Shown here: positions 1-64,000 of the stretch, in pieces
How positions within the stretch are numbered: position 1 is the stretch's first letter
Layout of the letters: each line of letters begins with the position of its first letter
NCBI GenBank assembly: GCA_903895995.1
Contig: CAITVX010000039.1
Coordinates: 1 to 64,000 of the forward strand
Length of the DNA stretch: 64,000 bases
From: an uncultured Actinomycetes bacterium
GTDB lineage: Bacteria; Actinomycetota; Actinomycetes; Nanopelagicales; Nanopelagicaceae
Direction: 5' to 3'
The notes under the pieces: generated by a model
Databases searched by the model: none
Told to the model about the DNA's origin: nothing
The model's input: the letters and a program-made list of their open reading frames with translations, nothing else
Made by a program: the position numbers and the translations under genes

Positions 1-2025
1 GTCATTTGTCGCAGAAACAACTGGCGGCGGTACTGGAATTCCAGGGAAACGCCGGAAATTGCGGATTCGCTCCTCGATCTTTGCATTGATATCTAACTCT
101 CCATCAAGTGCTCGTTGCAGTAGAGCGAGTAACTGATCTTCGCTGGGCTTTGGGGCATGGACATCGAGGGCAACCAGCCATCTCATTACCGCGACGTCAT
201 CAACGGTACGCGTACGAGCGGATCGAAGATCCATCCGAGAAATTGAGAGTACTCCTGCAACAACCGAGAGAAGTCCCATTCGATCAGGAGAAACAATCTC
301 AATCTCATAGCCCTCTTCGTGGCTACGTACTTCGACCGAGAGTTCACCGCTATGAACTTTTTGAAGTTGGGCTTGCGAGAGCTCAAGCGCCTTTGCAGGT
401 GCAACTCCTTGCATCGCTCGAGTGCATCGATTCACTAAGTCCTGAACCAGTGTTGCTTTCCAAGCAGACCATGCCGTCGTGCCTGTGGCTTCTCCATCGG
501 CAATGCTCAACGCATGAAGTAATTGGAGAGTGTCTACATCAGGTACAACAGCAAGAACTGAAGCGATCGTTTGTGGATCATCAAGGTCACGCCTTGTTGC
601 GATTGCAGAAAGTAAGAGGTGTTGCTTGACCAAAAGTTCAAGGGTTGATGCATCGGAATCGGAGAACCCAATCCTCTTCGCAAGAGGAATCATGAGCTCG
701 GCACCATATTCAGAGTGATCCTTATTGAGAAATCCCTTGCCAATGTCGTGGAATAAGGCAGCGATCAGAAGTAGATCTGGCCTGCGAACTTGACGGGTAA
801 GTGCGGCAGCTTTCACTGCAGTTTCGAGCATATGGCGATCTACTGTGTGATGGTGCAGGACATTCCTCTGCGGTAAGAAGCGCACATGCTCCCACTCTGG
901 GATCCATCGACCGATAATCCCTTCTTGGTCGAGCGCTTCGAAAACTTGGATCATCTGCGCCCCGGCGCCAATTAATGCAACTAAATCTTCGCGTGATTGC
1001 CGTGGCCACGGAGTGGGTAGATCAGAGAAATTCTGGGCGATAGCAATACATGCTTCGATCGAAAGTGGTATTCCTCGTTGCGCCGACATTGCCGCAGCGC
1101 GCAGTCCTAATCCTGGATCACTCGAAATATCGAATCCACTTTCGAGTGTAAGTTCATTATCAATCTCTTCTAGCCCTTTACCGACTGCAGTTGCTTGAGG
1201 TCGCCGAAAGAAGCTTCTCCCCTTGCGATGTTCAATTCTGTGCCAGGTCAAATCCATAACATAGTCAACACTTCGTGCGGCTTTGGAAACTTCAAACATC
1301 AACACATCTGCATCTAAGAATCCAAGATCGGCTGCAACTGCATCTTGTTCAGTTAAGAAGAGTTGGTCGCGATTGCGGCCAGAGACTATGTGAAGTGAAT
1401 CGCGAACATTTGTAAGTAACGCACCAGCTGCAGCGACTCTATCGAGCGCGACCGGAACTACATGGCTCTTCGAAATAGCTCTCAGTGTATTAATATCTCG
1501 AAGTCCGCCTCGTGCCTCTTTTAGGTCTGGCTCTAAGAGATAGGCCAGCTCGCCTGAAATCTCTTCTCGTTCCAAAATTGAATTGTGAATAGCCTCGCGG
1601 TTCTTATTGAAATTTTTAACCCATGACTCTTGCGCATCTTTGGCAACACTCTCAATGAGTGTGGCGTTGCCTGCAATATGGCGAATATCTAATAGACCCA
1701 TCGCCACTTTGATATCAGCGTTTGCATTCTGTGATGTCTCAGAGCGAGTTCGAACCGAGTGATCCACTGCGCGAGAAGAGTTCCATAACGGATAGAGAAT
1801 CGCGTTAACGAATTCACCCAGGGATTCGGGGCGAATATCTCCATCGTGAAGGATTAAGAGATCGATATCAGAGCCTGGCGATAGCTCGCCCCGACCGTAC
1901 CCACCAACCGCTGAGAGTGCGACTGCCTCTGGATCTATTCCAGTATGGCTAAGAGCGTCGAGGAAGAGAGATTGGATCTCTCTATCGATCTGATCAGATC
2001 GCTCTCGACGCTCTCGTGTGCCCAT
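1..2025 (-). CDS. glnD: PII uridylyl/adenylyltransferase GlnD, 3' end cut by window
   Basis: GlnD modifies the PII protein in response to glutamine; in actinobacteria the modification is adenylylation. About 675 residues are visible. A nucleotidyltransferase motif (GGYGRGELSPGSDIDLL, near residue 41) comes first, then the helical linker, an HD hydrolase motif (HHHTVDRH and ALFHDIGKG, near residues 390-430) and the start of the first ACT domain (EIVSPDRMGLLSVVAGVL). The second ACT domain lies outside the window. The ATG at 2025 is firm because an in-frame TAG sits just upstream (2044-2046) and no other start codon lies between. There is no Shine-Dalgarno; a TAGGCT box 7 nt upstream suggests a leaderless transcript. 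The target PII gene is directly upstream. Confidence 0.95.
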   Translation of the reverse strand, partial: MGTRERRERSDQIDREIQSLFLDALSHTGIDPEAVALSAVGGYGRGELSPGSDIDLLILHDGDIRPESLGEFVNAILYPLWNSSRAVDHSVRTRSETSQNANADIKVAMGLLDIRHIAGNATLIESVAKDAQESWVKNFNKNREAIHNSILEREEISGELAYLLEPDLKEARGGLRDINTLRAISKSHVVPVALDRVAAAGALLTNVRDSLHIVSGRNRDQLFLTEQDAVAADLGFLDADVLMFEVSKAARSVDYVMDLTWHRIEHRKGRSFFRRPQATAVGKGLEEIDNELTLESGFDISSDPGLGLRAAAMSAQRGIPLSIEACIAIAQNFSDLPTPWPRQSREDLVALIGAGAQMIQVFEALDQEGIIGRWIPEWEHVRFLPQRNVLHHHTVDRHMLETAVKAAALTRQVRRPDLLLIAALFHDIGKGFLNKDHSEYGAELMIPLAKRIGFSDSDASTLELLVKQHLLLSAIATRRDLDDPQTIASVLAVVPDVDTLQLLHALSIADGEATGTTAWSAWKATLVQDLVNRCTRAMQGVAPAKALELSQAQLQKVHSGELSVEVRSHEEGYEIEIVSPDRMGLLSVVAGVLSISRMDLRSARTRTVDDVAVMRWLVALDVHAPKPSEDQLLALLQRALDGELDINAKIEERIRNFRRFPGIPVPPPVVSATND

Positions 2026-2032
2026 AAGGGCA

Positions 2033-2038
2033 AGCCTA
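2033..2038 (-). promoter_or_regulatory. -10 box of a leaderless glnD transcript
   Basis: TAGGCT lies 7 nt before the glnD ATG, and no ribosome binding site is present. Although glnB is only 44 bp upstream, glnD may therefore also have its own start site. Confidence 0.5.
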
Positions 2039-2069
2039 CTTAACTAGGGGTACTTTGCTTGTGTGCAAC

Positions 2070-2420
<351 letters not shown>

Positions 2421-3698
2421 TTACTTAGTCTGTGTGAAGTTAGAGAGGAAACGCGAACCATCTGAATAAGACGCGTTCTCGTATGCAGTCTCAGCATGCT
2501 GAGAGAGATCTAAGCCTGACTGCTCAGCTTCTTCATCCACGCGAAGACCGATGGTCTTGTTGAGAATTTGAGCCAAGATGTAGGTTGCAATAAAGGAGTA
2601 AGCAACAACTGCTGCAACTGCAACGACTTGGTGACCCATAAGAGTCCATCCGCCCTTGTAGAAGGCGCCATTTGCACCTGCTCCATTAGTCATCTTTGTT
2701 GCGAAGAGCCCGATAAGTAGCGCGCCAAGTACGCCACCAACAAGGTGGACGCCTACGACATCGAGCGCATCGTCGAATCCAAACTTATTCTTCAGGCCGA
2801 CTGCGAGTGCGCAAACGATTCCAGCAGCGAAGCCGATTGCAATAGAACCCATTGGGCTTACAAAACCGCAGGCAGGGGTGATTGCAACAAGTCCTGCAAC
2901 CGCGCCAGATGCAGCTCCGAGCGTTGTTGCATGACCATCGCGAATTTTTTCTACGATGACCCAAGCGAGAAGCGCGGCACCGGTAGCAGTGTTGGTATTA
3001 ATGAATGCATACGCCGAGAGCGTGTTTGCACCGAGAGCAGATCCGGCATTAAATCCGAACCAACCGAACCAGAGAAGTCCTGCTCCAAGCAATACGAATG
3101 GAACATTGTGTGGACGCATACGCTCCTTTGGCCAGCCCTTGCGCTTTCCAATGACAAGGATGACTGCAAGTGCTGCAGCTCCGGCATTTGCGTGAACAAC
3201 AGTTCCACCAGCAAAGTCGAGGGCGCCGAGTTTAAAGAGCCATCCGCTTGGTGAGAAGACCCAGTGTGCAACGGGTGCATATACAACGATAAGCCAAAGA
3301 CCACAGAAGATTGACCATGCACCGAACTTCAAGCGATCTGCTGTTCCACCAGTGATGAGTGCAGGAGTAATGATTGCAAACATTAATTGGAATGCACAGA
3401 AGACCAAAGGTGGAATTGTCAGTGATTCGAAACCAGTCGCTTGCTGCCAGATGTGGTTAAGGCCGAATTGGTGTAGGTCTCCAATCCACTTTCCTTTGCC
3501 GCTAAATGCAAGGCTGTAGACGCCAGTGATCCAGAGAACTGAAACAATTCCCATGGTGACGTAATTTTGTGCGAGCATTCCGAGCACGTTCTTCCCACGA
3601 ACCATTCCACCATAGAAGAAGGCAAGACCTGGTGTCATGAGAAGTACAAGAGCGGATGCAACAAGGATCCAGGCGGTATCGCCAGTGTTGAAATTCAT
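2421..3698 (-). CDS. amtB: Ammonium transporter AmtB
   Basis: This is a 425-residue Amt channel with about eleven membrane helices. Family signatures are visible: the N-terminal TPGLAFFYGGMVR, the DFAGGTVVHANAGAAALA stretch and the C-terminal DVVGVHLVGG with a conserved histidine. It brings ammonium into the cell and is gated by the PII protein encoded next. The reading frame stays open to 3734, but the ATG at 3698 is preferred: it starts MNFNTGDTAW at the first periplasmic segment and has GGAGAG 5-7 nt upstream, whereas the longer form adds a polar tail not seen in Amt proteins. A GlnR-like site lies about 95 bp upstream, in the gap after ftsY. Confidence 0.96.
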   Translation of the reverse strand: MNFNTGDTAWILVASALVLLMTPGLAFFYGGMVRGKNVLGMLAQNYVTMGIVSVLWITGVYSLAFSGKGKWIGDLHQFGLNHIWQQATGFESLTIPPLVFCAFQLMFAIITPALITGGTADRLKFGAWSIFCGLWLIVVYAPVAHWVFSPSGWLFKLGALDFAGGTVVHANAGAAALAVILVIGKRKGWPKERMRPHNVPFVLLGAGLLWFGWFGFNAGSALGANTLSAYAFINTNTATGAALLAWVIVEKIRDGHATTLGAASGAVAGLVAITPACGFVSPMGSIAIGFAAGIVCALAVGLKNKFGFDDALDVVGVHLVGGVLGALLIGLFATKMTNGAGANGAFYKGGWTLMGHQVVAVAAVVAYSFIATYILAQILNKTIGLRVDEEAEQSGLDLSQHAETAYENASYSDGSRFLSNFTQTK

Positions 3699-3792
3699 AA
3701 ACTCTCCAAAAGGTAGTGAGAGATACCTCGCCATTGAGGGCCATTGCGGAGCCGACCCGAAACGGGCGCGAGATGAAGATTGGCCTGCCTGA

Positions 3793-3820
3793 GTTACGCG
3801 AATGTGACTTTTATTGTTAC
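3793..3820 (-). promoter_or_regulatory. Candidate GlnR-type operator upstream of amtB
   Basis: Read on the minus strand there are three half-sites: GTAAC, 7 nt, GTCAC, 6 nt, GTAAC. The last pair is close to the actinobacterial GlnR pattern GTnAC-n6-GaAAC, with one mismatch in the second half-site. The site lies about 95 bp before the amtB start, where such activator sites occur. That GlnR exists in this genome is inference. Confidence 0.4.
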
Positions 3821-3835
3821 ACGCACGTTAAAAAA

Positions 3836-4672
3836 TTAAGCGAGTAGACCCTGGAGGTACTTTTCCGGCTCAAAAACCTGTAAATCCGCTGCCGACTCCC
3901 CCGAGCCAATAAATTTTACGGGGATTCCAGTGAGGCTCTCGATCGCCAAGGCTATTCCGCCCTTCGCTGAGCCATCCATCTTGGTGAGAATAAGCCCTGT
4001 GACCTGAACGCTCTCTGCAAAGAGCTTCGCTTGCGTGATGCCATTCTGCCCTGTGGTTGCATCAACGACGAGCAAGACTTCATCCACTGGGTTTACCTTC
4101 TCTAATACGCGCCTGATCTTTCCGAGTTCATCCATCAGGCCAGATTTTGTATGGAGACGTCCTGCGGTATCTACGATGAAAATATTTGCTTGATCACTCA
4201 TCGCGCGCTTCAATCCATCGAAGGCGACAGAAGCTGGATCCGATTCAGATTTACCAACAACAACTGGCACTCCAAGACGAGTACCCCACGTCTGAATCTG
4301 ATCAATCGCGGCAGCTCTAAATGTATCTGCAGCCGCGACGACCACTTTTAATTTTTGATCTGTAAAGAATTTCATCAGCTTTGCTACTGATGTGGTCTTC
4401 CCGGTGCCATTTACTCCTACAACTAAAATCGTGGTTACTCCATCAGCGCGCAGTGCGAGATCTCGCGGTGCCGAACTCAATTTTGCTGATAACGCTTGGA
4501 GAAGTGCGCTCTCTATCTCATCTACCTTTGCGCTCCTAGCCAGGGTAATGATCTCTTGCGTCAGTTGGGCACCTAAATCAGATTCAATAAGTGTTCGCTC
4601 GAACTCATCCCAATCAGCGGCAGCGATAGAGCCGCCACGAATTTTGTTGAGGAGTTTGCTAAAAAGTGCCAC
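3836..4672 (-). CDS. ftsY: Signal recognition particle receptor FtsY
   Basis: FtsY docks SRP-ribosome complexes at the membrane. The 278-residue product holds the N domain and the SRP-type GTPase G domain: P-loop GVNGTGKTT (86-94), DTFRAAA (near 117), DTAGRLHTK and the specificity loop TKMDGSAKGG. It is much shorter than most actinobacterial FtsY proteins because the acidic N-terminal A domain is absent; only a short MALFSKLLNK helix precedes the N domain, and this could serve as the membrane-contacting amphipathic helix. The start codon is GTG, 11 bp after the smc stop, with no strong Shine-Dalgarno, so the gene is probably co-transcribed with smc. Confidence 0.95.
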   Translation of the reverse strand: MALFSKLLNKIRGGSIAAADWDEFERTLIESDLGAQLTQEIITLARSAKVDEIESALLQALSAKLSSAPRDLALRADGVTTILVVGVNGTGKTTSVAKLMKFFTDQKLKVVVAAADTFRAAAIDQIQTWGTRLGVPVVVGKSESDPASVAFDGLKRAMSDQANIFIVDTAGRLHTKSGLMDELGKIRRVLEKVNPVDEVLLVVDATTGQNGITQAKLFAESVQVTGLILTKMDGSAKGGIALAIESLTGIPVKFIGSGESAADLQVFEPEKYLQGLLA

Positions 4673-4683
4673 GGTAGCAGGAG

Positions 4684-7600
4684 TTAAGAGACGGGTTCGT
4701 TCTCACGCAGACGCTGTGAGATAACTTCAGAGACGCCATCGCCGCGCATAGTCACGCCATAGAGAGCATCCGCAATCTCCATAGTGCGCTTCTGGTGAGT
4801 GATAATAATCAGCTGTGACTTCTCACGAAGCTCTTCAAAGACTCCAAGAAGTCTTCCTAGGTTTGTATCATCGAGAGCTGCCTCAACCTCATCCATGACG
4901 TAGAACGGACTTGGGCGTGCCTTAAAGATCGCAACGAGCATCGCGACTGCTACGAGAGAACGTTCTCCGCCAGAGAGAAGGGATAGGCGCTTAACACGCT
5001 TTCCTGGTGGGCGAGCTTCTACATCGACGCCAGAGTTCATTAGATCATCTGGGTTTGTGAGAATCAGACGACCTTCACCACCCGGGAATAGTCGTGCGAA
5101 GATTCCACGGAATTCACGTTCAGTGTCTAGGTAGGCCTGATAGAAGATCTCTTGGACCTTGTCATCAACTTCTTTGACAATATCGAGAAGATCTTTCTTC
5201 GTCTTCTTGAGATCCTCTAGTTGTTCGGCGAGATATTTCAAACGCTCTTCAAGTGCGTTGTACTCTTCAAGTGCAAGAGGGTTGATCTTTCCAAGCATCG
5301 CGAGAGCACGTTCTGCTTGTACCAATCGCTTCTCTTGTTGGTCACGGCGATACGGGATGAGATCTCCTGGGACCCAATTGCCTTCTTCATCTTCAATATA
5401 TGTTGGGACATCATTCTCTGGTCCATACTCAGCAAGAAGTGTTGTGACATCGACGCCGAGCTCTTCGATCGAGCGGGACTCAAGGCCTTCGATACGAAGT
5501 CTCTGCTCTGCTCGAGCAATCTCATCGCGGTGCACGCTAGAAGTAAGCGCTTCAAGTTCGGTCGTTAATTCACGACTACGACCACGAACAGTGAGGATCT
5601 CTCCTTCGCGTTCTGTGCGTGCAGCTTCTAACCGTTGTCTCTCGGCCAGCGCCTTTGATATGGATACTTCAATTTGAATAAGAGTCTCGTAAGCGGTATC
5701 TGCGATGGCTTGCGCAGTTGCGGCAGCGACCGAACGTTGCTCGCGACGAGTGATTGCACGAGAAGCGCTCTCGCGTTCATATGCAGCTGAATCTTCTAAG
5801 CTCTTCGCGCGAGCAGCGATCGCAGTGATGCGCTCTTCAAGTGTGCGAAGTTCAAGTCGTGCTTCAACTTCAGTAGAGCGAGCTCCTGAAACTTGTGAGC
5901 GCAGATCTTCTAGGTGGGTGAAATCTGGTTCTGCAGGTGCTTGATGAGATTCAAATTGTTCGATCGCTGCAGCCAAGTCACGCTCATCATTAGCGCGCTG
6001 CTCTGAAGCTTCGCGCTCGGTTTGAGAAAGGCGTTCCACTTCGGCTTGAGCGCTCTTTACATTTTGTCCGGCAACAGCCATCTGCTCAGCAAGGCCAGAC
6101 ATCTTTGCATCAGAGTCATTAAGCCTGGCAAGAGTTTGATCATGTGCGGTACGAGCAGCATCAACATCATTGCCAAGTCGTGCCAATTCAAAGGTGAGGG
6201 ATTCACAACGTGAAGTGATCTGATCTAAATCGCGTTGCGTGCGCTCTAAGAGCGCATTGATCTCAATCGCAGATTGTGAGCCAGCAGATCCACCGCGAGC
6301 ACGGCTTCGGCTGATCAAGTCACCATCGCGTGTTACTGCAATGAGCGTGCGATCGGCATGAATGGCCGCCTCTGCATCGGCGAGAGTCTCTACCGCAACA
6401 AATTTTGCAAGAAGTGCTCCAAGGAGAGCATCTATTCCATTTGTTGAGATAACCGATGTAAGTCGTGTGAGCCCTGCAGGAATTGCGCTCTGCTCAGAAG
6501 TGTTCTCGCCATCAATGACAAGCAGCTCTGAACGTCCACCCGCTTGAGCCTTTAACATTCCAAGCGCGCTAACTGCAGAACCGAGATCTTCAACGACGAT
6601 TGAATCAGCTAGCGGACCAAGTGCTGCAGCTACGGCAGCTTCCCATCCAGCAGAGATCGTCATGAGTGATGCAAGGCGACCTTTGACTCGTGCAGAACTA
6701 CGACCGGCGAGAATTGCTTCTCCCCCATCACGATGCATCAGGGATTCCTGCAGCGCTGCTAAGCGAGAAGTAAGACCAGCCTTTTCGCGCGCCGCTCCTT
6801 GTTCATCTTCTTGAAGCTTTGAGAATTTCTCTTGCAACTCATTGAGCGCAGCTTTCGCACGTTCGTAATGTGAATCCAGATCTGGCTCTGATGCATCTAA
6901 GCCTGCAATCTCTCCTTCGAGTGCGGCGAAGTCGCCACGGAATTGTTTCAAACGTTCAGATGCTGCATCGCGCGATGCTGTCAGACGGGCAATTTCAGCA
7001 TTTGTCGCATCGATGCGAGAACGCAGCCCATTGATATGGCCTTCCTGGCGAGCAGTTCCTTCTCGTTGATCAGCGATCGCACGAAGGGATGCGCTAACCC
7101 GGTTCTCTTCGAGGGAGAGTTGGGACTCTAATTCGTGCAGCTTCGATGTGATCGAGGCGAGTGATGTCGCAGACTCAGAAAGTACTGTTCGAAGTGAATT
7201 CTCTTCAGCGCGAAGAGATTGTGACTCTTCTTCCATTGCGACTGGATCGCGTCCAGCAGCCCGCGCCTCATCGCCATCTTCGGAGAGGAAACGTGCTCGC
7301 TCAGATGAGAGAGATTGCACTCCACGGAATTTTTCACGCTGAGCTGTGAGCTGATAGAAATTCTCTTGCGCTTTTACGAGTAGCGGATTCTCTTGAGCGC
7401 TCTGTTGATCAAGTTCTTCTTCACGAGAGCGAGCCTGGTGGAGCGCAGCTTCAACCTCATCACGGCGAGCTCGCAAGACAGTCTCGTCCGCAACCTCTGC
7501 ATCAACGGTTGATTTAAGTTGCAAGAGATCATCTGCCAGAAGTCGTAGACGTGAATCACGTACATCTGATTGAATCGTCGACGCTTTACGTGCAACTTGA

Positions 7601-8226
7601 GCTTGTTTACCAAGCGGCTTGAGGTTGCGACGAAGTTCGACTGTGAGATCTTGAATTCGAGAAAGGTTGCCTTGCATTGAATCGAGTTTGCGAAGAGCTT
7701 TCTCTTTGCGCTTACGGTGCTTGAGTACGCCTGCTGCTTCTTCAATAAATGCACGACGCTCTTCAGGATTTGCAAGGAGAATTGCATCAAGTTGGCCTTG
7801 ACCAACGATCACGTGCATCTCGCGACCGATGCCACTATCGCTCAGCAACTCTTGGATATCAAGAAGACGTGTTGTCTCGCCATTTAAAAGATACTCTGAT
7901 GTTCCATTTCTAAAGAGAACACGGCTGATCGTCACCTCAGTGAAATCAATGGGAAGTGTCTGGTCGGTGTTATCAATAGTCACTGATACTTCAGCGCGGC
8001 CAAGAGGTGCACGCCCAGATGTGCCGGCAAAGATGACATCTTCCATCTTTCCGCCACGCAGAGATTTAGCCCCCTGCTCGCCCATCACCCATGAGAGGCC
8101 ATCGAGAACATTCGATTTGCCAGAACCATTGGGGCCAACAACGCATGTAATGCCTGGTTCAAAATTGAGGGTGGTCGAAGATGCGAAGGATTTAAATCCC
8201 TTGAGAGTGACGCTCTTCAAATACAC
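4684..8226 (-). CDS. smc: Chromosome segregation protein SMC
   Basis: This is a full-length 1180-residue SMC ATPase, which forms dimers that compact and segregate chromosomes. Walker A is GPNGSGKSN (31-39). Long coiled coils rich in Glu, Arg, Ala and Leu flank a hinge at roughly 490-660 (VKGRLASLMTISAGWEAAVAAAL region). The C-terminal head carries the ABC signature LSGGERSL and Walker B FYVMDEVEAALDD. It starts at GTG 8226, which follows a TAGGTT box by 7 nt with no Shine-Dalgarno. The downstream ftsY gene follows at once, and rnc ends 73 bp upstream, which matches the mycobacterial rnc-smc-ftsY order. No ScpA or ScpB gene is in the window. Confidence 0.97.
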   Translation of the reverse strand: MYLKSVTLKGFKSFASSTTLNFEPGITCVVGPNGSGKSNVLDGLSWVMGEQGAKSLRGGKMEDVIFAGTSGRAPLGRAEVSVTIDNTDQTLPIDFTEVTISRVLFRNGTSEYLLNGETTRLLDIQELLSDSGIGREMHVIVGQGQLDAILLANPEERRAFIEEAAGVLKHRKRKEKALRKLDSMQGNLSRIQDLTVELRRNLKPLGKQAQVARKASTIQSDVRDSRLRLLADDLLQLKSTVDAEVADETVLRARRDEVEAALHQARSREEELDQQSAQENPLLVKAQENFYQLTAQREKFRGVQSLSSERARFLSEDGDEARAAGRDPVAMEEESQSLRAEENSLRTVLSESATSLASITSKLHELESQLSLEENRVSASLRAIADQREGTARQEGHINGLRSRIDATNAEIARLTASRDAASERLKQFRGDFAALEGEIAGLDASEPDLDSHYERAKAALNELQEKFSKLQEDEQGAAREKAGLTSRLAALQESLMHRDGGEAILAGRSSARVKGRLASLMTISAGWEAAVAAALGPLADSIVVEDLGSAVSALGMLKAQAGGRSELLVIDGENTSEQSAIPAGLTRLTSVISTNGIDALLGALLAKFVAVETLADAEAAIHADRTLIAVTRDGDLISRSRARGGSAGSQSAIEINALLERTQRDLDQITSRCESLTFELARLGNDVDAARTAHDQTLARLNDSDAKMSGLAEQMAVAGQNVKSAQAEVERLSQTEREASEQRANDERDLAAAIEQFESHQAPAEPDFTHLEDLRSQVSGARSTEVEARLELRTLEERITAIAARAKSLEDSAAYERESASRAITRREQRSVAAATAQAIADTAYETLIQIEVSISKALAERQRLEAARTEREGEILTVRGRSRELTTELEALTSSVHRDEIARAEQRLRIEGLESRSIEELGVDVTTLLAEYGPENDVPTYIEDEEGNWVPGDLIPYRRDQQEKRLVQAERALAMLGKINPLALEEYNALEERLKYLAEQLEDLKKTKKDLLDIVKEVDDKVQEIFYQAYLDTEREFRGIFARLFPGGEGRLILTNPDDLMNSGVDVEARPPGKRVKRLSLLSGGERSLVAVAMLVAIFKARPSPFYVMDEVEAALDDTNLGRLLGVFEELREKSQLIIITHQKRTMEIADALYGVTMRGDGVSEVISQRLRENEPVS

Positions 8227-8233
8227 GTGGGAA

Positions 8234-8239
8234 AACCTA
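8234..8239 (-). promoter_or_regulatory. -10 box of a leaderless smc transcript
   Basis: TAGGTT lies 7 nt before the smc GTG, in the rnc-smc gap, and no Shine-Dalgarno is visible. Confidence 0.45.
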
Positions 8240-8299
8240 TCGGCAAAGTGGTTCGACTCCTAAAAGCGGCACACCTCAAGCAAAGGTTGAGAGTTTTGA

Positions 8300-8983
8300 T
8301 TAACGAGCAGAGATTGCGTCGTACGCTAACTTTGCTGCGATCTGTTCTGCTTCTCGCTTGCTCTTACCGAAACCCTGCGAAAATTTTTCTCCGGAGAGAA
8401 TTGCAAGAGCAGTGAAACTTTTATCGTGATCAGGGCCAAATTCTGTGATCTCATATTCAGGGCCATTTAATCCGCGAGCAGAAGCTAACTCTTGAAGCGC
8501 GGTCTTGCTATCAAGGTTTGCCCCTTCAGCGGTTGCTGCGGTGAGGGCGCTTTCGCACCATCGCAGAACGACCTTCGCTGTTGCGGTGTAGCCGTGCTCA
8601 ATATAGATAGCACCGACGAGAGCTTCAAGGGAGTCGGCGAGAAGTGAGTTCTTATCTCGGCCCCCGGTTGCTTCTTCGCCCTTGCCGATTCGCAAGTATT
8701 GACCCAGCGCTAATTCACGGGCGATGGTCGCTAGGGCTTTGGTGTTTACAACGCTAGAACGCAGCGGAGATAACTTACTTTCATCCAAATCTGGATAACG
8801 TTCGAAGAGGGCTTCAGTAATTAAAAGTCCAAGAACAGAGTCGCCTAAGAATTCAAGGCGTTCATTTGTTGGGGTTCCGCCATTTTCATAAGAGAAAGAG
8901 CGGTGAGTGAGAGCTAATTGCAGCAACTCATCCTTGACCGATATTCCGAGTGCTTCGGTAAGTTCGGTAAGGAGCGAGTTCAG
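8300..8983 (-). CDS. rnc: Ribonuclease III, probable CTG start
   Basis: RNase III cuts double-stranded RNA in rRNA and mRNA processing. The catalytic signature NERLEFLGDSVLGLLI is near the N-terminus, and the double-stranded RNA binding domain fills the C-terminal 70 residues (KTALQELASARGLNGPEYEI to KREAEQIAAKLAYDAI). The first standard start in frame is TTG at 8926, but this would begin at LLQLALTHRSF, inside the first conserved helix. The frame continues upstream with family-like sequence (LTEALGISVKDELL), and the only candidate there is CTG at 8983, which has GAGG 6 nt upstream and sits 2 nt past the rpmF stop. From CTG the protein has 227 residues, normal for the family. The start assignment is inference. 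Confidence 0.9.
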   Translation of the reverse strand: MNSLLTELTEALGISVKDELLQLALTHRSFSYENGGTPTNERLEFLGDSVLGLLITEALFERYPDLDESKLSPLRSSVVNTKALATIARELALGQYLRIGKGEEATGGRDKNSLLADSLEALVGAIYIEHGYTATAKVVLRWCESALTAATAEGANLDSKTALQELASARGLNGPEYEITEFGPDHDKSFTALAILSGEKFSQGFGKSKREAEQIAAKLAYDAISAR

Positions 8984-8984
8984 A

Positions 8985-9158
8985 TCAGACCTCGAGGACC
9001 TGACGACGGTTATAAGTACCGCATGTTGGGCATGCAGTGTGCTGAAGCTTTGGTGACTGGCACTGTCCGCATGTTGCTACAGCTGCAGGGGTGGTCTTCC
9101 ATGAGCTACGACGGGTACGCGTACGAGAACGCGACATCTTTCGCTTTGGTACTGGCAT
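8985..9158 (-). CDS. rpmF: 50S ribosomal protein L32
   Basis: This 57-residue gene begins MPVPKRKMSRSRTRTRR, the L32 N-terminus, and has two CxxC pairs, CGQC (30-33) and CPTC (43-46), that make a zinc ribbon. It lies between the DUF177 gene and rnc, which is the usual actinobacterial and proteobacterial context for rpmF. The start ATG at 9158 follows AAGGAGTCGGCC, a good Shine-Dalgarno. The stop overlaps the region where rnc should begin, so the two genes are probably translationally coupled. Confidence 0.96.
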   Translation of the reverse strand: MPVPKRKMSRSRTRTRRSSWKTTPAAVATCGQCQSPKLQHTACPTCGTYNRRQVLEV

Positions 9159-9252
9159 GGCCGACTCCTTCTACTTCAATACATCCTTCGAGGACTACCT
9201 CAATGGCAAGGAGAGAAGTATCTCCGAAAAGAGGGGCAGATACAAACCGAGG

Positions 9253-9849
9253 CTACTTTCCCTCTGGCTCGCCCTCGCCCAACTCCCCCGCGAGCTTCTC
9301 AAGACCCGCCCATCGAATATCGATCTGCTCGTGGCCGTGATCCTCTGGAAGGCTCTCCCATTTCACACCGCAGCCAGGGCAGAGACCCAGGCACTCTTCG
9401 TCGCAGAGCGGATTAACCGGAAGATTGAGAATAAGGGCATCTCGGATTGGCCCTTCGAGATCAATCGCATCGCCTTGCATGACGAGAATCTCATCCTCGT
9501 CTTCAACGACAACTTCTTTCTCTCGCTTTCCACTGCGCTTAGAGCGCGGGTCAGTCTCATAGATGTAGAGCTCGTGGAATGACTCTTCCACTTCACGTTC
9601 GATGCGATCAAGACAGCGGGTGCACTCTCCTACCGCGAGAGCTCTCACTGTTGCACTTGCAAGTACGCCTTCGGCAACCGATTCAATGCGTAGATCAATT
9701 TCTATACGTTCATCCGCTGGGACAGCAAAGAGGGGAATCCCAAGCTCATCATGAGTATCAATATTGAGTTCGTATTCGCGCATCTCACCAGCCCGCCTAG
9801 GCAGGTCGTGACAGTTAAAGAGGAATGGACTCTCTTTGATGGAAGTAAT
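9253..9849 (-). CDS. DUF177/YceD family protein, probable ATT start
   Basis: This is the DUF177 (YceD) protein nearly always found upstream of rpmF; in other bacteria it is linked to 23S rRNA and ribosome assembly. Two cysteine pairs, GECTRCL and CDEECLGLCPGCG, suggest a metal site. The first ATG in frame is 9783 (MREYELNI), but the upstream frame encodes FLFNCHDLPRRAGE, which resembles the conserved actinobacterial N-terminus (H-D/E-L-x-R-R-x-G). The only plausible earlier initiator is ATT at 9849. It has a textbook GGAGAG at 9857-9862 with a 7-nt spacer, placed in the last codons of sepIVA. From ATT the protein has 198 residues. An in-frame TAG upstream rules out anything longer. Confidence 0.88.
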   Translation of the reverse strand: MTSIKESPFLFNCHDLPRRAGEMREYELNIDTHDELGIPLFAVPADERIEIDLRIESVAEGVLASATVRALAVGECTRCLDRIEREVEESFHELYIYETDPRSKRSGKREKEVVVEDEDEILVMQGDAIDLEGPIRDALILNLPVNPLCDEECLGLCPGCGVKWESLPEDHGHEQIDIRWAGLEKLAGELGEGEPEGK

Positions 9850-9853
9850 TTTC

Positions 9854-10348
9854 TTACTCTCCTAATTCAGAGAGGATATGTTTATCTTCTACACCTTGCA
9901 ATTTATCGCGGCCACGTTGGACAACATCGAGAGTCTTATTCAAAATAACTTCAAGGGTAGCTAGACGTGAATCGATATAAGCCTCAATCTCATCGCGCTC
10001 TTTACGAGCCTCTTCCTCAACTTCATCCAGGATGCGTTGGGCTTCTTTACGAGCAGCAGAGACGATCTCGGTTTGTTCAACCATGAGCGCGACTTCTTCG
10101 CGAGCATGAATGATTAACTGATCAGCGCTCACACGAGCCTCTTCAAGAATTGATTCACGAGTCGAGATAATCTCTTGAGCATGAGCAAGGTCAACAGGCA
10201 GAGCTTCGCGAGCTTCGTCAAGGACTTCAAGGAGTTCGCCTCTATGGATAACACAGCTTGCAGAGAGTGGCACGCCACGAGCATCTTCTACTGCAGTGAT
10301 CGCACTCTGGATACGTTCAACAACTGTCATAACTTGCTGTGAATCCAT
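9854..10348 (-). CDS. sepIVA: SepIVA/DivIVA-like septation coiled-coil protein
   Basis: This is a 164-residue, almost wholly alpha-helical protein with long charged heptads (EEARVSADQLIIHAREEVAL and KEAQRILDEVEEEARKERDE), which indicate a coiled coil. It matches the actinobacterial SepIVA group by its place directly upstream of DUF177-rpmF-rnc and its size; mycobacterial SepIVA acts in septation and envelope growth. The start ATG has GAGGT 6 nt upstream (GAGGTATCTG). It overlaps no neighbour, and its last codons supply the Shine-Dalgarno of the DUF177 gene. An alternative label seen for such proteins is ATP synthase subunit b-like, a coiled-coil artefact. Confidence 0.8.
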   Translation of the reverse strand: MDSQQVMTVVERIQSAITAVEDARGVPLSASCVIHRGELLEVLDEAREALPVDLAHAQEIISTRESILEEARVSADQLIIHAREEVALMVEQTEIVSAARKEAQRILDEVEEEARKERDEIEAYIDSRLATLEVILNKTLDVVQRGRDKLQGVEDKHILSELGE

Positions 10349-10390
10349 CAGATACCTCTTTTATAGTTTCGTGCTCGGGGTTAGCTCAGT

Positions 10391-10870
10391 TTAGCGGGAA
10401 GCGAGTCTTGCGGTCAGTTTTGCGATGATCGAAGCGGGAACATACGGAGAGACATCTCCTCCGAAAGTTGCAATCTCTTTCACGAGCGATGAAGAGACGA
10501 ATGAGTGCTGTGGCGCGGTAGACATGAAGAGTGTTTCTACGCCCTTTAGTTGCAAGTTAATTTGAGACATCTGTAGTTCATAGTCAAAATCTGTAACAGC
10601 TCGAAGACCTTTCACGATCGCCTTTACATCATGTCTCTCGCAATAATCAACGAGAAGTCCACTCCAGGAATCAACGCGTACGTTGGGATATTGGGTAGTT
10701 ACTTCGGCAATCATTTCAAGGCGTTCATGAACGGTAAAGAGCGTCTTCTTCGTTTTATTTACCAAGACTGCAATAACGACTTCATCAAAGAGTACACTTG
10801 CACGTTCGATGATATCGAGATGGCCAAAGGTGATGGGATCAAAGGATCCTGGGCATACGACGCGTTTCAC
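10391..10870 (-). CDS. coaD: Phosphopantetheine adenylyltransferase
   Basis: CoaD makes dephospho-CoA from 4'-phosphopantetheine and ATP, the fourth step of CoA synthesis. The 159-residue product is normal length. It has the nucleotidyl-transferase signature GSFDPITFGHLDII near the N-terminus, a central LRAVTDFDYELQM segment and the C-terminal HSFVSSSLVKEIA loop (the ISSTxxR-like motif). Its ATG overlaps the rsmD stop by 4 nt, so the two form an operon with translational coupling. The rsmD-coaD pair is conserved across actinobacteria. Confidence 0.97.
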   Translation of the reverse strand: MKRVVCPGSFDPITFGHLDIIERASVLFDEVVIAVLVNKTKKTLFTVHERLEMIAEVTTQYPNVRVDSWSGLLVDYCERHDVKAIVKGLRAVTDFDYELQMSQINLQLKGVETLFMSTAPQHSFVSSSLVKEIATFGGDVSPYVPASIIAKLTARLASR

Positions 10871-11445
10871 TCTGAAACCGTAGCAGAGTAGCCCCCATAG
10901 AAGATACTGCCTTGTCCATATGAACGTATCTTCTCAAGCTCCATGCGAGCAGGCCAGATAAATGGCTCCCCCTTGCTTACCCTCTCGATCGCGATCATTC
11001 CGCGTGGCTGTAAAAGGTCGCGAACCATGATTGTGTCGATGAGATCCTCAATATCGCTATTGGGCATATCGTAAGGAGGATCCATAAAGATAATGTCATA
11101 TTTGACGGGGAATTCAGATTGAAGAAAACGCGCAACTCGTGAGTGAAAGACTTTATGTTTTCGAGATGGTTCATTGAGAAGTTTGAAATTGCTAATGGCA
11201 ATTTCAGCAGTATCTGCATCTGCTTCGACCGCGTGCACAAGCGAGGCTCCGCGAGAGAGTGCCTCAACACCAACTGCTCCACTTCCAGCAAAGAGATCTA
11301 GGAATACGAGATCAACGATCGAATCAAAAGATGATTCAAGGGATGAGAAGAGCCCTTCGCGCGCACGATCTGATGTTGGGCGCACACCCGCCCCTGTTGG
11401 AGAGTTCAGAGGCTTTCCCTTTCCGGTTCCTGCAATTATTCGCAT
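10867..11445 (-). CDS. rsmD: 16S rRNA (guanine-966-N2)-methyltransferase
   Basis: RsmD methylates G966 of 16S rRNA. The 192-residue product shows the family start MRIIAGTGKGK, the RPTSDRAREGLFSSL segment, the SAM-binding DLFAGSGAVGVEALSRGA and the catalytic DPPY (FMDPPYDMP). It overlaps coaD by 4 nt and lies 21 bp downstream of recG, so recG-rsmD-coaD is probably one transcription unit. Confidence 0.96.
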   Translation of the reverse strand: MRIIAGTGKGKPLNSPTGAGVRPTSDRAREGLFSSLESSFDSIVDLVFLDLFAGSGAVGVEALSRGASLVHAVEADADTAEIAISNFKLLNEPSRKHKVFHSRVARFLQSEFPVKYDIIFMDPPYDMPNSDIEDLIDTIMVRDLLQPRGMIAIERVSKGEPFIWPARMELEKIRSYGQGSIFYGGYSATVSE

Positions 11446-11466
11446 GAGCGCACCCCCAACTTCGCT

Positions 11467-13680
11467 TTAGCCTTTATCAACATAGGACGCCCTCTCCTCT
11501 TGAATAAGTTCTGCAAGCAGCGCTGCTAACTGTGGTGCTCGCTTTAATTCAGGATCTGCATCGATCAGTTCATTTGCCGCATCTCGCGCACTCTCAATGA
11601 GATCTTCATCCCTCAAAACTTTCAGTAATTTCAGATGAGATCGAGTTCCGGATTGGGCGCTGCCGAGGACATCGCCCTCAGAACGTTGTTCAAGGTCGAT
11701 CCGGGCAAGTTCAAATCCATCCAGAGTCGAGGAGACCGCTTCTAAACGTGCCATCGCATCGGATTCCGCTGGACTATTGCTAACAAGAAGACAAAGTCCC
11801 GCAACCGATCCACGGCCCACGCGCCCACGTAATTGATGAAGTTGTGACACTCCAAATCGATCTGCATCCATAATCACCATCGTTGATGCATTCGGAACAT
11901 CCACGCCAACTTCAATGACAGTAGTCGCAACCAGAACGTCGATATCTCCAGCGCTAAATGCAGACATGGTCGACTCTTTCTCATCAGAACTCTGACGCCC
12001 ATGGAGTATTGCAACTTTCAGCCCCTTCAGCGGTCCAAGGGCAAGCTGTGGTGCGAGTTCTTCAACGGCAGTCATAGGGCTCTTTGGTTGATCGATTACT
12101 TCACCTAAAGCTCGGGCGATCTCTAAATCTGCTTCGCTTAACCCAGACAATCCTTCTAGGCCTTCTTCTGCCACAGTTGCAGAGATGCGAGGTGCAACGA
12201 CATATGCCTGATGTCCCTTCGCAACCTCTTCAACGATTCTGCTCCATGCGCGCTCAAGATAATGCGGCTTCTCAAGAGTTGGAATGAGGAATGTCTGAAT
12301 AGGTGTTCGACCATGCGGCAGAGTGCGAAGGGTTGAAATATCAAGATCGCCAAAGATCGTCATCGCAACAGTTCGAGGAATCGGAGTCGCAGTCATTACA
12401 AGAAGGTGTGGAGGATGTTTCGCTTTACTTCGAAGTGCATCGCGCTGTTCAACACCAAATCGGTGTTGTTCATCCACAACGACTAACCCCAGATCTTTAA
12501 AGTCGACTCCCTCACTGAGTAGAGCATGCGTTCCAATAATGATTCCTGCTTCACCATGGGCAATCTTTCCAATCGCATCACGTTTAGCCGCTGCACTCAT
12601 AGAACCTGTCAGCAGAACGATCTGAGTTCCTATATCGCTTCCACCTAAAGTTCCCTTTTCAGCAAGATCTCCGAGGAGTTTGCGAATAGTGATGTAATGC
12701 TGCTGCGCTAGTACTTCTGTTGGGGCAAGGATCGCCGCTTGGCCCCCACTCTCAACAACAATCAGTGCAGCGCGTAGAGCAATAACTGTCTTACCCGAAC
12801 CAACTTCACCTTGTAGCAAACGATGCATGGGGTAACTCTGCGAGAGATCAGCATCGATCTCCTTCATCACATCTCGCTGGCCATCGGTATAACTCCATGG
12901 CAATCTACTTTCAAAGGCATCCAGTAATCCGCCACTTTGCGCAACTCGGGATGTTGTAGCGAGCGCACGAAGTTCAGCTCTCCTCTTAGCGAGGAGCAAT
13001 TGCATCGTGAGAGCTTCATCAAATGTTAATCGCTCGCGAGCAAGCTCTGCCTCTTCCCTGCTCTCTGGAATATGAATAGCGCGGTAGGCGCGATCGAGAG
13101 TTGGATAACCATCCTTGGTGAGGATGGATTCAGGAATGTAATCTGGAATCTCATCGAGTGAATCGATGGCGAGCTCAATGCATTTGCCGATCTTCCATGA
13201 AGGTAGCTTTGATACAGCCGGATAGACGGCGATAAATCGCCCTGCAAATTTTGCGATCGCCTCATCTACATCATCCCCATCTGGGATCAATTCATAATCT
13301 GGGTGCGAGAGTTGACGCTTATTATTGAAGAGGCCGACCTTGCCTGCGAAGAGGCCAGTTCTTCCTACGCGAAGCTCTTTCTCTCTCCATGGTTGGTTGA
13401 AGAATGTGAGAGTCATCGTGGAACTCCCATCGGTGAGAATCACTTCAAGGATTGTCCGTCCCGATGCCCTGCGTAAAGAGACCTTTGAGATCTCGGCGAG
13501 CACTGTCGCCTCTTCCCCCTCGAGCAGGGTTCCAATATCGGTGAGCTCTCCACGTTCGACATACCTGCGGGGGTAATGGCGTAAGAGATCTCCTACTGTG
13601 CGCAGGCCAAATCCCTTTTCAAGTACCTTTGCCGTCCGATCCCCGACTACCGCCGCCAGCGCAGTATCGAGAGTTGTCAT
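11467..13680 (-). CDS. recG: ATP-dependent DNA helicase RecG
   Basis: RecG reverses stalled forks and branch-migrates Holliday junctions. The 737-residue product has an OB-fold wedge domain (roughly 50-150) and then a superfamily 2 motor: Walker A GEVGSGKT (291-298), DEQH box (VVVDEQHRFG), TATPIPRT motif and the motif VI QLRGRVGRG. The C-terminal DPELKRAPQLAALL is the RecG tail. The start is ATG 13680, where a GGGGAG stretch upstream can serve for ribosome binding. The rpmB gene is divergent across a 149-bp gap. The DAK2-domain gene usually found between rpmB and recG in actinobacteria is absent. Confidence 0.97.
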   Translation of the reverse strand: MTTLDTALAAVVGDRTAKVLEKGFGLRTVGDLLRHYPRRYVERGELTDIGTLLEGEEATVLAEISKVSLRRASGRTILEVILTDGSSTMTLTFFNQPWREKELRVGRTGLFAGKVGLFNNKRQLSHPDYELIPDGDDVDEAIAKFAGRFIAVYPAVSKLPSWKIGKCIELAIDSLDEIPDYIPESILTKDGYPTLDRAYRAIHIPESREEAELARERLTFDEALTMQLLLAKRRAELRALATTSRVAQSGGLLDAFESRLPWSYTDGQRDVMKEIDADLSQSYPMHRLLQGEVGSGKTVIALRAALIVVESGGQAAILAPTEVLAQQHYITIRKLLGDLAEKGTLGGSDIGTQIVLLTGSMSAAAKRDAIGKIAHGEAGIIIGTHALLSEGVDFKDLGLVVVDEQHRFGVEQRDALRSKAKHPPHLLVMTATPIPRTVAMTIFGDLDISTLRTLPHGRTPIQTFLIPTLEKPHYLERAWSRIVEEVAKGHQAYVVAPRISATVAEEGLEGLSGLSEADLEIARALGEVIDQPKSPMTAVEELAPQLALGPLKGLKVAILHGRQSSDEKESTMSAFSAGDIDVLVATTVIEVGVDVPNASTMVIMDADRFGVSQLHQLRGRVGRGSVAGLCLLVSNSPAESDAMARLEAVSSTLDGFELARIDLEQRSEGDVLGSAQSGTRSHLKLLKVLRDEDLIESARDAANELIDADPELKRAPQLAALLAELIQEERASYVDKG

Positions 13681-13829
13681 GGCCCTATTCTCCCCTCTCC
13701 CCTCGTTAGTCGCGCGTTAATCCGCATGCGGCGCCGATTAGCCGATTAGCCTAAAGCGGCGCTAAGGCGGTAATCTTTCGCCTTCGACGAGGGGCATTCA
13801 CCCTCGCTTAACTTTTGAAGGAGTTCACC

Positions 13830-14015
13830 GTGGCATCAAACTGCGATATCTGCGGCAAAGGCCCCAGCTTTGGCAACAATGTCTCGCACTCCATGCGTAA
13901 GACCCGCCGTCGCTGGAATCCAAATATCCAACGCATCCGTACCCTCGTAAGTGGCCAGACAAAGCGTCAGAATGTCTGCTCCTCTTGCCTCAAGGCCGGC
14001 AAAGTAACCCGCTAA
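13830..14015 (+). CDS. rpmB: 50S ribosomal protein L28
   Basis: This 61-residue L28 protein starts at GTG 13830, reading [17 protein letters not shown], with AAGGAG 6 nt upstream. A TTG five codons earlier is also open, but it would put the Shine-Dalgarno inside the gene. Cysteine pairs CDIC and CSSC give the zinc-binding form (C+ type) of L28. The central [14 protein letters not shown] is the family signature. The gene points away from recG. Confidence 0.95.
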
Positions 14016-14057
14016 CTAGATCGTGATCGCTGCATCGGTTAAAACGGTGCGTGCCTC

Positions 14058-14747
14058 ATGTTGATTTATGCCCACCGTGGCGCCTCTGCAGATTTTCCCG
14101 AAATGTCTCGTGCTGCCTATCTGGCTGCAGTCGATCAAGGTGCAGATGGTTTTGAATGTGATCTTCGATTAACTAAGGACCGCATCTTGGTCTGTTGGCA
14201 TGATGATGATCTGATGCGGATCGCGAACTCTCCGCTCGTCATAGCCGATTCCACCCTTGCCGAAATTCGCGCGGTGACAGAGATCGTGACGCTCGAAGAA
14301 TTACTGGAGATTGCTCTCGCCCATAAGAAGAATCTTGCGCTTGAGACAAAGCATCCAGTCCCAACCCGCGGTGATGTCGAAGGCGAGTTACTGCGGACTC
14401 TCGGCGCTAATGCCGAGGGTATTGAGCGTTCGGGGATAGATATTTCCATCATGTCATTCTCATGGTGGGCCATACGCCGCACTCGCTCAGCTCGTTTTAC
14501 TGGTGTCTATCTCATCGCTCACCGTTGGCAGAGGATCTTCAGCATCTTTGACGCTCTAGGACCTGGAATATTTCTTCTCCGTGGGGATGCGGGACTTCCA
14601 AAGAAATTAAAGCGCGGCGATAGAAAGCTCTTCATCTGGACTGTTAATAGCCCAGAAGATCTCGCTACCGCATACGCTGCTGGCGCTGATGTAGTGATGA
14701 GTGATTGTCCAGGAAAGATGAAGAAGGCCTTGCTCGAACTTTATTAA
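14058..14747 (+). CDS. Glycerophosphodiester phosphodiesterase
   Basis: This 229-residue GDPD-family enzyme hydrolyses deacylated phospholipids to glycerol-3-phosphate and an alcohol. The catalytic residues are visible: HRGAS (His-Arg near the N-terminus), the metal-binding ECDLRLTKD and the second histidine in VCWHDDDLMRI. The ALETKHPVP stretch and the C-terminal WTVNSPEDLATAYAAGADVVMSD match the TIM-barrel end. No signal peptide is present, so it acts in the cytoplasm. It stands between rpmB and the convergent thiL with only 6 bp to the latter, and the start region has no strong Shine-Dalgarno. Confidence 0.9.
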   Translation: MLIYAHRGASADFPEMSRAAYLAAVDQGADGFECDLRLTKDRILVCWHDDDLMRIANSPLVIADSTLAEIRAVTEIVTLEELLEIALAHKKNLALETKHPVPTRGDVEGELLRTLGANAEGIERSGIDISIMSFSWWAIRRTRSARFTGVYLIAHRWQRIFSIFDALGPGIFLLRGDAGLPKKLKRGDRKLFIWTVNSPEDLATAYAAGADVVMSDCPGKMKKALLELY

Positions 14748-14753
14748 ACCTTA

Positions 14754-15674
14754 TTAGAAGTGTGTAAAGCCTTGATGCTCCACAATAAATCCATCAACAA
14801 GAACTCGTGAACCCGCCACAACGGTTCCAATCTTGGTAAATCCAGATGGAAGTAATGAGCCGCCGGCAACGCTTGCAAGAAAGACGTGATCTTCTCCGCC
14901 ATGTAGTACCCAACTCCACAGATCAATTCCTAACTCATCTGCGAGCTGCTCAAGATGATTAAAGCCTGGGGCGCACTTCAGTAAGGATTTCTCGATGACG
15001 ATTTGAACTGAAGATGCCTCGCTGATGTGATTGAGCTCTGAGACCAGACCATCTGAGATATCGCACATAGAATGTGCAATCGCCGAAATTGCTTGAGCCT
15101 GCTCATATTCAACAGTTGGATTTCTATGCTCAGACGAGTTGGTATCTAGTACTCCACGTTTTAAGAATTCAAGCCCCGCTGCTGATTCACCAGGTAATTT
15201 TGAAATAACGATGTCATCGCCTACACGCGCACCACTTCGAAGGAGCGGCTTACCGACAGAGCCAAAGACGCTGATCGAGATGACGATGCGATCTGCAAAG
15301 GTGAGGTCTCCCCCAACAACGATCGCACCAATAGATGCGGCTTCATCTGCGATACCCAGTGCAAGCTCTTCGATATCTTCTACGGAAAAATTCTTTGGAA
15401 GAGCTGCTGCGACTAGGAGATATTCAGGGCGCCCACCCATCGCAAAGATATCTGCCAAATTCGCAGATGTGATCTTTGCGCCAATCTCATAGAGCGATGA
15501 CCAATTCCGAGAGAAGTGAGTTCCTTCGACAGCCATATCGGTAGCGAGAGCGATAGGAGTGAGGTGCGCCTTAACAACTGCTGCATCATCACCAATCCCA
15601 ACGAGGATCGACTCATCCTTAGCGCGCGAAAAAATCGTCGAGAGCGCCGCTAAGAGTTCAGCTTCTGATGCCAT
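14754..15674 (-). CDS. thiL: Thiamine-monophosphate kinase
   Basis: ThiL phosphorylates thiamine monophosphate to the active cofactor thiamine diphosphate. The 306-residue product shows the PurM-like signatures ILVGIGDDAAVV (N-terminus), DMAVEGTHF, a glycine-rich VVGGDLTFADRI and DISDGLVSEL. The start ATG 15674 has AAGGAG about 7 nt upstream. It is transcribed away from the Lrp-like gene and meets the GDPD gene tail to tail. No thiamine riboswitch was recognised in the 74-bp divergent gap. Confidence 0.96.
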   Translation of the reverse strand: MASEAELLAALSTIFSRAKDESILVGIGDDAAVVKAHLTPIALATDMAVEGTHFSRNWSSLYEIGAKITSANLADIFAMGGRPEYLLVAAALPKNFSVEDIEELALGIADEAASIGAIVVGGDLTFADRIVISISVFGSVGKPLLRSGARVGDDIVISKLPGESAAGLEFLKRGVLDTNSSEHRNPTVEYEQAQAISAIAHSMCDISDGLVSELNHISEASSVQIVIEKSLLKCAPGFNHLEQLADELGIDLWSWVLHGGEDHVFLASVAGGSLLPSGFTKIGTVVAGSRVLVDGFIVEHQGFTHF

Positions 15675-15736
15675 AGCCCGCTCCTTCCGATCGCGATTAT
15701 GAGAGGGAGCCCCTTTTACGAAGAGCCCTAGAGCGG

Positions 15737-15742
15737 TAGCCT
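15737..15742 (+). promoter_or_regulatory. -10 box of a leaderless Lrp-like gene transcript
   Basis: TAGCCT lies 6 nt before the ATG at 15749, and no Shine-Dalgarno is present. Confidence 0.5.
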
Positions 15743-15748
15743 AATCGC

Positions 15749-15991
15749 ATGAGCATCCAGGCATATATCTTGATCCAGACCGATATTGGTAAAGCATCGA
15801 GCGTCGCCCACGCTATCTCAGCGATTCCGGGAGTCACTCTCGCCGAGGGCGTAACCGGTCCTTACGATGTCATTATGCGTGCTGAAGCCCCAAGCATGGA
15901 GGAATTTGGTCGAACCATCTTGGCGAAGGTCCAAGGAGTGCCAGGTATTTCACGCACCCTTACCTGCCCAGTGACTTCGCACGCCCTCTAG
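15749..15991 (+). CDS. Stand-alone Lrp/AsnC ligand-binding (RAM) domain protein
   Basis: This 80-residue protein is only the RAM effector domain of the Lrp/AsnC family, with no helix-turn-helix. The pattern AYILIQTDIGKASSVAHAI followed by GVTGPYDVIMRAEA is typical. Such small proteins bind amino acids or similar ligands as oligomers; what this one senses is unknown. It sits between thiL (divergent) and ddl (convergent), a position seen in other actinobacteria. It has a leaderless-type start. Confidence 0.85.
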   Translation: MSIQAYILIQTDIGKASSVAHAISAIPGVTLAEGVTGPYDVIMRAEAPSMEEFGRTILAKVQGVPGISRTLTCPVTSHAL

Positions 15992-16010
15992 ATTTTTAGC
16001 GGGTAAATCC

Positions 16011-17033
16011 TTAGCGGGTAACGCTCGAACTGCGGCGAAGAGCAGATTCAATCAAGGTAGAAATCAATTTTTTATAGCTGGTTCCTGCTTGTGACCACAA
16101 CTTAGGAAATACCGATGTTGAAGTGAAGCCAGGCATCGTATTAATCTCGTTGATAACTAATCCATTCTCTTTCGAGTAGAAGAAATCAACGCGGGCCAAA
16201 CCTTCACAGCCAAGCGCTTGGAAGGCCTTTACCGCAGCCGCTTGAATCTCCTGCGTTGGGAGATCCGTTGGTGAAATAACACTTGTTGAACCATCTAAAT
16301 ACTTCGCCTCAAAATCATAGAATTCAAAGCGGGAATCAATTGTGATCTCACCAAGAGGTGAGGCAGTTGCAACTCCATCAATCTCAAGAACTGCACACTC
16401 AATCTCACGGCCAACAATTGCCTCTTCGATCATAACCTTGGTATCAAATGCGAAAGCTTCATCGATCGCCGCCGCTAAATGATCGGCACTCTTCACCTTG
16501 GTTGTTCCACGGCTTGAGCCACCTCGAGCAGGTTTTACAAAGAGTGGATACTTCAGTGACCCAATAGAGATCGAGCCATTCCAATCGCGCTGATACACAA
16601 CGATTCCATTTGCCACGTTCAATCCATGAGCTGCAAATATTGGCTTTGCAAAAGATTTATCCATTGCAACAGCGCTAGCGAGGACGCCAGAACCTACATA
16701 ACGAATTCCCGCAATCTCAAAGAGGCCCTGAACTGTTCCATCTTCGCCATATGGCCCGTGAAGAATGGGGAAAATGACATCAGGCTTTAGCTCTTGGAGA
16801 ATCTCAGAGATTGATTGGGCGCTCCCCTCTTTGATTTCAGGGAGTTTTCCATCAACGATAGAGAGCGACTGCCCATCAGCAGGTACCACCCAGGCTCCAG
16901 ATTTCGTAATACCCACCAGAACTGGTTCAAACTTCTCGCGATCTATCGCCTCTAAAATTCCGCCAGCAGAGATACAGGAGATTTCATGTTCGCTACTTCT
17001 TCCTCCGCAGAGGATCATCACCTTTGACTTCAT
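16011..17033 (-). CDS. ddl: D-alanine--D-alanine ligase
   Basis: Ddl makes the D-Ala-D-Ala dipeptide for peptidoglycan. The 340-residue ATP-grasp protein has the N-terminal GGRSSEHEISCISA, the ILHGPYGEDGTVQG loop, KPARGGSSRGTTKV (ATP-binding) and the metal-binding INEINTMPGFTSTSVFP. Its start overlaps the gpsA stop by 4 nt, giving a plsC-gpsA-ddl operon, an actinobacterial arrangement linking phospholipid and wall synthesis. Confidence 0.97.
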   Translation of the reverse strand: MKSKVMILCGGRSSEHEISCISAGGILEAIDREKFEPVLVGITKSGAWVVPADGQSLSIVDGKLPEIKEGSAQSISEILQELKPDVIFPILHGPYGEDGTVQGLFEIAGIRYVGSGVLASAVAMDKSFAKPIFAAHGLNVANGIVVYQRDWNGSISIGSLKYPLFVKPARGGSSRGTTKVKSADHLAAAIDEAFAFDTKVMIEEAIVGREIECAVLEIDGVATASPLGEITIDSRFEFYDFEAKYLDGSTSVISPTDLPTQEIQAAAVKAFQALGCEGLARVDFFYSKENGLVINEINTMPGFTSTSVFPKLWSQAGTSYKKLISTLIESALRRSSSVTR

Positions 17034-18028
17034 GCGAGCTCTGCTCTCAAGCTAACCGACATGAGATGGTGCATGGCATCAGTAGGCGTCATAGAGCCAG
17101 AGACTACCTCGGAAACAACTTCAATAATTGGGACTTCAACGCCGACTCGGTGCGCCAGTTCGCGAATAGCCCTTGCCGAGGCGACGCCTTCGACCGTCTT
17201 AGAAATCTCTGCACTCGCCTGTGCCATGGAACCAGTACGGCCCAAGACTTCTCCAAATGTGCGGTTACGCGAGAGAGGAGAACCACAACTTGCAACGAGA
17301 TCTCCCATCCCGGCAAGCCCTAAATTCGTCAGTGGATCAGCACCATAACCAATTCCGAAACGGGCAACTTCACCAAGGCCACGAGTGATAATCATCGACT
17401 GAGTATTTTCGCCGTAGCCAAGTCCTATAGCCATGCCAACTGCTAGTGCAATCACAGATTTTGTTGCACCTGCTAGTTCGCACCCGACAAGATCCTTCGA
17501 TGGATAGACGCGGAAATAGGGATTGGTAAATAAATCAATCATTGTCGCAACTAGATCAGAATCAGATGATGCGGCCACGGCACCCGCAGGTTGCCTAATA
17601 ATCAATTCATCCGCAAGATTTGGCCCAGTGATTAATCCAATCTGATGCTTCCCCTCGCCAAGCTCTTGTTCAATGATCTCTGTCATGCGTGTATGAGTCT
17701 GCGCTTCAATACCTTTGAGAGTGCTGATCAGCGCCTTCTCAGATGAGAGATACTGTTTCCAATTTTTGAGATTCTCGCGAAGGGTTTGTGCCGGGATTGC
17801 AAGGATAATGAGATCAGAGAAAGCAAGCGCCGCAGAGATATCTGTTGTTGCAGTAATTCGTGAATCTAAGGTGATCCCTGAGAGAAAAGCCTCATTGCTG
17901 TGTTTCTCGTTAATCTCTGCAACGACATCGGAGTTACGTCCCCACATCAGAACATCGTGACCAGCATCGACAATAATTTGAGCAAGAGTTGTGCCCCATG
18001 CGCCAGTACCTAGGACTGTGCTCTTCAT
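17030..18028 (-). CDS. gpsA: Glycerol-3-phosphate dehydrogenase [NAD(P)+]
   Basis: GpsA reduces dihydroxyacetone phosphate to sn-glycerol-3-phosphate for phospholipids. The 332-residue product has the Rossmann start VLGTGAWGTTLAQ, the LISTLKGIE segment, GPNLADELI and the catalytic-lysine region GCELAGATKSVIALAVG. It overlaps plsC upstream and ddl downstream by 4 nt each, so the three genes are coupled. Confidence 0.97.
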   Translation of the reverse strand: MKSTVLGTGAWGTTLAQIIVDAGHDVLMWGRNSDVVAEINEKHSNEAFLSGITLDSRITATTDISAALAFSDLIILAIPAQTLRENLKNWKQYLSSEKALISTLKGIEAQTHTRMTEIIEQELGEGKHQIGLITGPNLADELIIRQPAGAVAASSDSDLVATMIDLFTNPYFRVYPSKDLVGCELAGATKSVIALAVGMAIGLGYGENTQSMIITRGLGEVARFGIGYGADPLTNLGLAGMGDLVASCGSPLSRNRTFGEVLGRTGSMAQASAEISKTVEGVASARAIRELAHRVGVEVPIIEVVSEVVSGSMTPTDAMHHLMSVSLRAELA

Positions 18029-18834
18029 GAAGACGGGCCCCGTCTGCGCTTCTTGCTTTTAAAATTTCCTATTCTCGGAAGGGCTGAGTTATGCGGATCG
18101 AAGATCTCTGCAGGAGCTTTCTGCCCGCGGATCTCTTCTAATTGCTTGGTGATTGCAGACATCACGTACTGCGTCGCTTCTTCAAGTGCGACTGGATCTT
18201 CTTCACGTCCAGCCCACCTCTCAAAGGTAAGTGGCTTACCCGCCCAGACACTGACCTTTGTGCGAGGGAATAATTTAATGCGCTTCTCATAGGTAGGCAT
18301 GATCTCTTGTGCGCCCCATTGTGCGCAGGGTATGACGGGGACTTGGGTGATGATCGCAAGGCGTGCAATTCCAGTCTTCGCCTTCATGGGCCATGTATTC
18401 GGATCTCGAGTCAATGTGCCTTCGGGATAGACACCGAGGCAGTGGCCAGCTTTGAGAAAAGCGATCGCATGCACTAACGCGTGTGAAGCGTTCTCGGTTT
18501 CGCGCTCTACCGGAATCTGTCCAGAACCAGCAATGATCTTTCCAATAACCGGAACTTTAAATACAGCTGCTTTCCCCAGAAAACGTGGCGCTCTTCCATT
18601 TTTAAAGAGGAATGCTGCGAAGAGCAAGGGGTCTATATAGGAGATGTGATTGGAGACCACAATGACAGGACCACTCTTCGGTAAGTTCTCTACACCTCGC
18701 CAATCTCTCTTGGAGATCAGATTGAGGAGGGGAATGATTACTCCTGCTCCAAAATTAAAATAATTATTTGTGCCGAGAGGCTTGCCTGTTGGCGGCGCAT
18801 ACTCAATCTTAAGATTCTGCTGCTCACCGCTCAT
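18025..18834 (-). CDS. plsC: 1-acyl-sn-glycerol-3-phosphate acyltransferase
   Basis: This 269-residue PlsC-type enzyme adds the second acyl chain to make phosphatidic acid. The NHISYIDP box (HX4D) and the YPEGTLTRDP motif are diagnostic. The C-terminus is basic (NFKSKKRRRGPSS), which may aid membrane contact. It heads the plsC-gpsA-ddl operon, so glycerol-3-phosphate supply and its acylation are co-expressed. The start is leaderless-type, with TACTCT 6 nt before the ATG. A 12-bp tandem repeat lies just upstream in the -35 region. Confidence 0.93.
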   Translation of the reverse strand: MSGEQQNLKIEYAPPTGKPLGTNNYFNFGAGVIIPLLNLISKRDWRGVENLPKSGPVIVVSNHISYIDPLLFAAFLFKNGRAPRFLGKAAVFKVPVIGKIIAGSGQIPVERETENASHALVHAIAFLKAGHCLGVYPEGTLTRDPNTWPMKAKTGIARLAIITQVPVIPCAQWGAQEIMPTYEKRIKLFPRTKVSVWAGKPLTFERWAGREEDPVALEEATQYVMSAITKQLEEIRGQKAPAEIFDPHNSALPRIGNFKSKKRRRGPSS

Positions 18835-18840
18835 AACGAA

Positions 18841-18846
18841 AGAGTA
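18841..18846 (-). promoter_or_regulatory. -10 box of a leaderless plsC-gpsA-ddl transcript
   Basis: TACTCT on the minus strand lies 6 nt before the plsC ATG, and no Shine-Dalgarno is present. Confidence 0.55.
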
Positions 18847-18859
18847 CCCATCTTGTTCT

Positions 18860-18895
18860 CATTCAGACATTCATTCAGACATTCACTCAGACAGG
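18860..18895. repeat. 12-bp tandem repeat, 3 copies, in the plsC promoter region
   Basis: The plus strand reads CATTCAGACATT twice exactly and a third time with three changes (CACTCAGACAGG). The array lies 14 bp beyond the plsC -10 box, so it covers the expected -35 position. Confidence 0.75.
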
Positions 18896-18904
18896 GATTG
18901 CATG

Positions 18905-18940
18905 AAAAAAGGGAGAGTCATCTCTGACTCTCCCTTTTTT
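18905..18940 (-). terminator. Rho-independent terminator of hupB
   Basis: A perfect 16-bp stem (18905-18920 with 18925-18940) closes a TCTC loop. It starts with six A and ends with six T, so it can work in both directions; it lies 9 bp past the hupB stop. Confidence 0.95.
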
Positions 18941-18949
18941 GCGGTAAAA

Positions 18950-19411
18950 CTAGCGGCGCTTTACAGCCTTCTTTGCGCTCTTCTTTGCAGGTGCCTTCTT
19001 AGCAGCCTTCTTGACGACCTTCTTAGCGGTCTTCTTTGCAGGTGCCTTCTTAGCAGCCTTCTTTGCTGGAGCCTTCTTTGCAACAGGCTTAGGAACAACC
19101 TTTACAGGTGGCTTTGGAGCTGGATCCATCTTGCGAGCTCCTGAGATGATCTCCTTGAGAGCCTTTGCAGGAAGGAAACGAACCTTCTTGCTTGCCTTGA
19201 TCTGAATTGTTTCGCCAGTGAATGGGTTGCGACCCTTACGTGCAGGACGATCAACCTTCTTGAACTTACCGAAATCATTGATCATGACATCGTCGCCCTT
19301 TGAAATGTTACGGACGATTGCATCAAAGACAACATCTACAGCGCGAGCTGCTTCTTTCTTGCTGTCACCAAACTGTGGTGCCAAGTATGCGATGAACTGG
19401 GCCTTGTTCAT
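18950..19411 (-). CDS. hupB: DNA-binding protein HU with histone-H1-like tail
   Basis: This 153-residue actinobacterial HupB has an HU domain in residues 1-92, with the MNKAQFIAYLA start and the DNA-arm RPARKGRNPFTGETIQI. A Pro-rich linker and a Lys/Ala-rich tail of PAKKAAKK-type repeats follow and end KAVKRR. The tail binds and bridges DNA. An AGGGG Shine-Dalgarno precedes the ATG. The gene has its own terminator, so it is probably monocistronic. It lies between leuD and plsC, as in mycobacteria. Strongly biased codon use in the tail produces spurious open frames on the other strand. Confidence 0.97.
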   Translation of the reverse strand: MNKAQFIAYLAPQFGDSKKEAARAVDVVFDAIVRNISKGDDVMINDFGKFKKVDRPARKGRNPFTGETIQIKASKKVRFLPAKALKEIISGARKMDPAPKPPVKVVPKPVAKKAPAKKAAKKAPAKKTAKKVVKKAAKKAPAKKSAKKAVKRR

Positions 19412-19549
19412 TATTTCCCCTTATTACGCGTAAATTGTTAAGCATTTGCTTAACGCTGTGAGAAATCTACGCAGAGAGGTGATTTATAGGGGTCATAGCG
19501 CTCGGTGTGTCGCATTAAAAAAATCTATTTTTTATACGTAAAAAATGCA
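19412..19549. other. Intergenic gap between leuD terminator and hupB, probable hupB promoter region
   Basis: The 138-bp gap is AT-rich. It carries the hupB Shine-Dalgarno and presumably the promoter, but no box could be assigned with confidence. Confidence 0.4.
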
Positions 19550-19577
19550 AAAAAACTCTCAACGCGGTGTTGAGAGT
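19550..19577 (-). terminator. Rho-independent terminator of leuCD
   Basis: ACTCTCAAC (19555-19563) pairs perfectly with GTTGAGAGT (19569-19577) around a 5-nt loop. On the minus strand the stem is followed by a run of T, so it ends the leuCD transcript, 18 bp past the leuD stop. Confidence 0.92.
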
Positions 19578-19595
19578 TTCAATGCAGATCTATTA

Positions 19596-20195
19596 TTACT
19601 GAAGAGCTGGGAGCGTTTTAGGCTTAAAATCCGCTCTCTTTCCTTCGAATGCGCTTACTTCATCGATCTTCTTCATCGTTAACCCGATGTCATCAAGGCC
19701 CTCCATAAGGCGCCAGCGGGTGTAATCATCGATCTGGAAGGCGTGAATTTTGCTTCCGATACGCACATTCTTCGCGTCCAGGTCGACGGTGACTGATGTC
19801 TGCGGCTCGCTCTCGACCAACTGCCAGATCTCTTCGATCGCCTCTTGAGGCAAGATCACAGTAAGAAGTCCAGCCTTTTGAGAGTTACCTCTGAAGATAT
19901 CGGCGAAGCGACTTGAGAGAACTACCTTAAAACCGTAGTTCTGAAGAGCCCACACAGCGTGTTCACGTGAGGAACCAGTTCCGAAATCAGGACCTGCAAC
20001 AAGAATAGTTGCACCGCTATAAGCAGGCTTATTCAAAACAAACTCGGGATCGCTGCGCCATGCAGAGAAGAGTCCATCTTCAAATCCACTCTTGGTGACT
20101 CTCTTCAAGTAAACGGCAGGAATAATCTGATCAGTATCAACATTGCTGCGACGCAATGGAATAGCAGTTCCTGTATGTGTGACGAATTTATCCAT
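19596..20195 (-). CDS. leuD: 3-isopropylmalate dehydratase small subunit
   Basis: LeuD is the swivel subunit of isopropylmalate isomerase in leucine synthesis. The 199-residue product shows [34 protein letters not shown] and the [11 protein letters not shown] loop, all family signatures. It lies 11 bp after leuC and before a strong terminator, so leuC-leuD is a two-gene operon. Confidence 0.97.
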
Positions 20196-20206
20196 TGAAT
20201 CGCTCC

Positions 20207-21604
20207 TTACAAATCTGATGGTGATGAGAGGGTTCCGCGGATTGCGGTGGCTGCTGCAACCAATGGGCTCACAAGGTGTGTACGACCACCCTTGCCCTGA
20301 CGTCCTTCAAAGTTACGGTTCGATGTAGATGCTGCGCGCTCTTGAGGTTTCAATTGATCTGGGTTCATTCCAAGACACATTGAACATCCTGCATTACGCC
20401 ACTCGCCTCCGGCATCAAGAAATACTTTATCCAGACCTTCGGCCTCTGCTTGCAGGCGGACCTTCGCCGATCCAGGAACGACAAGAAGTCTCACAGAATC
20501 AGCGATCTTCTTACCCTTCAAAATATCTGCAGCTGCACGTAGATCTTCGATGCGACCGTTTGTACATGAACCGAGGAAGATCGTATCTACCGCTACTGAT
20601 TTCAAGGGAGTTCCAGCGGTAAGCCCCATATAGGTCAGTGCACGCTCTGCAGCTCCGCGCTCTTCAGCATCGGTGATATCTGCAGGGTTTGGAACATTGG
20701 AATTGAGTGGAAGGCCTTGACCAGGATTAGTTCCCCATGTGACAAAGGGCTCTAAATCATCTGCATTAATTGTGATCTCTTTATCAAATACCGCATCAGC
20801 ATCGCTGTTAAGAGTCTTCCAATAGGAAAGAGCTGCATCCCAATCTGCACCTTGGGGTGCGTGGGGCTTGTCTTTAACATAAGCAAAGGTTGTCTCATCA
20901 GGTGCGATCAAACCAGCGCGAGCGCCAGCTTCAATCGACATATTGCACACTGTCATACGGCCTTCCATCGAAAGGGCGCGAATGGCAGAACCGCGATATT
21001 CCAGAACGTAACCCTGTCCCCCACCGGTTCCAATCTTTGCAATAATCGCAAGAATAATATCTTTTGAGGTGACGCCGGTCTTGAGAGTCCCTTCAACATT
21101 GATCGCCATAGTCTTGGGGCGGATAAGCGGAAGAGTCTGAGTAGCGAGAACGTGTTCAACTTCAGAAGTTCCGATACCGAATGCGAGGGCGCCAAAAGCT
21201 CCGTGTGTTGAGGTGTGTGAATCTCCGCAGACAATCGTCATTCCAGGTTGAGTGATACCAAGTTGTGGTCCAACGACGTGCACAATCCCTTGTTGTGAAT
21301 CTCCGAGAGAGTGAAGGCGGACTCCGAACTCCTTGCAATTTGCACGAAGAGTATCGACTTGAAGCTTTGAGACGGGATCTGCGATTGGTTGATCAATGTT
21401 AAGAGTAGGAACGTTGTGATCTTCAGTTGCAATAGTGAGATCAGGACGTCGAACAGGTCGGCCGGCAAGACGTAAGCCATCAAATGCCTGAGGGCTCGTT
21501 ACCTCGTGAATGAGATGAAGATCGATGTACAGCAGGTCAGGCTCGTTCGCCGCGCTGCTGACAATATGGTCAGCCCAGATCTTCTCTGCAAGTGTCTTAC
21601 TCAT
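20207..21604 (-). CDS. leuC: 3-isopropylmalate dehydratase large subunit
   Basis: LeuC is the aconitase-type [4Fe-4S] subunit that isomerises 2- to 3-isopropylmalate. The 465-residue product has [20 protein letters not shown], the cluster cysteines in GSCTNGR and [10 protein letters not shown], and the C-terminal [14 protein letters not shown]. The ATG at 21604 ([13 protein letters not shown]) is chosen over one eight codons upstream because GGAGG lies 4 nt before it and the family starts here. It is divergent from an IclR regulator, with a palindrome between them. Confidence 0.97.
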
Positions 21605-21637
21605 ATAGCCTCCAACTAGTTCTTCCACTAAATAGTT

Positions 21638-21658
21638 GCATCTCGCATTCCGAGATGC
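21638..21658. promoter_or_regulatory. Perfect palindrome between leuC and the IclR regulator, probable operator
   Basis: GCATCTCG, 5 nt, CGAGATGC is a perfect 8-bp inverted repeat centred in the 66-bp divergent gap. It lies 34 bp before the leuC start and 12 bp before the regulator start. In actinobacteria an IclR protein (NdgR/LtbR) controls leuCD from the divergent gene, so this is the likely binding site for the protein encoded next door. Confidence 0.65.
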
Positions 21659-21670
21659 CAGTATTAGAGT

Positions 21671-22390
21671 GTGGACAAGAAGAATAGCGGAGTCGGCGTA
21701 CTGGACAAAGCCGTGAGAATTATGGCAACCCTGGAATCAGGGCCCCACTCACTCTCTGAACTCGTCGCAGCGACTGGTATCGCTCGCCCAACGGCACACC
21801 GCTTAGCAGTAGCCCTTGAGTTCCATCGCCTGCTTACTCGCGATCTGATGGGTCGCTTCACGCTTGGACCACGCGCAGGCGAATTAGCCGCAGCAGCGGG
21901 AGAAGATCGCCTCTTAGCAATTGCAGCGCCAGCACTCTCAGCCCTGCGTGATGCAACCTCTGAGAGCGCCCAGCTCTACCGTCGCCAAGGTGACCAACGT
22001 GTCTGCGTAGCAACTGCTGAACGTATGAGTGGACTTCGAGATTCAGTTCCTGTCGGGACTGTGCTGACAATGCAGGCCGGCTCTGCTGCTCAAATTTTGC
22101 TCGCATGGGAAGATCCAGAGAAGATGCGCCGAGGCTTAACTGGCTCACTCTTCACTCCTGCCTCCCTCTCTGCTGTCAGGCGACGTGGGTGGGCCCAATC
22201 TGTTGGAGAGCGCGAAGTTGGCGTCGCATCAGTATCCGCACCAGTTCGTGGTCCAAATAATAAAGTTATTGCTGCAGTCAGCATCAGCGGTCCTATCGAA
22301 CGCTTGGGCCGTCAACCTGGCCGCTCGCATGCCGCACAAGTTGTGGCAACTGCTGCTCGGTTAAGTGAATACCTCGCCAAAAATAATTAA
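21671..22390 (+). CDS. IclR-family regulator of leucine synthesis (NdgR/LtbR type)
   Basis: This 239-residue IclR-family protein has an N-terminal winged helix ([19 protein letters not shown], residues 28-46) followed by the ligand-binding domain. It is closest in context to NdgR (Streptomyces) and LtbR (Corynebacterium), which are divergent from leuCD and control branched-chain amino-acid genes. The start is GTG 21671 with no Shine-Dalgarno; CAGTAT 6 nt upstream could be a weak leaderless -10. The family role in leucine control is known, while autoregulation through the palindrome is inference. Confidence 0.9.
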
Positions 22391-22420
22391 AAATAACTTG
22401 ATGTGGCTTCAAGCAAAAAA

Positions 22421-22450
22421 AATAACCGAGAGCGTTAACTCTCGGTTATT
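22421..22450 (-). terminator. Terminator of the gltX-tRNA-Gln-tRNA-Glu unit
   Basis: AATAACCGAGAG (22421-22432) pairs perfectly with CTCTCGGTTATT (22439-22450) around a 6-nt loop. On the minus strand it runs into a T-tract, so it ends the tRNA transcript; it may also stop the IclR transcript coming the other way. Confidence 0.9.
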
Positions 22451-22472
22451 CATACACGTGATCGTAACCGTG

Positions 22473-22545
22473 TAGCCCCGAAGGGATTCGAACCCTCGTA
22501 GCTGACTTGAGAAGCCAGAGTCCTAGGCCGCTAGACGACGGGGCC
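22473..22545 (-). tRNA. tRNA-Glu (CTC)
   Basis: The cloverleaf folds with a GGCCCCG/CGGGGCT acceptor stem, a CTGGC/GTCAG anticodon stem with loop TTCTCAA (anticodon CTC) and a T-arm GAGGG/CCCTT around TTCGAAT. CCA is not encoded. It is the last gene of the gltX unit. Confidence 0.95.
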
Positions 22546-22642
22546 CTAGTTTTTTCTTTCCGATATGCAGTTATGCAGTGCGTGATAATACCCTTGCGCC
22601 AACGAGGATCTGACGAGCAGATCCGGCAGAAGAGAAGTATCG

Positions 22643-22714
22643 CTGGGGTACCAGGACTCGAACCTAGACTAAATGAACCAGAATCACTTGGGCTGCCAAT
22701 TACCCCATACCCCA
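22643..22714 (-). tRNA. tRNA-Gln (CTG)
   Basis: The acceptor stem TGGGGTA/TACCCCA, anticodon stem AGTGA/TCATT with loop TTCTGGT (anticodon CTG) and T-loop TTCGAGT are clear. CCA is not encoded. It lies 76 bp past gltX and 97 bp before tRNA-Glu; a perfect 7-bp hairpin at 22606-22624 sits in that spacer. Confidence 0.95.
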
Positions 22715-22790
22715 CCAAAATCGACGCTCTCACGTCTATCTCGGAATGGCTAAGAATAGCCGAACTTTGGAGAGCTTTCGAACGTGTGGC

Positions 22791-24254
22791 TTAGAGAGCC
22801 CCACGTATACGGGCTAATGATTTCGCAGCTCCGAGCAGCTCCATGGATTCAAAGAGCGGTGGAGAGATATGGCTTCCAGTCACTGCAATACGCAATGCGC
22901 TAAAGGCGATACGTGGCTTAAGACCTAGTTCCTCGATAAGAGCACTTCGTAGTACCGCCTCGATCGATTCGTGATTCCACTCAGTGAGGGTTGAAAGTCG
23001 CTCGGCCGAAATCTGAAGAACTTTCTTCGACTGCTCATCTGCAATCTTCTCTACTGAGTCAGCGGCAATCACAAAATCCTTCACGAAGAGAAAGTTCAGA
23101 AGTGCTGGGATCTCCCCCAGTGTCACGATGCGTTCTTGAATAATCGGTAGCGCCTTCTTGATGAGAGCAACTTCTTCATCGGTTCCAGTAACTGTCCCGG
23201 CTTTGCGCATAAATGGCATGGCCCATGTGAAGAAATCTTCAAGAGAGAGTGCGCGGATCTTGTCGCCATTAATAGCTTCAAGCTTCTTCATATCAAAGCG
23301 TGCAGGTGAGGAATGAACGCGCTCAACGGTGAAGAGTTCTGTGAGTTCTTTCATGGTGACATTCTCACGATCCTCGCCTGGAGACCAACCAAGAAGCGCT
23401 AAATAATTACAGATCGCTTCTGGCAGATACCCTGCATCGCGATACCAGGCGATAGATGTCTCACCATTGCGCTTAGAGAGCTTGGCATTATCTTGACCCA
23501 TGACAAAGGGAAGATGAGCAAATAGTGGGTAATCCGCAGCTTTCACACCCATCGCATCGTAGACACGTAATTGGCGCGGAGTTGATGAGAGAAGATCTTC
23601 ACCACGTAAAACGTGTGTGACTTTCATCAGTACATCATCGACAGCAACTGCCAATGTGTAGAGCGGTGAACCATCATTGCGAGCCAAGACAAAGTCTGGA
23701 ACGAATTTATGTTCAAAGGTAACTTCGCCACGGATGAGATCGGTAAAGGTGGTTGAGCCATCTGGCATACGCATGCGCACAACCGGCTTACGTCCTTCGG
23801 AAAGGTACGCTGCAATCTCCTGCGGCGTTAGTTCACGGCAGTGGCCGTTATACCCAGGCGCAACGTTCGCCGCGCGTTGTGCTTCGCGAACGGCTTCAAG
23901 TTCTTCTGATGAGCAATAGCAATGGTAGGCATCGCCCTGCTCTAAGAATTTTGCTGCCCATTCGGCATAAATATCTAAACGTTGACTTTGAAGGTATGGG
24001 CCATTCTCTCCACCCACTTCAGGACCTTCATCCCAATCAAGGCCGAGCCACTTCAAAGTATTGATTGCAGCCTGGATATATTCAGGAGTTACTCGCTCGG
24101 TATCGGTATCTTCAATGCGGAAGATAAATGTGCCACCAGTATGGCGGGCGTAGGCCCAATCAAAGAGGGCGGTACGGATATTGCCAACGTGTAGCTCACC
24201 TGTAGGAGATGGTGCGAAGCGAACTCGTACTTTGCTCGAAGTATTAGCGGGCAT
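22791..24254 (-). CDS. gltX: Glutamate--tRNA ligase
   Basis: This is a 487-residue class I synthetase with the HIGH-type motif in FAPSPTGELHVGN (13-25) and the KMSKS-type motif KLSKRNG. Most actinobacteria lack glutaminyl-tRNA synthetase; their GluRS also charges tRNA-Gln, and GatCAB amidates the product. The tRNA-Gln and tRNA-Glu genes lie just downstream on the same strand, so enzyme and both substrates are probably co-transcribed. The start overlaps the end of the FAH gene by 11 bp. Confidence 0.97.
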   Translation of the reverse strand: MPANTSSKVRVRFAPSPTGELHVGNIRTALFDWAYARHTGGTFIFRIEDTDTERVTPEYIQAAINTLKWLGLDWDEGPEVGGENGPYLQSQRLDIYAEWAAKFLEQGDAYHCYCSSEELEAVREAQRAANVAPGYNGHCRELTPQEIAAYLSEGRKPVVRMRMPDGSTTFTDLIRGEVTFEHKFVPDFVLARNDGSPLYTLAVAVDDVLMKVTHVLRGEDLLSSTPRQLRVYDAMGVKAADYPLFAHLPFVMGQDNAKLSKRNGETSIAWYRDAGYLPEAICNYLALLGWSPGEDRENVTMKELTELFTVERVHSSPARFDMKKLEAINGDKIRALSLEDFFTWAMPFMRKAGTVTGTDEEVALIKKALPIIQERIVTLGEIPALLNFLFVKDFVIAADSVEKIADEQSKKVLQISAERLSTLTEWNHESIEAVLRSALIEELGLKPRIAFSALRIAVTGSHISPPLFESMELLGAAKSLARIRGAL

Positions 24255-25035
24255 GAGCGCTCACAGTATTGGTTAATTGACCGATGCCTTCGATGGAAAT
24301 TTGAACTTTCTCCCCTGCCCCCATTGGACCAATTCCTGATGGAGTTCCGGTCAAAATCACATCACCCGGAAGCAAAGTCATCACTGATGAGACGAAGTTA
24401 ATAATTGTTGGGACATCGAAGATCATCGAGGAGATTGGTTCGGACTGCTTAACGATTCCATCGACGATGGTCTCAATCCGCTGTGATCCAGGAATAAATT
24501 CAGTCTCAATCCACGGTCCAAGTGGACAGAAGGTATCGAAGCTTTTTGCTCGCATCCATTGACCATCGCGCTTTTGCAGTTCACGTGAGGTCACATCATT
24601 GGCAATCGTGTAGCCATAGACAACATCTGCGTATTTCTCTTTTGGAACATCCTTGCAGATACGAGAGATTACGATAGCGAGCTCGCCTTCGTAATCAATA
24701 CTCGGAGCCATCTTTGGCCATTGAATAAGTTCTTCAGGACCAATGACAGAAGTATTTGGCTTTAAGAAGATTATTGGCTCATCTGGAACGGCTGAGTTCA
24801 TCTCTGCGGCGTGGTCTGCATAATTCTTGCCAACGCAGACAACTTTGCTGCGAGGAATTACAGGAGCAAGAAGTCGAACATCTTCCAAAGCTAGCTTTGT
24901 CTCAGTTGGGATGATTCCAGAGTAAATCGGATCACCCTTGACGACGAGGATCTCACCGCGATCATTGAGGACACCAAAGAGAGGGTCTGTACCGATTCCA
25001 GCAGAAGCTGGTGGCGAGAAACGAACAATGCGCAT
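24244..25035 (-). CDS. Fumarylacetoacetate hydrolase family protein
   Basis: This 263-residue FAH-superfamily protein has the CVGKNYADHAAEMN start of the catalytic fold, metal ligands in DYEGELAIVI, a VTSRELQKRDGQW segment and the LTGTPSGIGPMGAGE end. Members open C-C bonds in acylpyruvates or decarboxylate oxaloacetate; the substrate here cannot be named. The FAH-gltX pair is conserved in actinobacteria. TAGGCT lies 6 nt before the ATG and there is no Shine-Dalgarno, so the unit FAH-gltX-tRNAs is probably leaderless. Confidence 0.88.
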   Translation of the reverse strand: MRIVRFSPPASAGIGTDPLFGVLNDRGEILVVKGDPIYSGIIPTETKLALEDVRLLAPVIPRSKVVCVGKNYADHAAEMNSAVPDEPIIFLKPNTSVIGPEELIQWPKMAPSIDYEGELAIVISRICKDVPKEKYADVVYGYTIANDVTSRELQKRDGQWMRAKSFDTFCPLGPWIETEFIPGSQRIETIVDGIVKQSEPISSMIFDVPTIINFVSSVMTLLPGDVILTGTPSGIGPMGAGEKVQISIEGIGQLTNTVSAHAR

Positions 25036-25041
25036 AGGGCG

Positions 25042-25047
25042 AGCCTA
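25042..25047 (-). promoter_or_regulatory. -10 box of a leaderless FAH-gltX transcript
   Basis: TAGGCT on the minus strand lies 6 nt before the ATG of the FAH gene. It falls in the 22-bp gap after the CorC-like gene. Confidence 0.55.
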
Positions 25048-25057
25048 CAGGGAGTTT

Positions 25058-26041
25058 CTAGGCAGTCGGAATGGAATCTTCTTCTTCGCTACGCGTAGCT
25101 AAAACAAATGCGATCCGATGTCGTCGTCCAACTGGACGCTCTGCCGTCAGCTGCCAGCCATCAATTGTGATGGTGCTGCCAGGAATCGGAACTCCCCCAA
25201 GAACTTTTGCCATAAATCCGCCGAGGCTATCTACATCCTCTTTCTGATCTTCGGTGAGAGTGACCTTGCAGGCATCTTCAAAATCTTCAACGTGTAATCT
25301 CGCTGAAAGGCGTGCAGTATCTGCATTGAGCCACTCAATCTCCGGGGCCTCAAGATCATATTCATCAGCGATCTCACCGACAATCTCCTCAAGGATATCT
25401 TCAATGGTGATTAAGCCAGCAGTGCCGCCATATTCATCGATGACGATCGCCATGTGGATCTGATCGTGCTGCATCTCTTTGAGCAACTCTGCTGCAGTCT
25501 TTGTCTCCGGGACAAAGGTTGCTGGACGAGAATGGATCTCAACTGACTCTGTCTGTTCGGATTCGTGGTGCTCGTGAACTCGCCGTGCCAAATCTTTTAC
25601 ATAAGCGATACCAATGACGTTATCGAGGTTCTCTGTAATAACCGGGATACGAGTAAATCCTGAACGCAGCGCGAGTGATAAACCTTGGCGAACTGTCTTA
25701 TCGCCTTCGATCCAGACCATATCGGTGCGCGGAACCATGAGTTCACGGACAAGCGTGTCCCCAAGATCGAAGACTGAATGGATCATCTCTCGTTCAGAGT
25801 CCTCGACGAGGCCTCGTTCACTGGCTTCATCGACCATATCGCGAAGTTGAGCTTCATCCGCATAGTAGCTCTTACCAAATCCACTTCCTGCAGTAAAAAG
25901 ATGTATCAACCAATGAATAAAACGGTCGATTGGCTTGAAGAAGGGAAGCACCGCAGTCGAGTAGCCAAAGGCAAAGCCAGCAATCAACAGCACGATAAAG
26001 AGGGAGAGGCTTAGAACGATCGTCACTGTGTGGACTTCCAT
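25058..26041 (-). CDS. CorC/HlyC-type CBS-domain membrane protein, DUF21 region reduced
   Basis: This protein combines a CBS-domain pair ([19 protein letters not shown] to [17 protein letters not shown]) with a C-terminal CorC_HlyC domain ([15 protein letters not shown] to IAFVLATR). Relatives act in magnesium or cobalt transport. Actinobacterial members usually have about 430 residues with a four-helix DUF21 domain; here, with 327 residues, only one clear membrane helix (residues 8-30) and the amphipathic connector remain. The gene starts inside the end of ybeY (19-bp overlap), so no longer N-terminus is available. The loss of DUF21 helices appears genuine. Confidence 0.88.
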
Positions 26042-26463
26042 TCCGCAAGAATCTTCTCTTGTAGTGCGAACATGGCAATCTCTTCTACTTTTTCGGCATG
26101 GTCAAAGCCAAGGCAATGAAGAACGCCATGAACTGTGAGCAGAGCGAGTTCATCAGCGAGGGAGTGTGGAACTTTCTGTTTCGAAGCAAACTCTGGACAG
26201 AGGACGATATCCCCGATAATTCCAGGCCCGCTTTCATGTGAGTTCGGAAGCAACTCATCCATAGGAAAAGAGAGCACATCAGTAGGGCCTGGTAGATCCA
26301 TCCATTCAACGTGGAGCTCACTCATGCGATCCTCATCGACAATCGTGATGCTCAGATCAGAATCTGGGTGGACGCCCATTGCCGCAACGGCGAATTGTGC
26401 AACCGAGATGAGTGATGGCTCATCACAGGTCGAGTTAGATTCGTTTGAAAGTTCTATAGCCAT
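26023..26463 (-). CDS. ybeY: Endoribonuclease YbeY
   Basis: YbeY is a zinc endoribonuclease for 16S rRNA maturation and ribosome quality control. The signature TVHGVLHCLGFDH supplies the three zinc histidines. The frame is open to 26607, but the ATG at 26463 (MAIELSNES) is chosen because the upstream part runs through the phoH coding region and is unlike the family. This gives 146 residues and a 29-bp overlap with phoH. Four codons upstream, ATG 26475 is an alternative. The phoH-ybeY-corC order is widely conserved. Confidence 0.93.
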   Translation of the reverse strand: MAIELSNESNSTCDEPSLISVAQFAVAAMGVHPDSDLSITIVDEDRMSELHVEWMDLPGPTDVLSFPMDELLPNSHESGPGIIGDIVLCPEFASKQKVPHSLADELALLTVHGVLHCLGFDHAEKVEEIAMFALQEKILAEWKSTQ

Positions 26464-27436
26464 CGCTCTTGCCATCCTGTGGTTGCACCTGATCAAAACG
26501 GCCATAGGCCTCGACGATATCTCCCACAAGCCTGTTGCGGACGACATCTTCTGAACCAAGGTGCATGAAGGCAATATCTTCAACACCGGTGAGAACATTT
26601 TGAACAACTGCTAGCCCTGATTTGGCGTAGTTAGGAAGATCAACTTGCGTCACATCGCCTGTAATAACCATCTTTGAGCCAAAGCCCAATCGGGTCAAGA
26701 ACATCTTCATCTGTTCTGGAGATGTATTTTGTGCCTCATCTAAAATAACAAAAGCATCATTGAGTGTGCGACCACGCATATAAGCAAGCGGTGCAATCTC
26801 AATCACGCCAGATTGCATGAGCCGTGGAATAGATTCTTGATCGATCATGTCGTGAAGCGCATCAAAGAGCGGACGTAGATACGGGTCAATCTTCTCTTGA
26901 AGAGTTCCGGGGAGAAAACCTAAGCGCTCGCCCGCTTCTACTGCAGGTCGAGTCAAGATGATGCGATTAACTTCCTTCGCTTGCAGTGATTGAATCGCCT
27001 TCGCCATAGCAAGGTAGGTCTTTCCAGTTCCTGCAGGTCCCAATCCAAATGTGATCGTATTCTGATCGATAGCTTCAACGTAACGCTTCTGATTAGCTGT
27101 CTTTGGGCGAATGCTCTTTCCGCGATTACTCAAGATATTGAGTGAGAGAACCTCTGCTGGATGATCTTGAGGAATATGTTTTACCATCGCAACGGCACGT
27201 TCAATGGAATCAATCGTAAGAGCCTGGCCCCCGGGCAAAAGAACGAGTAACTCCTTGATAAGAGATTCGAGTGCGGCTGACTCTTCAAGATCGCCTTTAA
27301 CAAAAATTTCATTTCCTCGGACAGTGATAACGACCTTTGTGAAGGTACTTTCGAGAATGCGCAGATATGCATCGTTTGGTCCAACAAGGGCGACCATCGG
27401 TATCGCGGTTGGGACGGTGATCAAGGCTGATTCCAT
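26435..27436 (-). CDS. phoH: PhoH-like ATPase
   Basis: This 333-residue PhoH-family P-loop protein has the FGLGPAGTGKTYLAMAKAI Walker A, LTRPAVEAGERLGFLPG, DEAQNTSPEQMKMFLTRLG (Walker B region) and TGDVTQVDLP. PhoH proteins are tied to RNA metabolism together with YbeY. The ATG at 27436 is preferred to the open frame reaching 27484, which would overlap hinT. Confidence 0.95.
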   Translation of the reverse strand: MESALITVPTAIPMVALVGPNDAYLRILESTFTKVVITVRGNEIFVKGDLEESAALESLIKELLVLLPGGQALTIDSIERAVAMVKHIPQDHPAEVLSLNILSNRGKSIRPKTANQKRYVEAIDQNTITFGLGPAGTGKTYLAMAKAIQSLQAKEVNRIILTRPAVEAGERLGFLPGTLQEKIDPYLRPLFDALHDMIDQESIPRLMQSGVIEIAPLAYMRGRTLNDAFVILDEAQNTSPEQMKMFLTRLGFGSKMVITGDVTQVDLPNYAKSGLAVVQNVLTGVEDIAFMHLGSEDVVRNRLVGDIVEAYGRFDQVQPQDGKSDGYRTFKRI

Positions 27437-27452
27437 TACTTCAATCCTACGA

Positions 27453-27785
27453 TTAACCGGGCGGCCATGCGAACGATCGCCCACCTAAAAGGTGAAGATG
27501 GGCGTGAAAGACGCTCTGGCCGGCGCTCTCCCCCGTATTAAAGACTGTGCGGTGGCCAGTAAGGCCCTCAGAAATAGCGAGCGAGCTAGCAGCCGCAAAG
27601 AGCTCCCCAACGAGTGCGGGGTCAGCGTTGGTGAGTTCATCAATATTCTCGTAATGCTTTCGCGGAATGATCAAGATGTGGGTCGGCGCCCTTGGATCGA
27701 GATCGCGGAATGCCAGGACATTCTCATCTTCATAGAGAAATTGCGTTCCAAATTCATTCGCCGCAATCTTGCAGAAGATACACAT
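27453..27785 (-). CDS. hinT: HIT-family nucleotide-binding protein HinT
   Basis: This is a 110-residue histidine-triad protein; HinT hydrolyses nucleoside phosphoramidates. The triad is HAHLHLLGG near the C-terminus, and CIFCKIAANE is the usual start. Downstream phoH and ybeY follow with 16-bp and overlapping spacing, so hinT heads that operon. TAGAGT lies 6 nt before the ATG, a leaderless-type start. Confidence 0.95.
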   Translation of the reverse strand: MCIFCKIAANEFGTQFLYEDENVLAFRDLDPRAPTHILIIPRKHYENIDELTNADPALVGELFAAASSLAISEGLTGHRTVFNTGESAGQSVFHAHLHLLGGRSFAWPPG

Positions 27786-27791
27786 GATGAG

Positions 27792-27797
27792 ACTCTA
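27792..27797 (-). promoter_or_regulatory. -10 box of a leaderless hinT-phoH-ybeY-corC transcript
   Basis: TAGAGT on the minus strand lies 6 nt before the hinT ATG, in the 28-bp gap after rsmE. Confidence 0.5.
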
Positions 27798-27813
27798 TAA
27801 CCTAGTCGAGCAC

Positions 27814-28536
27814 TTACCAGCGCTTCATCAGCGCTTGTACTGCGGCGAGTCCGGCTATACCGGCATGAGCTGAGCGCAGAACTGGGGTTCCGAGTTTTAC
27901 AATCTTGCCACCGATTCGCTCAAGCTCTCGAAGTTCATGAGCACTCATTCCGCCTTCGGGCCCGATCACGAGTACAACATTTTTTCCAGAAGTCGAACTC
28001 TCTGAGACGACAGAACTCAGCTTCTCTTCTGCCGATTCATGTAAGACCAAGAGCAGGGAATCATCTGCAAATCGTTGGCTGATCTCCCGCAGAGTTATTG
28101 GGCGCTCGATCTCTGGGATCGTATAGCGACGAGATTGTTTGCATGCTGCAATTGCAGAAGTTGCCCACTTCTCGCCCATATCGTCTTTCCACTTTGAAAT
28201 GCTGTTATCTGACTGCCACGGAATAATCCGGTCGACTCCAGCTTCAACGAGTAATTCAATACTTTCACGGACACGATCAGATTTAGTGAGTGCTTGGATA
28301 ACCACTAGCTCATGGTCAGTCTTTTCAACTTCTCCACGCGCTGAGATGAGAAGAGTAAAACTCTTCCTTGAGGCGGAAGTGATTGATCCTTGCGCCCATC
28401 GGCCGCGTCCATCAGTTATTTGAAGCTCTTCACCAATTCCCATGCGCATCACTGTGATTGCATGGTGAGCCTCATCGCCCTCGATGGTTATTTGATCGCC
28501 TTCAGAAATTGTTGGAACGAGAAAGAGTGAGAGCAT
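27814..28536 (-). CDS. rsmE: 16S rRNA (uracil-1498-N3)-methyltransferase
   Basis: RsmE methylates U1498 of 16S rRNA. The 240-residue product has the N-terminal PUA-like segment (EGDEAHHAITVMRM), the SPOUT-type knot with ALTKSDRVRESIELLVEAGVD and the SAM-site VLVIGPEGGMSAHEL, and ends LRSAHAGIAGLAAVQ. Its ATG shares a base with the dnaJ stop, so the two are translationally coupled. Confidence 0.96.
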   Translation of the reverse strand: MLSLFLVPTISEGDQITIEGDEAHHAITVMRMGIGEELQITDGRGRWAQGSITSASRKSFTLLISARGEVEKTDHELVVIQALTKSDRVRESIELLVEAGVDRIIPWQSDNSISKWKDDMGEKWATSAIAACKQSRRYTIPEIERPITLREISQRFADDSLLLVLHESAEEKLSSVVSESSTSGKNVVLVIGPEGGMSAHELRELERIGGKIVKLGTPVLRSAHAGIAGLAAVQALMKRW

Positions 28537-29654
28537 CAGCGGTGAAACGCATCTCTGAAGCGAGAAAAGATGCCTGAATCTGCCTTCTCATCGAGGCGAT
28601 GGACTGTCACTGAAGTTGGATCCTCTTTACGAAGTGTTGCCAACTTCTTCAGAAGCTCTTCCTCATCTTTGCCAAGTTTTACTGGTGTAGCTACTTCTAG
28701 ATGGACAATGAGATCTCCACGGCCGCCGCCACGAAGCCTAGAGACTCCGAGATCTTTGAGAGTGACACGCTGCCCGCTCTGCACACCTGGTTTAAAGGAG
28801 ACTTGTTGCGGGCCATCAAGGCTCTCAATAGTCACTACACCACCGAGCGCGGCAGATGTCATGGGAATAGAGACTGAGAGGTGAAGGTTGATTCCATCTC
28901 GTACTAAATATGGGTGTTGTGTTTCAACGATTTCAACGTAGAGGTCACCTGCAGGTCCGCCGCCAGGGCCGACTTCACCTTGTCCACTCAATTGAATTCG
29001 GTTTCCGGTCTCCACGCCTGCTGGAATCTTTACATGAATGCTCTTTCGTGCACGGACTCGACCATCGCCAGCACATTCACTACACGGATCCTTCACCACT
29101 GATCCATATCCTTGGCAACTCGCACAAGGACGGGTAGTCATTACTTGACCGATAAATGATCGCTGTACTTGTTGTACCTCTCCACGTCCTTTACAAATAT
29201 CGCAGATCGTTGGCTTTGCACCATTCGCGCAGCCTGATCCTTGGCACTTTTCGCAGGAGATTGCAGTCTCAACTTCGAACTCTCGTTCGACACCAAAACA
29301 AGCCTCTGAGAGGTCGACTTCAATCCGAATAAGAGCATCTTGTCCTTGGCGCATCCGGCTGCGTGGGCCACGACTTCCACCGCCACCAAAGAATGCATCC
29401 ATGATGTCACCGAAGCCGAAGTTTCCTCCGCCACCGAATTGTGAGAATGGATCCCCTCCCATGTCATAACTCTGACGTTTCTGGGGATCACTCAATACTT
29501 CATAAGCTGTTGTTACATTTTTAAATCTTTCAGCAGAAGCTGGATCAGCGTTCACATCGGGATGAAGTTCACGAGCTAACTTACGATACGCCTTCTTAAT
29601 CTCATCCGGCGAAGCATCCTTTGCTACGCCCAATGATGCGTAGTGATCTGCCAC
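28536..29654 (-). CDS. dnaJ: Chaperone protein DnaJ
   Basis: This 372-residue type I DnaJ stimulates DnaK. It has a J domain with the HPD motif (LHPDVN), a Gly/Phe-rich linker with GGGG runs, four zinc-binding CxxCxGxG-type repeats ([36 protein letters not shown]) and two beta-sandwich substrate domains. The start is GTG, sharing its first base with the hrcA stop TAG. This is the second-copy DnaJ (DnaJ2) that actinobacteria keep beside hrcA; no dnaK or grpE is in the window. Confidence 0.96.
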
Positions 29655-30367
29655 TATAGACTCTCGCTCTCAAAGTACTGGCCGATATATCGCGCAACTG
29701 CATGCACTGCCCCCATAGAGCCTGAGTAATCCATGCGGGTTGGTCCAAGAATTCCGATCGCTCCGGCACCGGCACCCATGCTGACAATGCTCGTTGATTG
29801 AAGATTTGCTGTTGTTTGTTCAGCACCAATCTTCACATTAATGGAAGTTCCAGCATCGGAGAGCAATTTCAACAATACAACTTGCTCCTCGAGAGCTTCT
29901 AAAATTGAGCCGAGATCAGATGCACTGTCATGGTGTGATCGCGCCAAGTTAGCTGTACCTGATAAGACAACTCGCTCTTGATCTGGAATCTGAACAATCG
30001 CTACTTGATGAGTAATCTGCGCTAAAAGTCTCACAGTGCGCTGAGCGATCTCATCTGGTGAGTGGGCCCCTGACATAAAACTTTCGATTGCACGGCGCTC
30101 ACCTGGAGAGAGAGGTTTAATCTGAGCAAGACGATCTACAAATATTCGATAACCCTGATTGGTAGGAATACGTCCAGCGCTTGTATGAGGCTGGGTAATG
30201 AGACCTGCATCTTCGAGCAAGGCCATCTCATTGCGAATCGTTGCAGGTGAGACACCAAGACCATGACGTTCTGCAATCGCCTTTGAACCAACCGGCTCTT
30301 CGGTCGCAACGTACTCATCTACGATCGCTCGTAGAATCTCTAATTGGCGCTCATGCATGATCGGCAC
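29654..30367 (-). CDS. hrcA: Heat-inducible repressor HrcA, central domain deleted
   Basis: HrcA represses heat-shock genes at CIRCE sites. The winged helix is intact ([32 protein letters not shown] read across residues 27-58), and so is the end ([13 protein letters not shown]). The protein has only 237 residues, against about 340 in relatives. The text runs from [10 protein letters not shown] (around 120-129) straight into [11 protein letters not shown], where the family normally has roughly 100 more residues of the central domain. No frameshift is seen; the join is clean and in frame. The start may be GTG 30367 or ATG 30358. No CIRCE element was found upstream. Confidence 0.9.
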
Positions 30368-30373
30368 ACTCTA

Positions 30374-31537
30374 CTAGAGGACTAAATCGCGGACGATTCG
30401 ATCAGCAATCAGGCGTCCCTGCTGTGTCAGAGTCAGCTCGCCACGATCCCACATTGCACCATCAATATCCCCTGACGCTACATACCCCTCTACACAAGTG
30501 AGTTGGGAGCTATCGAGATCCTCTCGCTTTAATCCACCAGGAAGGCGAATGAGCAGCATGATCTCTTCACGCGATTTCTCTTCCGAAGTAAGTATCTCTT
30601 GCTCCTGCATCGGAGCTAGCGAGTTTTCGATACGGTCGCGATAGGCAGTCGGGTGCTTCACATTCCACCAGCGACGGCCGTTGATATGTGAGTGAGCACC
30701 AGGGCCGGCGCCCCACCAATTCGCTCCTTGCCAATAGGCAACATTGTGGCGGCATGGCGACCCAGCTTTAGACCAATTACTTACCTCATACCAATTCAAG
30801 CCTGCAGCGCTAAATTTATTATCAGCGAGAATATATTTATCAGCCGTCTCATCATCGTCAGGAATAATAATTTCACCACGTTTAACTTGGGCGGCTAACT
30901 TCGTTCCTTGTTCAACAATGAGCGCGTAGGCAGAGATATGAGTTGTACCGAGTGCAAGGGCTGCGTCAACACTAGCCTCCCAATCTGCCATGCTCTCCCC
31001 CGGTGTCCCGTAGATGAGATCGATGGAGATTTCTGCAAAGCCAACTTCGCGAGCCCACGTCACAACCTTCGCGATATTTTCAGGATTGTGCGTTCTATCA
31101 AGTACCTTCAAAACATGTGGAACTGCAGATTGCATTCCAATCGAGAGCCGATTGATACCTGCATCTCTATAGCCTTGTAGACGCTCTTTCGTAAGAGAAT
31201 CAGGATTTGCCTCCATGGTGATCTCACAATCAGCGCTCAATTCAAATCTAGTCGCGATAGCAGAAATGACTCGTCCGAGATCTTCCGGTTCCATCAAGCT
31301 TGGGGTACCGCCGCCAAAGAAGATCGTTGGGACATGGGAAGCGGTAGAAAACTCTCTCGCCATTTCGATCTCTGTGATGAGCAGATCAATATAGCCCTGA
31401 GATACATCAGAGAGAGATGATTCAACCTTGAGCTCTGCAGGTGTATATGTGTTGAAATCACAGTAACCACAGCGCTTAATGCAATACGGGATATGTATAT
31501 AGAAGGAGAGCGCCGAACTATCGACAGCCGTACCCAT
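30374..31537 (-). CDS. hemW: Radical SAM heme chaperone HemW
   Basis: This 387-residue radical SAM protein is of the HemN/HemW group. The cluster cysteines are in CIKRCGYCDF (C-x3-C-x2-C), which is preceded by the YIHIPY start typical of HemW. IFFGGGTPSL and SIGMQSAVPHVLKVLDRTH follow the family. HemW inserts heme rather than oxidising coproporphyrinogen, and the lepA-hemW-hrcA order supports that name. It lies 2 bp after lepA. Confidence 0.94.
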   Translation of the reverse strand: MGTAVDSSALSFYIHIPYCIKRCGYCDFNTYTPAELKVESSLSDVSQGYIDLLITEIEMAREFSTASHVPTIFFGGGTPSLMEPEDLGRVISAIATRFELSADCEITMEANPDSLTKERLQGYRDAGINRLSIGMQSAVPHVLKVLDRTHNPENIAKVVTWAREVGFAEISIDLIYGTPGESMADWEASVDAALALGTTHISAYALIVEQGTKLAAQVKRGEIIIPDDDETADKYILADNKFSAAGLNWYEVSNWSKAGSPCRHNVAYWQGANWWGAGPGAHSHINGRRWWNVKHPTAYRDRIENSLAPMQEQEILTSEEKSREEIMLLIRLPGGLKREDLDSSQLTCVEGYVASGDIDGAMWDRGELTLTQQGRLIADRIVRDLVL

Positions 31538-31539
31538 TC

Positions 31540-33405
31540 TTACTTCTTCGCTTCCTTCGACTTCTCATCATCTGTTGTCAGAGCAGCAATAAAGGCCTCT
31601 TGAGGTACTTCGACCCGGCCGACCATCTTCATCCGCTTCTTACCCTCTTTCTGCTTCTCGAGGAGTTTGCGCTTACGAGAGATATCTCCGCCATAACATT
31701 TTGCAAGAACATCTTTACGAATCGCTCGAATAGATTCACGCGCGATGATGCGTGAGCCGATCGCGGCCTGGATAGGAATTTCAAATTGTTGACGTGGGAT
31801 TAACTCACGAAGTTTGGTTGTCATCATTACGCCATAGGTATAGGCCTTATCGCGATGGACAATCGCACTAAAGGCATCGACTTTCTCACCTTGAAGCAAG
31901 ATATCTACCTTGGAGAGATCACCTTCGGCTTCACCGATTGGTTCGTAATCAAGGGATGCGTATCCACGGGTTCGAGATTTTAATTGGTCGAAGAAATCAA
32001 AGACAATCTCTGCAAGTGGGAGTGTGTAGCGAATCTCAACACGATCTTCAGAGAGGTAATCCATCCCCAGAAGATTTCCACGACGTTGCTGGCATAGTTC
32101 CATGATCGCACCAATAAATTCAGATGGCGCAAGAACTGTTGCACGAACGATTGGTTCCTCTACCTTCATGATCTTTCCATCAGGAAATTCACTTGGGTTA
32201 GTAACAATAATCTCTTTACCAGTGTCATCTGTCACCTTGTAGACAACGTTTGGCGCTGTTGAAATAAGTGCTAAACCAGATTCGCGTTCGAGTCGCTCAC
32301 GGACAATCTCCATATGAAGAAGCCCAAGGAAGCCACAGCGGAATCCGAAGCCAAGTGCTGCAGAATTTTCAGGTTCGAAGACAAGGGCAGCGTCGTTGAG
32401 TTGAAGTTTGTCGAGCGCTTCACGAAGCATTGGATACTCAGCACCATCAAGTGGGAAGAGACCCGAGAAGACCATCGGACGTGGATCTTTGTAGCCAGCG
32501 AGTGGTTTATCTGTGGGGCGTTGGTAATTTGTCACCGTGTCGCCAACACGAGATTGTCGAACATCTTTTACCCCAGTAATTAAATATCCAACTTCGCCGA
32601 CTCCAAGACCCTTGCTCGGCACTGGTTCTGGAGAGATAACGCCAACTTCGAGCATCTCATGGCGAACACCAGTTGAGTACATCTGAATCTGATCACGGGT
32701 TGAAAGGTGTCCATCGACTACACGAACATACGTCACAACGCCACGATACGAGTCGTAGATAGAGTCAAAGATCAGCGCACGAGCCGGAGCATTGGGATCT
32801 CCAACGGGTGCAGGAATCTGCTTCACAATTTGATCAAGAAGTACTTCAACGCCTTCTCCAGTTTTACCTGAAACCCGTAGGCAATCCTCAGGCTGACATC
32901 CGATAAGACGTGCGAGTTCTTCGGCAAACTTTTCTGGTTGAGCAGCTGGCAGATCAATCTTGTTCAGTACAGGAATAATCGTGAGGTTGTTCTCCATGGC
33001 AAGGTAGAGATTTGCAAGAGTCTGAGCTTCAATCCCCTGTGCACAGTCAACGAGTAGGACCGCACCTTCACATGCTGCAAGTGATCTGGAAACCTCGTAG
33101 GTGAAGTCAACGTGACCCGGTGTATCGATCATATTCAAAATATATTCTTGGCCATCAAGGCCTGAGCGCCATGGAAGTCTGACCGCTTGAGATTTAATGG
33201 TGATGCCACGCTCACGTTCGATATCCATGCGATCAAGATATTGGGCACGCATATTGCGCTGCTCAACAACTTCGGTAATTCCAAGCATGCGATCAGCAAG
33301 AGTCGATTTGCCGTGATCAATGTGGGCAATGATGCAGAAATTACGAATCTGCGCAGGATCTGTCTTTGACGGCTGCGGTGCTTTAGCTAATGGAATTGCA
33401 GGCAT
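31540..33405 (-). CDS. lepA: Elongation factor 4 (LepA)
   Basis: This 621-residue translational GTPase back-translocates or rescues stalled ribosomes. Its GTPase motifs are [25 protein letters not shown] and NKIDLP, and the C-terminal LepA domain ends [24 protein letters not shown] (shown at two sites, [13 protein letters not shown] and [10 protein letters not shown]). It heads the lepA-hemW-hrcA-dnaJ-rsmE run. AGGA lies before the ATG and can act as a weak Shine-Dalgarno. Confidence 0.97.
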
Positions 33406-33441
33406 GGTGTCCTACCGCCTAAAAGTTATTAGGTCGTTTAA

Positions 33442-33708
33442 TTACTTGGAAACTTTATTGGCTGCTTTAGCCAATGCTGACTTCTTATTTGCAGCAGCGT
33501 TGGCATGGATAACGCCCTTAGAGACTGCAATATCTAAAGTCTTAGAAGCAACGCGAAGTTCTTCTTTGATCTTTGCAGCATCTCCAGCAGTAACAGCATC
33601 CTTGAAGCGGCGGATAGCGGTCTTAAGTCCTGAGCGAGCTGACTTGTTGCGTGTTTGAGCCTTCTCATTGGTCTTAATACGCTTGATCTGCGACTTGATA
33701 TTTGCCAC
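33442..33708 (-). CDS. rpsT: 30S ribosomal protein S20
   Basis: This 88-residue S20 starts [17 protein letters not shown] and is rich in Lys and Ala throughout, with the [15 protein letters not shown] family segment. Its start codon is GTG, preceded by AAGG. It lies between holA and lepA, the usual actinobacterial place. Confidence 0.97.
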
Positions 33709-33810
33709 GTGAAGATTACCTTTTCTTAAAAATTACCCAGCCCTTGTGGGATGGCGAAGGGCCAAGGTTATCAGCCAAGGGCGCGAAGGCTCAAACTGAG
33801 ATAAGCCCGC

Positions 33811-34770
33811 CTATTGGGCTGATTTAGCTCGGGCGATCTCGAGGATGGCGCGTTCGAGGGCATATCCAGGATCGGCTGCCGCTCCCTTAATCTGCGCATC
33901 TGCCTCTGCAAGGGTCACAACGGCATATGAGAGCGTGGCTGGAGTCCAGCCTTGAAGCTGGCGCCTCGCCTTATCGATCTGCCATGGAGGCAGTCCTAGC
34001 GAAGATGCCAATTCAAAGGATTTCACGCCTTTATTTGAACCAGAAACTTTTGCAAGAGTGCGGATTGAGGATGCAAGCGCAGATGTAATGAGCACTGGAT
34101 CAACTCCGGTTGTGAGCGCCTGTCTGAGTGTGATGAGGGCAAGATCTGTCTTTCCATCGAGAGTTGCATCTGCAACATCAAATCCTGTGGTCTCAACTCG
34201 ACCTTGTTGGAATTTTTCAACATCTGCAACATCGATAGTTTTTCCAGAGGCTACATCAGATGCAAGCTGTGATGCCGCTCCACTCAATTCACGTAAGTCA
34301 GAGCCCAATGCATCAACGAGAGCTTGAACAGCATCGACTGTAACTTTTCTTCCAGCCCGAGCGAACTCATCGTGGACAAACTGCGCCTTCTCGCCATCTT
34401 TCTTAATCGCATCAACGGCGATCACTTCCGGCTTTAACTTCTTGATCTTATCGAGGAGCGCTTTTCCTTTGACGCCACCTTTGTGCCAGAGAACTAACTC
34501 AACGGATGGATCAGGATTACTTAAAAACTCTGTGACCTCATCTTGCAAATCTTGAGCTAAGTCTTGAATTTCACGTAAGACAAGGATGCGATCTTCTCCA
34601 AAGAGAGATGGAGCAAGAGCATCGGTAATAGCTCCAAGTTCAATCTCACTGCACTCCAGTTGAGTAACAGTTGCTTGGGGATTTTTTACAAGAAGAGATG
34701 CGATCGCACGGTCTGCGAGTACGGACTCACCACCTTGGATTAGCGTTATCCCCACGAGATATCCCACCAC
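33811..34770 (-). CDS. holA: DNA polymerase III delta subunit
   Basis: HolA is the clamp-loader subunit that opens the beta clamp. The 319-residue product shows the family pattern: N-terminal GGESVLADRAIASLL, VLREIQDLAQDLQDEV, and the C-terminal GLPPWQIDKARRQLQGW. Start codons GTG 34770, 34767 and 34755 are all open and all lie inside the end of comEC, so the exact start is uncertain within five codons. comEC and holA overlap by about 25 bp and are co-transcribed. Confidence 0.93.
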   Translation of the reverse strand: MVGYLVGITLIQGGESVLADRAIASLLVKNPQATVTQLECSEIELGAITDALAPSLFGEDRILVLREIQDLAQDLQDEVTEFLSNPDPSVELVLWHKGGVKGKALLDKIKKLKPEVIAVDAIKKDGEKAQFVHDEFARAGRKVTVDAVQALVDALGSDLRELSGAASQLASDVASGKTIDVADVEKFQQGRVETTGFDVADATLDGKTDLALITLRQALTTGVDPVLITSALASSIRTLAKVSGSNKGVKSFELASSLGLPPWQIDKARRQLQGWTPATLSYAVVTLAEADAQIKGAAADPGYALERAILEIARAKSAQ

Positions 34771-36908
34771 TTTCTCTTCTGTGTGCTGATCCTAAGGTCT
34801 TGGTCAAGAGCTATCGCGCCATCTAGGTCGGTGCGAAGTACGCGTACTCCTCGCTGCTCTAAGGCTGCGATGGTCGCCTGCGCTGGGTGGCCATATGTAT
34901 TTCCAGCACCAACGCTAATAATGGCTACTTTCGGCCTTAAGAGATCGAGAAGTGGGGTGTACTGATAAGCCGAGCCATGGTGACTTACCTTCATGAGATC
35001 AACCATGTGGATTAACCCGCTCTCTGTGATCGCTTGCTGGGCAGGGGGTTCGGTATCTCCGGATGTGTAGATCGAAAACTTTCCAATCGAGATAAGGAGG
35101 GCAATGCTCGAGTTATTGATTCCAGAGCCATCACCTGGCAGTGAGGGAAGTTTCTCAACCTCTATTCGCGGCCACAGTACAAGGATTTTTACCTTTCCCA
35201 ATTGGGAATTGAATTCACTCTTCTGCCCTTGGTGTACAACGGTCAATAAGTGACTCTGTAAAAGTTCTCTTATCTGCGCAAATTCAAGCGCGGGTTCTGG
35301 ATTATTCGTTACCCAGACGGATTCAACTTCTCGTCCATGCATTGCACCTGAGAGTCCATTGACATGATCTGCGTGATAATGCGTTAGGACAAGTAATGCG
35401 ATTGTTTTGATGTGCAGTGCGCTCAAGCACGAATCCATCGCAACTGGATCTGGACCTACATCAATCACGATTGCAGATCCTCCCCCAAGGTTAATGACCG
35501 CTCCATCGCCTTGTCCTACATCGCAGTTGACGTAGAGCCAATTACTTCCGGGCCACCCCATTGATATGCCAAAATGTACGGCCACTACCGTGATTGTGAT
35601 GATGGCAATTAACTTCCACAATTTTCGGATAATCAGAATAATTGCAATAAGTGCGATCGCTGCACCAAGAAAACTCTTCGGGACTTTGAGAACTGGAAGC
35701 GAACCTAAGGCGTGAGCGATAAAGACAATCCATGCTGAGAATGGTTTGCAGAGCAGTAGAAGAAGATGCGAGAGGCCGGGAATGATCGGAGAGGCAAGCG
35801 CAGCGATAAAACCGATGATGGTGATGGGGGCGACAACTTCAGAAGCCAAGAGATTGGCGGGAAGTGATACCAAACTCAATTGGCCAGAGATCGCCATGAT
35901 CAGCGGAGTACAGAAGAGCGTCGCAGCTATGGGAATGGCAAGCATCTCGACAATTTTGCTCTGGCCGATAAAGCGCGAGAGATAGAGCGCGATGGGATCG
36001 GATGCGATCAAAATCCCTGCTGTTGCGCTCACAGATAGCGCGAAACCTGGGTCGATTGCTTGAAAAGGGTCGAGAAGAACCAATAGGCCAATAGCTAAAC
36101 CAAGGGCAGGAAGTGCAGACCCTCTCTCCCCTTTGATCTTGCCAACAAGTAATACCGCCGTCATGACCGATGCACGCATCACAGATGGCGATGGCCGAAC
36201 CAAGAAGATAAATGCAATAAGAATTGAAGCAGTAATGAGAATTCGTATTCGCATACTTCTCACAAAAAAAGCGAGTGCCCACAGAATAAAAGCAGCGATG
36301 ATCGCGAAGTTCTCTCCACTTACGGCAGTGAGATGAGTGAGACCCGAACGTCGCATATCCTCAACGAACTGCGCCTTCTCAAGAGATGTATCGCCCAAGA
36401 CCAAGCCAGGTATGAGGGCTCCACTCGCTCCCCCAATAGTGAGAGCCGATGCCTTAAAGGAGCGTCGAATCTCACCAGAGATTGCATTGATCGGGTCTGT
36501 AGATCCAATCTGCACAAGAGTTGATCGAGTAGAGATCAACGCAGCAACCCGTCGCTCACTGGTTGCAAAGACAGTTCCTGAACCAGATATGTGAGTGCCG
36601 GGTAAAAAGTTCACACTCTTTGTACTCGATATCCTCACGGGTAGATGCAGCGAATATTCTTTTCCATCAATGGCTCCGTGGTCGAGTGTTGCCAAGAAAG
36701 TTGTGCTGCCTCCTCGCAGATGCGATCCGACAACTCTCTTCCTCCCCACGACTGGATCACTCTTCACCGTTGCTGTGAAGGAGATGGTCTTCGCGTTATG
36801 TAGGGGTGAGTGTGAGATCGCCGCAAAACGTATGGATGTACCCAAGGCACCAACCAGGATTGCAAGCGTTAAGAGAATATAAGGGTGATGCTTGCTGCGC
36901 CTAGCCAT
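34746..36908 (-). CDS. comEC: DNA uptake channel protein ComEC/Rec2
   Basis: This 720-residue protein has the three-part ComEC layout: an N-terminal OB-like part, a multi-helix competence domain (GLTHLTAVSGENFAIIAAF and LLVLLDPFQAIDPGFALS) and a C-terminal metallo-beta-lactamase-like domain with LTHYHADHVNGLSG and a later VSHHGSAYQYTP. ComEC moves single-stranded DNA across the membrane during natural transformation. Together with comEA upstream it gives the inner part of an uptake machine; no pilus genes are in the window. Confidence 0.95.
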   Translation of the reverse strand: MARRSKHHPYILLTLAILVGALGTSIRFAAISHSPLHNAKTISFTATVKSDPVVGRKRVVGSHLRGGSTTFLATLDHGAIDGKEYSLHLPVRISSTKSVNFLPGTHISGSGTVFATSERRVAALISTRSTLVQIGSTDPINAISGEIRRSFKASALTIGGASGALIPGLVLGDTSLEKAQFVEDMRRSGLTHLTAVSGENFAIIAAFILWALAFFVRSMRIRILITASILIAFIFLVRPSPSVMRASVMTAVLLVGKIKGERGSALPALGLAIGLLVLLDPFQAIDPGFALSVSATAGILIASDPIALYLSRFIGQSKIVEMLAIPIAATLFCTPLIMAISGQLSLVSLPANLLASEVVAPITIIGFIAALASPIIPGLSHLLLLLCKPFSAWIVFIAHALGSLPVLKVPKSFLGAAIALIAIILIIRKLWKLIAIITITVVAVHFGISMGWPGSNWLYVNCDVGQGDGAVINLGGGSAIVIDVGPDPVAMDSCLSALHIKTIALLVLTHYHADHVNGLSGAMHGREVESVWVTNNPEPALEFAQIRELLQSHLLTVVHQGQKSEFNSQLGKVKILVLWPRIEVEKLPSLPGDGSGINNSSIALLISIGKFSIYTSGDTEPPAQQAITESGLIHMVDLMKVSHHGSAYQYTPLLDLLRPKVAIISVGAGNTYGHPAQATIAALEQRGVRVLRTDLDGAIALDQDLRISTQKRKWWDISWG

Positions 36909-36933
36909 ATAGCTAACCCAAGGAAGAGTAGGG

Positions 36934-37542
36934 CTAGATCCGAAGCTGCGATTTTATGATTGCGAATTTTGCTCGTCCGAATCCCGGGACTTTTGCGATC
37001 TCATCGATAGCGCTAAATCGCCCGTGTGCACTTCGATAGGCCACGATCTTCCCAGCCATCACAGGACCCACTCCCGCCAGCACTTGGAGTTGGGCAGCAC
37101 TAGCCGTATTGATGTTCACGACCGCAGTACTGCTCTTGCCAATCTTGGAGGTACTTCCTCTTCCCTGTGATGATTTCACCGGTACTGGAGGTGCCCCTAC
37201 AACAATTTGCTCTCCATCAAAGAGCACATGAGCGAGATTGATATCGGTAAGAGCGACTCCTTTGAGCGCACCGCCAGCTGCAGAAATTGCATCCGCTGCC
37301 CTTGAGCCAACTGGCAAGGTATATATATTCGGGTGAAGCACTCTCCCTGCTACATCAACAATGATCGAAGCAGGAGCGGGTGTCGCTTCCACAATTGGCG
37401 CCAAGGAGACTTTTGGAATGGGCGAGGGTGATGCATTGCCCTGGGCGAGTGAGAAGAAGAGCGCCCCTAGTGCAAGTGCAGATCCCAAAACCATATAGAT
37501 TGCACGTCGTTGAATATCTGTAAAGGAAGGGATTTCAAACAT
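36934..37542 (-). CDS. comEA: Competence DNA-binding protein ComEA
   Basis: This is a 202-residue membrane-anchored DNA-binding protein. A single N-terminal helix (residues 14-35) is followed by a Pro/Ala-rich linker, an SLBB domain (IIVDVAGRVLHPNIYTLP) and a helix-hairpin-helix pair at the end (VNINTASAAQLQVLAGVGPV and ALIDEIAKVPGFG-like text). It binds incoming DNA and hands it to ComEC. TACCGT lies 6 nt before the ATG, a leaderless-type start for the comEA-comEC-holA run. Confidence 0.94.
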   Translation of the reverse strand: MFEIPSFTDIQRRAIYMVLGSALALGALFFSLAQGNASPSPIPKVSLAPIVEATPAPASIIVDVAGRVLHPNIYTLPVGSRAADAISAAGGALKGVALTDINLAHVLFDGEQIVVGAPPVPVKSSQGRGSTSKIGKSSTAVVNINTASAAQLQVLAGVGPVMAGKIVAYRSAHGRFSAIDEIAKVPGFGRAKFAIIKSQLRI

Positions 37543-37548
37543 GGCCCG

Positions 37549-37554
37549 ACGGTA
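37549..37554 (-). promoter_or_regulatory. -10 box of a leaderless comEA-comEC-holA transcript
   Basis: TACCGT on the minus strand lies 6 nt before the comEA ATG, in the 58-bp gap after leuS, and there is no Shine-Dalgarno. Confidence 0.5.
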
Positions 37555-37600
37555 GGCCAGATGATCTAATTCTTTTGGCTCGTCTTAGATCCTCTGTTGA

Positions 37601-40063
37601 TTAAATAACGATGTTAACAAGTTTTGGTGCACGAACAATGGTCTTGAGAATCGTCGCACCAGATAGCGCAGCGCTCATCTCAGGATTTTCCATCGCAAGT
37701 TTCTCAAGATCCGCATCTGAGATATCTGGTGATACTTCAATGCGATCCTTGATCTTTCCATTGATCTGCAAGATTGCGACAACTGCATCCTCTTCTAGGA
37801 GTACAGGGTCGATGACGGGCCAGCCTGCTAAGGCTACGGATGGCTCATGGCCAAGCACTGACCACATCTCTTCGGCGGTAAATGGCGCAACAAGAGAGAG
37901 TGATATCGCAATCGCCCCTGCTGCCTCACGTACTGCAGGGTCTTCTGGACCGCATCCGGAGTCGATTGCCTTACGTGTGGCATTCACGAGTTCCATGGTG
38001 CGTGCGACTGCAACGTTAAAACGATAGGTCTCAACTGCTAAAGAGATATCCCGAAGTGACTTATGTGTGACCTTGCGAAGGGCTAGATCTCCCTTGGAGA
38101 AATCACAACCGGCTGCGCTTTCAACATCTTTGGAGATTCTCCATGCACGGTTTAAGAATTTTAGGGAACCTGATGGTGAAACATCTGCCCAGTCGATGTC
38201 ATCTTCTGGCGGACCAGCAAAGATAAGTGAGAGGCGGATTGAATCTACGCCATGAGTATCTAATTGCTCAGAGAGGCGGACGAGGTTGCCACGACTCTTA
38301 GACATTGCTGACCCATCCATCAAGACCATTCCTTGGTTGAGAAGGCGAGTAAATGGTTCAGTGAAATTAAGGAGACCAATATCGTGGAGAACCTTGGTAA
38401 AGAATCGTGAGTAGAGAAGGTGCAAGATCGCGTGGGTAACTCCCCCAACATATTGATCCACTGGTGCCCACTCTTCAACGAGTTTCTTATCAAATGCTTG
38501 AGTCGCATGTGTTGGATTTGTATAACGTAGGAAATACCACGATGAATCCACGAAGGTATCCATTGTGTCTGCATCGCGCTTTGCGGGCTTGCCGCATGTA
38601 GGGCATGCAACGTTGACCCAATCAGCCGCAGCCCCAAGTGGAGATGTTCCGGCAGGTTTTAGATCAAGTCCTTGTGCACTTGGGAGTGCCACCGGAAGTT
38701 CGCTCTCAGGGACAGGTACTTCTCCACAACTATCGCAGTGGATAATTGGAATCGGGGTTCCCCAGAAACGTTGACGTGAGATCAACCAATCTCGAAGTCT
38801 GTAATTCTTCGCAGCCTTACCAAGTTTCTTCGCCTCTAATTCAGCGGTGATCTTCTCGATTGCAGCACTCTTTGAAAGCCCATTGAGGGATCCAGAGTTG
38901 GTCAAAGTGCCATCACCAATAGTGGCGATTCCAGTTTCGTTTGGATCCTCTTCACCAGTTTCGACAACCACACGTACAGGTAGCCCCATGGCCCGAGCAA
39001 AATCTAAATCTCGCTGATCGTGCGCAGGAACGGCCATAATCGCGCCAGTTCCATAATCGGCTAGAACGTAGTCAGAGGCCCATATCTGAATTTTCTCGCC
39101 ATTAACTGGATTTATTGCATAGCGATTGAGGAATATTCCACTCTTTGGTCGATCAGTTGCGAGGCGATCAATATCGGTGGCGGCTTTCACGCTCTCAAGA
39201 TATTGAGCAAAGCCCTCTTCCGCTCCACTTGCCTTAACAAGTTCGGCAGCAAGAAGTGAATCGACGGCCACAACCATAAAAGTTGCCCCATGCAAAGTGT
39301 CAGGACGTGTTGTATAAACCGTGACAGGCTCATCTCGGCCTTCGATTTCAAAAGCTACTTCGGCACCGATAGAACGGCCAATCCAGTTGCGCTGCATCTG
39401 CAGAACTTTCTCTGGCCACTTACCCTCAAGCTGATCCATATCGTCTAAGAGTCGATCGGCATAATCTGTAATCTTGAAATACCACTGGTTTAACTTCTTC
39501 TTTGTTACAGAAGCGTCGCAACGTTCGCAGAGTCCAGCAACAACTTGTTCATTTGCTAAGACTGTCTGGCAATCTGGGCACCAGTTGACTGGTGAATCTT
39601 TTCTGTAGGCGAGGCCCTTCTTGTACATCTGCAAGAAGATCCACTGATTCCATTGGTAATACTCTGGGTCGCTCGTATGAAGTACGCGGTCCCAGTCGAA
39701 AGAGCATGCATAACGGCGCATCGAAGCCTTCTGAACGGCAATATTCTCATAGGTCCATTCACGCGGATCGGATCCACGTTTGATTGCAGCGTTCTCTGCA
39801 GGCAGACCAAAGGAATCCCATCCAATGGGATGCATGACGTTGTAACCTTTTTGGATCCAATAACGAGCAATCACATCACCCATTGCATAAGCCTCTGCAT
39901 GGCCCATATGAAGATCACCTGATGGATAAGGGAACATATCTAAGACATAACGCTTGGGACGAGCATCATCAGCGCGACCAGATTTAAATGGCTCAATGCG
40001 ATCCCAGATAGGAAGCCACTTCGCCTCTACCCCGTGAATGTCGTATGCCTCGTGCTCAGCCAT
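37601..40063 (-). CDS. leuS: Leucine--tRNA ligase
   Basis: This 820-residue class I synthetase has HIGH as [20 protein letters not shown] as AMSKSRGN, a zinc-type [13 protein letters not shown] segment and an inserted editing domain ([16 protein letters not shown]). An upstream TTG is open, but the ATG at 40063 is chosen because TAAGGT lies exactly 6 nt before it, matching the leaderless pattern of the window. The -10 box overlaps the stop codon of the dehydrogenase gene upstream. Confidence 0.97.
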
Positions 40064-40069
40064 GGGCAA

Positions 40070-40075
40070 ACCTTA
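40070..40075 (-). promoter_or_regulatory. -10 box of a leaderless leuS transcript
   Basis: TAAGGT on the minus strand lies 6 nt before the leuS ATG. Its first bases are the stop codon of the preceding gene. Confidence 0.5.
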
Positions 40076-41014
40076 ACCGTCCCACGTAACGCCTGTGAGT
40101 TCTTCGCTCACTTCCCAGAGACGAGACGCAAGGTTTTGATCGTAAGCAAGAGCTTTTCCGTGGGTGAACTTTGGAGTTCCGCGCATCTCACCGAGACCAT
40201 TTGGCCCGAGGTAAGAAGCGCCCAAAATATTTGGATAGGTCGCAGCACACAGAGTTGGATATGCACCCTCAAGTGGGGTCTGTGCAAGGAGAGCGCTCGT
40301 GGCAATCATCGCTTTTGCCTGGAAGCTTCGACCAGCCATCATCGGACCAACTTTTTGAAGATTAGTGTTTGCCCAACCAGGATGCGCTGCAATAGAGATA
40401 AAGCCCCACTTTTCGCGCAGGCGGCGACGTTCTACCTCATTCACGAAGAGCAGATTGGCGAGTTTGCTATCACCATAAGCAGACCATGGAGAATATTTAC
40501 CTTTGCCAAGTGCTCGGGAACGAATCTCATCGATGCTCTGATCCCCAAAATTTCCAAGGCGATGTGCTTGTGATGCAACAGAGATGAGGCGATCTTTAAT
40601 CTGATTTTTAATCAGCCCTGCAAATGCAAAGTGGCCAAGATGGTTAGTGCCGAGTTGCATTTCAAATCCATCAGATGTGAGTCGATATGGAATCGCCATC
40701 ACTCCAGCATTGAGAATAACTACATCGTATGGGGTCGTTACCTTCGCTGCAGCTTCGCGAATTGAAGCGAGGTTTGCTAAATCGAGTTGAAGAAGGTGAG
40801 CGGCTCCGCTCTGATCTTGAGCTCTTGCGCCCTTCTTGAGATCGCGCGCAGTGATGGTGACTTCGCCACCCTTGGCTGTAAGCGCAGTTGCTGTTGCAAG
40901 ACCGAGTCCACTTGTTCCACCAGTGATAAGGAATTTCTTACCGTTCTGATCGCCCATGTTCACATTTGTCCATGCATCAGGGATTTGGAAGCCCGAGTCT
41001 CTATACCTATTCAT
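40073..41014 (-). CDS. Short-chain dehydrogenase/reductase
   Basis: This 313-residue classical SDR has the nucleotide-binding GGTSGLGLATA, the NAG motif (VILNAGVMAIP), the structural NHLGHFAF and the catalytic Tyr-Lys in SAYGDSKLANL. It resembles the retinol-dehydrogenase-like SDRs of actinobacteria, whose substrates are mostly unknown. The ATG at 41014 is only 4 nt from the 3' end of tRNA-Ala, and there is no Shine-Dalgarno; ATG 40957 is an alternative, but the 19 residues before it (IPDAWTNVNMGDQNG) look family-like. Expression may depend on tRNA 3' processing. Confidence 0.88.
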   Translation of the reverse strand: MNRYRDSGFQIPDAWTNVNMGDQNGKKFLITGGTSGLGLATATALTAKGGEVTITARDLKKGARAQDQSGAAHLLQLDLANLASIREAAAKVTTPYDVVILNAGVMAIPYRLTSDGFEMQLGTNHLGHFAFAGLIKNQIKDRLISVASQAHRLGNFGDQSIDEIRSRALGKGKYSPWSAYGDSKLANLLFVNEVERRRLREKWGFISIAAHPGWANTNLQKVGPMMAGRSFQAKAMIATSALLAQTPLEGAYPTLCAATYPNILGASYLGPNGLGEMRGTPKFTHGKALAYDQNLASRLWEVSEELTGVTWDG

Positions 41015-41018
41015 AGTG

Positions 41019-41091
41019 TGGAGCTGAGGGGACTTGAACCCCTGACCCCCTGCATGCCATGCAGGTGCGCTACCAGCTGCGCCACAGCCCC
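41019..41091 (-). tRNA. tRNA-Ala (GGC)
   Basis: The cloverleaf has a GGGGCTG/CAGCTCC acceptor stem (one G-T pair), an anticodon stem CCTGC/GCAGG with loop ATGGCAT (anticodon GGC) and a T-loop TTCAAGT. CCA is not encoded. The next gene begins 4 nt after the 3' end. Confidence 0.95.
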
Positions 41092-41131
41092 GATTCTTCG
41101 CTTACGAGAAGTTCTGAGGGCGCAACCTTAC

Positions 41132-41773
41132 CTAACTCAGGCTCTCGTTGCCAAAGACCGGCTCTGGTATCGAGCCCGCATTATGTTCACTCAAAAACCA
41201 GCGCCCTACGCTGTTCTTCTCAAGGACTGACCACGATGCATTTGATAGTCCACCGAGAGAGCTCCACTTTTCAAAGGGAAGTTCGAGTATTGAACCGAGA
41301 ATGCAACGGGCTGCGCCACCGTGAGTTACAAAGACCACAGTCCCATTCGCATCGATCATCTCGCGATCTAGTACCTTTCGGGCCCGTGCTGCGACTTCTG
41401 ATCGGCGTTCACCAATGTCACCAGCCGGGAAATCATCTCCATGAAGCCAGCCAATAAATTTATTCTCATCTTTTGCGCGGTTCTCTGCGCCAGTCTTGCC
41501 TTCCCAATTTCCGCCATCAGTTTCACGTAATCCAATATCTGTGATGATGGGTAGGCCTGAAAGCTGTGCAAGTGCATATGCAGTCTCGCGAGTTCGTGAA
41601 AGATCACTCGAAACAATTTTAATCGGATTCATTCCAATGAGAACTTTTGCAGCATGTTCTACCTGGAAGCGCCCAACAGAGTTCAATGGGATATCGGTAT
41701 GGCCCTGAAAGCGGTTCTCAATATTCCAATCTGTTTGCCCATGTCGCCATAGGACAATTCGCGTAGAAGCCAT
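41132..41773 (-). CDS. Histidine phosphatase (GpgP-like phosphoglycerate mutase family)
   Basis: This 213-residue protein has the catalytic LWRHGQTDWN motif and the second histidine in FVTHGGAARCI. Its place after nadD-rsfS matches the mycobacterial glucosyl-3-phosphoglycerate phosphatase GpgP, which makes glucosylglycerate, a compatible solute and methylglucose-lipopolysaccharide precursor. The exact substrate cannot be read from the sequence. It follows rsfS by 8 bp. Confidence 0.88.
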   Translation of the reverse strand: MASTRIVLWRHGQTDWNIENRFQGHTDIPLNSVGRFQVEHAAKVLIGMNPIKIVSSDLSRTRETAYALAQLSGLPIITDIGLRETDGGNWEGKTGAENRAKDENKFIGWLHGDDFPAGDIGERRSEVAARARKVLDREMIDANGTVVFVTHGGAARCILGSILELPFEKWSSLGGLSNASWSVLEKNSVGRWFLSEHNAGSIPEPVFGNESLS

Positions 41774-41781
41774 TTAAGTGC

Positions 41782-42153
41782 CTATCGAATTTCTTGGATA
41801 ACCAATGGCAGACGCGGGCAGTCATTCCAGAGGCGATCGAGCATGTAGTAACTACGGAGCTCTTGAGTCTGAATATGCACAACAAGATCAGAGTAATCCA
41901 GAAGGATCCATTGGCCTTTACCTTCACGGCGAACTGGCTTCTCACCGATCTTTGCGAGCGCCTCGAAGACGCCATCAGCAACTGCTTCTGCTTGGCGATC
42001 TGTCGATGCAGTCGCGATTAAAAATACTTCAGATAAAATCAATTGATCTGTCATATCCAAAGCGACGATATCGGTTCCAAGCTTTTCAGAGATCGCGTCA
42101 GCTGCTAATTGAGCAAGATCTGAGACCGCTTTACTTGCTGCCATATAAGCCAT
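41782..42153 (-). CDS. rsfS: Ribosomal silencing factor RsfS
   Basis: RsfS binds L14 and blocks subunit joining in starvation. The 123-residue product shows the family text DIVALDMTDQLILSEVFLIATAST and KGQWILLDYSDLVVHIQ. The start is ATG 42153 or 42144; both lie within the end of nadD, so nadD and rsfS are coupled. Confidence 0.95.
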   Translation of the reverse strand: MAYMAASKAVSDLAQLAADAISEKLGTDIVALDMTDQLILSEVFLIATASTDRQAEAVADGVFEALAKIGEKPVRREGKGQWILLDYSDLVVHIQTQELRSYYMLDRLWNDCPRLPLVIQEIR

Positions 42154-42703
42154 TTTCTTTGATGTAGGTACGGACAGATGGAGAGAGCATGGGAGTTAAA
42201 TCCCCGCCCTTGGATATCGCTTCTCGAACTTGGGTCGCACTGATATCTAGCGCGCTGATTTCAACTTCTGTGAAAGCCGATTTGGCCTGACCGGGTCTCT
42301 TGACAACCAGAATCTCAACAATTTTCTGCAGTGCATCTGCTCGGTACCACTGATCTAGTTTTGACGCTGCATCGCTACCAAGAATGAGAGTGAATGCATC
42401 CTTCGGATAGATCATTCTCAATTGATTAATGGTGTCGATCGTGAAAGTTGGTCCAGAGCGATTCACTTCAAGGTCCAGAACAGAGACCTTCTCTTGAAGT
42501 GCATCAGGGAGATCATCTAACGCTGCAGTACACATCTCAACTCGATGAGTTCCACTAGCTGCAGGCTTATCTGTTCGAAGGCGAGGCTGACCTGATGGGA
42601 TTAATAAAATGGAGTCAAAACGCGACGCAACTCCAGAGAGTATGCGCAGATGACCGAGATGGATTGGATCAAAGGTCCCGCCGAGTATGGCTATCTGTGC
42701 GAT
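42131..42703 (-). CDS. nadD: Nicotinate-nucleotide adenylyltransferase, probable ATC start
   Basis: NadD makes deamido-NAD from nicotinate mononucleotide and ATP. The family signature GGTFDPIHLGHLRIL starts a few residues into the protein, and the end SATQVREAISKG supplies the ISST-like motif. The first standard start in frame is an internal ATG at 42535, well past this signature. Upstream, between an in-frame TAG (about 42717-42719) and the signature, there is no ATG, GTG or TTG; the remaining candidates are ATC 42703 and two ATA codons. ATC gives 190 residues, the normal length, 4 nt after the stop of a small upstream gene. The start choice is inference. Confidence 0.88.
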   Translation of the reverse strand: MAQIAILGGTFDPIHLGHLRILSGVASRFDSILLIPSGQPRLRTDKPAASGTHRVEMCTAALDDLPDALQEKVSVLDLEVNRSGPTFTIDTINQLRMIYPKDAFTLILGSDAASKLDQWYRADALQKIVEILVVKRPGQAKSAFTEVEISALDISATQVREAISKGGDLTPMLSPSVRTYIKENGLYGSK

Positions 42704-42707
42704 GGTA

Positions 42708-42842
42708 TTACTCGCGGTCTAAACGAAGAACGAGATAGAGCAAGAAGCTCAACGTTCCAAAGGCGAAGAGACCAAAGAAAATTGGTGAAGCAGGCAGATG
42801 GCGAACGGCGCCTTCGGCATGGATATGAAGTGACTTCAACAT
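42708..42842 (-). CDS. Small membrane protein upstream of nadD
   Basis: This 44-residue gene encodes a single membrane helix (SPIFFGLFAFGTLSFLLYLVL, residues 19-39 approx., with charged ends RLDRE). The ATG at 42842 has TAGAGT exactly 6 nt upstream, the window's leaderless pattern. Short one-helix proteins occupy this spot in other actinobacteria, but their role is unknown. It ends 4 nt before nadD, so it heads the small-protein-nadD-rsfS-phosphatase operon. Confidence 0.75.
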   Translation of the reverse strand: MLKSLHIHAEGAVRHLPASPIFFGLFAFGTLSFLLYLVLRLDRE

Positions 42843-42848
42843 ATGCGA

Positions 42849-42854
42849 ACTCTA
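42849..42854 (-). promoter_or_regulatory. -10 box of a leaderless transcript into nadD-rsfS
   Basis: TAGAGT on the minus strand lies 6 nt before the small gene's ATG, in the short gap after ligA. Confidence 0.5.
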
Positions 42855-42855
42855 C

Positions 42856-44883
<2,028 letters not shown>

Positions 44884-45960
44884 TTACAAAGTTGCACTAA
44901 TCGTGGCAGAACCAACAACACGATCCCCGTCATAGATAACCAGGCCTTGGCCAGTGGCCAATCCAAAGAGGGGCTCATCGAGTGCGACCGTGATGGACTC
45001 ACCATCAGTTGAATATGTACATGCTAGAGGCTGACCATGAGCGCGAATTTGAGAGAAACCGCGGTATTGCGTCGCAGGTTCTGGGGCCGGTCCGCACCAG
45101 ATCGCTTTCTCGCCAACAATTCCTGAAACTGCGAGCGACTCTTTCACTCCAACCACAACAGTGTTGGTGACCGGTTCAATCTTTAATACATACCGAGGTA
45201 CTCCACCCTCAGCTGGGACTGTGAGATTGAGCCCTTTGCGTTGACCAATTGTGTATGTGTAGGCACCTTGGTGTTCGCCAAGTTTTGTTCCATCTTCATC
45301 AACAATCGGGCCAGTCTCAGTTCCTAAACGATCATGTAACCAGCTCGCATTATTTCCTGATGGGACAAAGCAGATGTCATGGCTATCTGGCTTATTTGCA
45401 ACATAGAGGCCGCGTCTCTTTGCCTCTTTGCGAACTTCTTCTTTATGAGTATCTCCTAATGGAAAGATCGCCCCATCAAGTTGTGTCTTATTCAAAACGG
45501 CTAAGACATAGCTCTGATCTTTCAGAGGATCTTCGGCTCTATGCATTGTGCGGCCAAGATCAGTCTCTCGCATCTGTGCATAGTGGCCAGTAACGACTGC
45601 ATCAAAGCCAAGTGCACGAGCACGATCTAAGACGGCAGCAAATTTAATCTTCTCATTGCACCGCAAGCATGGGTTTGGCGTACGACCTGCGGCATACTCA
45701 CTCAAAAAGTTCTCAACAACACCTTCATGAAACTCTTCAGCCATATCCCAAATATAGAAAGGGATTCCGATCACATCAGCGGCGCGTCTAGCGTCATGTG
45801 AATCTTCGATTGTGCAACAGCCTCTAGCGCCAGAACGATATTTTTGAGGATTGCTTGAAAGAGCTAGGTGGACACCGATTACTTCATGTCCAGCATCAAC
45901 AGCGCGGGCGGCAGCAACTGCGGAGTCGACTCCACCAGACATTGCTGCAATTACCTTCAT
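44884..45960 (-). CDS. mnmA: tRNA-specific 2-thiouridylase MnmA
   Basis: MnmA thiolates U34 in the tRNAs for Lys, Glu and Gln. The 358-residue product has the P-loop [10 protein letters not shown], the first catalytic cysteine in [12 protein letters not shown] and the second in [11 protein letters not shown]. The start ATG has GAGGAGC upstream. The cysteine desulfurase that provides sulfur is the preceding gene, 21 bp away, so the two work as a relay. Confidence 0.97.
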
Positions 45961-45981
45961 GAAAGCTCCTCGATTAAAGTC

Positions 45982-47145
45982 TTATTGACGTGCCAGTGCT
46001 GCTCGAGCACGATCAACAACTGACTCAATGACTGATGCTAAATGATCAATCTCTGAGCGAGTATTGCTCGCACCTATCGAGAATCGTAGCGATGAGCGGG
46101 CATCGCGCTCAGATAACCCCATGGCGAGTAGAACATGGCTTGGACGTGGCACGCCTGCACTACAGGCAGAGCCAGTTGAGGATGCTATTCCTTCGGCATC
46201 AAGGAGAAGGAGAAGTCCATCGCTCTCGGTTCCGGGAAAAGTTATATTCGCAATGCCTGGAAGTGATGGCTCGATATCTCCATTGACCCAGATATCTGGC
46301 AGAACAGCCCGTATTGCGTCAATGAGGTATCGGCGCATCGTGCGAAGTTCGGCATAACGCTGTACGCGATGTAGCTCTGCATCCTGCGCTGCAGCAGCAA
46401 AGGAGACGATCGCTGGTGCATTCAGAGTTCCGCTACGAATATCTCGCTCTTGTCCCCCGCCATGCAAAATGGGAGTGACATCGATTCCGCGTTGCAGAAT
46501 TAGTGCAGCAACCCCTAGTGGTCCACCGATCTTATGGGCGCTCAACGTCGCTGATGTGACGCCTAACTGATCAAAATTAAATTCAACTTTTCCAAATGAT
46601 TGAACAGCATCTGTATGTACAGGAATATCTCCTGCGATCTCAACAACTTCTTTGATCGGTTGAATAGTTCCGATTTCATTATTGGAATGCATGACAGCGA
46701 TAACAGCAATCTTGGCACGGTTGTGATCGACGATATCTCGCAACGCCTCTAGGTCAACTATTCCATCACGTGTAACCGGTATCTGAATTACGTGAGCACC
46801 TTCGTGCTCTTCAAGCCATTCCACTGGGTCCAAGATTGCATGATGTTCAAAGGCAGAGATAATGATGACATTGCGAGCAGAATCCTCACCCAGGCGTTTC
46901 CAATAAAAACCTTTTATAGCAAGATTATTTGCCTCAGTGCCAGATCCAGTAAAAACTATTTCAGAAGGAGATGCACCAGCGATCCTTGCAATACTCTCTC
47001 GCGCTTCCTCGACAGCTTTTCGAACTGATCGACCTTGCGTATGCAGACTCGATGCATTCCCGAGCTGGCCAATCTGTTGATTAAGAGCCTCGATCGCAGC
47101 CTTCGACATAGGTGTCGTTGCTGCATGATCGAAATAGGAAGCCAT
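45982..47145 (-). CDS. iscS: Cysteine desulfurase
   Basis: This 387-residue PLP enzyme of the NifS/IscS group has FDHAATTPMS at the N-terminus, the PLP-lysine in SAHKIGGPLGVAAL, RSGTLNAPAIV and the sulfur-carrying cysteine loop SSTGSACSAGVPRPSHVL. It supplies persulfide for tRNA thiolation by MnmA and for Fe-S clusters. TAGACT lies 6 nt before the ATG, so iscS-mnmA-ligA is probably a leaderless operon. Confidence 0.95.
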   Translation of the reverse strand: MASYFDHAATTPMSKAAIEALNQQIGQLGNASSLHTQGRSVRKAVEEARESIARIAGASPSEIVFTGSGTEANNLAIKGFYWKRLGEDSARNVIIISAFEHHAILDPVEWLEEHEGAHVIQIPVTRDGIVDLEALRDIVDHNRAKIAVIAVMHSNNEIGTIQPIKEVVEIAGDIPVHTDAVQSFGKVEFNFDQLGVTSATLSAHKIGGPLGVAALILQRGIDVTPILHGGGQERDIRSGTLNAPAIVSFAAAAQDAELHRVQRYAELRTMRRYLIDAIRAVLPDIWVNGDIEPSLPGIANITFPGTESDGLLLLLDAEGIASSTGSACSAGVPRPSHVLLAMGLSERDARSSLRFSIGASNTRSEIDHLASVIESVVDRARAALARQ

Positions 47146-47151
47146 GGGTCA

Positions 47152-47157
47152 AGTCTA
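47152..47157 (-). promoter_or_regulatory. -10 box of a leaderless iscS-mnmA-ligA transcript
   Basis: TAGACT on the minus strand lies 6 nt before the iscS ATG, in the 20-bp gap after etfA. Confidence 0.5.
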
Positions 47158-47165
47158 GAACCTGC

Positions 47166-48110
47166 TCAGCCTTTCTTCGCTATGACTCCATCGCTCGCTT
47201 GAGGAAGTACTGCAAAGAGATCTCCTACAACACCGAAATCGGCAACATCAAAGATTGGCGCTTCAGGGTCCTTATTGATCGCAACGATCGTCTTTGAGGT
47301 CTGCATTCCAGCGCGATGTTGAATCGCCCCTGAGATTCCAGCTGCAACGTAGAGCTGTGGGCTAACAGTTTTTCCGGTCTGGCCAACTTGATGTGAATGT
47401 GGATACCAGCCCGCATCAGTTGCGGCGCGAGATGCTCCAACTGCAGCGCCCAATGAATCGGCAAATGCTTCGACAGGTGCAAAGTTTCCATCAGTGCCTT
47501 TACCGCCAGATACGACGATTGAAGCCTCTGTAAGTTCAGGGCGGCCACCCTTTACTGCAGGTGCGAGAGAGAGAACTTTTGCCTTATCTAGACCGTCATA
47601 GGTAACAGCGAAATCTTCGTGCGCAGGTGTTGCTGAGCCTGATGTTGCCTCAATGGCATTTCCGCGAATCGTGATAATCGGCGTTCCATGAGTTACGGTT
47701 GAGTGAACTGTCGTTGAGCCACCAAATACTGATTGAGTTGCAATGAGATCTGCATCGAGGTCAATGGCATCAGTGATTACTCCGGACTCACATTTCACAG
47801 CGAGGCGACCTGCAATCTCTTTGCCACGGGCCGTTGATGCAATAAGTACGGCAGATGGGGATTCTTTTGCGATCACAGCAGCGAGGGCTGACGCAGTTGC
47901 TCCAGTTGAATGCTTCTCGAAATCTACCCCTGTGCAGGAAAGCGTTCGATCGATGGAAAGGTTTGCTAATTGTGGAAGAAGCGCAGCAGCATCACTGCTA
48001 CAAATTACAGCCACGACATCGCCAATTTTCTTGCCAAAGGTAGCTAATTCCGCTGTTGCCTTAGAGACTTTTCCGCCAACGCTATCGACGAGAATAAGGA
48101 CAGTACTCAT
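47166..48110 (-). CDS. etfA: Electron transfer flavoprotein alpha subunit
   Basis: EtfA carries the FAD that passes electrons from acyl-CoA dehydrogenases to the quinone pool. The 314-residue product has the C-terminal FAD-site text GASRAATDAGWYPHSHQVGQTGKTVSPQLY (seen as GASRAATDAGW and HQVGQTGKTVSP) and GISGAIQHRAGM. It starts within the last 4 nt of etfB. Confidence 0.96.
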   Translation of the reverse strand: MSTVLILVDSVGGKVSKATAELATFGKKIGDVVAVICSSDAAALLPQLANLSIDRTLSCTGVDFEKHSTGATASALAAVIAKESPSAVLIASTARGKEIAGRLAVKCESGVITDAIDLDADLIATQSVFGGSTTVHSTVTHGTPIITIRGNAIEATSGSATPAHEDFAVTYDGLDKAKVLSLAPAVKGGRPELTEASIVVSGGKGTDGNFAPVEAFADSLGAAVGASRAATDAGWYPHSHQVGQTGKTVSPQLYVAAGISGAIQHRAGMQTSKTIVAINKDPEAPIFDVADFGVVGDLFAVLPQASDGVIAKKG

Positions 48111-48913
48111 ACGAGTTTCCTCTCTGCGAGAAAGGCGACCAATTGATTTCCGCCAGTTCCATCATCAACAATCTTTATTCCGGCACCACGCGGGGGCCGT
48201 GGGAGTGAATCTTTCACAGAGGACCATGCTGCTGAAGTTCCAACATCACTGGCAGCGATAGAGATATCAGCGAGATTTTTTGTAATAAGTGGCTTCTTCT
48301 TTGAAGCCATAATCCCTTTAAATGATGGGTAGCGAGGTTCATTAATCTTCTCAACAACGCTTACTACGACAGGGAATTCAGCACTCATCTCTTCAACACC
48401 AAACTCTGTTTGACGAGAAATCTTCACCGAGTTGCCATCGACTGCGACAGATCCGGCAAAAGTGAGCTGAGCAAAATTCAGACGTTCTGCAAGCATCGCT
48501 GGAATAACGCTCATGCGCGCATCTGTTGATTCAGTTCCACAGATCACCATGTCGAATCCGCCATCACTGATTACTTTTGCAAGAACTTTTGAGGTAGCGA
48601 GCGCATCAGTTCCGGCGAGCGCATCATCTGAGATCAAAATTGCATCATCGACTCCCATAGAGAGCGCTTTACGTAACGCTTCACTTGCGCGGTCGGGACC
48701 CATTGAGATCACAGTGATGGTGTGGCCACTTCCCTCACCACTTTCACCTGTTGGTGAGTTACCTTCGACGAGTGCGAGAGCTGACTCGATTGCATATTCA
48801 TCGAGATCGTTAAGGACGGCATCTACGCTTGCACGATCCAACCTGCCATCAGGACCCATAGTCTTCTGCGCCCATGAATCGGGGACTTGCTTGATGCAGA
48901 CAGCAATCTTCAT
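48107..48913 (-). CDS. etfB: Electron transfer flavoprotein beta subunit
   Basis: This 268-residue beta subunit starts MKIAVCIKQVPDSW. It has the AMP-binding region around DEYAIESALALVEG and GPDRASEALRKALSMGVDDAILI, and the recognition text REIEFGVEE-like QTEFGVEEMSAEFPVVVSV. It pairs with etfA at a 4-nt overlap. TAACAT lies 6 nt before the ATG with no Shine-Dalgarno, so etfBA is probably leaderless. Confidence 0.96.
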   Translation of the reverse strand: MKIAVCIKQVPDSWAQKTMGPDGRLDRASVDAVLNDLDEYAIESALALVEGNSPTGESGEGSGHTITVISMGPDRASEALRKALSMGVDDAILISDDALAGTDALATSKVLAKVISDGGFDMVICGTESTDARMSVIPAMLAERLNFAQLTFAGSVAVDGNSVKISRQTEFGVEEMSAEFPVVVSVVEKINEPRYPSFKGIMASKKKPLITKNLADISIAASDVGTSAAWSSVKDSLPRPPRGAGIKIVDDGTGGNQLVAFLAERKLV

Positions 48914-48919
48914 GGCCCT

Positions 48920-48925
48920 ATGTTA
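48920..48925 (-). promoter_or_regulatory. -10 box of a leaderless etfBA transcript
   Basis: TAACAT on the minus strand lies 6 nt before the etfB ATG, in the divergent gap facing the glycosyltransferase remnant. Confidence 0.55.
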
Positions 48926-49024
48926 CTCATGAGTAAGTCCGAATTGCACCTGTTCACCTCCCCTTCAACGACACTTAACCTCAATCATTAGTTGAGGCTT
49001 TCTCGCTCCTGCATCCTGCGGTTC

Positions 49025-49162
49025 ATGAGAGTAGGAATCGTCACAGAGAATTTCCTCCCCCAGATCAATGGGGTAACCAACTCTGTTCTGCGCGTTCTTG
49101 AGTTCCTTGAAAGCCAAGGCCATCAGGCGATGGTTATCGCTCCGGAGAGCAATGGCATCTGA
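49025..49162 (+). pseudogene. N-terminal remnant of a GT4 glycosyltransferase
   Basis: Forty-five codons ([20 protein letters not shown] then [13 protein letters not shown] and MVIAPES) match the N-terminus of actinobacterial GT4 glycosyltransferases (the MgtA/PimB-like VTESFLPQVNGVTNSV pattern) and then hit TGA. CATCCT lies 7 nt before the ATG, a leftover leaderless-type promoter. The rest of the enzyme, more than 300 residues, is missing. Directly after it, in another frame, comes the tail of a different gene. Confidence 0.75.
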
Positions 49163-49361
49163 GCTTGCTCACCGAGGGTGGGATGTTGCCCTCCCTGAAG
49201 TGGTACCGCTAGATGTCGAAAGTCGACGCGAGAAAATTCTTTGGTTGATCAAGAATGGCGCTCCTTGGTTTCTCAAACGATCAGTGGATCTGCTGCCTGC
49301 CGCCTTGGTCCTTATGGCTTGGGAACTCTGCAAAGTAATCAGGGAATTAATCACAAGGTAA
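49152..49361 (+). pseudogene. C-terminal tail of an unrecognised gene joined to the GT4 remnant
   Basis: The frame reads ELAHRGWDVALPEVVPLDVE, then REKILWLIKNGAPWFLKRSVD and a hydrophobic PAALVLMAWELCKVIREL before the stop at 49361. It looks like a protein end, not a whole protein, and it overlaps the end of the GT4 remnant in a different frame. The pair looks like a deletion scar. It could also be a short real protein from ATG 49152; I do not recognise the family. Confidence 0.45.
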
Positions 49362-49447
49362 GGCAATTCCCCCCTTCAACCCCTATTCGGGGATGAAATT
49401 CACAGCATTCTTCTGATGAATACTCGGTAGTAAGCGCCAGCAATCTC

Positions 49448-49453
49448 TAAACT
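49448..49453 (+). promoter_or_regulatory. -10 box of a leaderless fabD-fabH transcript
   Basis: TAAACT lies 7 nt before the fabD GTG, and no Shine-Dalgarno is present. Confidence 0.55.
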
Positions 49454-49460
49454 TTCGGGT

Positions 49461-50408
49461 GTGCTAGCAGTCGTTGCGCCCGGTCAGGGCTCTCAAACTC
49501 CGGGTTTCCTCACCCCCTGGTTCGAGTTCTTCGAAGCTGACGCGGCTATGGGCGCCTTCTCGGCGAAGCTGGTCGCTGGATGGTCAGAGCGAGCCGCTCT
49601 TGATCTGCGCCACCTCGGCACGACCGCCGATGCAGATGAGATTAAAGATACTGCGAAGGCTCAGCCTCTCTTGGTCTTAGGCGGATTAACTGGCGCCGGC
49701 GCGCTCTTTGCAGGAAATGCATCCGCAATTTCACTCGTTGCAGGTCATTCGGTTGGAGAGATCACCGCTGCTGCACTTGCAAATGTTATTCAAGGCGATG
49801 ATGCACTATCTCTCGTCGCAGCCCGTGGCCGTGAAATGGCGAAGGCTGCTGCTGGGTCAGAGAGTGGAATGTCTGCCGTTCTTGGTGGAGATCGCGAAGA
49901 AGTTGTCGCCCATCTCATCTCTCTTGGGTTAACGCCGGCAAATGAGAATGGCGCTGGCCAGATCGTTGCAGCTGGCTCGCTCACCGCGCTCGCAGCACTT
50001 GCTGAAAATCCCCCTGCCGGATCACGAGTTCGAGCTCTCGCCGTCTCTGGAGCTTTTCATACATCTGTCATGCAACCTGCAGTCTCCGTACTCGCAGATC
50101 TGGCAGCACAGATCGCGGTCTCAGATCCACAGATTCAGATTCTCTCTAATAAAGATGGTGCACGAGTTTCACTTGGCCGCGAAGTGCTCGATCGCATTGT
50201 TGGTCAGATCGCAGGAGCTGTTCGGTGGGATCTCTGCATGCAGACTATGGCTGATATGGGAATTACCGGAGTGATCGAACTACCGCCAGCAGGAACTCTG
50301 GTGGGCCTTATCAAGCGCGCACAACCACAGATCGAAACTTTTGCGCTGAAAACTCCCGATGATCTTGATGCCGCTCGTGACTTCATTGCAAAGCATGGGG
50401 GCAAGTAA
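49461..50408 (+). CDS. fabD: Malonyl-CoA:ACP transacylase
   Basis: FabD loads malonyl groups onto ACP. The 315-residue product has VAPGQGSQTPGFL at the start and the catalytic Ser97 in GHSVGE. The histidine motif is in SGAFHTSVMQPA. It begins at GTG 49461 with a leaderless-type -10 box. It is the first gene of the actinobacterial fabD-fabH-acpP-fabF type II fatty-acid cluster. Confidence 0.96.
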   Translation: MLAVVAPGQGSQTPGFLTPWFEFFEADAAMGAFSAKLVAGWSERAALDLRHLGTTADADEIKDTAKAQPLLVLGGLTGAGALFAGNASAISLVAGHSVGEITAAALANVIQGDDALSLVAARGREMAKAAAGSESGMSAVLGGDREEVVAHLISLGLTPANENGAGQIVAAGSLTALAALAENPPAGSRVRALAVSGAFHTSVMQPAVSVLADLAAQIAVSDPQIQILSNKDGARVSLGREVLDRIVGQIAGAVRWDLCMQTMADMGITGVIELPPAGTLVGLIKRAQPQIETFALKTPDDLDAARDFIAKHGGK

Positions 50409-51427
50409 TGACACTTGCTAATAATGCCAAGAACCAGAATTCACGGATTCTCTCCGTTGGTGCCTATCGTCCAGAGACGGTTGTTCCCAACTCAGAGATC
50501 GCCCCACTCATTGATTCGACGGATGAATGGATTCAACAACGCACAGGTATTCAAAGTCGCCACCGTGCCAAAGACGATCAATCACTCGTTGATATGTCGG
50601 TAGAAGCAGCACAGATCGCTATTAAGCGGGCCAATATCGCTGTGGATCAAATCGACTCCATCATCTTTGCAACTATTTCCTACCCTTATCAAGCACCGAG
50701 TGCAGCGACGGAGCTTGCCGCGCGCCTAGGTGCGAATAAAGCAGCCGCATTTGATATCTCTGCTGCATGTGCAGGATTTACCTACGGCGTTGGAATGGCC
50801 GCAGATTTTATTCGCGGTGGATCAGCAAAGTATGTACTCGTTGTTGGTGGTGAAAAATTATCGGATTTCACCGATCCTACTGATCGCGCAACAGCATTTA
50901 TCTTTGCTGATGGCGTTGGCGCTGTCATTATTGGTCCATCAGAGAGCGTTGGTATAGGTCCAACAATTTGGGGATCAGATGTCACCAATCGCGATGCGAT
51001 CACCCTTGAACCATCTTTCTTAGAGTTTAAGAATGGAAAGAGCGTTGAGGATGTTGGTTGGCCAAATATTGCACAAGAAGGACAACGAGTATTTCGTTGG
51101 GCTGTCTATGAGATGGCCCCAGTCGGTCGCCTTGCAATTGAAGCTGCCGGAATCACAGCAGCCGATCTCGCTGCATTTATCCCCCACCAAGCCAATGAGC
51201 GCATTATTGATTCACTGGTGAAGTCGATGGGGATCCCAGATAGCGTTGAAGTTGCCCGCGATATTCGGACGACTGGCAACACCTCATCAGCATCTATTCC
51301 TCTTGCCATGGATCAGCTGCTGATCGATCACCCAGATCTTCATGGCAAGAATGCGCTGCTCATCGGATTCGGAGCAGGGCTGGTATATGCCGCACAAGTG
51401 GTGGAATTGCCTCCAAAGCCCAACTAA
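50408..51427 (+). CDS. fabH: 3-oxoacyl-ACP synthase III
   Basis: FabH condenses an acyl-CoA primer with malonyl-ACP to start chains, and its primer choice sets branched or straight fatty acids. The 339-residue product has the triad: Cys121 in DISAACAGFTYG, His in FIPHQANERI and Asn in TTGNTSSASIP. It shares the A of its ATG with the fabD stop (TAATG), so translation is coupled. Confidence 0.97.
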   Translation: MTLANNAKNQNSRILSVGAYRPETVVPNSEIAPLIDSTDEWIQQRTGIQSRHRAKDDQSLVDMSVEAAQIAIKRANIAVDQIDSIIFATISYPYQAPSAATELAARLGANKAAAFDISAACAGFTYGVGMAADFIRGGSAKYVLVVGGEKLSDFTDPTDRATAFIFADGVGAVIIGPSESVGIGPTIWGSDVTNRDAITLEPSFLEFKNGKSVEDVGWPNIAQEGQRVFRWAVYEMAPVGRLAIEAAGITAADLAAFIPHQANERIIDSLVKSMGIPDSVEVARDIRTTGNTSSASIPLAMDQLLIDHPDLHGKNALLIGFGAGLVYAAQVVELPPKPN

Positions 51428-51504
51428 ATAGCTGTAAAAGTTAATAAAGGTAATAAGGTAAGAGAGCACAAGCTCGAGAACCCCGAAAAGGAAAGAGAAG
51501 AACA

Positions 51505-51753
51505 ATGTCAGTAACACAAGCTGAGGTACTAGCAGGCATCAAAGATATCGTCGTTGAGGTTGCAGGAATCGACCCAACAACAATCGAGATGGAGAAGCGC
51601 TTCAATGAGGATCTCGAAGTTGATTCTCTCTCCATGGTTGAAGTCATCGTTGCAGCTGAAGAGAAGTTCGGCGTGAAGATCCCTGATGAAGAAGTAACAA
51701 AGATGGCAACTGTCGCAGATGCCGTTAACTACATCGTCTCGGCTGCTAAGTAA
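51505..51753 (+). CDS. acpP: Acyl carrier protein
   Basis: This 82-residue acidic ACP carries the growing acyl chain on a phosphopantetheine at Ser41 (DLEVDSLSMVEV). GAGAAG before the ATG can serve as Shine-Dalgarno. The 77-bp gap after fabH may hold a separate promoter, useful because ACP is needed in large amounts; none was assigned. Confidence 0.97.
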   Translation: MSVTQAEVLAGIKDIVVEVAGIDPTTIEMEKRFNEDLEVDSLSMVEVIVAAEEKFGVKIPDEEVTKMATVADAVNYIVSAAK

Positions 51754-51773
51754 CTCTCTTAAACGAGGATTTG

Positions 51774-53012
51774 ATGTCTAAAACACGCGTAGTTGTTACA
51801 GGGCTCGGAGCAACCACCCCACTGGGTGGCGATGTTGCGAGTACGTGGGAAGCACTTCTTGCAGGTAAGAGTGGCGTTCGCTCTCTTACAGAGGAGTGGG
51901 CCCTTGATGCATCTGTGCAATTTGCTGCGCGTGTAGCAGTCGAACCTTCTGAAGTGATGGAACGCGTTGAAATGCGACGCCTGGATCGCTCAGAACAGTT
52001 CGCACTGATTGCATCCCGAGAAGCGTGGAAGGATGCAGGCTCCCCCGATGTTGATAAGACAAGACTCGGTGTTGTCATCGCCTCTGGTATTGGTGGAGTA
52101 ATCACACTTCTTGATCAATACGATGTCTTACGCACTAAAGGCGCTCGTAGCGTCAGTCCGCATACAGTTCCTATGTTGATGCCAAATGGTCCATCCGCAA
52201 ATGTTGGCCTTGAATTTCAAGCAAAAGCTGGAGTGCACACACCTGTAAGTGCATGTGCATCTGGTGCCGAAGCGATCGGCTATGCGATGGAGATGATTCG
52301 CACAGGCCGCGCTGATATCGTCGTCACTGGCGGGGTTGAAGCGGCAATTCATGCTCTTCCAATGGCTGGCTTTGCTTCTATGAAGGCGCTCTCTACGCGA
52401 AACGATGCGCCAGAGAAAGCTTCACGCCCTTACGATAAAGATCGCGATGGCTTTGTTCTCGGTGAAGGTGGCGGAGTAATCGTCATTGAATCTCTAGAAC
52501 ATGCTCAAAAACGCGGTTCAAAGATTTATGCAGAACTCGCAGGGCAGGGCCTCACATCCGATGGTTATCACATCGCAGCTCCCGATCCAGATGGCGCTGG
52601 CGTTACCCGCGCTGTGAAGTTCGCACTCGAAGATTCTGGAGTTAACCTCTCAGAGGTAGTCCATCTCAACGCTCACGCGACATCAACACCAGCTGGAGAT
52701 GTTGCCGAAGCGCATGCACTAGCAGGCGCTCTTGGTGAACATATTTCACATGTGGCTGTTTCTGCTACAAAATCCATGACGGGCCACTTGCTCGGTGGTG
52801 CTGGAGCGATCGAATCGATTTTCTGCATTCTTGCGCTGCATCATCGCATGGCACCACCAACAATTAATATTGATAATCTTGATGAAGCAGTGACAGTGGA
52901 TGTAGTGCGTGACAAGCCACGCCCACTCCCCGCTGGTCCGATTGTTGCGCTGAACGATTCATTTGGCTTTGGTGGCCACAATGTCGTTCTTGTCTTTAAA
53001 TCTTTTCAGTAA
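51774..53012 (+). CDS. fabF: 3-oxoacyl-ACP synthase II
   Basis: FabF elongates acyl-ACP chains. The 412-residue KAS II has Cys161 in TPVSACASGAEAIGYA and the two histidines in NAHATSTPAGD and KSMTGHLLGGAGAIE. ATG 51774 is preferred to TTG 51771 because GAGGA lies 5 nt upstream and the family starts here. It ends the cluster, followed by the convergent SIMPL gene. Confidence 0.97.
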   Translation: MSKTRVVVTGLGATTPLGGDVASTWEALLAGKSGVRSLTEEWALDASVQFAARVAVEPSEVMERVEMRRLDRSEQFALIASREAWKDAGSPDVDKTRLGVVIASGIGGVITLLDQYDVLRTKGARSVSPHTVPMLMPNGPSANVGLEFQAKAGVHTPVSACASGAEAIGYAMEMIRTGRADIVVTGGVEAAIHALPMAGFASMKALSTRNDAPEKASRPYDKDRDGFVLGEGGGVIVIESLEHAQKRGSKIYAELAGQGLTSDGYHIAAPDPDGAGVTRAVKFALEDSGVNLSEVVHLNAHATSTPAGDVAEAHALAGALGEHISHVAVSATKSMTGHLLGGAGAIESIFCILALHHRMAPPTINIDNLDEAVTVDVVRDKPRPLPAGPIVALNDSFGFGGHNVVLVFKSFQ

Positions 53013-53030
53013 TTAAAAATACTTCCTAAA

Positions 53031-53774
53031 TTACCTTGAGACTTTAAAGCTCACACTCACTGTTACGGAAACAGTCTTTGGAATTGTTTGAGTGTCATAT
53101 GACCCTCCACCTGAAGTATCAGTTGAATCTGGCGCTGTAACCTGTACTGGTCCACTTGAGACGGAAATTACTGCTCCAACTTTTCCACCGACTGCAGATG
53201 TGATCGCCTGAGCTCTCACTTTTGCATCTTTCATAGCTTCAGCAAGGAGCTGTGGTCGCAATGATGCAAGGGTAGACACGAGATACTGGGGCCCACCGTT
53301 TGAAATATTTGCACCTGTTTGTAACAGAGTACCAAGGCCAGTACTGAGCTTCTTAATCATCTGAACATCAGTGCTACGAGTAATAGTCATTTGATTTGCG
53401 TTGTAAGCAAGAACGCGACCAGTTGGGTTTCCATTGACGTATTCATTATTTGGATATGTAGTAATTCCGCCAAGTTCAATTCCAGTTTCTGGCACTCCAC
53501 CTGCAACTAAGTAGTCGTGTAGAGCAGCAGAACTTTTCTCGGCTTTCTTTACCGCCGCTGCGGCAGTAGGGGCACTCTCATTGACGCCAAGATTCCACAC
53601 AACGTTATCTGCAGTTGCTGCAGTCTTTGCAGAACCTGTCACAGTGATCGCATTGCCAGCTTTTGCAGAAAGACCTGCACCAATCATCGATCCACCATAA
53701 ATAAGGCCGATCATTATGAAGATCGATCCGAGAACTAATCCGAAGGGGCGAGGCTTTGTGAGAGGAAGTTTCAT
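53031..53774 (-). CDS. SIMPL-domain (DUF541) exported protein
   Basis: This 247-residue protein has one N-terminal membrane helix (residues 12-34), and a SIMPL/DUF541 domain fills the rest: ITVTGSAKTAATADNVVWNLG, ITTYPNNEY and the closing VSVTVSVSFKV. Such proteins sit outside the membrane, and their function is not settled (some bind periplasmic stress partners). TACTAT lies 6 nt before the ATG, so it is leaderless-type. It is convergent with fabF. Confidence 0.88.
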   Translation of the reverse strand: MKLPLTKPRPFGLVLGSIFIMIGLIYGGSMIGAGLSAKAGNAITVTGSAKTAATADNVVWNLGVNESAPTAAAAVKKAEKSSAALHDYLVAGGVPETGIELGGITTYPNNEYVNGNPTGRVLAYNANQMTITRSTDVQMIKKLSTGLGTLLQTGANISNGGPQYLVSTLASLRPQLLAEAMKDAKVRAQAITSAVGGKVGAVISVSSGPVQVTAPDSTDTSGGGSYDTQTIPKTVSVTVSVSFKVSR

Positions 53775-53780
53775 ATACCT

Positions 53781-53786
53781 ATAGTA
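53781..53786 (-). promoter_or_regulatory. -10 box of a leaderless SIMPL-gene transcript
   Basis: TACTAT on the minus strand lies 6 nt before the ATG at 53774. Confidence 0.55.
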
Positions 53787-53939
53787 AACCTAAGGCACTT
53801 TTTAGGTTCAATTACGCCTGTGGGTACCCCTTTCAGGCGGAGAATCGAGGTTCCCATCTTGCGTGATAGCCGTTACACTTCTACACAGTCCGACGCTTGG
53901 CAGTACCCGTTTTAGCAATTGAGTAATCAGTGCTTTCCC

Positions 53940-53999
53940 CGGTAAATCTGTACAGAGGAAGACCGGTTCTTAAGGAATTCTTAGGAATCACATTTACCG
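53940..53999 (+). promoter_or_regulatory. Structured 5' leader of the cold-shock gene
   Basis: CGGTAAAT (53940-53947) pairs perfectly with ATTTACCG (53992-53999), one base before the AAGGA Shine-Dalgarno. The enclosed 44 nt hold TTCTTAAGGAA and TTCTTAGGAA as a direct repeat. Further up, CGCCTG/CAGGCG (53815-53839) forms a second hairpin. This suits a cold-responsive leader, though the promoter itself was not identified. Confidence 0.5.
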
Positions 54000-54015
54000 T
54001 AAGGAAAAAAGTTAC

Positions 54016-54219
54016 ATGGCAACAGGTACAGTTAAGTGGTTCAACTCTGAAAAGGGTTTTGGTTTCATTGCTGTTGATGGTGGCGGACAAGATGTCTTCG
54101 TTCACTACTCAGCTATCCAAGGCAATGGTTACAAGTCTCTCGAAGAGGGTCAGGCTGTGACTTTTGAAGTCGTACAGGGTCCAAAGGGTCCTCAGGCTGA
54201 TGCAGTTAATCCTGCGTAA
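54016..54219 (+). CDS. cspA: Cold-shock protein
   Basis: This 67-residue CSD protein binds single-stranded RNA and DNA and melts mRNA structure. RNP1 is KGFGFIAV and RNP2 is VFVHYSAI; it starts [14 protein letters not shown]. The gene has a long 5' region (240 bp to the SIMPL gene) with a foldable leader and its own terminator, so it is expressed alone. AAGGA precedes the ATG. Confidence 0.97.
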
Positions 54220-54235
54220 TAATCACTAACCATTT

Positions 54236-54267
54236 AAAAAGCCCCACTCGAAAGAGTGGGGCTTTTT
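54236..54267 (+). terminator. Rho-independent terminator of cspA
   Basis: AAAAAGCCCCACTC (54236-54249) and GAGTGGGGCTTTTT (54254-54267) pair perfectly around a GAAA tetraloop, followed by more T. It can work both ways and lies between cspA and the convergent peptidase gene. Confidence 0.96.
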
Positions 54268-54285
54268 TTATTCCCTTTTAAATTT

Positions 54286-54900
54286 TCAATAACCAACTTG
54301 TTTAGGGATCTCCCCAGATTTCGCAAGGAGCTTTGCAACAGCCGATGCGGGAGATTTATCTTTACCAGCCTTCCATGCATCAAGGTATGGCCACGGGTAG
54401 AGCTCACCACGACGTACCCACCAAATATTGGTACCTGATGGAGTGGGCCAGCTGATTCCAAAATGCACATGCGGTGCAAGTCCCTTTGAATCCCCTGTAG
54501 CGCCGAGATAGCCAATGACATCACCAGCGATTACATGGAGACCAGGAACCATTGCAGCAGGAATTTTTGAAAGATGAGAACCGTAATAGCGAACTCCATC
54601 ATCGCCGATCATTGAGATAAATAACCCACCGCGATCTGCACCAAGGTTCGTCTTCCAAGTAAATCGGTCGACCCGATTCACTTCATCGATTACACCAGAG
54701 GTAGGTGCGACAAATTTGCAGCCCTTCGGCGCCAAAATATCTGTGGCCGGATAATTATGATGAGAATGTGCGTAGGTGACTTTGCACCCCTGGACGGGAA
54801 ATATGTAATTTGGTGCAGCTTGCGCAGAAATAGTGGTGCTTAAAATTGCCGGCACGGCGAGAATTACGCTCAAGAATTTTTTCATCCTGTGACGTAGCAT
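54286..54900 (-). CDS. Secreted M23-family (LytM-type) peptidase
   Basis: This 204-residue exported protein has a signal peptide (MKKFLSVILAVPAILSTT, cut near SAQAA). The zinc site of M23 peptidases is visible in HHNYPATDILAPKG (HxxxD) and GLAPHVHFGISW (HxH). Such enzymes cut peptidoglycan cross-bridges in growth or division. ATG 54900 and ATG 54885 are both possible starts; TATAGAT upstream suggests a very short leader. Confidence 0.88.
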   Translation of the reverse strand: MLRHRMKKFLSVILAVPAILSTTISAQAAPNYIFPVQGCKVTYAHSHHNYPATDILAPKGCKFVAPTSGVIDEVNRVDRFTWKTNLGADRGGLFISMIGDDGVRYYGSHLSKIPAAMVPGLHVIAGDVIGYLGATGDSKGLAPHVHFGISWPTPSGTNIWWVRRGELYPWPYLDAWKAGKDKSPASAVAKLLAKSGEIPKQVGY

Positions 54901-54927
54901 AGACTGCGCATCTATAAATGACCGCTA

Positions 54928-55001
54928 GGGGCGGTAGCTCAGTTGGTTAGAGCCCGGAACTCATAATTCCGTCGTCGTCGGTTCGAGCCCGACCCGCCCC
55001 A
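54928..55001 (+). tRNA. tRNA-Met (CAT), elongator type or Ile2
   Basis: The cloverleaf has a GGGGCGG/CCGCCCC acceptor stem, an anticodon stem CGGAA/TTCCG with loop CTCATAA (anticodon CAT) and a T-arm GTCGG/CCGAC around TTCGAGC. The paired first base excludes initiator tRNA. It could be tRNA-Ile2 with a modified C34; sequence alone does not decide. CCA is not encoded. Its 3' half is repeated at 57714-57755. Confidence 0.92.
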
Positions 55002-55037
55002 CTTCAAGCAAATGCCTCGAACTTGGAATTCTTCGAG

Positions 55038-56051
55038 TTACTCAACAATGTTTTGAGAATTCGAAATTATCCATCTTGTAGTTGCGCTATAAGTTTCACC
55101 AGGATTAAGCCTTATTGATGGGAAATTTTCATGATTAGGTGCGTCAGGAAACCCCTGACATTCCAGGGCTAATCCCGCCCGCTGCACGTATCCCAATCCC
55201 GAAGTACCAATCTGTGTGCCATTGAAATGATTACCTCCATAAAGTTGAAAGGCTGGTTGATCACTTTCAACGCTAAGAGTTAGGCCATCAGGTGAGACCA
55301 ATTGGCAATGTTCTCTAAGTCCCACGCCATCAATGACAAAGTTGTGATCGAATCCTCCATTACGGTCTATTCCATCACTGAAGCAATCAGCGTGTGCAAT
55401 CCCAAACTTTTTACCACCTCTGAAATCTGCGGCCGTATTTGTTACATCACGAATCTCACCTGTAGGAATACCATCAGGATGGTTCGGTGTATAACGTGAT
55501 GCATTGATTTTCAGGGTATGTTCATCGATAGATCCCGACGTCTCACCTAAAAGGTTGAAGTACGGGTGTGTTGTCATGTTTACTACGGTTGGCTTGTCTG
55601 TAACTGCTGTATAGGTGACTTGTGCACCATTCGCTAATAGTTCATAACGCGCCTTGGCTTTTACCTCACCTGGAAACCCTTGGTCACCGTCAGGACTGAC
55701 GAGCGACAACTCAACACATTCATCAGATTTATCCTCTACACGCCAATATTGTGAATGAAACCCACTGCTCCCACCGTGGAGTTGGTTCGGTGCTTCATTT
55801 ATTTCCAAAGAATAAGAGTCGCCCTCTAATTCAAATTTACCTTTTCCAAGGCGATTAGCCACTCTGCCCACAGTCATTCCAACGTATAAATTACTGGTGA
55901 GGTAATCACTTATTTGATGCGATCCGAGAATTACGTTACGCCAAGTATCGTCTGGAAGCCGCACACTAAATCTGCACATCGTCGCACCCAAGTTGAGAAT
56001 TTCTAACTCAAATTTCTCATTCCTCAGCAAAATGAGCTCGGGTCGACTCAT
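55038..56051 (-). CDS. galM: Aldose 1-epimerase (galactose mutarotase)
   Basis: This 337-residue mutarotase interconverts alpha and beta sugar anomers. The motifs are NQLHGGSSGFHSQYW, MTTHPYFNLLGE with the catalytic His, and ALECQGFPDAPNHENFP with the catalytic Glu region. It overlaps the UPF0303 gene by 4 nt, so the three island genes form one operon read towards tRNA-Met. The family fixes the reaction, but the sugar used is unknown. Confidence 0.93.
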   Translation of the reverse strand: MSRPELILLRNEKFELEILNLGATMCRFSVRLPDDTWRNVILGSHQISDYLTSNLYVGMTVGRVANRLGKGKFELEGDSYSLEINEAPNQLHGGSSGFHSQYWRVEDKSDECVELSLVSPDGDQGFPGEVKAKARYELLANGAQVTYTAVTDKPTVVNMTTHPYFNLLGETSGSIDEHTLKINASRYTPNHPDGIPTGEIRDVTNTAADFRGGKKFGIAHADCFSDGIDRNGGFDHNFVIDGVGLREHCQLVSPDGLTLSVESDQPAFQLYGGNHFNGTQIGTSGLGYVQRAGLALECQGFPDAPNHENFPSIRLNPGETYSATTRWIISNSQNIVE

Positions 56052-56581
56052 AAAGTACTATCTTTTGAAGGATCGATCTTTCCTTGAATCTCTCTGTATT
56101 TTTTCAATACTTCCACCACGAATGCGTGATCAATATCGTGTCGAAGTCCTGAAACAGTCACAGTACCTACGATTCCCGTATCAGAAATTAAGATTGGGAC
56201 ACTGCCGCCACTTCCTGAATAGCGCGTTACATCCATCCAAGGAGCTGTTTCAAGAGAGTATGGTGGATCAAAGATTGGGAACCGGAGTCCGACCAAGTAA
56301 CTACTGCATCCCCACTCACGAGCTGTTGCCTTTTTTCGTTCTATCCACTTGTTATTGTGAGCAGAGGTCCCTCTTAGCGAAGTATGGAAGACTCGTTGCT
56401 CACCCAGTGATATCTCGATAGCAATTGCGTGACCACGGTTGGTTGCCTCGCTACGTAATAAGCAGCCAAGATTCCATGCATCGTCTATATCGAATCTCTG
56501 AAATGTCAGGCTAGTCTCTTCTTTGACAATTTTTTCAATATCTTCCGGTGCTAGGTGATCTTCATTCTTATTACTCACCAC
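56048..56581 (-). CDS. UPF0303 family (heme-degrading/flavodoxin-like fold) protein
   Basis: This 177-residue UPF0303 protein has IEISLGEQRVFHTSLRGTS, NNKWIERKKATA and a glycine-rich YSGSGGSVPILI. Relatives are linked to small-molecule or heme-like handling and are often next to aldo-keto reductases or sugar enzymes; no reaction is established. It overlaps both neighbours and is part of the island operon. Confidence 0.85.
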   Translation of the reverse strand: MVSNKNEDHLAPEDIEKIVKEETSLTFQRFDIDDAWNLGCLLRSEATNRGHAIAIEISLGEQRVFHTSLRGTSAHNNKWIERKKATAREWGCSSYLVGLRFPIFDPPYSLETAPWMDVTRYSGSGGSVPILISDTGIVGTVTVSGLRHDIDHAFVVEVLKKYREIQGKIDPSKDSTL

Positions 56582-57561
56582 TTACCTCCAATTTGCGGAG
56601 CAATAAGCTCATTATAAATTTCTGCAATCTCAGATTTCATTTCGCTACTCAAAGGTGAAATTTGGGCAGCTCTGACATTTGCCTTTGCTTGCTCTCCGCT
56701 TCTGGCACCAGGAATTACGGTCGTGATACCTGATTGATCGATTATCCAACGCAGAGCAAATTCAGCCATTGTCACACCCTCTGGAATCATATGAGAAATT
56801 CGACGAACTGCTTCAAGCCCGATATCGAAATCTACTCCAGCAAAAGTTTCACCAATGTCGAAGGCCTTACCTTCACGGTTATAATTTCTATGATCATTTT
56901 CTGGGAAAGTAGTATGTGCGTCGTATTTTCCGGAAAGAAGTCCACTTGCTAATGGAACTCTTGCAATGATGCTTACATCCGCAGCCAACGCTGCAGGCAA
57001 AACCTCCGCTAATGGAGCTTGTCTGAGCATGTTAAATACAATCTGAACGCTCTCTACATTCGGTCTCGCTATCGCAGCCAGCGCCTCTGCTCTAGTTTCC
57101 ACGCTAAAGCCATACGCTGAAATTCGGCCATCGTCGATGAAGGAATCTAAGATTTCAAATAGTTTGTCATCGTGATAAACCGAGCTGGGTGGGCAATGGA
57201 GCTGAACAAGATCTAATGTATCAACCTGCAGATTCTTGCGAGAACGATCAATCCAGTTACGAAGATTTTCAAGGTTATATAGTTCAGGAGATTGGGGCAT
57301 CACGCGCCTGCCAACTTTGGTTCCTACAACAACGTCATTAATTTTTCGAGATGTGAGAAATGTGGAAATGAGTTGTTCGCTTCGGCCATCACCATATGCA
57401 TCGGCAGTATCAAAAAATCTGACTCCGCTCTCGTACGCGGCATCAAGCACCTTTAAAGCATCAGACTCTGTTACTTCTCCCCAATCGGCACCTAGCTGCC
57501 ATGTCCCAAGGCCAACCACCGGAATCGACTTATTCGACTTACCTAGTTTTCGTAACTCCAC
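56575..57561 (-). CDS. Aldo/keto reductase
   Basis: This 328-residue AKR reduces carbonyls with NADPH. The catalytic set is visible: Asp and Tyr in FDTADAYGDGRSE, Lys in VVGTKVGRR and His in VQLHCPPSS. The SGITTVIPGARSGEQAKAN end is the cofactor loop. The start is GTG 57561 with GAGGA 5 nt upstream. It leads the three-gene island operon; the AKR-UPF0303-mutarotase mix suggests catabolism of an unusual aldose. Confidence 0.92.
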   Translation of the reverse strand: MELRKLGKSNKSIPVVGLGTWQLGADWGEVTESDALKVLDAAYESGVRFFDTADAYGDGRSEQLISTFLTSRKINDVVVGTKVGRRVMPQSPELYNLENLRNWIDRSRKNLQVDTLDLVQLHCPPSSVYHDDKLFEILDSFIDDGRISAYGFSVETRAEALAAIARPNVESVQIVFNMLRQAPLAEVLPAALAADVSIIARVPLASGLLSGKYDAHTTFPENDHRNYNREGKAFDIGETFAGVDFDIGLEAVRRISHMIPEGVTMAEFALRWIIDQSGITTVIPGARSGEQAKANVRAAQISPLSSEMKSEIAEIYNELIAPQIGGKW

Positions 57562-57713
57562 GCGATTCCTCTATTTCTCCACTACCGTTAGCGAATTAGA
57601 GGAAGTATATGGTTCTGTAAATTGAGGGGTCAAGTAACTACATTTACGAAATCTTCTTTGTTATATCGCCAAATCTAATGTTGAAAAATAATTCGAAGAC
57701 CGATGTGGGTGAA
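57562..57713. other. AT-rich intergenic stretch at the island edge
   Basis: No gene was seen. It holds the ribosome binding site of the aldo-keto reductase gene and runs into the tRNA-like copy. Confidence 0.4.
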
Positions 57714-57755
57714 TCACAATTGCGTCGTCGTCGCTTCTAGCCCGATCCTCCCCAC
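57714..57755 (+). repeat. Degenerate copy of the tRNA-Met 3' half (att-like)
   Basis: The copy matches 54961-55002 at 36 of 42 bases. It covers the anticodon-stem end, variable region, T-arm and acceptor end. It cannot fold as a complete tRNA, since the 5' half is missing. It sits 5 bp past the katG stop. Confidence 0.8.
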
Positions 57756-57760
57756 CAGAG

Positions 57761-59926
<2,166 letters not shown>

Positions 59927-59958
59927 TCTACTTTTAAGAAAGCTCTCATCTTGTGGCT

Positions 59959-59964
59959 TATCCT
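59959..59964 (+). promoter_or_regulatory. -10 box of a leaderless transcript into the GH25 gene
   Basis: TATCCT lies 7 nt before the ATG at 59972. It drives the short gene and the overlapping muramidase gene. Confidence 0.45.
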
Positions 59965-59971
59965 TCTCGGT

Positions 59972-60250
59972 ATGAGTGCAGGCACCGAGTACACCCTCGA
60001 TCAATTGAAGGCGGTCTGGAACGAGATCCTCGATTCCGTGCTCGAAACCGATCGAATCGCATGGCTCGCATTCTTTGATGCCAGATTGGTCTCACTGACC
60101 GCCGGGGAGTTGACCCTCAGCTTTTCAGATGTAACAAAGCTCAGTGGTGATCACAATTTCAGTATTGCGCGAAATCCTAAGCACATCGCACTCCTCAAGA
60201 GTTCAATCAAAAGCGTTGCTGGCTTAGAAGTCGAGATCATCGAAGTATGA
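59972..60250 (+). CDS. Small protein resembling the DnaX gamma/tau C-terminal-type domain
   Basis: This 92-residue protein starts MSAGTEYTLDQLKAVWNEIL and continues WLAFFDARLVSLTAGELTLSF and HNFSIARNPKHIALL. The helix-strand pattern (LxxxWxxIL...ARLVSLxxGxLTLSF) resembles the alpha/beta domain that follows the clamp-loader AAA+ part of gamma/tau. The link is by pattern only; a stand-alone copy is odd. It overlaps the muramidase start by 4 nt, so the two are co-transcribed. Its function is unknown. Confidence 0.55.
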   Translation: MSAGTEYTLDQLKAVWNEILDSVLETDRIAWLAFFDARLVSLTAGELTLSFSDVTKLSGDHNFSIARNPKHIALLKSSIKSVAGLEVEIIEV

Positions 60251-61551
60251 AACGTCTCCTTCTTATCACTGCACTCCTGTTCTCACTTCTCACAGATTCT
60301 GTATGGGCTATCGCGCCAGCAAAGATTGCCTTGGCAGGTCCAGGTTCGCGTATTGCGGGTATTGATATAAGCCGCTGGCAACATCCTGGGGGCGCAGTGA
60401 TTGATTTTAAGAAGATGTACTCGGCTGGAGTGCGATTTGTCATGATCAAAGGCGCTGATGCACAAACTGCTGCCGATGCGATGGCGCTGAAATATCTGAT
60501 TCCAGATCGCCTTGCTGCGCAGCGTGCCTCGCTCTACACAGGTTTTTACTACTATGCCTACCTTCCTGACAGTACAGATCAACAATTCATCATCAATGAT
60601 GCCAAAGCACAAGCAAGAAAAGTTATCTGGCGCATTGGACAGATGGGCGGCTACAACGGTAAAGATCTTCCCGTTTCACTCGACCTTGAAAATAACTGTC
60701 AGAGAGTTGATATCCGCAAAAACTGCGTGAGGTATATGTCGCGAACAAATGTGACCTTGTGGGCGAAGACCTGGCTTCAAAGTGTTGCAGCCAAGACTGG
60801 CCGCAAGCCAATCTTCTACTCATACCCACAATTCCTTGAAGGTGCGATGCTGGGAGATCCTGCACTTCGACAATATCCATTATGGATGGCTCGTTATTCT
60901 CTCGATCCCGCTCTCACTACTTCGCAACCTAATGCGAAGAAGGTTGGGTGCTACGCCCACCCGTGGAGCAATGCAAATTGCACGGCGCAGTGGCAGTTCT
61001 GGCAATACTCATCGTGTGGGATCGCAGGAAAATATGGCGTCCCGGGTACGCGCGTTGATCTCAATGTCTTCGCAGGAACAACAGCTAAATTCCTCGCTCT
61101 GATTCGTGGAACGTGGGTTCCAGAACCTGAAGACTCATTGCCGCAGAATGAGGCAACCACAGTCCAACTTGTAAGTCAGAGTGTTAATTCAACAAATGAA
61201 CCTCTGATCGTCACAGTAGATGTAATCCGCCCGGATGGGACTCCTGTAGTTACCGGTACGGTGAGATTTAAATCGTTGGATCCGGCCCTCACGATTGGTA
61301 CTCAGACTGCCGTTCGAGCCGCGACTGGTCGCTGGACACTCACTGTTAATGGATTAGTTGCAGGTACGTATCTTGGGTTAATCAACTACACCGATCCATC
61401 TGGAACTCATGCAGCTAATGCATTCCCCATTCAATTTGATGTGATTCAAGCTCCGACCCCCTCCCCTTCTGAGTCACCTTCACCATCACCTTCACCAACT
61501 AAAACAAAGGCTCCAGTTGTCGACTCGTGCGCAGGACAGATCCGTAACTAA
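60247..61551 (+). CDS. Secreted GH25 muramidase with Ig-like domain and Pro/Ser tail
   Basis: This 434-residue protein has a signal peptide (MKRLLLITALLFSLLTDSVW, cut near AIA). A GH25 lysozyme domain follows (GIDISRWQHPGG with catalytic Asp40, and LPVSLDLENNC with the second acid). An Ig-like bacterial domain spans about 305-405 (VIRPDGTPVVTGTVRFKS), and a low-complexity PSPSESPSPSPSPTKTK tail ends in a lone cysteine (DSCAGQIRN). It cuts the N-acetylmuramic acid link of peptidoglycan. Because it is secreted, it could remodel its own wall or attack others. Confidence 0.85.
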   Translation: MKRLLLITALLFSLLTDSVWAIAPAKIALAGPGSRIAGIDISRWQHPGGAVIDFKKMYSAGVRFVMIKGADAQTAADAMALKYLIPDRLAAQRASLYTGFYYYAYLPDSTDQQFIINDAKAQARKVIWRIGQMGGYNGKDLPVSLDLENNCQRVDIRKNCVRYMSRTNVTLWAKTWLQSVAAKTGRKPIFYSYPQFLEGAMLGDPALRQYPLWMARYSLDPALTTSQPNAKKVGCYAHPWSNANCTAQWQFWQYSSCGIAGKYGVPGTRVDLNVFAGTTAKFLALIRGTWVPEPEDSLPQNEATTVQLVSQSVNSTNEPLIVTVDVIRPDGTPVVTGTVRFKSLDPALTIGTQTAVRAATGRWTLTVNGLVAGTYLGLINYTDPSGTHAANAFPIQFDVIQAPTPSPSESPSPSPSPTKTKAPVVDSCAGQIRN

Positions 61552-61562
61552 TCTGGGTCAAG

Positions 61563-61568
61563 TAAGGT
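61563..61568 (+). promoter_or_regulatory. -10 box of a leaderless galE transcript
   Basis: TAAGGT lies 6 nt before the galE ATG, just past the muramidase stop. Confidence 0.55.
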
Positions 61569-61574
61569 TCATCC

Positions 61575-62537
61575 ATGAGCAGAATTCTCGTCACAGGTGG
61601 AGCTGGTTATATTGGCAGCATAACTGTGGCACTTCTACTCCAGCGGGGTTATGAGGTCACTGTTCTCGATGATTGCAGCACTGGCCATGCCGATGCAGTC
61701 CCTGCAAACGTCACTTTTTATCAAGGATCTATCCTTGATGGGGCACTTGTTCGCAAAGCACTTGAGGGCTGTGATGCAGTTATTCACTTTGCTGCGAAAT
61801 CTCTCGTTGGCGAATCAGTTGAAAAACCTGATCTCTATCGCAATAACAATATCAATGGGAGCCAGATTCTCTTCGATGAGATGGATGGCGCAGGAGTAAC
61901 GCGCATTGTCGTCTCATCATCAGCGGCCACATATGGAGACTCTAAAGAGCAGCCCATTCTTGAGACCCACAAAGCCCATCCCACGAATCCATACGGTGAA
62001 ACAAAATTAGCTGTCGATAATTCGCTCGCGGATTTGGCCGCTGAAGAGAACTTTGCCGCCATAAGCCTTCGCTACTTCAACGTTGCTGGTGCGCTCAAAG
62101 GTGAAGCTGGCTGGATCGCTGAGCGCCATAATCCAGAGACCCATCTCATTCCTAATGTTTTGAAGGCAACGAAAGATCAACCGCTTAAGATTTTTGGCAC
62201 CGATTGGAAGACGAAAGATGGTACCTGCATTCGAGATTATATCCATGTTGTTGATTTAGCAGAGGCCCACGTATTGGCACTCGACGCTCTCAAAGCCGGG
62301 AGTCACGAGATCATTAATCTGGGCAGTGGTGGCGGCTATTCAGTTCGCGAAGTAGTTGATACGGCGAGCAAAGTAGTTGGCTATGAGATCCCTGCAGTCA
62401 ATGTAGATAGACGTGCCGGTGATCCTGCGGTTCTGATTGCAAGTATTGATAAAGCAAAGTCGCTCTTACAGTGGTCGCCTACACGCAACCTAGAAGCGAT
62501 GATCAGAGATGCTTATGAAACTCTTAAAGCGGTTTAA
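61575..62537 (+). CDS. galE: UDP-glucose 4-epimerase
   Basis: GalE interconverts UDP-glucose and UDP-galactose. The 320-residue extended SDR has GGAGYIGSITVALL, VVSSSAATYGDS and the catalytic Tyr-Lys in NPYGETKLAVDN. It stands alone and is leaderless; the nearby galM, in the island, could feed galactose to the same pathway. Its 3' end overlaps the convergent ACT gene by 14 bp. Confidence 0.96.
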   Translation: MSRILVTGGAGYIGSITVALLLQRGYEVTVLDDCSTGHADAVPANVTFYQGSILDGALVRKALEGCDAVIHFAAKSLVGESVEKPDLYRNNNINGSQILFDEMDGAGVTRIVVSSSAATYGDSKEQPILETHKAHPTNPYGETKLAVDNSLADLAAEENFAAISLRYFNVAGALKGEAGWIAERHNPETHLIPNVLKATKDQPLKIFGTDWKTKDGTCIRDYIHVVDLAEAHVLALDALKAGSHEIINLGSGGGYSVREVVDTASKVVGYEIPAVNVDRRAGDPAVLIASIDKAKSLLQWSPTRNLEAMIRDAYETLKAV

Positions 62538-62760
62538 CAGAAAGTACTTCGACGCCACCAATTTGATTGAGAACATTTAATAGATCAGAGGTATCAGAAC
62601 CTGGGATCGCAACAATGATCTCGTCGTAACCTCTGCCTGACTCACTTTTTAATACTTGAAGTCCTCTGATATCTCCGCCTGCAAATCCAATTGCTGATGC
62701 AACCGCACCAAGGGAACCTGGACGATCTGGGAGTGCGATCTCTAGCTTGAATTGGGCCAT
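62524..62760 (-). CDS. ACT-domain small protein
   Basis: This 78-residue protein is one ACT domain (KLEIALPDRPGSLGAVASAIGF, then IIVAIPGSDTSDLLNVLNQIGG). ACT domains bind amino acids; a free-standing one may act as a sensor subunit. The ligand is unknown. TAGATT lies 6 nt before the ATG (62767-62772). It ends inside galE on the other strand. Confidence 0.85.
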   Translation of the reverse strand: MAQFKLEIALPDRPGSLGAVASAIGFAGGDIRGLQVLKSESGRGYDEIIVAIPGSDTSDLLNVLNQIGGVEVLSVKPL

Positions 62761-62766
62761 AGGGAG

Positions 62767-62772
62767 AATCTA
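62767..62772 (-). promoter_or_regulatory. -10 box of a leaderless ACT-gene transcript
   Basis: TAGATT on the minus strand lies 6 nt before the ATG at 62760. Confidence 0.5.
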
Positions 62773-62808
62773 TCCGATCTGGGTTACGCCGACGTTACAT
62801 TCTTATGT

Positions 62809-62852
62809 GAACTAGTTTCGAACTAGATTCGAACTAGATTTGAACTAGATTT
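62809..62852. repeat. 11-bp tandem repeat, 4 copies, at the end of the DoxX-Rieske gene
   Basis: GAACTAGTTTC, GAACTAGATTC, GAACTAGATTT and GAACTAGATTT follow without gaps. Each carries CTAG. Read on the minus strand, each has a TAG, and since 11 is not a multiple of three the TAGs fall in all three frames. The fourth unit contains the stop codon of the gene. Confidence 0.9.
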
Positions 62853-63732
62853 GTACGATATTCGCACCAGAGATCGCGACAGAGATCTTTGGAAGCGGGA
62901 TCGGGGCCGGGCCAACAAGCACAGAGCCTGTCGAGGCATCGAAACGAGCGCCGTGACATGGGCATGCGATCGCATGAGCACCTGCGTCATAGGCAACTGT
63001 GCAACCTTGGTGAGTGCAGATCGCGCTATAGGCAAATACCCCAGCCTTTGTTCTAAAGAGAATTGCAGGACTTCCATCCTTTGCGGTGAATGGCATTGTC
63101 GAACCGCTTGGGAAGTCAGCTAACTTTACGATCGTTGCATTAACTTTCTGCTTAGGGCGCAGCGACCCGCCCGCAAGAGCAGCAATCACTGCACCTACCC
63201 CCACGCTAATAATCCCCATCGCCTCACGGCGATCGCGTAAGTCTGGGATCAATCCCCCGAGTACAGTCGAACGAGCGCGTGACCCTGAACGTGAATGCGC
63301 ACGCCACATAAAGAAGAGCGCTAACCACGAGGCAGCGAATGCAAGGTCACTCCCAAGGAAATATGGATGAACATGGAATGTGACCGATAGCCAGAGAATG
63401 ATTGAGACAGAGAACCCACCGAAGATAGCAAGCTCCATGGCAACGCCAGTAAGCACTGCGATACCAATCGCAAACTCTGAGAGCATGACAAACCATGCAA
63501 AGAGAGTTGAATGTTCGAGCATATGTTTAAGAATGAATGAAATTGGTGAGTGACCGATATATCCGGTGAGCTGTCCGCTAAATGAATTTGCTCCGGAGTT
63601 ACTGAGGAATGCGCTATCGGTTGCCTTTGCCCAACCACCATAAACCCAGGTGCCACCGAGCCAGAGGCGAAGGATTGTTATTGCGATGGGCTGCTTGCGC
63701 CATGAGGCGAGACCGATATTTTTTGATGCCAT
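62845..63732 (-). CDS. DoxX-Rieske [2Fe-2S] fusion protein
   Basis: This 295-residue protein has two parts. Residues 12-145 form a four-helix DoxX domain (LRLWLGGTWVYGGWAKATD, HPYFLGSDLAFAASWLALFF). A linker with an arginine pair (DRREAMG) and a further helix (173-189) leads to a Rieske domain (196-295). The cluster ligands are Cys239, His241 (CTHQGC) and Cys257, His260 (CPCHG), with a likely disulfide between Cys244 and Cys259. The frame runs up to the tRNA-Asn, but the ATG at 63732 is the likely start. DoxX relates to thiosulfate:quinone oxidoreductase, so a quinone-linked redox role is inferred. Confidence 0.85.
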   Translation of the reverse strand: MASKNIGLASWRKQPIAITILRLWLGGTWVYGGWAKATDSAFLSNSGANSFSGQLTGYIGHSPISFILKHMLEHSTLFAWFVMLSEFAIGIAVLTGVAMELAIFGGFSVSIILWLSVTFHVHPYFLGSDLAFAASWLALFFMWRAHSRSGSRARSTVLGGLIPDLRDRREAMGIISVGVGAVIAALAGGSLRPKQKVNATIVKLADFPSGSTMPFTAKDGSPAILFRTKAGVFAYSAICTHQGCTVAYDAGAHAIACPCHGARFDASTGSVLVGPAPIPLPKISVAISGANIVQI

Positions 63733-63763
63733 TGGCGTATTAAACAGTACTAACCTGAGTTTT

Positions 63764-63843
63764 GCTGGCTCCCTCAATTTCCTTGCGCGGGAGCTCTTGT
63801 AAAGCTGGCTCCCACTATTTCTTCGCGTGTGAGCCTTTAAAAA
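63764..63843. repeat. 40-bp tandem repeat, 2 copies plus tRNA end, downstream of tRNA-Asn
   Basis: Two 40-bp units (63764-63803 and 63804-63843) match at 30 of 40 bases; the next period starts at the tRNA-Asn 3' end (63844). On the minus strand each unit carries GGGAGCCA, the 3' terminus of tRNA-Asn with CCA. Each unit can also form a small hairpin (GCTCCC/GGGAGC or GGCTC/GAGCC). Confidence 0.75.
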
Positions 63844-63845
63844 GA

Positions 63846-63921
63846 TGGCTCCCCCGACAGGCCTCGATCCTGTGACATCTCGATTAACAGTCGAGTGCTC
63901 TACCAACTGAGCTACAGGGGA
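63846..63921 (-). tRNA. tRNA-Asn (GTT)
   Basis: The cloverleaf has a TCCCCTG/CGGGGGA acceptor stem, anticodon stem CTCGA/TCGAG with loop CTGTTAA (anticodon GTT) and discriminator G followed by an encoded CCA. The T-arm ACAGG/CCTGT closes the loop ATCGAGG, so position 54 is A and not the usual T. It is the only tRNA gene here with CCA encoded. Confidence 0.93.
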
Positions 63922-63939
63922 TTGAACAGAGGAATGATA

Positions 63940-64000
63940 CTAAAGGGCCTCTCCGATCGCCAACTCCTTCTGCGTGCGGCGCTGGGCTTCGAGCCCAACA
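63940..64000 (-). CDS. C-terminal end of an unidentified protein, cut by window edge
   Basis: The last 19 codons of a minus-strand frame read VGLEAQRRTQKELAIGEAL and stop at TAG (63940-63942). This is an amphipathic helical end, too short to assign. It sits 18 bp upstream of tRNA-Asn. Confidence 0.4.
   Translation of the reverse strand, partial: VGLEAQRRTQKELAIGEAL

Follow-up and report, generated by a model that had tools for sequence, protein, structure and literature searches.

Gene cassettes targeted at tRNA genes have been described as parts of additive flexible genomic islands in Ca. Actinomarinales; most of the tRNA genes concerned belong to a cell-envelope island, and tRNA-Asp, -Ile, -Phe and -Glu are named (PMC7771536). 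In the Methylophilaceae, an additive island contains recurring 20-bp tRNA-Lys(ctt) repeats, and a tRNA-Met tycheposon has also been reported (PMC10872708). For the Nanopelagicales, a further report states that one group of katG genes (group B) is always located near a tRNA gene, for which horizontal transfer was proposed, and there the patchy presence and horizontal transfer of katG are linked to keeping acI strains in culture (PMC7527133). A further parallel is provided by temperate actinophages whose attP corresponds to the 3′ half of a tRNA gene.

The island described here belongs to this known kind, the tRNA-targeted cassettes of additive genomic islands, and is a new example of it. Like the Actinomarinales cassettes, it involves cassette exchange between genera and streamlined aquatic actinobacteria as hosts, but here the target is tRNA-Met, the cargo is metabolic and the same cassette is encountered at tRNA-Lys in a second species (PMC7771536). 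As in the Methylophilaceae, repeats of tRNA ends mark stacked insertions and tRNA-Met is among the genes used; the tycheposon, in contrast, is far larger and has a xerD-type recombinase, whereas the present cassette has no recombinase (PMC10872708). With the temperate actinophages the locus shares a tail that begins in the anticodon arm and that viral contigs carry near a tyrosine integrase, yet the cassette itself has neither phage genes nor an integrase. The likeness to group B katG consists in a katG gene, thought to be horizontally acquired, that lies near a tRNA gene, in this case tRNA-Met; tRNA 3′-half repeats are not described for group B katG in the available part of that report (PMC7527133).

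The gene traffic at this locus is of an ordinary kind. Streamlined freshwater actinobacteria are abundant and have few visible mobile elements, and the locus illustrates how single metabolic operons may enter and leave their genomes at fixed tRNA sites. The evidence consists of a comparison with empty sites, a second tRNA gene that has received the same cargo, and viral contigs with a matching tail near an integrase. The reading proposed, which is held with considerable confidence, is that a 2.7-kb three-gene cassette entered a Nanopelagicaceae (acI) species when it recombined site-specifically with the 3′ half of tRNA-Met, a reused hotspot, most likely through a tyrosine integrase acting in trans.

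The tRNA-Met gene, its 3′-half copy and the cassette

The window, that is the whole stretch of 64,000 nucleotides analysed, comprises bases 1-64000 of contig 39 in a genome assembly (G000) of 1,357,352 bases and 39 contigs. A tRNA-Met(CAT) gene, called by ARAGORN at 54928..55002 on the plus strand, is the putative attachment site (attL side). Its positions 30-75, from the anticodon arm to the 3′ end (54957..55002, plus strand), form the block that recurs in further islands as well as in the attP-like tails of phages. An M23-peptidase gene (54286..54900, minus strand) is the left neighbour of the tRNA gene and is conserved there in many relatives.

A degenerate copy of the tRNA 3′ half, the presumed attR, is located at 57714..57755 on the plus strand. 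The initial annotation had noted 36 matching positions, and the search of the genome returned the same figure (36/42, 86% identity, query bases 34-75, E 9e-8), with this copy as the sole other match to tRNA-Met in the 1.36-Mb genome. When a 41-nt tail (tRNA positions 34-74) was compared with the window, the copy matched at 35/41 positions and the runner-up on the plus strand at 23/41; none of 300 shuffled tails, searched over both strands, exceeded 28/41. Site-specific integration demands that repeat and tRNA gene have the same orientation; the copy is oriented as the tRNA gene and constitutes a direct repeat of its 3′ part at the distal end of the cassette. It ends at 57755, directly followed by CCA, and katG reaches to 57761, so that 5 bp separate the copy from the katG 3′ end. 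The six mismatches mark the second site as decayed, and with these present the exact point of recombination is not readable from the copy.

Three genes lie between the two tRNA sequences in one minus-strand operon, and their coordinates and Pfam domains agree with the first description. These are a galM-like aldose 1-epimerase gene (55038..56051; Aldose_epim, PF01263, E 9e-78), a gene for a UPF0303/HbpS-like protein (56048..56581; HbpS-like, PF03928; YBR137W by phmmer, E 3e-10) and an aldo/keto reductase (AKR) gene (56575..57561; Aldo_ket_red, PF00248). The galM and UPF0303 genes overlap by 4 nt and the UPF0303 and AKR genes by 7 nt, and the operon has a leader at 57562..57667 (minus strand). 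GalM scores below the cut-off of the Leloir galM equivalog and above that of a galM subfamily (PRK11055), and for the AKR a close named family was not found, the nearest relative of solved structure being IolS. GalM interconverts anomers and an AKR oxidises or reduces an aldose; judged from these assignments, the cargo likely handles an aldose or sugar.

Composition and codon statistics covered the 56 window ORFs with 100 aa or more. The three cassette genes have the lowest G+C contents of this set (0.440-0.452, where the mean is 0.493; ranks 1, 2 and 3), which bears out the AT-richness noted initially. Codon usage, proposed as a companion check, is only mildly atypical (ranks 6, 12 and 13 of 56). 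Between 55003 and 57713 neither an integrase nor an excisionase was found, such as an autonomous integrative element or tycheposon would have, nor were there phage or packaging genes, such as would mark a prophage or phage satellite; galM, UPF0303 and AKR are the only genes of the cassette.

Empty sites, other cargo and katG

The interval between tRNA-Met and katG differs among relatives whose tRNA-Met is 100% identical to that of the window (G003, G012, G015, G017 and G028). The site is empty in two of these, with 10 bp (G017) and 18 bp (G012) from the tRNA 3′ end to the end of a katG gene that is 87% identical to that of G000, where the same junction is split by galM, UPF0303 and AKR. One alpha/beta hydrolase-like gene occupies the interval in G003 and G015, and a zinc dehydrogenase gene plus a hydrolase gene in G028. 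Elsewhere in the family the interval extends to conserved genes for a 99-aa protein and a GH25 protein, and contains two genes in G161, the same two together with four others and katG in G281, and about 8-9 genes in G280, G149 and G159. The same three genes are thus not found at this place in all relatives, and the distal direct repeat, the empty site and the differing cargo are the features of an additive island. Most of the relatives are separate species with fragmented assemblies, and it is this comparison across species that points to gain and loss of the cassette.

Further tRNA-Met 3′-half copies recur 3′ of the tRNA gene in other species (G004, G021, G081, G236 and G257) and at a contig edge in G036. 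Their starts are mostly at tRNA positions 29-31 and sometimes further along, and every copy reaches the 3′ end. Reciprocal sequences were observed in G262 (L286) and G316 (L287), wherein tRNA-Met 5′ halves stop in the anticodon arm and are followed by unrelated sequence. Since most copies start at positions 29-31 and the 5′ halves end in the same arm, the crossover is placed in the anticodon arm. Together with the empty site, the variable cargo and the low G+C content, the recurring copies support the original description of the locus as an island at tRNA-Met.

On this reading, the cassette of AKR, UPF0303 and galM would have entered the freshwater Nanopelagicaceae (acI) species through the tRNA-Met 3′ half by a crossover in the anticodon arm. 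The incoming copy would have restored the tRNA gene, and the original 3′ half would have been displaced 2.7 kb downstream to its position beside katG and have accumulated mutations there. The recombinase would most likely be a tyrosine integrase supplied in trans by a phage or a related element that uses tRNA-Met.

Two other arrangements were observed. In G016 (L123, 10133-10157) just positions 8-32 of tRNA-Met are recognisable at the usual place, with the remainder missing or diverged, and in G151 (L248) a 1.25 kb tandem duplication takes in a full-length tRNA-Met along with two small genes.

The right neighbour, katG (57761..59914, minus strand), is itself accessory in the family. Of 296 family genomes, 136 have it (61 of the 108 good ones), and in at least 28 of the 136, with positions compared by eye, it lies no more than 15 kb 3′ of tRNA-Met or a 3′-half copy; in others it is located elsewhere. 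In G254, G256, G265 and G192 the gene is instead found 5′ of the tail, at a distance of about 180 bp. As katG occurs in 136/296 genomes only and often inside the hotspot, its use as a fixed right border was dropped; the tRNA-Met to katG comparison suggested at the outset thus delivered the empty site and the other cargo, but katG did not hold as a fixed frame. The patchy distribution, the frequent position at tRNA-Met and the proposed transfer of the gene (PMC7527133) indicate that katG at the right border is likely an earlier guest at the hotspot. The hotspot often holds a gene whose patchiness and transfer are linked, in the same report, to whether acI strains can be maintained in the laboratory (PMC7527133).

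A sister cassette at tRNA-Lys and the probable source of the recombinase

Close homologues of the cargo were found in one other species, G011. It alone among 31 congeners has an AKR of 93% identity, and it alone among 296 family genomes has a UPF0303 protein of 89% identity, the next best being 34%; among named GTDB genomes the close UPF0303 gene is likewise found only there (CAILXX010000013.1, isolate YR3_bin-0378). The cassette DNA of the two genomes is 90.2% identical across 1,671 bp (window 55998 to 57667), with the 106-bp leader included. By contrast, of four further proteins that were compared, three have identities of 56-64% (M23 63%, GH25 59%, the 99-aa protein 56%) and the fourth, the slowly evolving KatG, one of 76%.

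In G011 only the first 23 codons of galM are left, and less than 20 bp beyond the break come 43 nt that repeat the tRNA-Lys(CTT) 3′ half (91%, E 6e-13). A 490-aa gene has a counterpart of 63% identity in the sequence that follows tRNA-Lys in G028, which suggests that this G011 contig is situated 3′ of tRNA-Lys. In either species, then, the cassette borders a tRNA 3′ end on its galM side, tRNA-Met in one case and tRNA-Lys in the other. The intact tRNA-Lys of G011 is on another contig (contig 17, L269), followed by a tyrosine integrase gene (PF00589) and an HTH_17 excisionase-like gene. tRNA-Lys(CTT) appears as a second hotspot also at L271 and L272 (G003), and partial 3′-half copies of it are encountered in G003 and G028.

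Three tyrosine recombinases were found in the genome of the window, all on contigs other than that of the window. Two are XerC/XerD-like and the third is a 428-aa phage-type integrase beside tRNA-Lys. The latter locus (L193, contig 5), with tRNA-Lys(CTT) at 7581-7654, the integrase at 7752-9038 and more unplaced ORFs in the remainder of the contig, is probably a prophage or an integrative element. When viral contigs were searched for the tail, three of them (L251, L254 and L255) proved to have tRNA-Met bases 29/31-75 without the 5′ half. Tyrosine integrases, which fall into two distant kinds, lie 0.1-1 kb away, and two integrase families thus appear to use tRNA-Met as attB. Three more viral contigs (L252, L253 and L256) carry a complete tRNA-Met gene that is 93-96% identical to that of the host. 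Neither cassette DNA nor a UPF0303 homologue was detected in the viral contigs and phage records searched, and the plasmid search returned just a 68-bp match of 79% in an AKR gene.

The initial annotation regarded the island as one that had lost its integrase. The absence of an integrase stands; a former integrase of its own does not follow, because other cassettes examined at the site in the same genus are without one too, which makes mobilisation in trans at least as likely as loss, and we infer that a tyrosine integrase of the sort seen on the viral contigs mobilised the cassette in this manner. The alternative, a remnant of a larger autonomous element whose own integrase was deleted, is unlikely. 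Such an element, with integrase and excisionase-like gene, does exist at tRNA-Lys of G011, and the window's own genome has the phage-type integrase adjoining tRNA-Lys, yet no integrase fragment lies between the repeats and the leader and three genes are compact and free of debris. Moreover, no ORF at the other same-genus tRNA-Met loci examined matched these integrases, the exception in the family being G036, which is of another genus.

It is less probable still that the genes entered by homologous recombination between the flanks, with the copy being an older relic or a decayed tandem duplicate of the tRNA gene. Tandem duplication of tRNA-Met does occur, as the two full copies 1.25 kb apart in G151 demonstrate, but the copy in the window is without a 5′ half, like those of other islands and the phage tails (starting at tRNA 29-31 or later), and sits exactly between the cargo and katG. 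An ancestral cassette lost from the other species of the genus, for which the AKR and UPF0303 genes of G011 might speak, is already contradicted by their occurrence in a single one of 31 congeners, at another locus, and with a DNA identity far above that of most other proteins compared.

A noncoding unit at other attachment sites

Other members of the family carry a 182-bp unit, consisting of 136 bp of noncoding sequence and a 46-bp tail, beside the att copies. It was recognised in G021, G004, G081 and G083, where the tRNA tail flanks both sides and the last three units are 87-91% identical to that of G021. It was also noted at L105 (5353-5534), L134, L135, L136, L137, L138, L139 and L140, with 87-96% identity across four genera, and partial copies occur in G036 and G088. 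The unit carries an inverted repeat, GTGCAC-N5-GTGCAC, and diverged versions of the unit that preserve the spacing of this repeat are present in G236 and G257. Rfam returned nothing convincing on the unit except the tRNA, and when the G021 and G004 units were compared with the window and the phage contigs the tRNA tail alone matched, so that the unit is absent from the window cassette. An 11-bp match near 55033 (TCGAGTTACTC) was set aside as being at chance level.

Tentatively, tRNA-Met and also tRNA-Lys of the Nanopelagicaceae may host a family of integrase-less cassettes, each with a conserved, noncoding end of about 136 bp that bears the GTGCAC-N5-GTGCAC inverted repeat and with a 46-bp tRNA tail, moved in trans by phage-type integrases and loaded with metabolic genes including katG; the window cassette might then be a decayed or differently ended member. 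If this were true, such cassettes, with katG among their cargo, would affect whether these bacteria can be grown. In viral contigs the GTGCAC inverted repeat lies in chance-like places with the exception of L291, where it is found 0.27 kb from a tyrosine integrase, without a tRNA-Met tail, and provides a weak lead.
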